Origin: Patescibacteria group bacterium
Lineage (GTDB): Bacteria > Patescibacteriota > Patescibacteriia > UBA1558 > UBA10009
NCBI GenBank assembly: GCA_018818425.1
Contig: JAHISB010000052.1
Span: 1 to 35,466, forward strand
Direction: 5' to 3'
DNA: 35,466 bases
Of the stretch, positions 1 through 35,466 are shown piece by piece; the stretch's first letter is position 1, and each line of letters begins with the position of its first letter. Under the pieces are notes generated by a model, which did no database searches, had not been told where the DNA came from, and was given only the letters and a program-made list of their open reading frames with translations. The translations under genes were made by a program, and so were the position numbers.

Positions 1-82
1 CACTGGACAGTTTGGAAATCTTTTCACCCCTAATGGCGGCTAAAGCGATAGACGCTTTCTGTTTTGGTGAGAGCTTTTTCAT
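1..82 (-). CDS. IS3-family transposase OrfA, N-terminal fragment (cut by window edge)
   Basis: The 27 visible residues begin MKKLSPKQKASIALAAIRGE, the typical opening of IS3-family OrfA proteins, whose N-terminus is a helix-turn-helix that binds the element's inverted repeats. The ATG is at 82-80 and the frame is open to the window edge. Family identity comes from recognising the pattern in a short stretch. The full length and the OrfB (DDE) partner are not visible, so it cannot be said whether the element is intact. Confidence 0.6.
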   Translation of the reverse strand, partial: MKKLSPKQKASIALAAIRGEKISKLSS

Positions 83-135
83 ATGGTTTCATTCTACCAT
101 ATCCACCTAATATAGTTGTCCAGTAGATGGGTACA
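1..135 (-). mobile_element. End of an IS3-like insertion sequence
   Basis: The first 82 bases encode, on the minus strand, the start of an IS3-type OrfA. The terminus appears to be at 135: read from the element it begins TGTACCC and continues into ATCTACTGGACAAC, and IS3-family ends characteristically begin with TG. The rest of the element lies outside the window, so the second inverted repeat and target duplication cannot be checked. The terminus directly abuts the stop codon of the neighbouring gene (136-138). Confidence 0.6.
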
Positions 136-510
136 TTATATAGGTCGAAAAACCACGGATTCATTTATACCTGTATAGTTAACTAAAGATTTGCATTCAG
201 GGCATTTTGCGTTATTACTACCAGGTCTGCGCGGAATGATTCTAATTAAATGTTTTTCTTTATCAAAACATCTTGAGCAAAATGGACCATCGTTACTTTC
301 TTTATGCCAATAACAGTTGTTTTTAAATATATATTCTTCCTTAATTTTAGCTTCTTCTTTTAGTTGATTATTTTCAGCTTTTAGTTTTTCAATTTCTTCT
401 CTTTTATTAAAAAGATCATCGATTAAATCAAGTATTTTTTGGTACTCGTTAATTTTGCCGGCTTCTTTCAGAATATTGGCAGCATCTTTTGCTGCGTCAT
501 ATAATCCCAT
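136..510 (-). CDS. Coiled-coil plus zinc-ribbon protein, unknown function
   Basis: A 124-residue protein that I cannot assign. Residues 35-62 are rich in E, K, L and I with heptad spacing (predicted coiled coil). The C-terminal half has paired metal-ligand motifs, a CSRC around residue 78 and a CPEC around residue 103, with an additional C/H upstream (CYWH), which suggests a zinc ribbon. No catalytic motif is visible. The stop codon lies immediately next to the insertion-sequence end at 135, so the C-terminus may have been clipped by the insertion. It starts 45 bp downstream of a 60 bp repeat that also precedes the gene at 1788-2252. The low GC suggests an accessory gene. Confidence 0.6.
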   Translation of the reverse strand: MGLYDAAKDAANILKEAGKINEYQKILDLIDDLFNKREEIEKLKAENNQLKEEAKIKEEYIFKNNCYWHKESNDGPFCSRCFDKEKHLIRIIPRRPGSNNAKCPECKSLVNYTGINESVVFRPI

Positions 511-554
511 ATTGTTTAAGGTTAATTGTTTTAAAAATTTTAATTATTTCGTTT

Positions 555-613
555 CTAACACCATACACACGCCCCCATCTCTCAACGCCAGCTGAAAAAC
601 TAAACTATTTTTT
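555..613. repeat. 60 bp dispersed repeat, copy 1
   Basis: This segment shares the opening CTAACACCATACACAC and the later blocks CAACGCCAG and GAAAAACTAAA with 2272-2338, roughly 80% identical by eye with one gap. Both copies have the same orientation and lie just upstream of a short minus-strand accessory gene. The copy here follows a tiny open stretch (12 codons) that may be the relic of another gene end. Confidence 0.6.
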
Positions 614-794
614 ACTCATTGGCTAGTTTAATTATCGCTTCTCTGGTCATAACGTTACTTATCTGGCCTCACTATATCATAAATGTCAATCTTGGGTAAA
701 TGTTTGATGTTATAAAATAATTTAAATCCCAAGTTATTTAATTGACTCGTGAATCGGCAATCCGCTGTCAGGCGATGTAGGGCGCAGGCAACTG

Positions 795-1022
795 TTATTT
801 ATATGCTTTTATAATTACTCGCCCCCTATCTTCTTTATCTAAATATGTTTTAAATATTTCTACGCGTTTAAAACCTGCGACTTTCAACATATCTTTTAGA
901 CATTGTATATTTGGACCCCACTAATTAGTCTGGTCGTCACTTAATTCGTTTGCGGGATAAAATCTCATTACCGGATATTGCTCTTTTATTTTTATATAAT
1001 GGCTTTCTAAAAGGAGCAAGTC
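795..1022 (-). pseudogene. C-terminal remnant of a SAM-dependent methyltransferase (DUF1698/mo5U34-like)
   Basis: The minus-strand translation gives LLESHYIKIKEQYPVMRFYP, then ANELSDDQTN, a stop, WGPNIQCL, and a C-terminus ending VIIKAYK. The block RFYP-x-NEL-x-DD-x-TN-WWGPN is one I associate with DUF1698-type methyltransferases. At the position of the first of the two tryptophans the gene has TAG, one base from TGG, and another stop (TAA) closes the frame upstream. It is therefore truncated at the 5' side, lacks the SAM-binding motif, and carries a nonsense codon. The rest of the 511-1143 gap holds only the 60 bp repeat and the promoter/hairpin described separately. Confidence 0.6.
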
Positions 1023-1056
1023 TTAAGAATAAAAATTTAGCTAATTTTAGCAAAAC

Positions 1057-1084
1057 TTGACAAAACTTTTATATTTGATATACT
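1057..1084 (+). promoter_or_regulatory. Sigma70-type promoter facing a hairpin
   Basis: TTGACA at 1057-1062 and TATACT at 1079-1084, 16 bp apart. The predicted start near 1091 would give a transcript of only about 50-60 nt before the hairpin at 1103-1138. No plus-strand gene follows. Confidence 0.45.
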
Positions 1085-1102
1085 TTAAATAGAAAAATCA
1101 TC

Positions 1103-1138
1103 CAAAACCCTGTTGTCCTTCGGGATCGCAGGGTTTTG
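1103..1138. terminator. Hairpin terminator with UUCG-type loop
   Basis: Perfect 10 bp arms CAAAACCCTG and CAGGGTTTTG enclose an inner stem capped by CCTTCGGG. On the minus strand it sits 5 bp after the NYN-nuclease stop and is followed by a loose T-rich stretch, so it most likely terminates that gene. On the plus strand it would end the short transcript from the promoter at 1057. Confidence 0.65.
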
Positions 1139-1143
1139 TGATT

Positions 1144-1677
1144 TTAAGCCGTCAGATTCCAATCTGCTTTAAACCAATTGAACCACATGAATTTATCAAC
1201 TGCTTCAATAATTTCTTTGGAAATATGATTGCGAGTGGAAATAGCTACTACCTTCTTGCCATGTTTTTGGATATATTTTATCAATGAAGCAAAATCACTG
1301 TCGCCGCTTAATAACACCGCTGTGTCGTAAGCTGGCATTAGATCAATTGTATCAATAGTTAATTCAACATCGCAGTTGCCTTTAAATAATTGTTCTCCAT
1401 TTTTCAGCTTGATTACCTTTACTTCTTTAACAACCATTTTAAAACCTCTGCGGGCCAGCATTTCCAATAAATTAGCCTGCCCGATGTTTTCCTTGTTTGT
1501 TGAATAATAAAAATAAATGTCAACCAGTTTACTATGCGCTTTAAAATATTGTTGGAGCTTTTTATAATCAATTCGCCAACCTAAATCCTTTAAGCTGTAA
1601 ATAACATTTGCCACATCAATAAATACTGCGATTCGACCATAATTCTGCCAGTTAATTTGTTGTTTGTTATTAATCAT
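1144..1677 (-). CDS. NYN-domain (LabA/DUF88-like) PIN-fold ribonuclease
   Basis: A 177-residue protein that fits the NYN/LabA family, PIN-fold metal-dependent nucleases acting on RNA. The visible acidic positions are FIDVAN (D21, N24), D103 in the middle and SGDSDF (residues 124-129), the standard set for the metal site. The following segment, in which a Lys-Lys pair precedes VVAIST, resembles the last strand of the fold. There is no membrane segment or extra domain, so it is a single-domain form. It is monocistronic, with a hairpin terminator directly after the stop. The RNA target is unknown. Confidence 0.85.
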   Translation of the reverse strand: MINNKQQINWQNYGRIAVFIDVANVIYSLKDLGWRIDYKKLQQYFKAHSKLVDIYFYYSTNKENIGQANLLEMLARRGFKMVVKEVKVIKLKNGEQLFKGNCDVELTIDTIDLMPAYDTAVLLSGDSDFASLIKYIQKHGKKVVAISTRNHISKEIIEAVDKFMWFNWFKADWNLTA

Positions 1678-1787
1678 GACTAGATCTTAAAACAATTTAT
1701 CCATATTGGCAAATTTAAAAAATATTTTCTTTAAGACAGATTAAATTTATTTTTTTGCGTAGCCAAATACGCCATGTTGGATGATGT

Positions 1788-2252
1788 TTACTTTTTTAAC
1801 CAAGTTAGCGCTTGTGTGATCTGATTAGTACGATCTGAGTATACCTGGTGAATAAAAATTTGGCCTTCTGATCCTCGTTGTAATTCAATAAATCCCCATC
1901 CTTTATCATGCACATAGTAACCAGTTCCATAATTTTGTAGGGCTTTACTAATCTCAACTTTACCAGTAAGTTTTGTTTCGTCGTCAATTCTAAAACCATT
2001 AAAATTTAGAAAATTTTTACATGTTGTTATATTTATATCAAAAACTTTTTTATTTCTCTCGTCGTATTTCCAATATGCAAAATAACTTCCGGTATAATTT
2101 TTCTTTACGTTATGATAGAATTTCATATCTGTAATCAACTGTATAATACGGAAAAGGCATGCAGTCAAAAAGCCAGATATAAATCCTGTAAAGACTCCGA
2201 CATTGATCCCTATATGATTTTCATTATATATTTCTTTAATTTCTTCCCACAT
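1788..2252 (-). CDS. Single-pass membrane protein of unknown function
   Basis: A 154-residue protein with a hydrophobic segment at about 16-39 (GINVGVFTGFISGFLTACLF) after a short charged N-terminus, followed by a soluble domain rich in aromatic residues and beta-like stretches (YFAYWKYDE, YYVHDKGWGFIELQ). I do not recognise the family. The ATG at 2252 is preceded, 20 bp away, by the second copy of the 60 bp repeat. This copy is squeezed between this start and the IMPase stop, so the gene may have arrived as a unit with the repeat. The 110 bp after its stop show nothing recognisable. Confidence 0.5.
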   Translation of the reverse strand: MWEEIKEIYNENHIGINVGVFTGFISGFLTACLFRIIQLITDMKFYHNVKKNYTGSYFAYWKYDERNKKVFDINITTCKNFLNFNGFRIDDETKLTGKVEISKALQNYGTGYYVHDKGWGFIELQRGSEGQIFIHQVYSDRTNQITQALTWLKK

Positions 2253-2271
2253 AAAAATAAGTAAATTTCAC

Positions 2272-2338
2272 CTAACACCATACACACAAACCCTCTCCCA
2301 TCCCCCAACGCCAGTCGAAAAACTAAATTATTTTTTTA
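2272..2338. repeat. 60 bp dispersed repeat, copy 2
   Basis: Matches 555-613 in the same orientation, with about five extra bases in its C-rich centre. Its T-rich end overlaps the last codons of the IMPase gene (stop at 2328-2330), so the repeat supplies the IMPase C-terminus. Confidence 0.6.
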
Positions 2339-3104
2339 AGACATTAATTATTTTGTTATGAATAGAAGTTCCGTTAGTCATTAAAAAGGTGTTAACTCGG
2401 TCATTTTTTAACGGCTTGCCCTTAAAGTCAGTAATTTTGCCGCCGGCTTCTCTGACTAACAATAAACCGCCGACAAAATCATGAAGCTCGTTATTATAAC
2501 ATATCATAGTCTCAATTTTTCCGGAAGCTAGTAAACAAAAATCGTAAACAGGCGCCCAATTAGCAAGTATTCTTTTAATTCCAATGCCATGAATTTTTTT
2601 CTTAAGATTTATTGAACGCGCCCGCGGAGTTTGCCAGCCACATGAATAGGCCGCCACACAATCCTCTAAATTTTTAACACCGTTAACCCTGGCTCTTTTA
2701 CCGTTCAAAAATGTTCCTTTGCCTTTTTCCGCGTAAAAAGTCTGCTTGGTTACAGGATTATTAATCACGGTAAAAACTGTTTCATCCCCTTTTAATAAAG
2801 CCATGGTAACGGAAAAATAGGGAATTCCGATTTTTAGGTTGATGGTTCCGTCCAAGGGATCCATCACAAACGTATAATCCGATTTTTTATCAATAAAGCC
2901 GGCCTCTTCGCTTTGAATATTATATTTTGGAAACTCTTTCTCGACGGCTCTGATTAAATTTTTCTCAGATTTTAAGTCTGCTGCTGTTACAAAATTTAAG
3001 GGCATACCCTTGCTCTCAGTTTTAATACTTTTGCCAAAATAACTTAAAACAATCTCCCCGCTCTTTTCTACAGCCCTGATAATATTTTTATATTTTGGGT
3101 TCAT
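2328..3104 (-). CDS. Inositol monophosphatase-family phosphatase
   Basis: A 258-residue protein of the Mg-dependent, Li-sensitive sugar-phosphatase family (IMPase/SuhB/CysQ group). It shows the first metal motif DPLDGT (residues 82-87, here DPLDGTINL), the upstream acidic pair EE (66-67), and a degenerate second motif, HDFVGG, where the family usually has WD-x-AAG. The family acts on inositol, fructose-bis- or nucleotide phosphates, and the substrate cannot be read from the sequence. Its ATG overlaps the TsaB stop by 4 bp (ATGA), so the two are translationally coupled. Its C-terminus runs into a repeat. Confidence 0.85.
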   Translation of the reverse strand: MNPKYKNIIRAVEKSGEIVLSYFGKSIKTESKGMPLNFVTAADLKSEKNLIRAVEKEFPKYNIQSEEAGFIDKKSDYTFVMDPLDGTINLKIGIPYFSVTMALLKGDETVFTVINNPVTKQTFYAEKGKGTFLNGKRARVNGVKNLEDCVAAYSCGWQTPRARSINLKKKIHGIGIKRILANWAPVYDFCLLASGKIETMICYNNELHDFVGGLLLVREAGGKITDFKGKPLKNDRVNTFLMTNGTSIHNKIINVLKK

Positions 3105-3529
3105 TTCTTTGATTCTGTGATATTCGGCTCCTTGCCGTATTTAGGAATGATGACTGATGACTGATGATTGTTGGATGATGACTGATGATTGAATACTTTT
3201 TCTTTTAAAGCTTTTAGTAATGTTTCATCATCTTCTGCCTCTGAAGTTTTGACTTCAATAATCGGAATCTTTAAACTCCAGGCCAGCGCATTAGCCGTAG
3301 CCACGCCCAGACGCAAGGCGCTAAAAGCTCCTGGACCAGAAACAATCGCAACTAGTTTTAAGTCTTTAATCTTTAGTCTTTGATTTTTTATTATTTTGTC
3401 AATCATACCTAACAGCAATTCTGATTGTTTATACTCTTCCCTACTCTCCAACTGACCGACAACCTCATCATTCTTTATGAGTTTAAGCTGAATCAAATCG
3501 GTTTGCGATGTATTGATAAACAGTATCAT
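3101..3529 (-). CDS. tsaB: TsaB-like t6A biosynthesis protein, short form with repeat-derived tail
   Basis: TsaB scaffolds TsaD and TsaE in making the t6A modification at tRNA position 37. The signature GPGAFSALRLGVATANALAW (about residues 65-84) matches the GPGSFTGLRIG-type motif of the family. At 142 residues it is much shorter than the usual ~220, so the second half of the fold is missing. In its place the last ~25 residues (NHQSSSNNHQSSVII) translate a tandem repeat of words like TGATGACTGATGATT. A second word run (3357-3390) encodes NQRLKIKDLKL. It is either a minimal TsaB or one eroded by repeats. It is coupled to the IMPase by a 4 bp overlap. Confidence 0.75.
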   Translation of the reverse strand: MILFINTSQTDLIQLKLIKNDEVVGQLESREEYKQSELLLGMIDKIIKNQRLKIKDLKLVAIVSGPGAFSALRLGVATANALAWSLKIPIIEVKTSEAEDDETLLKALKEKVFNHQSSSNNHQSSVIIPKYGKEPNITESKK

Positions 3530-3534
3530 AAATT

Positions 3535-3617
3535 AATTTTTAAGTTTTTAGTCTTTAGTCTTCGGTCTTTAGTCTTCAGTTTTAAGTTTTTAGTCTTTAA
3601 TTTTTAGTCTTCAGTCT
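3535..3617. repeat. Word-repeat island (AGTCTTTAGTCTTCAG type)
   Basis: The whole gap between TsaB and the transporter consists of degenerate copies of AGTCTTTAGTCTT, AGTCTTCAG and AAGTTTTTAGT. The same vocabulary returns at 28430-28500 after enolase and inside TsaB at 3357-3390. Confidence 0.7.
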
Positions 3618-4532
3618 TTAGTTTTCAACCTGATCCCCGCCCTCTTTTAACCTCGCTACTTTATAGATAGCATACCCGAGCATCACCGCTCCGACCCACT
3701 GCACCCAAGATAGCATATTGCCTCTGATAAAGTATTCTAAAAGAATGGCTGATAAGGGAAAGGCCAGTTCGCAAATAGTGGAGAGTGATGCTTTAACTTT
3801 TTTTAGGCCGTAATAATACAAAAATATCGCGGCTCCGCCAGTGGAAAAAATGATTATCAAGAAAGTTAAAAACTGATGCAGAGTTATTTGATTAAAGCTG
3901 GTTAGATTGCCGGTTGAGGCCACCACCAAAAACATAATTAAAGTGGTTACGCCGAATCTAAGATATGTGCCGACTCTATAATTAACTTTTTGAATGGCGC
4001 GCTTGCTAAAGACCGTTGAAGAGCCCCAGGCAAAGGCAGCCAAAAGCGAAAATAAGGCAGCGGCTAAAGTTTTATTACCGGTGCTCAAATCCGGCAAGCT
4101 GGCTCCAAAGGTCACAAAATAAGCGGCGATGATTGCCAGAACAGCCCAAATAAAAAACTTTTTGGGTAATTTTTCTTTAAGCACCAGCCAGGCCAAAGAT
4201 AAAGCAAAAAGCGGCTGCAGTTTTTGCAGTAAAATGACGATTGATAGATTAACGAAGTTGACATAAAACAACGCCTTGGTAATAGCCATAGTGCCGATAG
4301 CTCCGCCAAAAATGGCAACCCAAATAAATGCTCCCCAATCACCTTTCTTTAGTTTTTTAACCTCTTTGAATTCCGCAATCAAAAACGGCAGCATAATTAA
4401 AAAGGCCAAAGCATGCTCCACAAAAACTACCAGCGGCACCGGCAGGCTGTAAAGCGACGGCCTTAAAACAATGCCGTCTAGCGCCCATAAAAAGGCGGCA
4501 ATGATGATGAATAATGGTGCGATTTTTTTCAT
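3618..4532 (-). CDS. EamA-family (drug/metabolite superfamily) membrane transporter
   Basis: A 304-residue integral membrane protein with ten hydrophobic segments arranged as two EamA-like halves (roughly 5-135 and 155-295). Half one contains the typical LLQKLQPLFALSLAWLVLKEK block and half two the matching ELAFPLSAILLEYFIRGN block, the pattern seen in DMT permeases that export amino acids or other metabolites. The charged tail RLKEGGDQVEN is probably cytoplasmic. The substrate cannot be inferred. It lies between two repeat islands and has no operon partner. Confidence 0.85.
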   Translation of the reverse strand: MKKIAPLFIIIAAFLWALDGIVLRPSLYSLPVPLVVFVEHALAFLIMLPFLIAEFKEVKKLKKGDWGAFIWVAIFGGAIGTMAITKALFYVNFVNLSIVILLQKLQPLFALSLAWLVLKEKLPKKFFIWAVLAIIAAYFVTFGASLPDLSTGNKTLAAALFSLLAAFAWGSSTVFSKRAIQKVNYRVGTYLRFGVTTLIMFLVVASTGNLTSFNQITLHQFLTFLIIIFSTGGAAIFLYYYGLKKVKASLSTICELAFPLSAILLEYFIRGNMLSWVQWVGAVMLGYAIYKVARLKEGGDQVEN

Positions 4533-4610
4533 ACTTTTGATGATTAATGAATAATGATTGATGAATAAATCTGTGAGACATCTCTCGGGTTATCAGTTAA
4601 CTGTCAGTGT
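4533..4610. repeat. Word-repeat island (GATTAATGAATAATGATTG type)
   Basis: A gap of direct near-repeats TGATTAATGAATAATGATTG and TGATGAATAA, then TCTGTGAGACATCTCTC and ACTGTCAGTGTC. The latter words recur at 10437-10540 and 29763-29940. No promoter or gene is visible. Confidence 0.5.
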
Positions 4611-5387
4611 CTAATCTGCGACAACCAAATATTTCTTAAACCATTTGGCGGTTAAATTGACGACTCGCCGGGCATGTTTTTGATTATGGAAATTATGATC
4701 AGCGCCCTTGATTATTTTTAATTCTTTTGGACCATTGAGCAGTTTATAGATTGAATAAGCATCTTTTATCTGAACTCTTTTATCCTTGTTGCCATGAATT
4801 ATCAATACTGGACAATAAATGCCACCGACTAAATATTTTTTCCTTAAATACATTCGCTCATCAAAATGTTTAGCCGTTACTTTAAACCCGGAAATCATCC
4901 AGTAGCCCTCTCCAACTTCATCAATTTTTTTCTCTCTTTTATAGCTATTAACTACGGCGCCAGGGTCATATAAACTAGAAACAGAAACTGCCGATCTGAT
5001 ATATTTTTTATGAATGTTTGAACTGATCAAAGCCGTAAATGCGCCCATGCTATGTCCAGCCATGCCGATCCTGAATTTATTGACTTGCGGTATTGTTAAA
5101 AGAAAATTAATTGCCGCTTTTACATCTTTAACGAACTGGCTGACTAAAACATTTTTATAATTCCCTCCGCTCGGCTTATGTCCGGAAAATGTAAATCTTA
5201 AAACAATAAAACCGCTTTTTTCTAAATTTTGAGCGATTGACTTTATCAATGAATTATGGTGATTACTCTTAAACCCATGCTGAACAATGACTGTCGGAAA
5301 CGGCCCCTGGCCTTTAGGGACATGAAGAATGCCTTTCAATAAATAGCCTTTACTTGATTTAAAGCTGACTTGTTTTTGCATATACAT
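4611..5387 (-). CDS. Alpha/beta-hydrolase (dienelactone hydrolase/esterase-like)
   Basis: A 258-residue cytoplasmic serine hydrolase. The nucleophile elbow is GHSMGA (S113), the probable acid is the D of HGNKDKRV in the C-terminal third, and the histidine is in GADHNFHN near the end. Together they form a complete catalytic triad. HGFKSNHHN near residue 38 would supply the oxyanion loop. The family splits esters or peptides, and the substrate is unknown. Translation may start at M1 or M3. It stands alone between repeat regions. Confidence 0.85.
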   Translation of the reverse strand: MYMQKQVSFKSSKGYLLKGILHVPKGQGPFPTVIVQHGFKSNHHNSLIKSIAQNLEKSGFIVLRFTFSGHKPSGGNYKNVLVSQFVKDVKAAINFLLTIPQVNKFRIGMAGHSMGAFTALISSNIHKKYIRSAVSVSSLYDPGAVVNSYKREKKIDEVGEGYWMISGFKVTAKHFDERMYLRKKYLVGGIYCPVLIIHGNKDKRVQIKDAYSIYKLLNGPKELKIIKGADHNFHNQKHARRVVNLTAKWFKKYLVVAD

Positions 5388-5685
5388 TATTCGGAAACCG
5401 ACAGCCTGGCTGTCGGCTGCGTAGGGCTTTGTTTATAAATATTTTTTTGAGAGGCGAACCATAAAGGTTCGCCTACCGAGGTTAAAACTATCTTTTGATT
5501 GAGGGTTCGCCTACCGAGCTCCATTTGGTAACGGAGCAAATCATGAGGTTCACCCGCTCTCGGTAACGGAACCTTTATGGTTTAAAATAAAAAGATATAG
5601 GATGCACGATACCTGCCTGCCTCTCGGCTTGAGCTCGAGACGAAAGCCGGCAGGCACGGCACGATACAAGATACAAGATACACGA
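5388..5685. repeat. Palindrome-rich intergenic region
   Basis: No gene is visible. The region holds CCGACAGC-CTG-GCTGTCGG (5398-5416); a hairpin GCGAACC-ATAA-AGGTTCGC (about 5463-5481) whose right half GGTTCGCCTACCGAG is repeated at 5505-5519 and returns altered at 5550-5580; and a long imperfect hairpin (5613-5656) with arms CTGCCTGCC and GGCAGGCA around GAGCTCGAG. It ends with words of the type GATACAAGATACACGAT before the regulator's stop. This looks like repeated nested insertion of small palindromes. Confidence 0.65.
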
Positions 5686-6246
5686 TTAAACCTCGATCTT
5701 ATTAACCAAAATAACTTTTTTGCTGTTTAAAATTGAATACAAAAATTTATCGGTAACTTCTTTTCTGATATTAAACTCGTGGGTGGTTAAATAAGTGTAG
5801 CGGATTTCTTTTTGGTAAATTTTTTCCAGATCGCCGATAAACTTTTTAAGGGCTTCTTTAGAAATTTTACCGACCAAAAGAACATCCGTAGGTATGGACT
5901 CATCTTCCACAAACCTGCCGGTTAAAGCCAGATATCTTAAGCCGTCAAGTTTTTTAACTTTTTCCGCTACTACTTTTTCAATCAATAGCTTGGACTTTTT
6001 AATTAAGGCTGTTAACTCATCAAATAAAACAAAATCTTTGCTCGCTTGATAGTATCTTTTTTGATCAACTTGTTTAGATGTAAGTAAGCCAAATTTTGTC
6101 AGATTATCCAGCTCCCGCCTGACAGAGTTGATCCTTTCGTTAATTTCGCGGGTTAATTCCCTGACAAAAAACTGCCTCTCCGGATTTTCCAAAAAAAGCT
6201 TTAAAAGTTTATCGCGGGTTCTTGAACCAAATAGTTGTTCTAGCAT
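5686..6246 (-). CDS. Winged-helix regulator with nucleotidyltransferase-like domain
   Basis: A 186-residue protein. Residues 1-75 form an ArsR-like winged helix: RTRDKLLKLFLENP, then a recognition region ERINSVRRELDNL, then a wing ending QKRYYQ. The C-terminal half (about 108-175, ALTGRFVEDESIPTDVLLVG) resembles the strand pattern of MNT-type nucleotidyltransferase folds, but the GSxxxxxxDxD catalytic motif is not intact, so it may act as a sensor domain. It is probably a DNA-binding regulator. It is divergent from the gene at 6453, about 200 bp away. The target is unknown. Confidence 0.65.
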   Translation of the reverse strand: MLEQLFGSRTRDKLLKLFLENPERQFFVRELTREINERINSVRRELDNLTKFGLLTSKQVDQKRYYQASKDFVLFDELTALIKKSKLLIEKVVAEKVKKLDGLRYLALTGRFVEDESIPTDVLLVGKISKEALKKFIGDLEKIYQKEIRYTYLTTHEFNIRKEVTDKFLYSILNSKKVILVNKIEV

Positions 6247-6348
6247 ATAATCGCAAGTCGCAAGTCGCGAATCGTATATCGTGCTCGCCTCGCCATAGCT
6301 TTAGCGAAGGTGGGTATCGTTAATATCATTAAATACGATATTGCGACT
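6247..6348. repeat. Word-repeat/palindrome island
   Basis: CGCAAGTCGCAAGTCGCG and ATCGTATATCG face CGATATTGCGACTT at the other end, so the island can fold on itself. At 6284-6314 it carries a palindrome (CCTCGCC, AGCTTTAGCG, AAGGTGG) of the same type as the one coding for the L7/L12 hinge. Confidence 0.6.
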
Positions 6349-6378
6349 TTGGCAAAAAATAAGTAATTATAGTATAAT
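6349..6378 (+). promoter_or_regulatory. Sigma70-type promoter of the gene at 6453
   Basis: TTGGCA at 6349-6354 and TATAAT at 6373-6378, 18 bp apart. The predicted start, about 6384, coincides with the first base of the shared leader motif. Confidence 0.65.
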
Positions 6379-6381
6379 CAT

Positions 6382-6446
6382 TTTAGCGGCTTATGACAAG
6401 TTTCTGATCCCTTTTACGGCAGTTGCTGATTTGAGTAAAAAATAAC
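6382..6446 (+). promoter_or_regulatory. Candidate structured leader RNA, copy A
   Basis: The segment TTTAGCGGCTTATGACAAG, then ATCCC, TTTTACGG and GTTGCTGAT, aligns block by block with 21181-21245. A closing stem AGCGGC with GTTGCT is possible (two G-U pairs). The corresponding stem in copy B uses different bases and still pairs. It lies directly after the promoter and ends just before the start codon. I match it to no known riboswitch. Confidence 0.5.
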
Positions 6447-6452
6447 GAACAT

Positions 6453-8549
6453 ATGTTATACAAACTGGCTCAATTAAATATCCACGACCCCCACCACAGC
6501 CAAAAAACTGGAGAAATTTTAATTCAGCCGGGCGCTTCTGCCGAGGAAAGTGATTTTTTTATTCTGCTGGAAATCGACTCCCAAGCTCCGGAAGACAAGC
6601 AATTTACTAAAAACTTTTTAGAAATAGCTTTTGAGTCCTATGAAAAATCTAAAATCTTTGAGCCGGAAAAAGGCTTAGAAAAAATTTTACAGGAACTGAA
6701 CAACAATTTGCCCGCTGTCTTTCCTAAAAAAAACTATGCTGATTTTCTTCACTGTTTTATCGGTTTATATCACGAGGGCCATCTTTTCTTTTCAACTTTT
6801 GGAAAAATTAATGTTTATTTAATTAAAACTACTGGCATTAAAAAAATTGGCCAGGAGACTGCCGAAGATAATAATGAAATATTTAATTTTACTCTCAACG
6901 GCAAAATAAAAGATAATGACAAAATTCTCATTACTACCGAAAGCTTGACTAACTATATTTCTTTAGAAAAAATTAAAAAGACCGTCAGCGCCCTGCCGCC
7001 GGCCAGCAGTATTGCCCACCTCACCAATATCTTGCAGGCCACGCCCCCTTACGTCTCCTTTTTTGCCGTTATTTTAACGGCTCCTTTTCAAAAAGAAGCA
7101 GTTCAAGATCCGGCCGCTGCCATGACCGCTCAACTTTCGGCGTCTTCGACTTCAAAAAATTCCCTTGACCAGCTCCTGCAAACCCAGCGGGAAACGGAAA
7201 AAATCCTCCAAAAACCCTCTTTGCTTAAATCGCTCCAACATAAAGTAACTGACCAAAAAAGAGGAGTTGCTTTAAAAGTTACCCGGGCAAAAAGCGGTAA
7301 ATTAAAAAGAGGAGTTAAAAAATCATTGCTGACCGGCCTGCTGGAAGAATCTAAAAAATTTATAAGCTTAATCTTCTTGGCAGAAGTCAGGCAGAAATTT
7401 TTTTCCAGCCTGCAAAAAAAATTCACCGAACTTTTTAAAAAAATCAATCAGCTTTCTAAAGGCAATAAAATCTTCTTTATTATCATTATTATTCTGCTCT
7501 TGCTTTTTACCCAGAATTTAATCTGGCAGAGCCAGAAGAAAAGCCGCCTGGCCGACGAACAGACCTATATTGCGATGATTCAGCAAATCGAAGAAAAACA
7601 GCATAATATAGAAGCTTCTTTAATTTATAACGATACCCCGAGAGCTAAACAGCTGCTTAACGAAATCGGCCAGCTTCTGGAAAATTTTCCCCAAGACTCC
7701 AAAGAAAGGATAGCCAAATACCAGGAACTTGATAAAAATACCAAAGGCATATCCGAAAAGGTCTGGAAAATAATTAACATTGCCGAACCGATTGTTCTGT
7801 TTGACTTTAGAGAAATAAACTTAGGCGCCCAAATTTTCGAAATTGCTCTAAAAGATAATTTTCTCTATGGCCTTAATTCAACCGATCAGCTCTTTCTTTA
7901 TAATCTTGCCGATAATCAGAAAACGGTCAAAGACGACGCTAATTACAATTTAAAAAATCTGGCTTTAACTCCACAAAATTTGCTTATCGGCCATACTCCG
8001 GAAAAAAGATTCTACAGCTTAAGCCCGGATGGCCTGGCCGAAATTAACGTTACCGCCCTGGATTCCAGCAGCCAGATTGATGATTTAACTTTCTTTTTGG
8101 ATAAAATGTACCTGCTGGACAAAAACGCCAAGCAGATTTACAGATACACCAATTATAGCAATAATTTCCAGGCTAAGGCGGCCTGGGTTAAAGAAGATTT
8201 GCCGATTGAACAAGCTGTCTCCATTACGGTCGACGGTTATGTTTATGCTCTGCTGGAAAACGGCGAGATATTAAAAATGGGCGCCGGCAAAAAGCAGGAT
8301 TTCCCCAAAATTATTACCGAGCCGGAACTGGCTTCGCCAACCAAAATTTACACTGCGCCAGAAAGCGAAAATCTTTTTGTTCTCGAGCCCGCTAATAAAC
8401 GCTTCCTGATAATCAATAGAGATAGCGGCGAACTTAAAAATCAATACTTTTCCGAAAAGTTTACTGATTTAAAGGATTTTGAAATTAGAGAAGTTGAACG
8501 AAAAGTCTATTTATTAAACGGTTCGCAGGTTATAGTGGTGGGGATATAA
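6453..8549 (+). CDS. Membrane-anchored protein: PP2C-like N-terminus, one TM, propeller-like C-terminus
   Basis: A 698-residue protein. Residues 1-205 have the strand pattern of PPM/PP2C phosphatases (FLEIAFESYEKSK, then FIGLYHEGHLFFSTFGKINVYL), but I do not see a full set of metal-binding aspartates, so activity is doubtful. A basic linker (about 265-340) leads to one TM helix at about 344-361 (FFIIIIILLLLF). A coiled-coil-like stretch (370-430) follows, then repeated strands from about 450 (NLLFVLEP-, DNFLYGLN-type units), suggesting an outside beta-propeller. This reads as a sensor that connects an outside domain to an inside one. It has its own promoter and the leader at 6382. Confidence 0.55.
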   Translation: MLYKLAQLNIHDPHHSQKTGEILIQPGASAEESDFFILLEIDSQAPEDKQFTKNFLEIAFESYEKSKIFEPEKGLEKILQELNNNLPAVFPKKNYADFLHCFIGLYHEGHLFFSTFGKINVYLIKTTGIKKIGQETAEDNNEIFNFTLNGKIKDNDKILITTESLTNYISLEKIKKTVSALPPASSIAHLTNILQATPPYVSFFAVILTAPFQKEAVQDPAAAMTAQLSASSTSKNSLDQLLQTQRETEKILQKPSLLKSLQHKVTDQKRGVALKVTRAKSGKLKRGVKKSLLTGLLEESKKFISLIFLAEVRQKFFSSLQKKFTELFKKINQLSKGNKIFFIIIIILLLLFTQNLIWQSQKKSRLADEQTYIAMIQQIEEKQHNIEASLIYNDTPRAKQLLNEIGQLLENFPQDSKERIAKYQELDKNTKGISEKVWKIINIAEPIVLFDFREINLGAQIFEIALKDNFLYGLNSTDQLFLYNLADNQKTVKDDANYNLKNLALTPQNLLIGHTPEKRFYSLSPDGLAEINVTALDSSSQIDDLTFFLDKMYLLDKNAKQIYRYTNYSNNFQAKAAWVKEDLPIEQAVSITVDGYVYALLENGEILKMGAGKKQDFPKIITEPELASPTKIYTAPESENLFVLEPANKRFLIINRDSGELKNQYFSEKFTDLKDFEIREVERKVYLLNGSQVIVVGI

Positions 8550-8592
8550 AAAACAGCAGGGGCGCAAAATTTTGTGCTTCTACTGTTTTTTT
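8549..8592. terminator. Bidirectional nested-hairpin terminator
   Basis: Outer arms AAAAAACAG and CTGTTTTTTT enclose a second stem, AGGGGCGCAAAA with TTTTGTGCTTCT (G-U pairs). It separates the convergent genes 6453-8549 and 8591-9790, and there is a T-run on both strands. The inner palindrome resembles the inner ones at 9849 and 23229. Confidence 0.8.
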
Positions 8593-9790
8593 ATTCCCTG
8601 TTCCACTTCTCAACAGCCAGCTTGAGCATTACCATGGCCTTTCTTAAACCCGACTTTTTTATAACATAAGCGATTCTAACTTCTTCTTTGCCCTTTCCTT
8701 TGGATAGATAGAAACCATTGGCCGGGGCCAGCATCACTGTTTCTTGGTTATGATGAAACGAAGTTAACAGCCATTCGCAGAATTTATCGGCATCGCCGAC
8801 CGGCAGTTTGGTCACATAATAAAAAGCTCCTTCGGGTTTGGTAAAAACTGCGCCGGGGATTTTTTTTAGGCCTTGGTAGATGACCTCGCGGCGCTCCTGG
8901 TATTCTTTTTTAACTTTTTTTAAATAGTCTGGCGGCACCTGGTCCATTCTGCCGGCAATCTGCTGGTCTAAATCGCCGACTGCCAGACGGGCTTGCCCGA
9001 ATTTTAAAACATTTTGAATCAATTCTTTATTACGGCTAACCATAAAGCCGACCCTGATGCCGCACAGAGAATAACGTTTAGAAAAACTGTCAACGATTAT
9101 CATTCTTCCTTTTTGAGATTTCTTTTCAAAATTCAAAGCAGTGGAAAGTTTGACTTTCTGATAAATAAAATCCCGATAAACTTCATCAACAATTAAATAT
9201 AAATTATTCTTTAAGCAGAGCTGGTACAAGCGCTTGACTTCCGACGGACTGTAATAAGTGCCAGTGGGATTATTAGGATTGCTAAGATAAACCGCTTTGG
9301 TTTTTTTGGTGATTTTTGATTTTATTACTTGATTTGACGGCAGATGAAACCCATTCTCTATTTTGCAGGTAACGGGCACAAGCTTGACATCGGCCATGCG
9401 GGCATAACCTTCTACATTGGTATAAAAGGGCTCAAAAACCATTACTTCATCGCCTATTTCGCAGATGGAAAAAAAACACCACTGAATTGCCTCTGACCCG
9501 CCAGCAGTGATAATCACATTGTCTTCGGTAATATCTTTAGCGCCGAGCTGATGATAATATTTGACGATTGACTTGATGAGCTGGCGATTGCCCTGTGATT
9601 CGGTGTAAGCCAAATGATGAATGTTGGTTTTTTTAAGCCAGCTGACCATCTGGTTAGGCGTTTTAATATCCGGCTGCCCGATGTTTAGATGATAAATTTT
9701 AATGCCCCGAGCTTTAGCGCTCCGGGCCGCAGGCTCCAATTTTCTGATAGGGCTCTCGGGAGTATTTTTGATTCTTTGGGATAGTTTCAT
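8591..9790 (-). CDS. PLP-dependent aminotransferase, class I/II (AspC-like)
   Basis: A fold-type I aminotransferase of about 399 residues from the chosen start. It shows NIGQPD near the N-terminus, GGSEAIQWCF (cofactor phosphate region), SNPNNPTGTYYS, VDEVYRDF and the PLP-lysine motif SFSKRYSLCGIRVGF, with R in the C-terminal substrate region (RIAYV). This places it with aspartate/aromatic aminotransferases. I start at the ATG at 9790 (MKLSQRI). The frame is open to 9862, but the additional residues are translated from a terminator stem. No SD is visible. The exact amino donor is unknown. Confidence 0.9.
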   Translation of the reverse strand: MKLSQRIKNTPESPIRKLEPAARSAKARGIKIYHLNIGQPDIKTPNQMVSWLKKTNIHHLAYTESQGNRQLIKSIVKYYHQLGAKDITEDNVIITAGGSEAIQWCFFSICEIGDEVMVFEPFYTNVEGYARMADVKLVPVTCKIENGFHLPSNQVIKSKITKKTKAVYLSNPNNPTGTYYSPSEVKRLYQLCLKNNLYLIVDEVYRDFIYQKVKLSTALNFEKKSQKGRMIIVDSFSKRYSLCGIRVGFMVSRNKELIQNVLKFGQARLAVGDLDQQIAGRMDQVPPDYLKKVKKEYQERREVIYQGLKKIPGAVFTKPEGAFYYVTKLPVGDADKFCEWLLTSFHHNQETVMLAPANGFYLSKGKGKEEVRIAYVIKKSGLRKAMVMLKLAVEKWNRE

Positions 9791-9812
9791 ATCAAACATA
9801 CTAACATTTTGG

Positions 9813-9916
9813 CAAAAAAAAGAAAAGCCATCGGATTTTGTGTAAACACCGTAGCGGCGCAAAATATTGCGTCGCTACGGTTTAATCATAACGTCTGTTT
9901 TGGCTTTTCTTTTTTA
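9813..9916. terminator. Nested-hairpin terminator after rplL
   Basis: Outer arms AAAAAAGAAAAGCCA (ending 9830) and TGGCTTTTCTTTTTT (9901-9915) enclose a 14 bp palindrome, CCGTAGCGGCGCAA with TTGCGTCGCTACGG (9849-9880). It lies 12 bp after the rplL stop, with T-runs on both strands. Confidence 0.8.
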
Positions 9917-9927
9917 TTCAGAGTGTT

Positions 9928-10389
9928 TTACTTCAAAGTAACAGTGGCGCCGGCGGCTTCCAATTTTTTCTTGATTTCTTCGGCCTCTTCTTTAGTAGCG
10001 TCTTCTTTGACCATTTTGGGCGCGCCGTCAGCCATATCTTTAGCTTCTTTTAAGCCCAGCTGGGTAACTTCGCGGATAGCTTTAATAACGTTGATTTTTT
10101 GCTCGCCGCTGGAGGTAAGCTCTACGTTAAAGCTGGTTTTTTCTTCCTTGTCCGCCGAAGCTTCAGCGGAGGCGGAAGCCGCTCCGGCCACCATTATCGG
10201 TGCAGCAGCTGAAACGCCGAACTTGTCTTCTAGAATTTTGACCAGTTCGGAAAGATCCAGAACCGACATCTTTTCGATTTCTTCGACAATTAATTTGAAT
10301 TTTACCGGGACTTCAACATCTTTTTTTTCTTCTTTGACTTCGTCTTGCCCGCCTTGACTCGGCGAGGCAGGTTTCTTGTCTTCTGTCAT
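9928..10389 (-). CDS. rplL: Ribosomal protein bL12 (L7/L12) with an extended N-terminus
   Basis: The C-terminal domain is unmistakable: [36 protein letters not shown] without gaps, ending in VTLK. L7/L12 forms the ribosomal stalk that recruits GTPase factors. At 153 residues it is about 30 longer than usual. The extra N-terminal residues ([12 protein letters not shown]) and the hinge ([12 protein letters not shown]) are both encoded by GC-rich palindromes (10344-10371 and 10151-10176), so REP-like elements appear to have been inserted in frame where the protein is disordered. Cotranscribed with rplJ. Confidence 0.97.
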
Positions 10390-10436
10390 AAATTTAAAAT
10401 TAATTATTAATTAATGAATAAAGATTATATCATTTC

Positions 10437-10545
10437 ACTAAAACACACTGACAGTTCACTGATGTTCATGGATTTCTCACCGATATCCGTGGAATGTCAG
10501 TGAGTCATCTGTGAGCTGTCAGTGCCTTCAGTGTTCATCAGTGAT
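10437..10545. repeat. Word-repeat island between rplJ and rplL
   Basis: Words CACTGACAG, TTCACTGATG, GATATCCGTGG, GTCAGTGAG and CTGTCAGTG face each other, so the gap can fold into a long imperfect hairpin. The final word supplies the last codons and stop of L10 (DNH, stop). Similar words fill 29763-29940. Confidence 0.7.
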
Positions 10546-11059
10546 TATCTTTAATTGCGCTCAAAACATTCACTAAACCTCTTAAATTTCCGGCTAAGAC
10601 ATTAACAAAGCCGCTGATAGGCGCGTTAATGGTGGCGACGGTTTTGGCAATTAATTCAAGCTTGGAAGGCAGTTTAGAAAGTTCAATTACCTTTTCTTTG
10701 CCGATATACCGGCCTTCTAAAATACCGCCATCAATAGTAAGTTGCTCATGAACTTTGGCAAAATTAGCCAGTATTTTAGCGGCTATTACCTCGTCATCAG
10801 CAGAAGCGGCTACCCCGACACTGCCCTTAAGCCGATCTATGTCTAAGCCCTCGACTTCAAAATCCTTCAGAGCCATTTTAAGCAAAGTTTTTTTGCTGAC
10901 CTGGTAGGTAACTCTTTCGTTTCTTAACTTATTTCTTAATTCCTGATTGTTTTCTACATTTAAGCCATCAAAAGTGGTAAAAACAACTGCCTTTGAGTTT
11001 TTAAGCTCGTCGATCATTTTTTTTACTTCTTGTTCTTTTTGTTGACGTGTTTTAGGCAT
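10538..11059 (-). CDS. rplJ: Ribosomal protein uL10
   Basis: A 173-residue L10, the base of the ribosomal stalk that anchors L7/L12 dimers to 23S rRNA and acts as translational or transcriptional autoregulator. The family features are the N-terminal KTRQQKEQEVKKMIDELKNSKAV without gaps, SKKTLLKMAL in the middle and GSVGVAASADDE at the usual place, then the C-terminal helix that binds L7/L12 (LVNVLSAIK). It is preceded by the L10 leader and its own promoter. Order leader-rplJ-rplL is standard, but rplK-rplA, which usually precede, are absent here. Confidence 0.97.
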   Translation of the reverse strand: MPKTRQQKEQEVKKMIDELKNSKAVVFTTFDGLNVENNQELRNKLRNERVTYQVSKKTLLKMALKDFEVEGLDIDRLKGSVGVAASADDEVIAAKILANFAKVHEQLTIDGGILEGRYIGKEKVIELSKLPSKLELIAKTVATINAPISGFVNVLAGNLRGLVNVLSAIKDNH

Positions 11060-11146
11060 ATAATTAAATTTATACTTTATGAATTAGTCTGTGAAAGGTC
11101 GGCCCGCAGACAAATATACGGACTACGTTAGTTAATCTATAATAAT

Positions 11147-11256
11147 AAAAAACTGTGGATTACCACAGGCCCTAAAAATTAGCTAAAATTAGCGAATTTA
11201 TAATCTACCTGCGCAGGATTTATATCATTATTAATTGACCACCCGCGGTCTGTGGT
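11147..11256 (-). promoter_or_regulatory. L10 leader with attenuator
   Basis: In the transcript sense the leader opens with TACCACAG, then the conserved ACCGCGGGTGG and CCTGCGCAGGT blocks typical of the L10 leader family. It ends in CTGTGG-TAAT-CCACAG followed by six T (a terminator, 11147-11168). The opening segment ATTACCACAG is complementary over 10 bases to CTGTGGTAAT of the terminator's left arm, so leader closure and terminator exclude each other. In the family, surplus L10(L12)4 binds this leader and lowers rplJL expression. Confidence 0.8.
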
Positions 11257-11269
11257 AATTATTAAAACT

Positions 11270-11297
11270 ATTATAGCAAAAACAGTAATAATGTCAA
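11270..11297 (-). promoter_or_regulatory. Promoter of rplJ-rplL
   Basis: On the minus strand: TTGACA (11297-11292), 16 bp, TATAAT (11275-11270), with TGC before the -10 (extended -10). Transcription starts just before the L10 leader. Confidence 0.8.
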
Positions 11298-11302
11298 ATT
11301 TT

Positions 11303-11464
11303 CTATCTGTTAGAAGATAAATACTGTTCTGTTTCGCTTAAAAATTCATCGCTGGCATATTTCTGAAACACTCTATCCATAAAATAGATAGAAAAATAGC
11401 CGAATATCAAGACCAGTAAAAAAGCTAAAACAGGCGAAATCCTTTGTTTAAAAACTTTCTTCAT
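11303..11464 (-). CDS. Small single-pass membrane protein (53 residues)
   Basis: A short gene encoding MKKVFKQRISPVLAFLLVLI at its start: a basic N-terminus, one hydrophobic helix (about 11-29) and an acidic-polar C-terminus (SDEFLSETEQYLSS). The charge pattern predicts N-in, C-out. I do not recognise the family. It lies between the DUF2207 gene and the rplJ promoter, in the same direction as both, and its stop is only 6 bp from the -35 box. It is probably the last gene of the envelope operon 11303-15718. Confidence 0.55.
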   Translation of the reverse strand: MKKVFKQRISPVLAFLLVLIFGYFSIYFMDRVFQKYASDEFLSETEQYLSSNR

Positions 11465-11568
11465 AAGCTCTTAGTAATAAATTATCCTGCCACAGCAAAT
11501 TTTGGATATCTGTCATTATAGATTATTCACCAATTACCGCAAGAGGCGGATATCCACATTAAATCAAA

Positions 11569-13323
11569 CTACCAACTGCCTCCCCCGCCGCCGCCAAAGC
11601 CGCCGCCGGAAAAGCCGCTGCTGCCGGAAGCAGCGCCTAAGGGCTTAGAAGCTAAAACCGATTTAGCATTATAATTAAGATTATTCAACGAACTAACAAA
11701 AATTAAACTATTAAAAGTGGCAAAGCGGCCCTCGTACCACGATGGCTTTTGTAAATAGATATCCTTAAACTGCTGGGCCCATTTTTTTTCAACGCCCAGC
11801 ACCATGGCATAGGACAGATGCTTTTCAAATTCTTCCGGCTTTTTTTCCGGCGCGTTGTGAAATTTAATTCTTTCTTTTTCCGCCACCGCCAGATATCTTT
11901 TATAACCCTTAATCTCCTGAACCGCCTTTGTCCCCTCTTTGGTTTTATAAGGCATATACTGGCCCAGCCAAAAAATAACTACAGCCGACAAAACTAAGAA
12001 CAGAATATTAAAACCGCCGCCGAAGAAAGGAATTACAACCATGCCTAAACATAATAAAATAAAGGCGGCGATAATATATAAAGTTCTGATTTTTTGAGGA
12101 GAAGCTGTAAAAAAATTCTTTTCCACCAAATCCTTATACATCTCCTTTTTTAAATCTGCTAAATGCCTATAAAAATTATTCTTTAGTTCTGAAATTTTAA
12201 CTGATGGTTTTGAATCAAAAATGGCCTCGGCAAATTTTTTCTCCCATATTTTTAAACCTTCAAACTCCCTTAATTTAATAAATTCCCAATCATTTCTGCC
12301 CGCTTCTTTTATTTTAATAAAGCCTTTAACCGCCAAATCGATAATAGTAGAAGATATATCAACCAAATTGACCCGTTCGTCGATTACCGAACCAACTTCG
12401 GCCGGCAGTAAATTTAAAGGCGGCTGATAATAAGGAATGATGGTTGTTATTTTGCCTAAATCGCGGCCATGAAAATACCATAGCAAAAACATCACTAACA
12501 AAGAAAGAATCGGCAAAAGCATTAAAGGATTGTCTGCCATAATCCATTTAATTTGGCTGATGAAAGATGGCGGCAATAAAATGCCTTTGGGCCAGCCCAA
12601 AACTATGGTTAAACCCTCGCCCGGAGCCATGGTCTTAAAAACAGAATAGCCAATCTGACTATTGGAAACATTGGTCACCGAGCAATTCTGCTCCTTGCTG
12701 CCAAAACTGCCGGTAAAGCATTGGGCTTGAATGTCTTCGGCGTTAGTAAATTGAGGCAATTTAACTGCCACTCCGGCCCGATCGATGGGCGCCTGCCAGT
12801 CATTGCCGGTCACGTTCCAGTAAAATTCGTCATAATCATCAAAAAAATTGATTACCCTGTCCAGCTGGTAATTAATAATATAAGTCTGCGGGCCGCTGAC
12901 ATATTTATCCGGATCGCCGATTTTAATGCTTACTTTGCCCGAATCCTTAGCCGCTTGATAATAATAAGAACGGCCCGATTCATTGATTACTGACTGGACT
13001 TTAAGTTTAATGGCAAAATTCCCTCCTTTAGCTTTATATTTATAAGGAATTTCACGGACAATGCCGTGGCGCTGCCAGTCGCCAAAATTATAAACTATCC
13101 TTTCGCTGACATCCACGCTGTTATCGTTATTAATCCTTATGGAGACCTGAAAATCCTGAATGTATTCCCTGGTCAATTCCTCGGCCTTAACCGATTCTGC
13201 CAGCCAGCTGGAAATAACGTTTCTGGGATTTTTATAATTGGCTAAAAAATAAATCAAGCCAAATATTAAAAGGCCGATTAAAATAATAAACAGGATCAAG
13301 AAGCGTTTTTGATGGTGTCTCAT
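11569..13323 (-). CDS. DUF2207 membrane protein with Gly-rich C-terminus
   Basis: A 584-residue protein. A TM/signal anchor at about 8-28 is followed by an extracytoplasmic beta-rich domain (50-260; REYIQDFQVSIRINNDNSVD-type start, IVREIPY at 92) that defines DUF2207. There is a TM near 270-287, a cytoplasmic part (300-400), two TMs at 415-455 and the tail GFSGGGFGGGGGGSW, also typical of the family. The function is unknown; it is a widespread predicted membrane protein. It lies in a run of same-strand envelope genes. Confidence 0.85.
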   Translation of the reverse strand: MRHHQKRFLILFIILIGLLIFGLIYFLANYKNPRNVISSWLAESVKAEELTREYIQDFQVSIRINNDNSVDVSERIVYNFGDWQRHGIVREIPYKYKAKGGNFAIKLKVQSVINESGRSYYYQAAKDSGKVSIKIGDPDKYVSGPQTYIINYQLDRVINFFDDYDEFYWNVTGNDWQAPIDRAGVAVKLPQFTNAEDIQAQCFTGSFGSKEQNCSVTNVSNSQIGYSVFKTMAPGEGLTIVLGWPKGILLPPSFISQIKWIMADNPLMLLPILSLLVMFLLWYFHGRDLGKITTIIPYYQPPLNLLPAEVGSVIDERVNLVDISSTIIDLAVKGFIKIKEAGRNDWEFIKLREFEGLKIWEKKFAEAIFDSKPSVKISELKNNFYRHLADLKKEMYKDLVEKNFFTASPQKIRTLYIIAAFILLCLGMVVIPFFGGGFNILFLVLSAVVIFWLGQYMPYKTKEGTKAVQEIKGYKRYLAVAEKERIKFHNAPEKKPEEFEKHLSYAMVLGVEKKWAQQFKDIYLQKPSWYEGRFATFNSLIFVSSLNNLNYNAKSVLASKPLGAASGSSGFSGGGFGGGGGGSW

Positions 13324-13363
13324 ATAATTACTATTTTATCATAAATCATTATTTTATTAAACC

Positions 13364-14113
13364 CTAAAAATCAACAGGAATAATCAGCTGATCGGCGTTT
13401 TCTGGCAGGTCCGACGGGTTGTCTTTTTCCAAAATTAACCGGCCGTTGCTGGCCGAAACATCAAAAAATTCAAGTTCTGCGGTAAAAGGCACAAAATCCT
13501 CGGTCATCCATTCACCCTGGGCATTAGCTATGCCCTGGCTGATTAAATTACCATGATCATCAACTAATTTTATAGGAAAATCAGCTTCAAAAAACCAATA
13601 ACCCCTGGCCTCGCCTTCAATTTTTATTGGACTGCTGACTTTTTGATTTGGTCTGGGATTGTTTATTCTAATCAAATCTATTTTCTCCAGTTCGTTGCCG
13701 ATATCTTCGGTAAACTGCTGGCCATCGGGAGTTTGACACTTTCTGGGATAGCTTTCCATAACTGCGTTGCCGGCAGCCGCACAATCAGAAAAACTGCTTA
13801 TCTGATTTTGAATATTTTCGTACCAGGTTTTATCAATACCCATTGAGCCGCAGAATTCTTGAGTCTGACAGCTGATAGAACTGCAGGCTGAGCAGGGCGG
13901 GCAGACAACACACTCGTCGTGACAATTATCAGGATTAAATAATGCGCATTCTTTTAAGCACTGCTCGGTTGGCATCGGACTGGAGGGCGCCCCATGCTTT
14001 ACCCAGCCGTCTGTTGTACAAAGCCAGGCATCTTCCGGCCCGCCAACCACGAAGCGTAAAAATAACCAAGCGACAATGATGATTACGATGATGATGAAAA
14101 ATTTTTTTATCAT
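13364..14113 (-). CDS. Secreted or anchored Cys-rich protein with a Gmad2-like domain
   Basis: A 249-residue protein anchored by an N-terminal TM (5-23). Residues 30-95 contain many cysteines (CVVCPPCSACSSISCQ), suggesting disulfides or a metal site. The middle has AAGNAVMESYPRKCQTPDG, a small motif that recurs in CPR secreted proteins. The C-terminus (165-249; INNPRPNQKVSSPIKIEGEA without gaps) looks like a Gmad2 immunoglobulin-like domain, associated with cell surfaces and spore germination. A surface binding role is likely. The gene runs with the flavodoxin and DUF2207 genes. Confidence 0.7.
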   Translation of the reverse strand: MIKKFFIIIVIIIVAWLFLRFVVGGPEDAWLCTTDGWVKHGAPSSPMPTEQCLKECALFNPDNCHDECVVCPPCSACSSISCQTQEFCGSMGIDKTWYENIQNQISSFSDCAAAGNAVMESYPRKCQTPDGQQFTEDIGNELEKIDLIRINNPRPNQKVSSPIKIEGEARGYWFFEADFPIKLVDDHGNLISQGIANAQGEWMTEDFVPFTAELEFFDVSASNGRLILEKDNPSDLPENADQLIIPVDF

Positions 14114-14124
14114 ACTATAGCCCG

Positions 14125-14604
14125 TTAATACCTCGCGGAAAGCTGCTGAATAAATTCATCCAGCTTGCCGGCAAATTTATCGTTAACTGCTTCTTTGGTG
14201 GTTATAAACATTCTAGCCATTGAAGGTTTGCCGGCCAGCCGTTCCATATCTTTAAAAACCTTCTGTTCTTTATCACCTCCCTGGCTGGTAAAAAAAGCTA
14301 TTTGGTTAAATTTATCTTTATAGCTGTTAAGATAAGTTCTGACGGGCGCAGACATGGTAAAGGCCCAGACCGGTGTTCCAATAACAACTAAATCGTATTG
14401 GGCCGGGTCTTTTTTAACAGGTTCGATAAATATTTCTTTTTTCCTTATAGCGTCCCGGCCGCTCCTTAAATAGCCGACCACTCCTTTCCGCGAATTCTGA
14501 TCGACAATTTCTTCTAAATCGGCGTCTAGTTTTTTAGCCAGCTGCCCGGCCACTTTTTCAGTGGTGCCGGTGCGGGAATAATAAACTACTAAAATTTTTT
14601 TCAT
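14125..14604 (-). CDS. Flavodoxin-family protein
   Basis: A 159-residue flavodoxin fold that binds FMN. The phosphate loop is YYSRTGTTEKVA (residues 9-20), and the two isoalloxazine loops are near GTPVWAFTMSAP (77-88) and FTSQGGDKEQ (108-117). The latter resembles flavodoxin_3/WrbA-type proteins more than short-chain electron-transfer flavodoxins. It probably acts as a quinone or disulfide-type reductase or electron carrier in the cytoplasm. Its start overlaps the upstream gene's stop by 4 bp. Confidence 0.9.
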   Translation of the reverse strand: MKKILVVYYSRTGTTEKVAGQLAKKLDADLEEIVDQNSRKGVVGYLRSGRDAIRKKEIFIEPVKKDPAQYDLVVIGTPVWAFTMSAPVRTYLNSYKDKFNQIAFFTSQGGDKEQKVFKDMERLAGKPSMARMFITTKEAVNDKFAGKLDEFIQQLSARY

Positions 14605-14885
14605 AAATTTTTATTTTTGAATCGCCAATGCCTCTTTTCTATATAAACTACTCTCCACCAAATTTTGCCTAAAAAATATCCGCCGATTACACCAATAATC
14701 AGCAAACCGTAATTAAGCCAAAAAGGCAAAGCGCAAAGGCCTTTGCCAAATGCTGATACCCATATAATTTGGTGATTATTGTTTTGGGCCCAGCTTAAAT
14801 ACCATTTTTCAATTAAAGCATGGGCTAAAAAGCTTAAGATGGTTCCTAAAATAACAGAAAGGGTGATATAAATAGTTTTTTTCAT
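14601..14885 (-). CDS. Small membrane protein with two TMs, unknown
   Basis: A 94-residue protein with hydrophobic helices at about 5-24 and 57-77, and a positively charged tail (WRFKNKNL), consistent with N-in/C-in topology. GVIGGYFLGKIWW in the second helix has glycine spacing suited to helix packing. It is an unnamed family to me. It overlaps the flavodoxin by 4 bp and follows TspO after 3 bp, so the three are almost certainly one transcript. Confidence 0.7.
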   Translation of the reverse strand: MKKTIYITLSVILGTILSFLAHALIEKWYLSWAQNNNHQIIWVSAFGKGLCALPFWLNYGLLIIGVIGGYFLGKIWWRVVYIEKRHWRFKNKNL

Positions 14886-14888
14886 AAA

Positions 14889-15356
14889 TTAATTTAATAA
14901 CAAAATCTGCACGGCCAAATAAGTGGCAAAAATCACCCAAACCGCATAAGGCGCCAATAGCCAACTGGCGGTTTTATTTATCTTCCAAATCAAATAAATT
15001 AAAATTAGGACTGTAATTTCCAAAATTATCATCTCTATAACTGCTGCCAAAATCAAATGCTGATAAAAAAACAAAAAGCTCCAGAAAATATTCAAAAGAG
15101 CATTCGCTATAAATAAAATGATGATCAACTTAAAACGATTATCTCTAGCGGCCTTGTTCCAGACTAAAAGAGCCGAGATGGCGGTCAAAATAAAAATAAC
15201 AGTCCAAACCAAACCAATAAACGAACCGAGCGGAGTAACGGCCGGCAGATTTAAAGTATCGTACCAGTCCATTCCGCTGTTTGTCAATAAACTGCCGCTC
15301 AAGGAAACTAAAACGGTAATTAAAGGTATGATGAAATAATTAATTTTTATCTTCAT
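14889..15356 (-). CDS. tspO: TspO/MBR family membrane protein
   Basis: A 155-residue five-helix protein matching TspO/MBR (translocator protein). Diagnostic features are WYDTLNLPAVTPLGSFIGLVW (after helix 1, in the position of the family's WY-x-x-L-x-KP motif), NIFWSFLFF in helix 3 and YLIWKINK near the end with APYAVWVIFATYLA in helix 5. TspO binds porphyrins or cholesterol-like ligands and is linked to stress. It overlaps the preceding gene by 17 bp, so translation is coupled. Confidence 0.9.
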   Translation of the reverse strand: MKIKINYFIIPLITVLVSLSGSLLTNSGMDWYDTLNLPAVTPLGSFIGLVWTVIFILTAISALLVWNKAARDNRFKLIIILFIANALLNIFWSFLFFYQHLILAAVIEMIILEITVLILIYLIWKINKTASWLLAPYAVWVIFATYLAVQILLLN

Positions 15357-15624
15357 TATGTTTTTTAAATACCTTGGTTAAAATTATGGTTAAAGCCACA
15401 ATCACAATGGTAATAATAACGGCATAGCCGAACTTGGCCGTTAAGCTGTTTTGCTGATTGGGAAATAAAAACTCTATCAAGCTCTTGATGGCATCGTTCC
15501 AGGCCAGGCCGGCCACCAAACCCAGGGCCGCCACCATATAGCCCAGCATTTTTTCTTTAACCTGTTTTTGGATTTCCGTTTGTTGATTTTTGAATTTGTC
15601 GATTAATTTTTTGTTATTTTCCAT
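15340..15624 (-). CDS. DUF5654-like small membrane protein
   Basis: A 94-residue protein with an amphipathic charged start (NKKLIDKFKNQQTEIQKQVK), a first TM at about 29-46 and a second at about 67-85. The motif AALGLVAGLAWNDAIKSLIE between is what I associate with DUF5654. The function is unknown. It overlaps the upstream 34-residue gene by 11 bp and the downstream tspO by 17 bp, the tightest packing in the window. Confidence 0.7.
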   Translation of the reverse strand: MENNKKLIDKFKNQQTEIQKQVKEKMLGYMVAALGLVAGLAWNDAIKSLIEFLFPNQQNSLTAKFGYAVIITIVIVALTIILTKVFKKHNEDKN

Positions 15625-15718
15625 AAGCTCGTTTTTTTACTTGTTTAATTTTAAACCATGAGGGCGTCCGGTAAGCCGGTTTGCCCCGGCGGTTGCCAAC
15701 TTTGGAATGCTTTTTCAT
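15614..15718 (-). CDS. Very small basic protein (34 residues)
   Basis: A short gene beginning MKKHSKVGNRRGKPAYRTPS and ending in KKRAYGK: about a third of the residues are K or R, with no hydrophobic segment. The upstream sequence AAGAGGAT gives a good SD at the correct distance, unlike most genes here. Its stop overlaps the next gene's ATG by 11 bp. The composition suggests RNA/ribosome binding, but I do not recognise it as bTHX or bL36. It is the first gene of the envelope operon. Confidence 0.6.
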   Translation of the reverse strand: MKKHSKVGNRRGKPAYRTPSWFKIKQVKKRAYGK

Positions 15719-15784
15719 ATCCTCTTGATTTCGTTATATATTATATTCTAGCAGTTTTGCGGAAAAAAATAAAATTCTCTAACA

Positions 15785-15813
15785 TTGACATTTAATATCC
15801 TTTATTATATGTT
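15785..15813 (+). promoter_or_regulatory. Promoter of the gene at 15849
   Basis: TTGACA at 15785-15790, and a -10 TATGTT at 15808-15813 (17 bp) or TATATG two bases nearer. It faces away from the minus-strand operon that starts at 15718. Confidence 0.55.
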
Positions 15814-15848
15814 TAAAATGAAAGGTTCTTTATTTATAGGAGGTAAGT

Positions 15849-16373
15849 ATGGACCCGCTAACACTAGTGGTAATTGGAGCCGGGCTTGCTGCCATTAAAT
15901 GGCTGGACAACAAATGGAGGGCAATAGATAGTCAAGAAGAAAAAAAATCAAATGAGGTTATAACACCTAAAGTTAATACCTTTTCATGGGGAGATGATAT
16001 GAATAGCATAATACCTTATAGAGGAACTGGCTGGTTAGATGATAATTATCGCCTTCCTTATGTTGCGCCTAATCCGATTGTAGATCTGGCAACACTTTCC
16101 CGTTCAGAAGGATGGTTTGGAAATTTGGATTTTGGTAAACTCCCAATGTTATCCAATGAATTGGCTAAACAAGCTGTAACCCATGAAATGCAAGGCAGCG
16201 TTCCTCATTTAACTCATTTGGCTGAAGTCGCATTAGCAACCGACCCAACGTGCCGGGAAGTAGTAGTTACTGACACTATCTTCGGAGGCACGCCCTGTAC
16301 TGGTTTGTTTGGCAGATCAGGCTTCAAAAATCCCGTTGAGTTTACCCGCACTATCAGGGTAAAAAAATTCTAG
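15849..16373 (+). CDS. Hypothetical protein, strongly translated accessory gene
   Basis: A 174-residue protein that I cannot assign. A weakly hydrophobic N-terminus (residues 3-17, LTLVVIGAGLAAIKW) may be a membrane anchor or signal. The remainder is soluble with two close cysteines (TDPTCREVV, GGTPCTGLF) and a C-terminus rich in R/K. GGAGGT lies 4 bp before the ATG, the promoter is canonical and a terminator follows, so it is a compact independent unit. Confidence 0.6.
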   Translation: MDPLTLVVIGAGLAAIKWLDNKWRAIDSQEEKKSNEVITPKVNTFSWGDDMNSIIPYRGTGWLDDNYRLPYVAPNPIVDLATLSRSEGWFGNLDFGKLPMLSNELAKQAVTHEMQGSVPHLTHLAEVALATDPTCREVVVTDTIFGGTPCTGLFGRSGFKNPVEFTRTIRVKKF

Positions 16374-16403
16374 CTATCAGGCACTGTCTGATAGCCTTTT
16401 TTT
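16373..16403 (+). terminator. Intrinsic terminator
   Basis: GCTATCAG and CTGATAGC with a 7-base loop, followed by seven T. It begins at the last base of the preceding stop codon. Confidence 0.85.
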
Positions 16404-16487
16404 ACTCCGCTCTTTTGCAAATCAACAGGGATAATTCACTGATAAAGCGCCAATATTAAATCAGCCTATCGGTGTTAGAGAATAAAA

Positions 16488-16517
16488 ACCCCGCCTCGGG
16501 CTTGCCAAGAGGCGGGA
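16488..16517 (-). terminator. Intrinsic terminator of the lipoprotein gene
   Basis: On the minus strand CCCGCCTCTTGG and CCGAGGCGGG form a strong stem followed by GTTTTTATTC. It lies 20 bp past the stop at 16538. Confidence 0.85.
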
Positions 16518-16537
16518 TTAAAATTGTCGCTGGCGCT

Positions 16538-16963
16538 TCACCAATTAAAATGTTCATTGGGATAATCTTTTTGAAGGACCATGGGGATATCATTTCTTAA
16601 TCCCCAATTGAATTTAAGTGTTACATAGTAGAAAATAATTTCCCCGCCCAGCGATTCCTTATGGATAAAAACACCCAAAATTTTATAATAACCGGGTGAC
16701 AAATGCGGCTTATTATCATGCCATTGGATATACTGCAAAAGCATTGTCCGATTACCGGCCCGGGCTGTCCACAGATCGTCTATTATATCTCTGGATGCAT
16801 TAAATTTAAGCTCCTGTCCGACAATCTGCAGAGTATCAACATTTAAACAGCTGTCAGCGATGACAAAATCGTGTGTTACAGCTTTCTGACTGCAGGCATT
16901 AAACTGTGTAAGAAGCACAAACAAAACTACTAAAACGGTTATTCTGGCGGTTATTCTGGGCAT
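16538..16963 (-). CDS. Small exported protein, probable lipoprotein
   Basis: A 141-residue protein with a signal-like N-terminus (basic PRITAR, then a hydrophobic stretch 8-20) and a cysteine at about 24 in the context FNACS, which is not a perfect lipobox but fits a lipoprotein. The mature part has several short strands and no known motif. GGAGGT is 7 bp before the ATG, and a strong terminator follows, so it is monocistronic and well expressed. Function unknown. Confidence 0.6.
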   Translation of the reverse strand: MPRITARITVLVVLFVLLTQFNACSQKAVTHDFVIADSCLNVDTLQIVGQELKFNASRDIIDDLWTARAGNRTMLLQYIQWHDNKPHLSPGYYKILGVFIHKESLGGEIIFYYVTLKFNWGLRNDIPMVLQKDYPNEHFNW

Positions 16964-17092
16964 TATCTACCTCCATTTGATTGACTATATTTTAATCTTA
17001 GAAGAACATTATCAAGGTATTTAAGCAAATTTTAAAACAGTTGTCAATGGTAAATTGTTGATAAAAACTGAATTCTAAGGGATGATAATTTA

Positions 17093-17121
17093 TTGACTTA
17101 AAAATCAACTTTGGATAAGAT
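17093..17121 (+). promoter_or_regulatory. Promoter of the split gene at 17160
   Basis: TTGACT at 17093-17098 and TAAGAT at 17116-17121, 17 bp apart. Confidence 0.6.
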
Positions 17122-17159
17122 TGGTATGGTTGATCTTAAAAAAATAGGAGGGCAACATA

Positions 17160-17389
17160 ATGGACATTTGGTTTGTCAGCCATAGCTTAGGCGCAAAAAC
17201 TGCCCGGCGTTTAATTAAATTAAATCTAAATAATCATCTTTTTTACCTTCTGTTGATGGAAAGGGATTTTTGATGGAGTTGTCGGCGCCGGAAGTTATAA
17301 GATTAGATAAAGCCGGCTGTTTAGTTAGCCCGGCAGTTCCGGATGTTCACGATCCGTCAAGCGCTATTCAAAAAAAGCTTGAAAAATAA
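17160..17389 (+). pseudogene. Small gene split by a frameshift, or a pair of overlapping tiny genes
   Basis: The ATG at 17160 has GGAGGG 7 bp upstream. The first frame runs 37 codons (MDIWFVSHSLGAKTARRLIK at its start) to TGA at 17271. A second frame with ATG at 17273 (TGATG overlap) runs 38 codons to 17389. The second frame is already open from about 17233, and six T at 17239-17244 sit where the frames would join. A -1 shift there gives one 77-residue protein without a stop. Promoter, SD and terminator are all intact, so it is a mutated gene, a sequencing error in a homopolymer, or programmed shifting. The function is unknown. Confidence 0.55.
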
Positions 17390-17434
17390 GGGAAGCCCTA
17401 TTTTCTATAAAGAAATTCGGCTTCCCGTTTTATT
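17390..17434 (+). terminator. Intrinsic terminator
   Basis: GGGAAGCC at 17390-17397 and GGCTTCCC at 17419-17426, followed by GTTTTATTTT. It starts at the base after the stop codon. Confidence 0.85.
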
Positions 17435-17479
17435 TTAATTTAAAAGACCTCTCTTAACCCAGAAAGGCCTCTTTTCTTT

Positions 17480-18064
17480 TTAATATTCTTCGCACTGAAC
17501 CTGATAATACGACCGCGGATGTCCGCAAGACGGGCACTCTGCCGGAGCTTCCGGACCGATATGGACATAGCCGCATTCCCGGCAGACCCAGGCAGTTTCT
17601 TTATCTTTTGTAAAAACAGTGCCGGCCTCTACTTGGTTAAGCAGTTTTTGATAACGCTCCTCGTGATGCTCTTCGGCTTTGGCAATAGCTTTTAACCGTT
17701 TGGCAATTTCAGGGTAACCCTCTTCCTCAGCTTCGTTAGCGAACTCTGGATACATAATAGTATGTTCGTAATTTTCGCCGGCTATGGCGGCTTTAAGATT
17801 TTCGGCCGTGGTACTTAGGGTTGTTGGCGCGGTGGCTTCAACATTAATTTCTGATAAATCTTCGGCAGAATCTTTTTTTAATTCATTAATTAATTTGAAC
17901 AGCCAGTTGGCATGCTCTCTTTCCTGTTCGGCGGTTAAATGGAAAATTTCGGCAATCTGTTCATAGCCCTCTTTTTTTGCCACTTTGGCATAAATAGTAT
18001 AACGGTTGCGGGCCTGGCTTTCGCCAATAAAGGCCTTGGTTAAATTTTTGATTGTTTTTTCCAT
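17480..18064 (-). CDS. Rubrerythrin
   Basis: A 194-residue rubrerythrin, a di-iron peroxidase that reduces hydrogen peroxide in anaerobes. The N-terminal four-helix part has the iron ligands in [18 protein letters not shown] and [14 protein letters not shown]. The C-terminal rubredoxin domain has CRECG and CPSCG, binding one iron. Translation starts at 18064 (MEKTIKN); an ATG six codons further upstream is less likely. Its stop-side neighbour is a terminator, and the start lies close to the mltG stop. It points to an anaerobic host. Confidence 0.95.
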
Positions 18065-18078
18065 ATATTTTTTGATTA

Positions 18079-19089
18079 TCAATTAAGATATTTAGCTTTG
18101 TTTTGCGAGTGTTCGGCAAAAGTTTTGGAATAAATAACCTCGCCCTCTTTGGTGGTTAAAAAATAGTAATAGGGGTTAGCTGTTGGTTCAATGGCCGCGA
18201 TAATAGCATTAAGACCAGGATTAGCTATGGGGCCGGGAGGCAGGCCAGGATAAACATAGGTATTATACGGATGATCGATTTTAATATCTTCTAAAGTGGG
18301 CTGAACCAATCCCTTGCCGGTAACATAATTAACGGTAGCGTCGGACTGTAAAGGGATATCCTGCTTAAGCCGTTTATAAAAAACATCGGCTGCCATTTTC
18401 ATATCTTCGGGCTCCCGGACTTCTTTTTCGATGATGGAAGCCAGGGTAATGACCTCAAAAACTGATTTGCCCTGATTCTGGATCTTAAATCTTAGGTCTT
18501 GATTCAGCTTATCGTCAAAGTTATCCAGCATTTTTTTAACCACTTCGGCAGCAGAAGCATTTTTGAAAATTCGGTAAGTATCCGGAAATAAGTAGCCCTC
18601 TAAATCAACATTGGCGGGCTTATCTGTTAAAAAATCATACTGCTGGCAGTAGGATGACAAATCGTGGCTGACTTCTTCAAAAAAATCTTCTTGGCTGAAT
18701 ATCCCCTGCTGTTCCAAATAACTGCCTATTTCCTTGTTGTTCCAGCCCTCAATAATGGTAATGGCCAATTCGGAGCTCCCTGATTGAGTTAAGCGGGCCG
18801 TTACTTCTTTGATGTTCATTGAAGGTGAAAGTTCGTGCACGCCAGCTAAAAAATTTCTTTGCAGGCCATTGAGCCAAACATGAATTTCAAAATAAAACTG
18901 GCTGTGAATCAATTCTGATTCGTATAGCCGTTGGCTGATTTGATTGACGCCCTCGCCCTGTTCAATTTCAAAACTGATGATTTCTTGATTTGCGGAAACC
19001 GATTTAGAAATTTGATAATTATACCAGATAACAACAGTTGCCGCGAAAGCCAGCACCAAAATTAATAACGATCGTATTAGTCTAAACAT
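18079..19089 (-). CDS. mltG: Endolytic murein transglycosylase MltG (YceG family)
   Basis: A 336-residue membrane-anchored lytic transglycosylase that cuts growing peptidoglycan strands. TM at about 6-26; the YceG core includes [15 protein letters not shown] (catalytic E), LQSDATVNY and the [18 protein letters not shown] block. All signature positions are present. It contains an unusual insert, [14 protein letters not shown], just before the ASIIEKE block, encoded by words like CTTAAATCTTAGGTCTTGA (18478-18505), which matches the intergenic repeat vocabulary. It overlaps the region before rubrerythrin and lies downstream of the guanylyltransferase. Confidence 0.95.
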
Positions 19090-19101
19090 AAAGCTAGATA
19101 T

Positions 19102-20178
19102 TTATAAATAACTGGTTAAACTCTGCTTTTTTAACTGGGCCACCACTTTTTTAACGTCCTGAGCTTTGTTTTTAGCACAGAGTAAAATAGCGTCCTCGGT
19201 TTCAATAACGATCAAATTTTTAACCCCCACCGTAGCCACTAATTTATTGGTGAAACTGTAAATTAAATTGCCTCTGCTGTCTAAATGAATATGTTTGCCT
19301 TTGCACACCTCTCTGGCCTCGCAGGTTGAGCCGGTTTTAGCCGCTGCCATAATTTCCTGAACTGTGCGCCAATGGCCTATATCGGCCCAGCCAAAGTTAG
19401 CCGGCAGGCATAAAAGCTTTTCTGCTTTCTCCATAATGCCGTAATCAATGCTGATGGGCTTGATCTTTTTAAATTCGGTTCTGATTTTAGCCGGCGATTT
19501 TTTAATGGCCATTAATATTTTATGTTGAGCGGGCAGATATTTTTTAAAAAGATTTAACATGGTTTCGGCTCTAAAAACAAAATAGGCCGGGTTCCATAAG
19601 TAAGCCCAGTTTTTTAAATATTTTTTAGCGGTTTTAAGGTCTGGTTTTTCTTTAAAGCCGTCAACAGTAAATATCTTATCGCCGTTATAACTCTTAATCT
19701 GCTTGCCCAGCTTTATATAACCATAACCGGTTTCCGGGTAAGTTGGATTTAAACCAATCAACATTAAATAATCAGGTTTTTGTTTAACTGCCCTGCCGGC
19801 CAGTTTTAAAACTCTTAAAAATTCTTTTTCATTTTTGATGAAATGATCCGAGTTAACTATAGCGATAATCTCGCGGGGATTCTTTCTGGAAATTATGGCC
19901 GAGGCCAGGCCAATAGCGGCGGCTGTATCCCGGCTGACTGGTTCGAATATTACTTGGCTCTTTTTTATCCTGGGAAGCTGGCGATGAACTTCAGCTAACT
20001 GTCTTTTATTGATTGATAAAAAAATATCAGTTTCTTTAAAACCTTTTTTGATTCTTTGATAGGTTAACTGAAGCAATGTTTTTTTGCCCAGCAAAGATTC
20101 AATCTGTTTGGGCTTATTTTTTCTGGAAACCGGCCAGAGCCTGGTTCCGCTGCCGCCGGCAAGTATTACTATTTTCAT
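19102..20178 (-). CDS. Mannose-1-phosphate guanylyltransferase
   Basis: A 358-residue enzyme producing GDP-mannose from GTP and mannose-1-phosphate. Motifs: GGSGTRLWPVSR (residues 8-19, nucleotide loop), KPKQ, FEPVSRDTAAAIGLA, NSDHF (metal), GYGYI, GFKEKP, and WNPAYFVF with YGIMEKA in the C-terminal half. It lacks the ManC isomerase extension, so it is the single-function form. GDP-mannose would feed glycan or surface polysaccharide synthesis, consistent with the adjacent cell-wall gene mltG, 12 bp away. Confidence 0.92.
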   Translation of the reverse strand: MKIVILAGGSGTRLWPVSRKNKPKQIESLLGKKTLLQLTYQRIKKGFKETDIFLSINKRQLAEVHRQLPRIKKSQVIFEPVSRDTAAAIGLASAIISRKNPREIIAIVNSDHFIKNEKEFLRVLKLAGRAVKQKPDYLMLIGLNPTYPETGYGYIKLGKQIKSYNGDKIFTVDGFKEKPDLKTAKKYLKNWAYLWNPAYFVFRAETMLNLFKKYLPAQHKILMAIKKSPAKIRTEFKKIKPISIDYGIMEKAEKLLCLPANFGWADIGHWRTVQEIMAAAKTGSTCEAREVCKGKHIHLDSRGNLIYSFTNKLVATVGVKNLIVIETEDAILLCAKNKAQDVKKVVAQLKKQSLTSYL

Positions 20179-20186
20179 AATGCTTT

Positions 20187-20351
20187 ATTAAAACATGGGA
20201 ACATGGGAGCATGGGAACATGGGAGCATGGGAACATTGGAACATGGGAGCATGGGAACATTGGAACATGGGAGCATGGGAACAAGGGTATGCCTGAACAA
20301 ATATTTTACTCTGTAATAATATCCCCTCCAGTGTTCTAATGTTCCAGTGTT
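20187..20351. repeat. Word-repeat island (GGGAACATGGGAGCAT type)
   Basis: Ten or so near-copies of GGGAACATGGGAGCAT and GGAACATT run from 20192 to 20286. At 20329-20360 GTGTTCTAATGTTCC appears twice, as the reversed complement of the same theme, so the island can fold back. It fills the space between the PCMT gene (whose stop at 20352 lies in it) and the guanylyltransferase. Confidence 0.8.
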
Positions 20352-20978
20352 CTAATGTTCGACCAGTGGCACAAAAATAAATCCCGGATAATGCTGTTCT
20401 TTAAAATGGCTTTCATCGATTCTGTCAACAACAACAATGTCCTGCTGGCCTTTGCCCACCGGTATAACTAAGCGGCCACCAATCTCCAGCTGTTCTGCCA
20501 AAGCTTTAGGAATTTTTTCAGCTGCCGCCGCTACGATGATTTTAGCAAAAGGCGCTGTTTCTGGCAAACCTTGCCAGCCATTGCCTTTAATTATCTTGGC
20601 ATTCTGATAATTATACTTTTTTAAATTTTGATTGCCCAGAATCACTAGATTATCTTTAATTTCGATGCCGACAATCCGTCCAGTAGGGCCAATCAGCTCG
20701 GCCAGCAGCGCTGTTTGCCAGCCCGAACCGCACCCCACATCTAATACTTTATCGCCAAGCTCTGGTTGAAGTTTTTCTAACATAAAAGCCACCGTAGCCG
20801 GCTGAGAAATTGTTTGGCCATAACCGATGGCTAAAGGATAGTTGCCATAAGCTTCGGCCATAAATTCCAAAGGCACAAAATCTTTCCGGTCAACTTTTTC
20901 AAAAGCCCTGATTAGCCGTTCTGACTTAAGATAGCCGGTTCTGATTAATTCATCAATTAAATCTCGGTTAGTATCCAT
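20352..20978 (-). CDS. pcm: Protein-L-isoaspartate O-methyltransferase
   Basis: A PCMT that methylates isoaspartyl residues in damaged proteins so they can revert. SAM motif I is DVGCGSGWQTA; the family's GYGQTISQP appears at the usual position before it, and the C-terminus RLVIPVG is in place. I start at 20978 (MDTNRD). An in-frame ATG at 21002 would add eight residues encoded by the repeat hairpin at 21003, so is unlikely. Length about 208 is normal. Confidence 0.92.
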   Translation of the reverse strand: MDTNRDLIDELIRTGYLKSERLIRAFEKVDRKDFVPLEFMAEAYGNYPLAIGYGQTISQPATVAFMLEKLQPELGDKVLDVGCGSGWQTALLAELIGPTGRIVGIEIKDNLVILGNQNLKKYNYQNAKIIKGNGWQGLPETAPFAKIIVAAAAEKIPKALAEQLEIGGRLVIPVGKGQQDIVVVDRIDESHFKEQHYPGFIFVPLVEH

Positions 20979-21002
20979 AATAAAAAAGTTATCAATTTCC
21001 AA

Positions 21003-21080
21003 ACAATTCTTAATGTTTAATTTTCAATTTCCAATTTTGTCATTTTGGTATTGGAAATTTGAAATTGAATATAGTTTTTA
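21003..21080. repeat. Fold-back island (TTCAATTTCCAA type)
   Basis: Arms ATTTTCAATTTCCAA and TTGGAAATTTGAAATTGAAT form an imperfect hairpin of about 15-20 bp around TTTTGTCATTTTGG. It sits between the pcm start and the plus-strand promoter at 21092. Confidence 0.65.
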
Positions 21081-21091
21081 TTCAACTTTGC

Positions 21092-21120
21092 TTGACTTTA
21101 TAGATTATCTATGCTATAAT
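21092..21120 (+). promoter_or_regulatory. Promoter upstream of the CAP gene
   Basis: TTGACT at 21092-21097 and TATAAT at 21115-21120, 17 bp apart: the best promoter in the window. Confidence 0.8.
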
Positions 21121-21131
21121 GATTACACAAT

Positions 21132-21151
21132 AGGCCTAATCAGGCCTTTTT
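21132..21151 (+). terminator. Hairpin plus T-run between promoter and gene
   Basis: AGGCCT-AATC-AGGCCT followed by TTTTT, starting about 5 nt after the predicted transcription start. It would stop transcription before the leader and gene unless overcome, so it may be an attenuator. Confidence 0.6.
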
Positions 21152-21180
21152 GTATTTCCTAAAAAACAAAAATAAACACA

Positions 21181-21245
21181 TTTAGCGCTTTATGGCGAGA
21201 TATTCAAATCCCGCTTTGGGAAGGCGCTGGATAAAACAAAAATAA
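21181..21245 (+). promoter_or_regulatory. Candidate structured leader RNA, copy B
   Basis: Starts TTTAGCGCTTTATGGCGAG, then ATCCCGCTTTGGGA and GGCGCTGGAT. It aligns with 6382-6446. The closing stem AGCGCTTT/AAGGCGCT pairs over 8 bp and differs in sequence from copy A's stem. TCCC-GCTT-TGGGA forms an inner hairpin. It ends just before the ATG of the CAP-domain gene. Confidence 0.5.
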
Positions 21246-21246
21246 A

Positions 21247-21891
21247 ATGTTAAAAGAGCTGGAGGATTGTTCTCAACCGATTTCTGTTGAAGTTGCTGGT
21301 TCAAGCCTTTTAAATCAGAAAAAAACAAAAACTATTTTAACTGCCCTGGTAATTGCTATAATTAGCGGCTTCTTTCTATTATTTTTATTGACTCCTAATT
21401 CAGCCGCTAAAAATTTTAACGAAATAACTGCCAGCGAACTTATAACTTTAACCAACCAGGAACGAATCTTGCGCCGCCTGCCCGCTCTTGCTGTAAATTC
21501 ACAACTGACTCAAGCGGCTAAAAATAAAGTTATTGACCTTTTGGACAAACAATACTTTTCGCACAACTCTCCCGAAGGAAAAAAGTTTTCCGCCTGGGTT
21601 AAAGAAATAGATTATCAATATGCTATTGTCGGGGAAAATTTAGCCATGGGCTTTGGCACTAGCCAGCAGATCATCGAGGCCTGGATGGCCAGCGAAAAGC
21701 ACCGCCAAAATATTTTAATGCAGCCCTACCGGGAAATCGGCATTGCCGTAGCTAAAGGAAAATTTAATGGTAAAGATACAACGGTGATTGTCCAATATTT
21801 CGGCGCCACTAATAACAAAATTATTTCCGAAGCCATATGGCCCTATCAAAACTTCTCCGCTAAAACTTACGGTTTATTAATTAAAGTTTAA
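21247..21891 (+). CDS. CAP/SCP-domain (YkwD-like) exported protein
   Basis: A 214-residue protein. A TM or signal anchor at about 30-49 (TALVIAIISGFFLLFLLTP) is followed by a CAP domain (about 60-190). The motifs are LTNQERILRRLPAL, YFSHNSPEG, GENLAMGFG and EKHRQNILMQPYREIGIAVAKG; the two His and Glu residues form the usual cavity. The role of bacterial CAP proteins at the cell surface is not established. Its last 15 bp overlap the convergent uppP gene. It has its own promoter and a possible attenuated leader. Confidence 0.88.
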   Translation: MLKELEDCSQPISVEVAGSSLLNQKKTKTILTALVIAIISGFFLLFLLTPNSAAKNFNEITASELITLTNQERILRRLPALAVNSQLTQAAKNKVIDLLDKQYFSHNSPEGKKFSAWVKEIDYQYAIVGENLAMGFGTSQQIIEAWMASEKHRQNILMQPYREIGIAVAKGKFNGKDTTVIVQYFGATNNKIISEAIWPYQNFSAKTYGLLIKV

Positions 21892-22668
21892 GAAAAAAAT
21901 TAACGTCAAAATTATGGCCAGCACAAACCGGTAGATAGCGAAAACCGTTAAAGATCTGCTTTCTAAAAACTTTAACAAAAATTTTATTACATAGAAACCA
22001 ACTACGGCTGATATAATCGCGCCTAAAATACAAACAAAAACAAAATTAACAGAAGAATCACTCAAAGAAATTTGGGTGATTCTTCGTATAGCGGCAATTA
22101 AGACGATGGGAATAGCTATTAAAAAAGAAAATCTGGCCGATTCTTTTCTGTTAAAGCCCCTTAAAAGCCCTCCGACAATAGTAATGCCGGAACGGGAGGT
22201 GCCGGGAATAAAAGCCAGGATCTGAAAAAAACCGATCACTAAAGCATCGCCCAAAGTCATCGAAGTCAGGTCTCTTTTTTTTGAACTGATTTTTTCCAAG
22301 ATAATAAATAAAATTCCTCCAACGATCAGCATAATGATCACAACAGGAAGCGAGCGGAACTGTTGTTCGATAAAATTTTCAAAAAAATAGCCGACTAGCA
22401 AAGCAGGTATTATACTGACGATAATCAGCCATCCTAATTGATTATCAGCCCGGCCTTGGCGCTTAAAAATCTTTATTAAATCTTTCCAAAAATAAGCAAG
22501 CAAAGCAATTAAAGTTCCAAAATGCAGAATCACATCAAAGGTGAGATTATTTAACAGTTCCGATTGAATCAATTGATGGACAATAATCAAATGGCCGCTG
22601 CTGGAAATCGGCAAAAATTCCGTGATGGCCTGAATAATCGCTAAGATGATTGAATAAATATAATCCAT
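21877..22668 (-). CDS. uppP: Undecaprenyl-diphosphate phosphatase
   Basis: A 263-residue, multi-TM membrane enzyme that turns undecaprenyl diphosphate into the monophosphate lipid carrier for peptidoglycan and glycans. Signature motifs: EFLPISSSGHL (residues 17-27, which contains the catalytic E) and PGTSRSG (about 155-161). Both are intact. It is convergent with the CAP gene, overlapping by 15 bp. Together with mltG and the GDP-mannose enzyme it forms part of an envelope set in this region. Confidence 0.95.
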   Translation of the reverse strand: MDYIYSIILAIIQAITEFLPISSSGHLIIVHQLIQSELLNNLTFDVILHFGTLIALLAYFWKDLIKIFKRQGRADNQLGWLIIVSIIPALLVGYFFENFIEQQFRSLPVVIIMLIVGGILFIILEKISSKKRDLTSMTLGDALVIGFFQILAFIPGTSRSGITIVGGLLRGFNRKESARFSFLIAIPIVLIAAIRRITQISLSDSSVNFVFVCILGAIISAVVGFYVIKFLLKFLESRSLTVFAIYRFVLAIILTLIFFLNFN

Positions 22669-22733
22669 AAGGTATAATTATTATAGCAAAAAATCGTTAA
22701 ATATCAATTCTAATAACTTTAAACCAAAAAATT

Positions 22734-23147
22734 ATGTACAAAATCTTTCTTTATCCAATTATTATTTCCCTGGTTGTCCACGGCATTAAGCTGGTTATAG
22801 ACTTAATTAAAAAACGCTTTTCCTGGTCCAAGGCCTTTGGCTACGGCGGCATGCCTTCTTCTCACGCCGCTTTGGTAACTTCTTTGGCCACAGTTGTTTA
22901 TTTGACTGACGGACTTGGCCTGGCTTTTGCCATAACGGTTATTTTAACGATTATCGTCATCAGAGACGCCTTGGGTTTAAGGGGCTATTTGAGCAAACAC
23001 GCTAAAGTTTTAAACAAACTAATCAAGGATTTGCCGGATGAAGAAGAATATAAATATCCCCTGCTGGAAGAAAGAATCGCTCATACCTGGCTGCAGCTTG
23101 CCATTGGCGCGGTTTTGGGAATTATTCTGACCATTCTGTTTTTTTAA
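22734..23147 (+). CDS. Divergent PAP2-family (DUF212) membrane protein
   Basis: A 137-residue membrane protein. It shows GGMPSSHAALVTSLAT (38-53), RDALGLRGYLSKHAK (77-91) and ERIAHTWLQLAIGAVLG near the end, which together identify the divergent PAP2 (DUF212) family. The histidine/arginine pattern resembles acid phosphatases, so a lipid phosphatase activity is suspected but unproven. It is divergently placed to uppP, another lipid-phosphate enzyme. Confidence 0.88.
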   Translation: MYKIFLYPIIISLVVHGIKLVIDLIKKRFSWSKAFGYGGMPSSHAALVTSLATVVYLTDGLGLAFAITVILTIIVIRDALGLRGYLSKHAKVLNKLIKDLPDEEEYKYPLLEERIAHTWLQLAIGAVLGIILTILFF

Positions 23148-23152
23148 TAATT

Positions 23153-23295
23153 AAAAAAGGCCTTGCTGACTGATTTGTGGAAAGTCGGGTGGCGTCACCC
23201 GACCTTCAATGAATCGTTCAAATATTTATGTAGGTACGCGTCGCGGCGCGTACCTACTGTTATTTTATGAAAATCAATCGGCATGGCCTTTTTTT
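23153..23295. terminator. Large nested-hairpin terminator (three-way fold)
   Basis: The outer arms AAAAAAGGCC...GCTGACTGATTT (23153-23176) and AAATCAATCGGC...GGCCTTTTTTT (23271-23295) pair over about 23 bp with two or three mismatches. Inside are two GC-rich hairpins: GTCGGGTGGC/GTCACCCGAC (23183-23202) and GTAGGTACGCG/CGCGTACCTAC (23230-23257). The right arm contains the stop codon of yjbQ. T-runs on both strands serve the convergent genes on either side. Confidence 0.8.
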
Positions 23296-23713
23296 ATTTT
23301 TCCCCGACCACCTGTGCAACCACTTCCCGCTGGCGACTGCAATTATCAAAATCCGCCACCACAATCTGCTGCCATGCGCCTAAAGTCATTTCTCTGTCAT
23401 AGATTGGGATTGATATTGACGGTCCGATGAGCGATGCTCTGATGTGTGAAAAACCGTTGCCGTCGCCCCATTTGGCGTTATGGTGATAATCGGCGTTTTG
23501 AGGCACTAGGCGTTCCATTGTCTCCTGAAAATCTTCAATGGCGCCTGATTCGTATTCAATGGTGGTGACCCAGGCAGTTGAACCGCTGATAAAAACCGTG
23601 ACAATCCCCTCTTTGACCTCGGAATTAAAAACAATATCCGAAACTTTTTGAGTAATGTCAACTAAATCGCAAAAGCCCTTAGTTGATATTTTGATTGTGT
23701 CTTGGTAAGTCAT
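23294..23713 (-). CDS. YjbQ/UPF0047 family protein
   Basis: A 139-residue protein with the UPF0047 pattern: STAWVTTIEYE, NADYHHNAKWGDGNGFSHIRA, then SISIPIYDREMTLGAWQQI and VVADFD. The histidines and acidic residues mark the conserved pocket. Family members have been reported to have thiamine-phosphate synthase activity, but the physiological role is uncertain. It follows mutM after 12 bp and ends within the terminator at 23153-23295. Confidence 0.92.
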   Translation of the reverse strand: MTYQDTIKISTKGFCDLVDITQKVSDIVFNSEVKEGIVTVFISGSTAWVTTIEYESGAIEDFQETMERLVPQNADYHHNAKWGDGNGFSHIRASLIGPSISIPIYDREMTLGAWQQIVVADFDNCSRQREVVAQVVGEK

Positions 23714-23725
23714 AATTAAATATTA

Positions 23726-24586
23726 TCACTCTTGACACTTTAAACAATAGACCGTGCCCCTGCCCCCAATTTTTGTTTTTTTGAGGATGGACTTGCAGCG
23801 CAAACATTTTTGCCCTGCTCTTTTATAAACTTTGAGCTTTCCCGCGAACCTGCCTCGTTCGCCGGATGACGATACAAAAGTATTGACTGATGTCCCGCCT
23901 AATTTAATGGCCTCTTTTAATTTTTTAATGATTGATTGGTATAATTTTTTGACTTCGGCAGACTTTAATGATTTTGCTTGTCTAAGCGGGCTGATTTTTG
24001 CCTCAAACAAACTCTCATCAGCATAAATGTTGCCGATGCCGGCGATTAGTTCCTGCATCATTAAAAGCTGTTTGATTTTAAGATTGGGGCGCTTTTGTAA
24101 AATTTCTTCAAACTTTTTTAAAGTGAATTTTCTAGACAGTGGTTCGATTCCGAATTGATTATTGATCTTTGTCCATTGATCATTATTGACGATCCTCATC
24201 CACCCGAATTTCCGCACGTCATGAAAAAGTAACAGACTGCCGTCTTCAAAGTTTAAAATAATACGGGTGAATTTATTGGGCTTGGTAATATCAAATTCTT
24301 CTGATTTTATTGGATGCCCGCCGCCGGCGGCTTTACCTTTTTTATCAACAAATACCAACTGGCCTGTCATCTTTAAATGAATGATTAAATACTTATCGTC
24401 AATTGATTCGATAATAATCATCTTGGCGCGCCGCTTAACAGTTTTTATTTTAAAGTTTTTAATTTTATTTTTAAAATCCGGACCCGCCATCTTTTTTACT
24501 TTAACCTGGCAATCAGAAAAAACCCTGCCTTTTATTTTTTCAGCAAGGTGATCAACCACTGTCTGGACTTCGGGTAGTTCGGGCAT
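23726..24586 (-). CDS. mutM: Formamidopyrimidine-DNA glycosylase (Fpg/MutM)
   Basis: A 286-residue DNA glycosylase/AP lyase that removes oxidised guanine. N-terminus MPELPEVQTVV (P2 and E3 catalytic), KMTGQLV around residue 74, the helix-two-turn-helix LIAGIGNIYADE, and the C-terminal zinc finger CLRCKS...VYCLKCQE. All are intact. It probably shares a transcript with yjbQ. Lysine is abundant, as elsewhere in the window. Confidence 0.96.
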   Translation of the reverse strand: MPELPEVQTVVDHLAEKIKGRVFSDCQVKVKKMAGPDFKNKIKNFKIKTVKRRAKMIIIESIDDKYLIIHLKMTGQLVFVDKKGKAAGGGHPIKSEEFDITKPNKFTRIILNFEDGSLLLFHDVRKFGWMRIVNNDQWTKINNQFGIEPLSRKFTLKKFEEILQKRPNLKIKQLLMMQELIAGIGNIYADESLFEAKISPLRQAKSLKSAEVKKLYQSIIKKLKEAIKLGGTSVNTFVSSSGERGRFAGKLKVYKRAGQKCLRCKSILKKTKIGGRGTVYCLKCQE

Positions 24587-24593
24587 AATTTAT

Positions 24594-24716
24594 TCAAGAT
24601 ACAAGAAACAAATTCCAAGTAACAAACAAATCCCAAATTCCAAGTTCCAAATTTTTGATTATTGGAATTTGGTTATTGTATATTGTTTGTATCTTGTTGA
24701 TTGTATCTTGTTTCTT
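24594..24716. repeat. Word-repeat island (CAAGATACAAGAAACAA type)
   Basis: The left half has AAGATACAAGAAACAA and CCAAATTCCAAGTTCCAA words, and the right half their reversed complements (TTGGAATTTGG, TTGTATCTTGTTG, TTGTATCTTGTTTC). The gap can therefore fold into a hairpin of about 50 bp arms with bulges. It fills the whole mutM-gpmI gap. Confidence 0.8.
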
Positions 24717-26291
24717 TTAAATCAGCGGCCTTCCTGTCATTTCCTCGGGCCTTTTAAGCCCCATAATCTTAAGAATGGTCGGCGCCACGTCGGCCAGCAC
24801 GCCGGCCGGGGTCATCTGGCTTAAGTCGTTAGAAACCGCCCCTTGAGCCACCTTGCCTTTAAACTGTTCGCCGATGATTAAAAAGGGCACGGGCGAACTG
24901 CTGTGTTCTTTGTCAATTTCGCCGGTCTGCAGATTATAAAGCCCTTCGGCATTGCCGTGGTCGGCGGTTATTAACACTGACCCGCCGGCGTTCATGACGC
25001 TGCTGGCTACCTGGCCGATTAAATCATCAAGAACCTCGATGGCCTGAATGGTGGCAGGCAGATTGCCGCTATGAGACACCATATCGGCATTGGCATAATT
25101 CATTACTATAAAATCGTATTTATCGTCTTCAATTTCTTTGATTATACTGGCCGTAACTTCCGGTGCGCTCATTTCCGGCTTTTGGTCGTAAGCAGGCACC
25201 CGGGGCGAAGGAATTATCACCCTTTCCTCTCCCGGAAAAACCGTTTCTTCGCCGCCGTTAAAAAAGAAGGTGACATGGGCGTATTTTTCAGTTTCGGCAA
25301 TATGCAGCTGGGTCAGCCCGGCATCGCTAATTACTTTAGCTAAGGGTACTGTAATTTTTTCCGGCGGAAAGGCAACTTCCATAGGCAGGTCTTTTTCGTA
25401 TTCGGTCATGGCCACAAAAACCAAGTCCTGAATATATTTGGGGCGTTTGAATTTTTCAAAACCGGGCAAAACAAAGGCTTTGGCAAGCTGTCTGGCCCGG
25501 TCGGCCCGGAAATTAAAAAAGATCAAGCCGTCCCCTTCTTTAACCATTACCTTGGGCTGATCGTTGTTAGCAATAACCACCGGCACAAACTCCTCGTCAT
25601 AAACATTTTTTTGATACGATTCTTTGATGGCTGTTAAGGGATCGCTGTAAGTTTTATCAGCTTCGCCCAAAGCCATGGCTCGGTATGTTTTTTCGTTCCT
25701 TTCCCAATGATTATCTCTGTCCATAGCATAAAAACGGCCGCTTAAAGTGGCAATTTCGCCCAGGCCGATCTGTTGAAGCTTTTTCTGCAGCTGCTCGATG
25801 TATTTGACGCCGCTATTATAAGGAGTGTCCCGGCCGTCTAAAAAAGCATGAATATAAACTCTTTTGACTTTTTGGCTTTGAGCCGCTTCTAATAAAGCAT
25901 AAAGATGTTCGTTATAACTATGAACTCCGCCCGGGCTGACTAAACCCATTAGATGCAGATCGCCTGCTTTCTCGTTAACATGCCGGCAGGCATTAAGAAA
26001 AGCCGGATTATTAAAAAACGACCCGTCGGAAATTGAACGGGAGATCCGCGGCAAGCTTTGGTAAATAATTTTGCCCGATCCTAAAGAAAGATGGCCCACT
26101 TCCGAATTGCCCATCTCGCCCCACGACAAGCCGACCGCTTCGCCGGAGGCCTGGAGAGTAAAGGCGGGAAAATTAATCAAGTATGAATCAAAATTGGGCT
26201 TTTTGGCTAAAGTGATGGCATTGCCATGAGATGGCGGAGCCACGCCCCAGCCGTCAAGTATCATTAAAACTACTGGTTTTGGTCTGTTCAT
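24717..26291 (-). CDS. gpmI: 2,3-bisphosphoglycerate-independent phosphoglycerate mutase, copy 1
   Basis: A 524-residue Mn-dependent phosphoglycerate mutase, interconverting 3- and 2-phosphoglycerate in lower glycolysis. The catalytic serine is S63 in GNSEVGHL. The metal ligands are D13 (ILDGWG), DGRDTP, RADRARQL, and the C-terminal TADHGNAE/EHSSSPVP pair. It is full length. It lies directly downstream of a second iPGM, with about 110 bp of repeat between. The two clearly differ in sequence outside the motifs, so the duplication is not recent. Confidence 0.97.
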   Translation of the reverse strand: MNRPKPVVLMILDGWGVAPPSHGNAITLAKKPNFDSYLINFPAFTLQASGEAVGLSWGEMGNSEVGHLSLGSGKIIYQSLPRISRSISDGSFFNNPAFLNACRHVNEKAGDLHLMGLVSPGGVHSYNEHLYALLEAAQSQKVKRVYIHAFLDGRDTPYNSGVKYIEQLQKKLQQIGLGEIATLSGRFYAMDRDNHWERNEKTYRAMALGEADKTYSDPLTAIKESYQKNVYDEEFVPVVIANNDQPKVMVKEGDGLIFFNFRADRARQLAKAFVLPGFEKFKRPKYIQDLVFVAMTEYEKDLPMEVAFPPEKITVPLAKVISDAGLTQLHIAETEKYAHVTFFFNGGEETVFPGEERVIIPSPRVPAYDQKPEMSAPEVTASIIKEIEDDKYDFIVMNYANADMVSHSGNLPATIQAIEVLDDLIGQVASSVMNAGGSVLITADHGNAEGLYNLQTGEIDKEHSSSPVPFLIIGEQFKGKVAQGAVSNDLSQMTPAGVLADVAPTILKIMGLKRPEEMTGRPLI

Positions 26292-26400
26292 AGATTTAGT
26301 GTGTAGTAAGTAGGGTGTAGTTTGTAGTGAGTAGTAAGAATGGGTAAGCGTAAAAGTTAGTAATTTTTAAAAATTATTACTACGCCCTACTCCCTACGCC
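26292..26400. repeat. Word-repeat island (GTAGTAAGTAGGGTGTAG type)
   Basis: Left words GTGTAGTAAGTAGGGTGTAG and right words CTACGCCCTACTCCCTACGC are mutual reverse complements, so the gap folds on itself. The right-hand word includes the last codons and stop of the second iPGM. Confidence 0.75.
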
Positions 26401-27960
26401 CTACTTACTAATTAGTGATTTTCCGGTCATTTCCTTGGGTTTTTTTAGTCCAAAAATATCGATAATAGTCGGAGCTACATCGGCCAGAATCCCCTTATTA
26501 ACCTTAACGTTCTGATGTTGTTTGGAAACCAAAATGAACGGCACAGGATAATTAGAGTGTTCTGTATCCACTTCGCCGGTTTCTAAATTTATCATTTCTT
26601 CAACATTGCCATGGTCAGCAGTGACTATTACTACGCCTTTTTTTCTTAAAACTGTCTTAATAATTTTAGCCAAACATTTATCGCAGGTTTCCACCGCCTT
26701 TATTCCGGCTTCTAAATTACCAGTATGGCCGACCATATCGGGATTGCATATATTCACTACCACGAACTGAGTTCCTTTTTTCTCCAAGTGTGAAATCAAC
26801 AAACCGGTAACTTCAACGGCGGACATTTCTGGCTTCTCGGCATACGATTTAACATTAGGCGAAGGCACCACTTCTCTTTCTTCGCCAGCTACCGTATGAT
26901 CGTAACCGCCGTTAAAAAAGAAGGTAACATGGGCATATTTTTCGGTTTCGGCAATATAGAGCTGTTTAAAATCTTTCATTACCATCGGCAAAGTATTGGT
27001 AAAATCTTTACTGGGGAAAGCAGTTAAAATGCTGTCCAAATCAGGGCCAAAATCGGTCATGGCCACAAATTTTAGATTTTGGTAAAAATGCTTTCTTTGA
27101 AAACAGCCGGGATTCATCTTGCAAAACTCTTTCTGAACAAAAGCTTTGCTAAGCTGTCTGGCTCTGTCGGACCGCAAATTAAAAAAGATAACACTGTCAT
27201 TATCTTTGATGGTGGCTATTGGCTTGCCATTTTTAACGACTATTGAAGGTTTAATAAACTCATCGGTTTCGCCGCGGTTATACGCCTGCAAAATGGCCTC
27301 TTCGCAATTTTCCACTTTAATTCCCTTGCCTAAAGTAAGCAAATCGTAGGCGCTTTGAGTTCTCTGCCACTGTTTGTTTCTGTCCATAGCGTAAAAGCGG
27401 CCGCAGATAGTGGCAATCTGCTGATTTTCGGACAAATATTCTTTTAATTTGCGCAGATATTTAATGGCCGCATGCTGGGGCGCATCGCGACCGTCGGTAA
27501 ACAAATGTAAAAAAACTTTTTTCACGTTTTTCTTCCTCATTAACTCAAGCAAAACATACAGATGGGACATAGCTACATGGGCGCTTTGCGTTCCGGATAA
27601 AAGCCCCATCAAGTGCATTGAGGATTTATGCTTTTGCACATGAGCAATGGCAGAAATAAAAGCGGGGTTCTTATGAAAGGTGCCGTCGGAAATGGCATCA
27701 GAAATTGCATAAACATCCTGCCAAGCAATCCGGCCGGCGCCCAAATTCAAATGGCCGGCTTCGGAATTGCCTTTTTGATTATGAGGCAAGCCCACTTTTT
27801 CGCCGCAGGCAATCAGCTGGCTGTGAGGGTATTTTTCAAGCAAATAGTCGTAAAACGGAGTTTTGCCCAAAACAATGGCATTGCCTTCTTTATGAGGCGA
27901 AATGCCCCAGCCATCTAAAATTACCAAAACCAAAGGGCCTTTAAATTTCTGACTTGACAT
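26401..27960 (-). CDS. 2,3-bisphosphoglycerate-independent phosphoglycerate mutase, copy 2
   Basis: About 519 residues from the ATG at 27960 (MSSQKFK; a TTG three codons earlier is possible but unlikely). Motifs are all retained: DGWGISPH, GNSEAGHL with the catalytic Ser, DGRDAPQ, RSDRARQL, TADHGNVE and EHSNYPVP. Both copies seem active. Differences, such as LNLGAGRIAWQD here against LSLGSGKIIYQS in copy 1, suggest long divergence. A gene dosage or specialised-substrate role cannot be told from sequence. A 10 bp inverted repeat lies in its 5' region. Confidence 0.95.
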   Translation of the reverse strand: MSSQKFKGPLVLVILDGWGISPHKEGNAIVLGKTPFYDYLLEKYPHSQLIACGEKVGLPHNQKGNSEAGHLNLGAGRIAWQDVYAISDAISDGTFHKNPAFISAIAHVQKHKSSMHLMGLLSGTQSAHVAMSHLYVLLELMRKKNVKKVFLHLFTDGRDAPQHAAIKYLRKLKEYLSENQQIATICGRFYAMDRNKQWQRTQSAYDLLTLGKGIKVENCEEAILQAYNRGETDEFIKPSIVVKNGKPIATIKDNDSVIFFNLRSDRARQLSKAFVQKEFCKMNPGCFQRKHFYQNLKFVAMTDFGPDLDSILTAFPSKDFTNTLPMVMKDFKQLYIAETEKYAHVTFFFNGGYDHTVAGEEREVVPSPNVKSYAEKPEMSAVEVTGLLISHLEKKGTQFVVVNICNPDMVGHTGNLEAGIKAVETCDKCLAKIIKTVLRKKGVVIVTADHGNVEEMINLETGEVDTEHSNYPVPFILVSKQHQNVKVNKGILADVAPTIIDIFGLKKPKEMTGKSLISK

Positions 27961-27985
27961 AATCCACAAAAAGAGTTATTAATAA

Positions 27986-28027
27986 ATCCAGCACCTTTAT
28001 CACAAACACTAGCATATGGTGCTGGAT
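27986..28027. promoter_or_regulatory. Perfect 10 bp inverted repeat in a divergent intergenic region
   Basis: ATCCAGCACC at 27986-27995 and GGTGCTGGAT at 28018-28027, separated by 22 bp. It stands between the starts of the minus-strand iPGM copy 2 and the plus-strand gene at 28101. On the minus strand it is followed by TTTATTAATAACTCTTTTT. It could be an operator or a leader hairpin. I cannot tell which. Confidence 0.5.
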
Positions 28028-28100
28028 AAATGGTCTCGGACTTATTTTAACATCTTTAAGCCACTAAATAAAGAGGGCGGAGGAAAAAAATGGAGGAAAT

Positions 28101-28397
28101 ATGGCAACCACGTATCTGGTGCTTATAGCTAAAAAAGCGAGCACAGCCGGCCAAACAGCAAACATTGAAACGGATACCCGAATACTTCTGGTTGATATAA
28201 CCGTAGGCAATTTGACTAAATTCTATTCCGGCAAAATAATTGACTCAACTTCAGGAATTGAACCGGAAGCCACAATAACCTTTGACCTACCCGAAGGATT
28301 ACAGCTTCCTCCTCTTTTCACTGCAAATTTTGACCCGGTTCCTCCTGAAATACAGGGACAAATAAAAGAAATGATTAACCAGCTTCGCAAAAAATAA
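28101..28397 (+). CDS. Small unknown protein with strong SD
   Basis: A 98-residue soluble protein, unassigned. The N-terminus (residues 1-60) is rich in Val, Ile, Thr and Asp, beta-type. The middle has TFDLPEGLQLPPLF, and the C-terminus is a helix with PEIQGQIKEMINQLRKK. GGAGG lies at 28092-28096, with a strong terminator after the gene, so it is an independent unit between the iPGM and enolase genes, in the opposite direction. Like 15849 and 17160 it seems a small accessory cassette. Confidence 0.6.
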   Translation: MATTYLVLIAKKASTAGQTANIETDTRILLVDITVGNLTKFYSGKIIDSTSGIEPEATITFDLPEGLQLPPLFTANFDPVPPEIQGQIKEMINQLRKK

Positions 28398-28400
28398 AAT

Positions 28401-28428
28401 CGGTCATCTAACCCATGACCGTTTTTTT
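28401..28428 (+). terminator. Intrinsic terminator
   Basis: CGGTCAT (28401-28407) and ATGACCG (28415-28421), followed by seven T. Confidence 0.88.
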
Positions 28429-28429
28429 A

Positions 28430-28500
28430 ATCTCTTCAGTTTTCAGTCTTCAGTTTTAAATTTTAAGCCCTCAATCCTCAGTCATTAGTCCTTAGTCCTC
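28430..28500. repeat. Word-repeat island after enolase
   Basis: TCAGTTTTCAGTCTTCAG, TTTTAAATTTTAAG, TCATTAGTCCTTAGTCCTC: the same vocabulary as 3535-3617. The last codons of enolase (RTKD, stop) are written in these words. Confidence 0.65.
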
Positions 28501-29762
28501 AACTCCTCCTCAATCTCCATCAGCCGATTATATTTAGCCACCCTTTCGGAACGAGATGGCGCTCCGGCCTTGATATATTCAGCGCCCGCGGCCACGGCTA
28601 AATCGGCGATAAAGGTGTCTTCGGTTTCACCGCTCCGGTGCGAAACAGCGATTTTATACTGGCGAGCCCGAGCCAGTTCAATACAGTTAATAGTTTCGGT
28701 TAAGGTGCCTATCTGGTTTGGCTTGATTAAAATGCTGTTAGCCGCATTCTTCTCTATCCCCAGCTCCAGTCTTTTGACATTAGTGGTAAACAAATCATCG
28801 CCGATTATCAGCAGCCGGTCGTTGATGCTTAAAACCTGATTTTTGAAATTTACCCAGCCCTCCCAGTCGTCTTCGGCAAAAGGGTCTTCGAAAGCTAAAA
28901 AAGGAAACTTGGCCAGCCATTCCTGATAATAGACCGAGAGCTCTTCGGCTGACAGAATTTTTTTATCTAAATTAATTGTATATTTTTTACTGGCCGAATT
29001 GTAAAAAGTGGAAGAGCCCGCATCAACGCCCAGAAAAATATCCTGGCCAGGCTCATAGCCGGCTTTTTTAACTGCTTCCAGAATAATTTCCCAGGCCTCG
29101 CTGGTATATTGTAAATCAGGAGCATAGCCGCCTTCGCTGCCAATATCAGTATCGTAGCCCTTGCCTTCCAAAACTTTGCCCAGCTGATGAAAAATTTCTG
29201 AAACGGCTCTGATTTTTTCTTTGAATGAATCCGGGCCTTGAGGAATTACCCAGAACTCCTGGATATCCAAATTAGAATCGGCATGCAAACCGCCGTTGAT
29301 AACATTAGAAAGAGGCACAGGCAACGGCCAGTCTTTTATTTTCAGCTTATAGTAATCCCTGATGAATTTATATAACGGCTGATTATTAACCTGGCTGGCC
29401 GCTCTGGCGCAAGCCAGCGAAACTCCCAAAATCGCATTAGCCCCCAGGCGTGACTTATTCTCTGTGCCGTCTAAAGTTATCATTCGCTGGTCAATCTGCG
29501 CCAGCTTTTCAACCTCAAAACCTGTAAGCGCCTGTTTAATGACATTATTGACATTTTCAACGGCCCTTAACACGCCCTTGCCGCCGTAACGGCTGGCATC
29601 GCCGTCTCTAAGCTCTAAAGCTTCATAACGGCCAGTGGAAGCCCCGGAAGGCACCTTAGCCGATGCTTTCTGCTCGCCAACTTCAACCACAACCTCAACA
29701 GTGGGGTTGCCGCGGCTGTCTAAAATTTCGCGGGCGTAAAGGTCTGTTATCTTTTTGGACAT
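28485..29762 (-). CDS. eno: Enolase
   Basis: About 425 residues, converting 2-phosphoglycerate to phosphoenolpyruvate. The N-terminus DLYAREILDSRGNPTVEVVV without gaps, SGASTGRYEALELRD, the metal ligands (VDAGSS, EDPFAEDDWEGW, GDDLFTT), the catalytic K in LIKPNQIGTLTE and SHRSGETED are all present. I start at 29762 (MSKKITD). The frame is open to 29837, but those residues are coded by the word island upstream. It forms a lower-glycolysis group with the two iPGMs and PGK. Confidence 0.97.
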   Translation of the reverse strand: MSKKITDLYAREILDSRGNPTVEVVVEVGEQKASAKVPSGASTGRYEALELRDGDASRYGGKGVLRAVENVNNVIKQALTGFEVEKLAQIDQRMITLDGTENKSRLGANAILGVSLACARAASQVNNQPLYKFIRDYYKLKIKDWPLPVPLSNVINGGLHADSNLDIQEFWVIPQGPDSFKEKIRAVSEIFHQLGKVLEGKGYDTDIGSEGGYAPDLQYTSEAWEIILEAVKKAGYEPGQDIFLGVDAGSSTFYNSASKKYTINLDKKILSAEELSVYYQEWLAKFPFLAFEDPFAEDDWEGWVNFKNQVLSINDRLLIIGDDLFTTNVKRLELGIEKNAANSILIKPNQIGTLTETINCIELARARQYKIAVSHRSGETEDTFIADLAVAAGAEYIKAGAPSRSERVAKYNRLMEIEEELRTKD

Positions 29763-29940
29763 AAAATTAAAACACTGATGAATCACGGATATCCACGGAT
29801 CCATCACAGATATCCACTGATGAACCACTAATATCAAAATCTGTGATTGATCTGTGATTCATCGGTGATAGATCGGTGAGTTATCTGTGTGTCATCAGCG
29901 AACTGTCCGTGATTATCCGTGAGTTATCTGTGTTCTTATT
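29763..29940. repeat. Word-repeat island upstream of enolase
   Basis: Left words (CACTGATGAATCACGG, GATATCCACGG, CACAGATATCCACTG) face right words (CTGTGATTCATCGGTG, GTGAGTTATCTGTG, CTGTCCGTGATTATCCGTG) as reversed complements. About 170 bp can fold into a long imperfect hairpin. The vocabulary matches 10437-10545. Confidence 0.8.
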
Positions 29941-29968
29941 TTACCAAAAAACGACAAATAATAAAAGA

Positions 29969-29997
29969 AAAAGGTTCAGAAAAAATCTGAACCTTTT
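29969..29997 (-). terminator. Intrinsic terminator after the 48-residue gene
   Basis: AAAGGTTCAGA and TCTGAACCTTT with a short A-rich loop. On the minus strand a run of T follows. It lies 6 bp past the stop at 30003. Confidence 0.85.
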
Positions 29998-30002
29998 TAA
30001 AT

Positions 30003-30149
30003 CTAGGGGAGTTGCTGCAATAGCTGTTCCAACAAGTGATTGATGATCTCAATCAGTCTTGAAAGAATTTCAACTAATTTTGCAACAACTTCTGGCGCAA
30101 CCAAAACCAAAATAATCAAAAAGATTATGCCCCCAATAAACTTTCCCAT
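30003..30149 (-). CDS. Small amphipathic membrane protein (48 residues)
   Basis: A short gene beginning MGKFIGGIIFLIILVLVAPE, an N-terminal TM (about 4-18), followed by an amphipathic helix rich in V, L, I, E (residues 20-48: VAKLVEILSRLIEIINHLLE without gaps), ending QQLP. It has a strong promoter 140 bp upstream, a structured leader and a terminator. TatA-like (short TM then amphipathic helix) in layout, but it lacks the FG motif of TatA; it could also be a small toxin or holin-like peptide. Family not recognised. Confidence 0.6.
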   Translation of the reverse strand: MGKFIGGIIFLIILVLVAPEVVAKLVEILSRLIEIINHLLEQLLQQLP

Positions 30150-30169
30150 ATAATTATCAATAATTATGG

Positions 30170-30290
30170 ATAATGGTAATTGGAAGGCAATCCCCCAGCG
30201 ACTAACTCTGGTTCTGATTTACCCTCCCAGAGCTGGCGACAAAGAATTATCCGCAAATTTGGGAGGGTAATATTATAAATGAGCTGACAC
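30170..30290 (-). promoter_or_regulatory. Structured 5' leader of the 48-residue gene
   Basis: The transcript from about 30290 would carry ACCCTCCCA and TGGGAGGGT (perfect 9 bp stem, 30221-30229 with 30260-30268) around a ~30 nt loop containing CCAGCTCTGG. It then carries a second element, CCAG/CTGG (to 30193), with GGGGGATT. The C-rich strand could pair with either G-rich strand, so a switch is conceivable. I do not recognise the class. Confidence 0.4.
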
Positions 30291-30295
30291 TATAA

Positions 30296-30322
30296 ATTAT
30301 AGCATAACTTAAAAAAAGTCAA
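30296..30322 (-). promoter_or_regulatory. Promoter of the 48-residue gene
   Basis: On the minus strand: TTGACT (30322-30317), 15 bp, TGC-TATAAT (30301-30296). The extended -10 makes up for the short spacer. Confidence 0.6.
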
Positions 30323-30503
30323 TACCTGACTTTTAAAGATACAAACCCGCCCCGCTTCAAGCGGCAAAGTAAATTTATTCCGAGTTTGTTGGTGGATTAT
30401 TACGCAAGTGGATAGGGAGTTTAGGTGAAGTAACACTAAGCAACCCCGAGCGAGCGTAGCGAGTTGATGATGAGTCGAAGGGGAACATAATCACATATGG
30501 GGC

Positions 30504-31539
30504 GTTATGTGCCGTACACTTTTTAATCACTATTATATTCTAATGTTTGTAAATTATTCATATCCTTTTGAATCAATGTTCTTGGACATATTACATGAAA
30601 CACATTAAACTTCCCAAATTTTTTATTTTTCTTACTATATCCACCAGGGCTTCCTAAGATATAACCATATTTTGAATTTTTAGCAAAGCTGGAATGTATC
30701 AAAGCTGGAAAAACACATAATACGCCATTAAAATATTTTAAATCTAAAACTGGATGAGAAAATATAGCACCGGGATCATGTATGTAGTTAACTATACGGT
30801 GATTAATGAAAGGTTTTTGATTATACTCATATATATATTTATTAGCTTCCTCGGGGAAAATAAAAAATTCCAATAAGTAGGAATTTAAAATAGTTTCTTT
30901 TTGATCAAAAAATCTTCCTGTAAAATCACCTTTTTCTTTATCTAATATAATGTATTGATGTCCTTTTATACGTTTAGTTAATAATTCAAAGCTTTCATTA
31001 ACTCCCCAGCAGTTAAAAACAAAAGTCGGCCCACTTTTGACAGGATTATGTAGAGGAGAGGAAAAAATGCCAATGCCTTTTGGTTTGCCTGTAATTTTAT
31101 TAATGCCAGATAATATACCATCACCTGATAGTTGTACAAAGCCACTTTTATGAATTGATAATTTTGTAGTCTTGTCCACAATAAATTCTTTTTTGATCTG
31201 ATACGGCTTGACATAAAATATTCCTGCTTTATATTTATGTTTGTGTTCTTTAATATATGCATTTTTATCTTTGCAATATGGAAAAAATATATTAATACTT
31301 CCGTCTTTTTTAGAACAATTTATTGATAGTATTTTGTAGGTTTTATCTTTTTCTCTAATACAAACAACAGTTCTTTCAAAAGGTTTAGTTGGTAAAGAAG
31401 ATAAGCCGACTATAACATTAGTAAAACCACCTCTTTTTAATAAAATAAAACGATTAAGATCGTGCATTTAAAAAAATTAAATTGTTTATAAATAAACAAT
31501 TTGTTATTTTAATATATAAAAAAATGTATGGCACATAAC
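30504..31539. mobile_element. Candidate 1 kb cassette bounded by 15 bp inverted repeats
   Basis: Left boundary GTTATGTGCCGTACA (30504-30518); right boundary TGTATGGCACATAAC (31525-31539): reversed complements with one mismatch. A single AT-rich gene fills the space. The surrounding genes are lower glycolysis, so the block interrupts an otherwise logical order. No transposase is inside. To the left (30440-30500) an imperfect hairpin, CCCCGAGC...GAAGGGG, resembles recombination-site or REP structures. Confidence 0.5.
30523..31467 (-). CDS. Unknown 314-residue protein within an inverted-repeat cassette
   Basis: No family recognised. The protein is rich in K, I, F, Y and N (its DNA is clearly more AT-rich than its neighbours), without TM segments. 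There are three short cysteine-bearing segments (SINCSKKDG, FFPYCKDK, FNCWGVNE) and a C-terminus with GSPGGYSKKNKKFGKFNVFH. The context is a 1 kb block with terminal inverted repeats, so horizontal acquisition is likely. The ATG at 31467 has no visible SD. Confidence 0.55.
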   Translation of the reverse strand: MHDLNRFILLKRGGFTNVIVGLSSLPTKPFERTVVCIREKDKTYKILSINCSKKDGSINIFFPYCKDKNAYIKEHKHKYKAGIFYVKPYQIKKEFIVDKTTKLSIHKSGFVQLSGDGILSGINKITGKPKGIGIFSSPLHNPVKSGPTFVFNCWGVNESFELLTKRIKGHQYIILDKEKGDFTGRFFDQKETILNSYLLEFFIFPEEANKYIYEYNQKPFINHRIVNYIHDPGAIFSHPVLDLKYFNGVLCVFPALIHSSFAKNSKYGYILGSPGGYSKKNKKFGKFNVFHVICPRTLIQKDMNNLQTLEYNSD

Positions 31540-31553
31540 ATCACCCACCCAAA

Positions 31554-32720
31554 TCACCTCTTAACCAACGGCCTTATCCCCGGCAGCATTTTGCCTTCCA
31601 AGAACTCCAGCATGGCGCCGCCGCCGGTGGAAACAAAGCTGAACTTATTTTTTAAGCCCAGGCCTTCAATTAATTGCACGGTTTCGCCGCCACCGATTAT
31701 GGATTCTGTTTTGGAGCCGGCAATGGCTTTAGCTATCTGGCTGCTGGCTTTTTTGAATTTGGCAATTTCAAAATAACCCAGCGGTCCGTTCCAGACTACC
31801 ATTTTTGATTTTTTGATGATGGTTGTAAATTTTTTAACTGATTTGGGGCCGATATCTAAAATAATTTCTGATTGATTAACTTGATTTGCTGGCTTAACGA
31901 TTGACTTTGACTTTGCTGAAATTTTTTTGGCTACCGCTACATCTTCGGGAATTATCAGTTTATTTTTCAACAATTTTTTGGCCACCGGCACATACTCATC
32001 ATCAACTAAGGACTTGCCCACCTCATAGCCCTTGGCTTTAAAAAAATTATTGGCAATGGCTCCGCCCACCAGAACATAATCCATCTTCTTTAGTAAATTA
32101 GTTATGACTTTGACTTTGGTTTCCAGCTTGGCTCCGCCGATAATGGCGACTTTGGGCTTAACCTTGCTTTCTAAAACTTTGCTTAAATTTTCAATCTCCG
32201 ATTCCAGCAACAAGCCGGCGTAAGATGGCAAATATTCAGTAATGGCAGATACTGATGAGGCCTTGCGGTGGCAAACGGCAAAAGCATCGTTAACAAATAA
32301 ATCGGCATACGATGCCAGCGTCCGGGCAAGCCGTTTGCAGTTTTTTTCTTCCCGGTGATGAAACCTGACATTCTCCAGCATTACAATTTGTCCTAATTTT
32401 AGGGACTTAACAGTTTTTGATGATTTTGCTCCGACAACTTCATCAAGTTGAATTACTTTTTTCTTTAATAGTTTTGAGAGTCGTTGAGAGACCGGTTTAT
32501 TGGAAAGCTCTGCTGTAACTTTGCCTTTGGGCCGGCCCAGATGATTTAAAATAATAACGGCCGCGCCTTTATTTAACAGATACTTGATCGTCGGCAGACC
32601 CGACTTAATGCGAAAATCATCAATGATCTTTCCTTTTTTTAAGGGCACATTAAAATCCACTCTTAATAGAACTTTCTTGCCCTTTAGGTCTTTGGTTGAT
32701 TTTATAGATCTAATTTTCAT
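31554..32720 (-). CDS. pgk: Phosphoglycerate kinase
   Basis: A 388-residue kinase making ATP and 3-phosphoglycerate from 1,3-bisphosphoglycerate. Motifs: LLRVDFNVPLKKG (N-domain substrate site), LNHLGRPKG, MLENVRFHHREE, GGAKLETKV, VVWNGPLGYFE and the C-terminal GGGETVQL/STGGGAMLEFLEG. It is somewhat shorter than E. coli PGK but full. Together with eno and the two gpmI genes it gives the ATP-making half of glycolysis; GAPDH and pyruvate kinase lie outside the window. Confidence 0.97.
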   Translation of the reverse strand: MKIRSIKSTKDLKGKKVLLRVDFNVPLKKGKIIDDFRIKSGLPTIKYLLNKGAAVIILNHLGRPKGKVTAELSNKPVSQRLSKLLKKKVIQLDEVVGAKSSKTVKSLKLGQIVMLENVRFHHREEKNCKRLARTLASYADLFVNDAFAVCHRKASSVSAITEYLPSYAGLLLESEIENLSKVLESKVKPKVAIIGGAKLETKVKVITNLLKKMDYVLVGGAIANNFFKAKGYEVGKSLVDDEYVPVAKKLLKNKLIIPEDVAVAKKISAKSKSIVKPANQVNQSEIILDIGPKSVKKFTTIIKKSKMVVWNGPLGYFEIAKFKKASSQIAKAIAGSKTESIIGGGETVQLIEGLGLKNKFSFVSTGGGAMLEFLEGKMLPGIRPLVKR

Positions 32721-32769
32721 AATGCTATTATTTTAATAATTAATTCATTAAAAATTTATTCTAAATTCA

Positions 32770-33024
32770 TTATTCTCCTTCTATCAATACCAATTTCCAT
32801 GACTCTCCTTTAATTTTTTTTATATCGATTTTAGTCTGATGATTGACTAAATCTTTAAGAATCATTCTTAAATTAAAATCCAGGTTCTCCGGACTGATGT
32901 CCTGCCCGTGTTCGATGATGGCGCCAAGCTCAATTTTTATATTAGAAAGCTTATGGAGCTGATGCTTATTAACATACTCTCTGATGACATTGGCTATTCT
33001 GTTGGCTTCGTGGATGTCGTGCAT
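32770..33024 (-). CDS. HypA-like protein lacking the zinc domain
   Basis: An 84-residue protein that matches the N-terminal half of HypA, the nickel chaperone for NiFe hydrogenase: MHDIHEANRIANVIREYV and IELGAI. The initiating MH gives the Ni ligand H2, but residue 3 is D instead of the usual E. The family's C-terminal zinc part (two CxxC motifs, total about 113 residues) is absent: no cysteine occurs. I start at 33024, since any longer form would cover H2. It lies next to the hydrogenase. It could be a minimal HypA. Confidence 0.6.
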   Translation of the reverse strand: MHDIHEANRIANVIREYVNKHQLHKLSNIKIELGAIIEHGQDISPENLDFNLRMILKDLVNHQTKIDIKKIKGESWKLVLIEGE

Positions 33025-33042
33025 AATCGTAAAAATTACCAA

Positions 33043-33157
33043 GAACCAACCCTCGATTTAATCGAGGGAAAAGAAACAAACAAATTAAAAGGACCGAAAT
33101 TTTTTATTTTTAGTTTTGGTTCTTGTTTGGTTCTTGGGTTCTTTTAATTTGGATATT
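33043..33157. repeat. Word-repeat island between hypA-like and hydrogenase genes
   Basis: CCCTCGATTTAATCGAGGG forms a hairpin (about 33051-33069). AAGAACCAACC faces GGTTCTTGTTTGGTTCTTGGG at the far side. Both indicate fold-back structure like the other islands. Confidence 0.6.
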
Positions 33158-34408
33158 TTAATGTGTAGCACAGCTAATACAAGGATCGTAAGCCCTGATC
33201 AACATTTTGATTTTATGGCGGCGTTCGTCAACGCTCATCTTGGAGGTCTGCGGCAGATAAACAGCCAGATCATCCTCTAAATTGCCTAAAAACATCACGG
33301 TCGGGGTAATAATATCGGCTCTGACAATTCTGCCTAAGCGATTAACTTCGTAGTAATGAAGCAAAACTCCGCGCGGCGCTTCCACGGCCGCTACACCTTT
33401 GCCTGCTTTGATTTTATATTTTTTTGATTCTTCGGTCTTGGATTTTAGGTCTTGGGTAATCTTTTCAACCTCCTCAACGCAATGCACAACTTCAACGGCC
33501 TGGGCTAATACATTGTAAAAACTGTTATAGACTTTCTTTTTGCCGTGAATCTTTGACCAAAGTTTTTTAGCTTCTTTATTAAGCTGATGGCCATGATTAT
33601 TGATTCTGGCCAGAGCGCCAACCATGTAATGGGCATCGAACCACACAGCCCGCTTGGCCATGGCTCCTTTTTCTTCCACCTCCTGCATTTTTTGATAAAA
33701 ATTCATTGGCTGATATTCAAAACCGTCGGAATTCATTACTTTGCCGTTGTAAATGGCATATTCATCCATATCCGAAAGCGTGATGTATTCTGTTTTTCTT
33801 TCAAATTTTGGATATTTTAATTTAGAAAAAAATCTGGCTAAATTAAGGGCATCTTTTAGCGCATCCTCAATCTTTAGTTTTAAATTTTCAATTTCTTTCT
33901 TTTCAGGCGTAACCTTAAACCCGCCAATCCAGTTGTTTAAAGGATGAATGGCCCGGCCGCCGACTGCTTCGTTAATCAGGTTGCCAAAATCACGGAGTCT
34001 GATAGCCAGTTGGGCTTCTTGAGGATATTTTTTTAACAGCAGACGGGTATCATCATAATTAAAAAAATCCGGCAAAGACATAAAAAACAGATGCATAGCA
34101 TGGGAATGAATCAACTGCGCCAGCTCCATCAGCTTTCTTAACTGAATGGTCTGCGGGCTGACTTTAATTTCCAGAATATTTTCCATGGCCTTAATGGCCG
34201 CCAAATTATGAACTATGGGGCAGATGCCGCAGATGCGCATAGTGATAACATGGGCGTCAAAAAGCGACTTGCCTTTAAGACAGCCCTCAATTAATCTGAC
34301 TCCCTCTTCAGTAATGATTTTAGCTTGAGTAACATCGCCGTTTTCCAGAGCGCCAATAAAGCTGGCATGCCCTTCCATTTTAGCTAAGTGATTTATTTGT
34401 ATTTTCAT
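33158..34408 (-). CDS. NiFe-hydrogenase large (catalytic) subunit
   Basis: A 416-residue catalytic subunit that binds the NiFe(CN)2CO centre. It has L1 (HLAKMEGHA), L2 RICGIC (C60, C63) and L5 DPCISCATH (C410, C413, H416), so all four Ni-binding cysteines are present. The pattern is like group 3 (cytoplasmic, NAD(P)-linked) enzymes. The protein ends exactly at the histidine where the maturation protease usually cuts, so no C-terminal extension exists. Two repeat-word segments lie within it (ENLKLKIED and TQDLKSKTEESKK). The small subunit and diaphorase genes are not next to it. Confidence 0.9.
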   Translation of the reverse strand: MKIQINHLAKMEGHASFIGALENGDVTQAKIITEEGVRLIEGCLKGKSLFDAHVITMRICGICPIVHNLAAIKAMENILEIKVSPQTIQLRKLMELAQLIHSHAMHLFFMSLPDFFNYDDTRLLLKKYPQEAQLAIRLRDFGNLINEAVGGRAIHPLNNWIGGFKVTPEKKEIENLKLKIEDALKDALNLARFFSKLKYPKFERKTEYITLSDMDEYAIYNGKVMNSDGFEYQPMNFYQKMQEVEEKGAMAKRAVWFDAHYMVGALARINNHGHQLNKEAKKLWSKIHGKKKVYNSFYNVLAQAVEVVHCVEEVEKITQDLKSKTEESKKYKIKAGKGVAAVEAPRGVLLHYYEVNRLGRIVRADIITPTVMFLGNLEDDLAVYLPQTSKMSVDERRHKIKMLIRAYDPCISCATH

Positions 34409-34485
34409 GGTTGTGGATAACTATTGATTAAATTTAACATTATAGTATTCAATTTTTCTGGCAATCTTTCTTTTTCCCTCGATCT

Positions 34486-34516
34486 AAACTGTTCCCAAAA
34501 TGGAAACAGTTGATTT
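34486..34516. terminator. Hairpin between the RhuM and hydrogenase genes
   Basis: AACTGTTCCC and GGAAACAGTT (one bulge), with TGATTTTTTATC on the plus side; on the minus strand only a weak T-stretch follows. Position suits termination of the RhuM gene, but the polarity of the T-run favours the plus strand. The rest of 34409-34562 shows no gene. Confidence 0.4.
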
Positions 34517-34562
34517 TTTATCTTTAAGGCAAAATTTACACTCCATACTCGCTTCCAAAAAC

Positions 34563-35466
34563 TTAATTTTTCTTTTTTCTAACAGTTTTAGATATTTTTT
34601 TCACCTGGCGGTCAAAGTCGGAAATATATTTTTTGTCCCGTTCCTTTCTGTATTTTTCAAATTCCGCTTCGGCCTTGGCAACGGCCTTTTCCGCGCTCAA
34701 TTTTCCCGCGTTAACTAAAATCTTCTTCTCGCTCAATTTTAAAAATTCATCCAGCTTACTCGCCCATTCTGTCATTCTCATCGGCCGTTCGTTGGTTGCC
34801 TGCAATTCCGCAAAATCCAAATACAACGACACGATAAGATTGAGTTGTTTCAGCTCTTTTTCCGATAAATAATTTTTAGCGATTTTGACATCGCCAGCGG
34901 TGATATATTTTCCTTTAAAGTTGGTCAAATCCATCATCGGCTTTTGGTTGTCTGCCCGTTCATTTATCATTTCCGCCGCCGTGCGCCCATGTGCGGCATA
35001 GTGCATTTTATTTTGCACTGTGGCAAAAAATTCTTGAGTTAATTTGTCGTCATGGCGATAATCAACGCTGGTCGCGTAAATATCCGTTACCTTTTGATAA
35101 AAATTTCTTTCGCTGGAGCGAATGTCGCGAACTCTTTGCAAAAGCTCTTCAAAATATCTCGCTCTTTCTCCGCCTTGCTTCATTCTTTCATCATCGAGGG
35201 CAAAACCTTTGATAATATACTCTCGAAGACGAGCCGTCGCCCAAATGCGAAATTGCGTGCCTCTTTGAGAGTTTACCCGATAACCAACAGAAATAATCAC
35301 ATCCAAATTATAATAATTTGTGGGCTTGGTAGAAAATTCGGAATTTCCGAATTTTTTCATAGTTTTGCCTAAAACAAGCTCTTTTTCATTATAAATATTT
35401 TGAATATGCTCATTTATCGTTGATTTTGATTTATCAAAAAGCTCCGCCATCTGGTCTTGCGTAAGC
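34563..35466 (-). CDS. RhuM-family (virulence RhuM) protein, 5' end cut off
   Basis: At least 300 residues visible; the frame is open to the window edge and the visible start LTQDQMAELF continues upstream. It has an N-terminal DNA-binding-like helix pair (MAELFDKSKSTINEHIQNIY) and the RhuM core with VGYRVNSQRGTQFRIWATARL and VDYRHDDKLTQEFFATVQNKMH, and a long charged coiled-coil end. RhuM proteins are widespread, often near restriction or mobile loci, of unknown function; the best guess is a nucleic-acid-associated accessory protein. It sits where hydrogenase partner genes would be expected. Confidence 0.85.
   Translation of the reverse strand, partial: LTQDQMAELFDKSKSTINEHIQNIYNEKELVLGKTMKKFGNSEFSTKPTNYYNLDVIISVGYRVNSQRGTQFRIWATARLREYIIKGFALDDERMKQGGERARYFEELLQRVRDIRSSERNFYQKVTDIYATSVDYRHDDKLTQEFFATVQNKMHYAAHGRTAAEMINERADNQKPMMDLTNFKGKYITAGDVKIAKNYLSEKELKQLNLIVSLYLDFAELQATNERPMRMTEWASKLDEFLKLSEKKILVNAGKLSAEKAVAKAEAEFEKYRKERDKKYISDFDRQVKKISKTVRKKKN

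Follow-up and report, generated by a model that had tools for sequence, protein, structure and literature searches.

Analysis of a contig of 35,466 nucleotides from a Patescibacteria group bacterium (hereafter the window, meaning the entire stretch) reveals that a single foreign gene, in a unit whose ends carry significant inverted repeats, has been inserted between the glycolytic genes pgk and eno. The inserted unit occupies positions 30504–31539 (1036 bp, not assigned to a strand), is present in a single copy in the genome, and has a GC content of 26.9%. Its gene, ORF314 (30523–31467, minus strand), was called as an open reading frame and through its homologues, and encodes a 314-residue protein of an unnamed family whose members, judging from gene order, keep company with defence genes; the family appears to be undescribed, and we regard ORF314 as a candidate defence-associated gene. 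Patescibacteria have small genomes and their gene acquisition is poorly known; this unit is a concrete case, in that its point of insertion behind pgk is precise, its ends are clear and its cargo belongs to a family that can be recognised. Absent from the searched protein and defence libraries and encoded next to four distinct defence systems, that family is a candidate for a new defence function that can be put to the test.

The gene order pgk-eno-gpmI is conserved in relatives, and in 25 of the 26 with usable sequence the distance from the pgk stop to the eno start is between −44 and 204 bp; the sole exception (G020) has a gap of 686 bp on a contig of just 3.7 kb. In the window the gap is about 1.8 kb. 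Neither ORF314 nor its pair of flanking repeats was found in other genomes of the order (36 genomes for the repeat pair), and there is no second pair in this genome, which is 94.5% complete. The large gap, against the close spacing in relatives and together with the foreign composition, therefore indicates a lineage-specific, horizontally acquired insertion, which landed immediately after the pgk stop codon and broke up an arrangement that the rest of the order conserves. The synteny retained to either side speaks against a misassembly caused by the repeats of the gap. An earlier examination of the DNA by itself (the sequence-only reading) had proposed a mobile unit with an accessory gene among lower-glycolysis genes, and an inserted accessory gene of foreign origin is borne out: the neighbors are pgk, eno and two copies of gpmI, and none of the relatives has this gene here, with or without repeats. 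The two gpmI genes, both full-length and encoding cofactor-independent phosphoglycerate mutases, are adjacent and in tandem (24717–26291 and 26401–27969).

The composition of the unit is strikingly different from its surroundings. No other 1-kb stretch of the window is as AT-rich, the kilobases to either side having 41.4% and 42.4% GC, and the GC3 of ORF314 is 17.8%, compared with 33–51% in 15 other genes. The protein family as such is not AT-rich, since the ORF of a full-length homologue described below (L042) is 40% GC. ORF314 is by itself downstream of pgk, and the two may share a transcript. Between the right end of the unit and the start of ORF314 is an AT-rich leader (31468–31524, minus strand), which carries an imperfect 24-nt palindrome (31466–31515); there is one weak promoter-like match at 31534–31506, and such matches are no commoner than in shuffled sequence.

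The inverted repeats have several informative features. First, the left arm GTTATGTGCCGTACA (30504–30518, plus strand) and the right arm TGTATGGCACATAAC (31525–31539, minus strand, where it reads GTTATGTGCCATACA) pair at 14 of 15 positions, the single mismatch, the coordinates and the ORF all being as the sequence-only reading gave them, and the motif GTTATGTGCCRTACA is present at both ends of the unit. Second, this 15-nt core extends imperfectly to 30527 on the left and to 31516 on the right, a repeat search giving a looser pairing of 24 nt at 88% (30504–30527 with 31516–31539). Third, the right arm lies 14 bp past the pgk stop codon, and both arms coincide with the sharp step in composition. 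Fourth, pairing of 14/15 between the two border regions (95 bp and 89 bp) was reached in only 2 of 20,000 dinucleotide shuffles, and ORF314 is alone among the 33 genes of the window in having such a border pair, the other genes reaching at most 9–13. The pair by itself would be unconvincing because inverted 15-mers matching at 14 positions and no more than 2 kb apart are common (27 overlapping matches across the window); it is the position that is telling. Finally, a search of the rest of the genome, as had been suggested, shows that the arms occur only once; putative arms in G005, in G021 and at G000:C6 of this genome have no partner arm nearby.

This arrangement resembles that of the mobile insertion cassettes (MICs), such as MIC231 of Bacillus cereus and mic-qnrD of the Proteeae, which are about 1–1.5 kb long, have short imperfect inverted repeats, and contain a passenger gene only, with the transposase gene absent nearby and a target-site duplication usually observed (PMC3913671). 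Like a MIC, the unit is bracketed at both ends by inverted repeats and holds a passenger gene but no transposase gene, its single ORF having no transposase-like family match. It differs in two respects: MICs usually duplicate their target site, whereas inspection of the flanks (atatggggc and atcacccac) reveals no duplication of any length, and MICs share their ends with a known insertion sequence (IS231), whereas this unit is single-copy and no related insertion sequence was found, this genome and 36 genomes of the order having no second pair of such arms and no transposase with the same ends. Because the duplication is absent, we say that the unit works like a MIC rather than that it is one. 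Our best reading is nonetheless a MIC-like passenger unit that lacks a transposase and has a candidate anti-phage gene as its cargo, a view held tentatively and at a little below even chance. The 15-bp inverted repeats would then most likely be the ends of the unit, and its likeliest route of entry would be as a passenger-only element moved in trans by a transposase encoded outside this genome; transposition itself we can only infer, because there is neither a transposase nor a target-site duplication. The suggested non-autonomous transposable unit is thus a candidate only: the inverted repeats fit it, but the flanks show no target-site duplication, and the genome has neither a second copy nor a transposase with partner ends.

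These same absences lend some plausibility to horizontal gain into a permissive gap through recombination, either illegitimate or mediated by repeats, with the inverted repeats being incidental or serving another role such as a regulator site, and we consider this a real contender at appreciably less than even chance. The gap does collect insertions (the dispersed ATCNGTGA repeat, with about 24 places in the genome, and a 19-copy palindromic repeat), inverted pairs at 14/15 are common over the window, and homologues of ORF314 move without terminal repeats: no inverted repeats matching at 13 or more of 15 positions were found around them, so that the terminal repeats belong to this one insertion and not to the family. 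Incidental repeats would not, however, be expected to lie exactly at both composition borders, to be matched in so few shuffles, or to be unique among the genes of the window. Very improbable, by comparison, is a gene cassette of the integron kind, in which an attC-type recombination site would follow the ORF, as the sequence-only reading had also entertained in outline: the unit shares with such cassettes its one gene and short inverted end sequences, the arms start with GTTATGT and ACATAAC in loose resemblance to an R-box, and there is a second ATTATGTTCC on the minus strand 12 bp past the downstream arm, but the candidate attC site spans just about 32 bp, known attC sites being longer, the sequence past that arm shows no more folding than its shuffles do (z = +1.1), GTTATGT does not match the GTTRRRY core, no second such core is present at attC distance, and the single-copy arms are not part of a cassette array; we therefore reject it.

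The MIC-like reading places the interest of the unit in its cargo. ORF314 has no match in Pfam, NCBIfam, PHROGs, PADLOC or PDB (for PADLOC, no match at E≤1), in agreement with the earlier description of an AT-rich 314-residue protein of no recognised family. A match to pentaxin was under the cut-off, and weak matches, such as one to an M23 peptidase in G052 (L005), were dismissed as chance. Protein scans with the whole ORF found no relatives, and it was a conserved-looking piece of 62 residues that recovered a homologue in Candidatus Zambryskibacteria RIFCSPLOWO2_01_FULL_39_39 (L042:160–1092), with 48% identity to ORF314 over its full length. Identity of this extent in a differently composed genome indicates that ORF314 is a real conserved gene. 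Profiles built from these two proteins were used to reach more distant members: two copies in G550, one in G856 (a genome that requires code 25, with TGA read as glycine), one in G662, one encoded by a conjugative plasmid of Legionella longbeachae (matched at E 7e-22 by the G662 protein), and two in G1349 and G1176, both of them located where a contig ends. Scans of viruses found no relative.

By sequence comparison these proteins form a single unnamed family of about 275–315 residues. Profiles of two subgroups align over their full length in a profile-profile comparison (E 1.8e-7, probability 93.8%), and a signature of roughly K-x-[ST]-x-[HP]-x-x-G-x-x-[HQ]-[FLIV]-[SK] is common to the family. 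It is rare in the phylum, occurring in a handful of genomes in several searches of 350–380. The fold is probably rich in beta strands, and no catalytic motif or known fold was identified in the family; AlphaFold gave a pLDDT of 31 from the single sequence and 30 from two sequences, and at such values no fold can back a function. In one homologue (L069:39–890), which also includes a short masked stretch (X), a SEC-C-like zinc motif, DPCPCGSGKKYKKCH, is found at the N terminus; next to this homologue is a small HTH gene. At two unrelated loci (L064:7173–7772 and L054:4165–4776) the gene directly upstream of the homologue encodes a protein of about 200 residues that contains a hydrophobic segment and is possibly a recurrent partner.

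The genomic neighborhoods of the homologues are the main pointer to function. Defence genes adjoin four of the six informative loci, in three genomes, as a raw count without a calibrated background. The first copy in G550 follows an AbiV HEPN gene (PF18728, 2e-25; PADLOC AbiV, 1e-15) at a distance of about 30 bp, the pair spanning L043:768–2139, and has tRNA-Thr about 10 bp away; the second is the last gene in a one-strand run, with small gaps, of AbiLii-like, HsdR, HsdM, HsdS, a 199-aa protein, and the homologue. In G856 the homologue is located between HTH_VI and RT_VI genes (a type VI retron) on one side and an EcoRI-type methylase with a type II restriction enzyme on the other (L065), and in G662 it adjoins both a DUF4145/PD-T7-4-like HEPN gene and tRNA-Gly. 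The HEPN families AbiV and DUF4145 have been described as domains of defence and intragenomic conflict (PMC3710099). Defence neighbors are weaker or absent for the L042, Legionella and two contig-end homologues; farther down the L042 contig are genes for a Panacea-type antitoxin and for a small toxin-like protein, and the neighbor on the Legionella plasmid has a weak PADLOC match alone. At the four loci the homologues thus hold positions like those of defence-island accessory genes, although ORF314 itself matches no defence profile and stands alone in the window.

Taken from these gene contexts, ORF314 is a candidate accessory anti-phage factor, and most plausibly would be a sensing or targeting partner for effectors of the HEPN or restriction-modification type. 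The defence role suggested earlier is thereby strengthened through the neighbors of most informative homologues, though not through any PADLOC match of ORF314. It is rather unlikely, but by no means negligible, that ORF314 is instead a non-defence accessory gene (metabolic or envelope-related, for example) found near defence genes only as shared mobile cargo, an explanation that concerns function alone and fits any route of entry. Homologues do adjoin tRNA genes and sit on conjugative plasmids, where any cargo collects, and the missing catalytic motif and fold leave room for it; against it, homologues lie close to AbiV, and to HsdS and the gene that comes after it, and run in the same direction at gaps of about 20–30 bp, and the linkage recurs in different lineages with different defence partners. 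A more ambitious version of the anti-phage reading, which we consider improbable in its entirety, is that the proteins would constitute a new immune family extending from Patescibacteria to Legionella conjugative plasmids, acting as the common partner of unrelated effectors (AbiV and PD-T7-4-like HEPN proteins, type I restriction-modification, and retron VI) and carried here in a self-contained inverted-repeat unit.

The pgk-eno gap contains other elements besides the unit. Between eno and the unit is a tandem and palindromic array of the ATCNGTGA type (29773–29940), whose related places elsewhere in the genome have roughly 70–94% identity. A 48-residue hydrophobic or amphipathic ORF, MGKFIGGIIFLIILVLVAPEVVAKLVEILSRLIEIINHLLEQLLQQLP, is present on the minus strand at 30002–30150, with a strong intrinsic terminator directly after it (29968–29998). 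The imperfect hairpin at 30440–30500, which the sequence-only reading had described as adjoining the left border, is separate from the unit, containing a copy (CCCCGAGCGAGCGTAGCGAGTCGA..GGGG, 30444–30484) of the dispersed palindromic repeat GAGCGTAGCGAGTCGA that occurs at 19 places in the genome and at none in a reversed control; this copy has an extra TGATGAGTCGA-like stretch. Where Rfam models match in the gap, they do so below their gathering scores and on simple repeats.

Elsewhere in the window, a RhuM-like protein is encoded near the contig end (34563–35450), three genes from ORF314, and matches the PADLOC candidate PDC-S05 (E 3e-124); a PADLOC scan of nine other window genes gave no match in eight. 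Directly upstream of pgk is a gene resembling the large subunit of NiFe-hydrogenase (33158–34408), assigned by eye, and the same hydrogenase-like gene adjoins pgk in two members of the same taxonomic family, G003 and G002.
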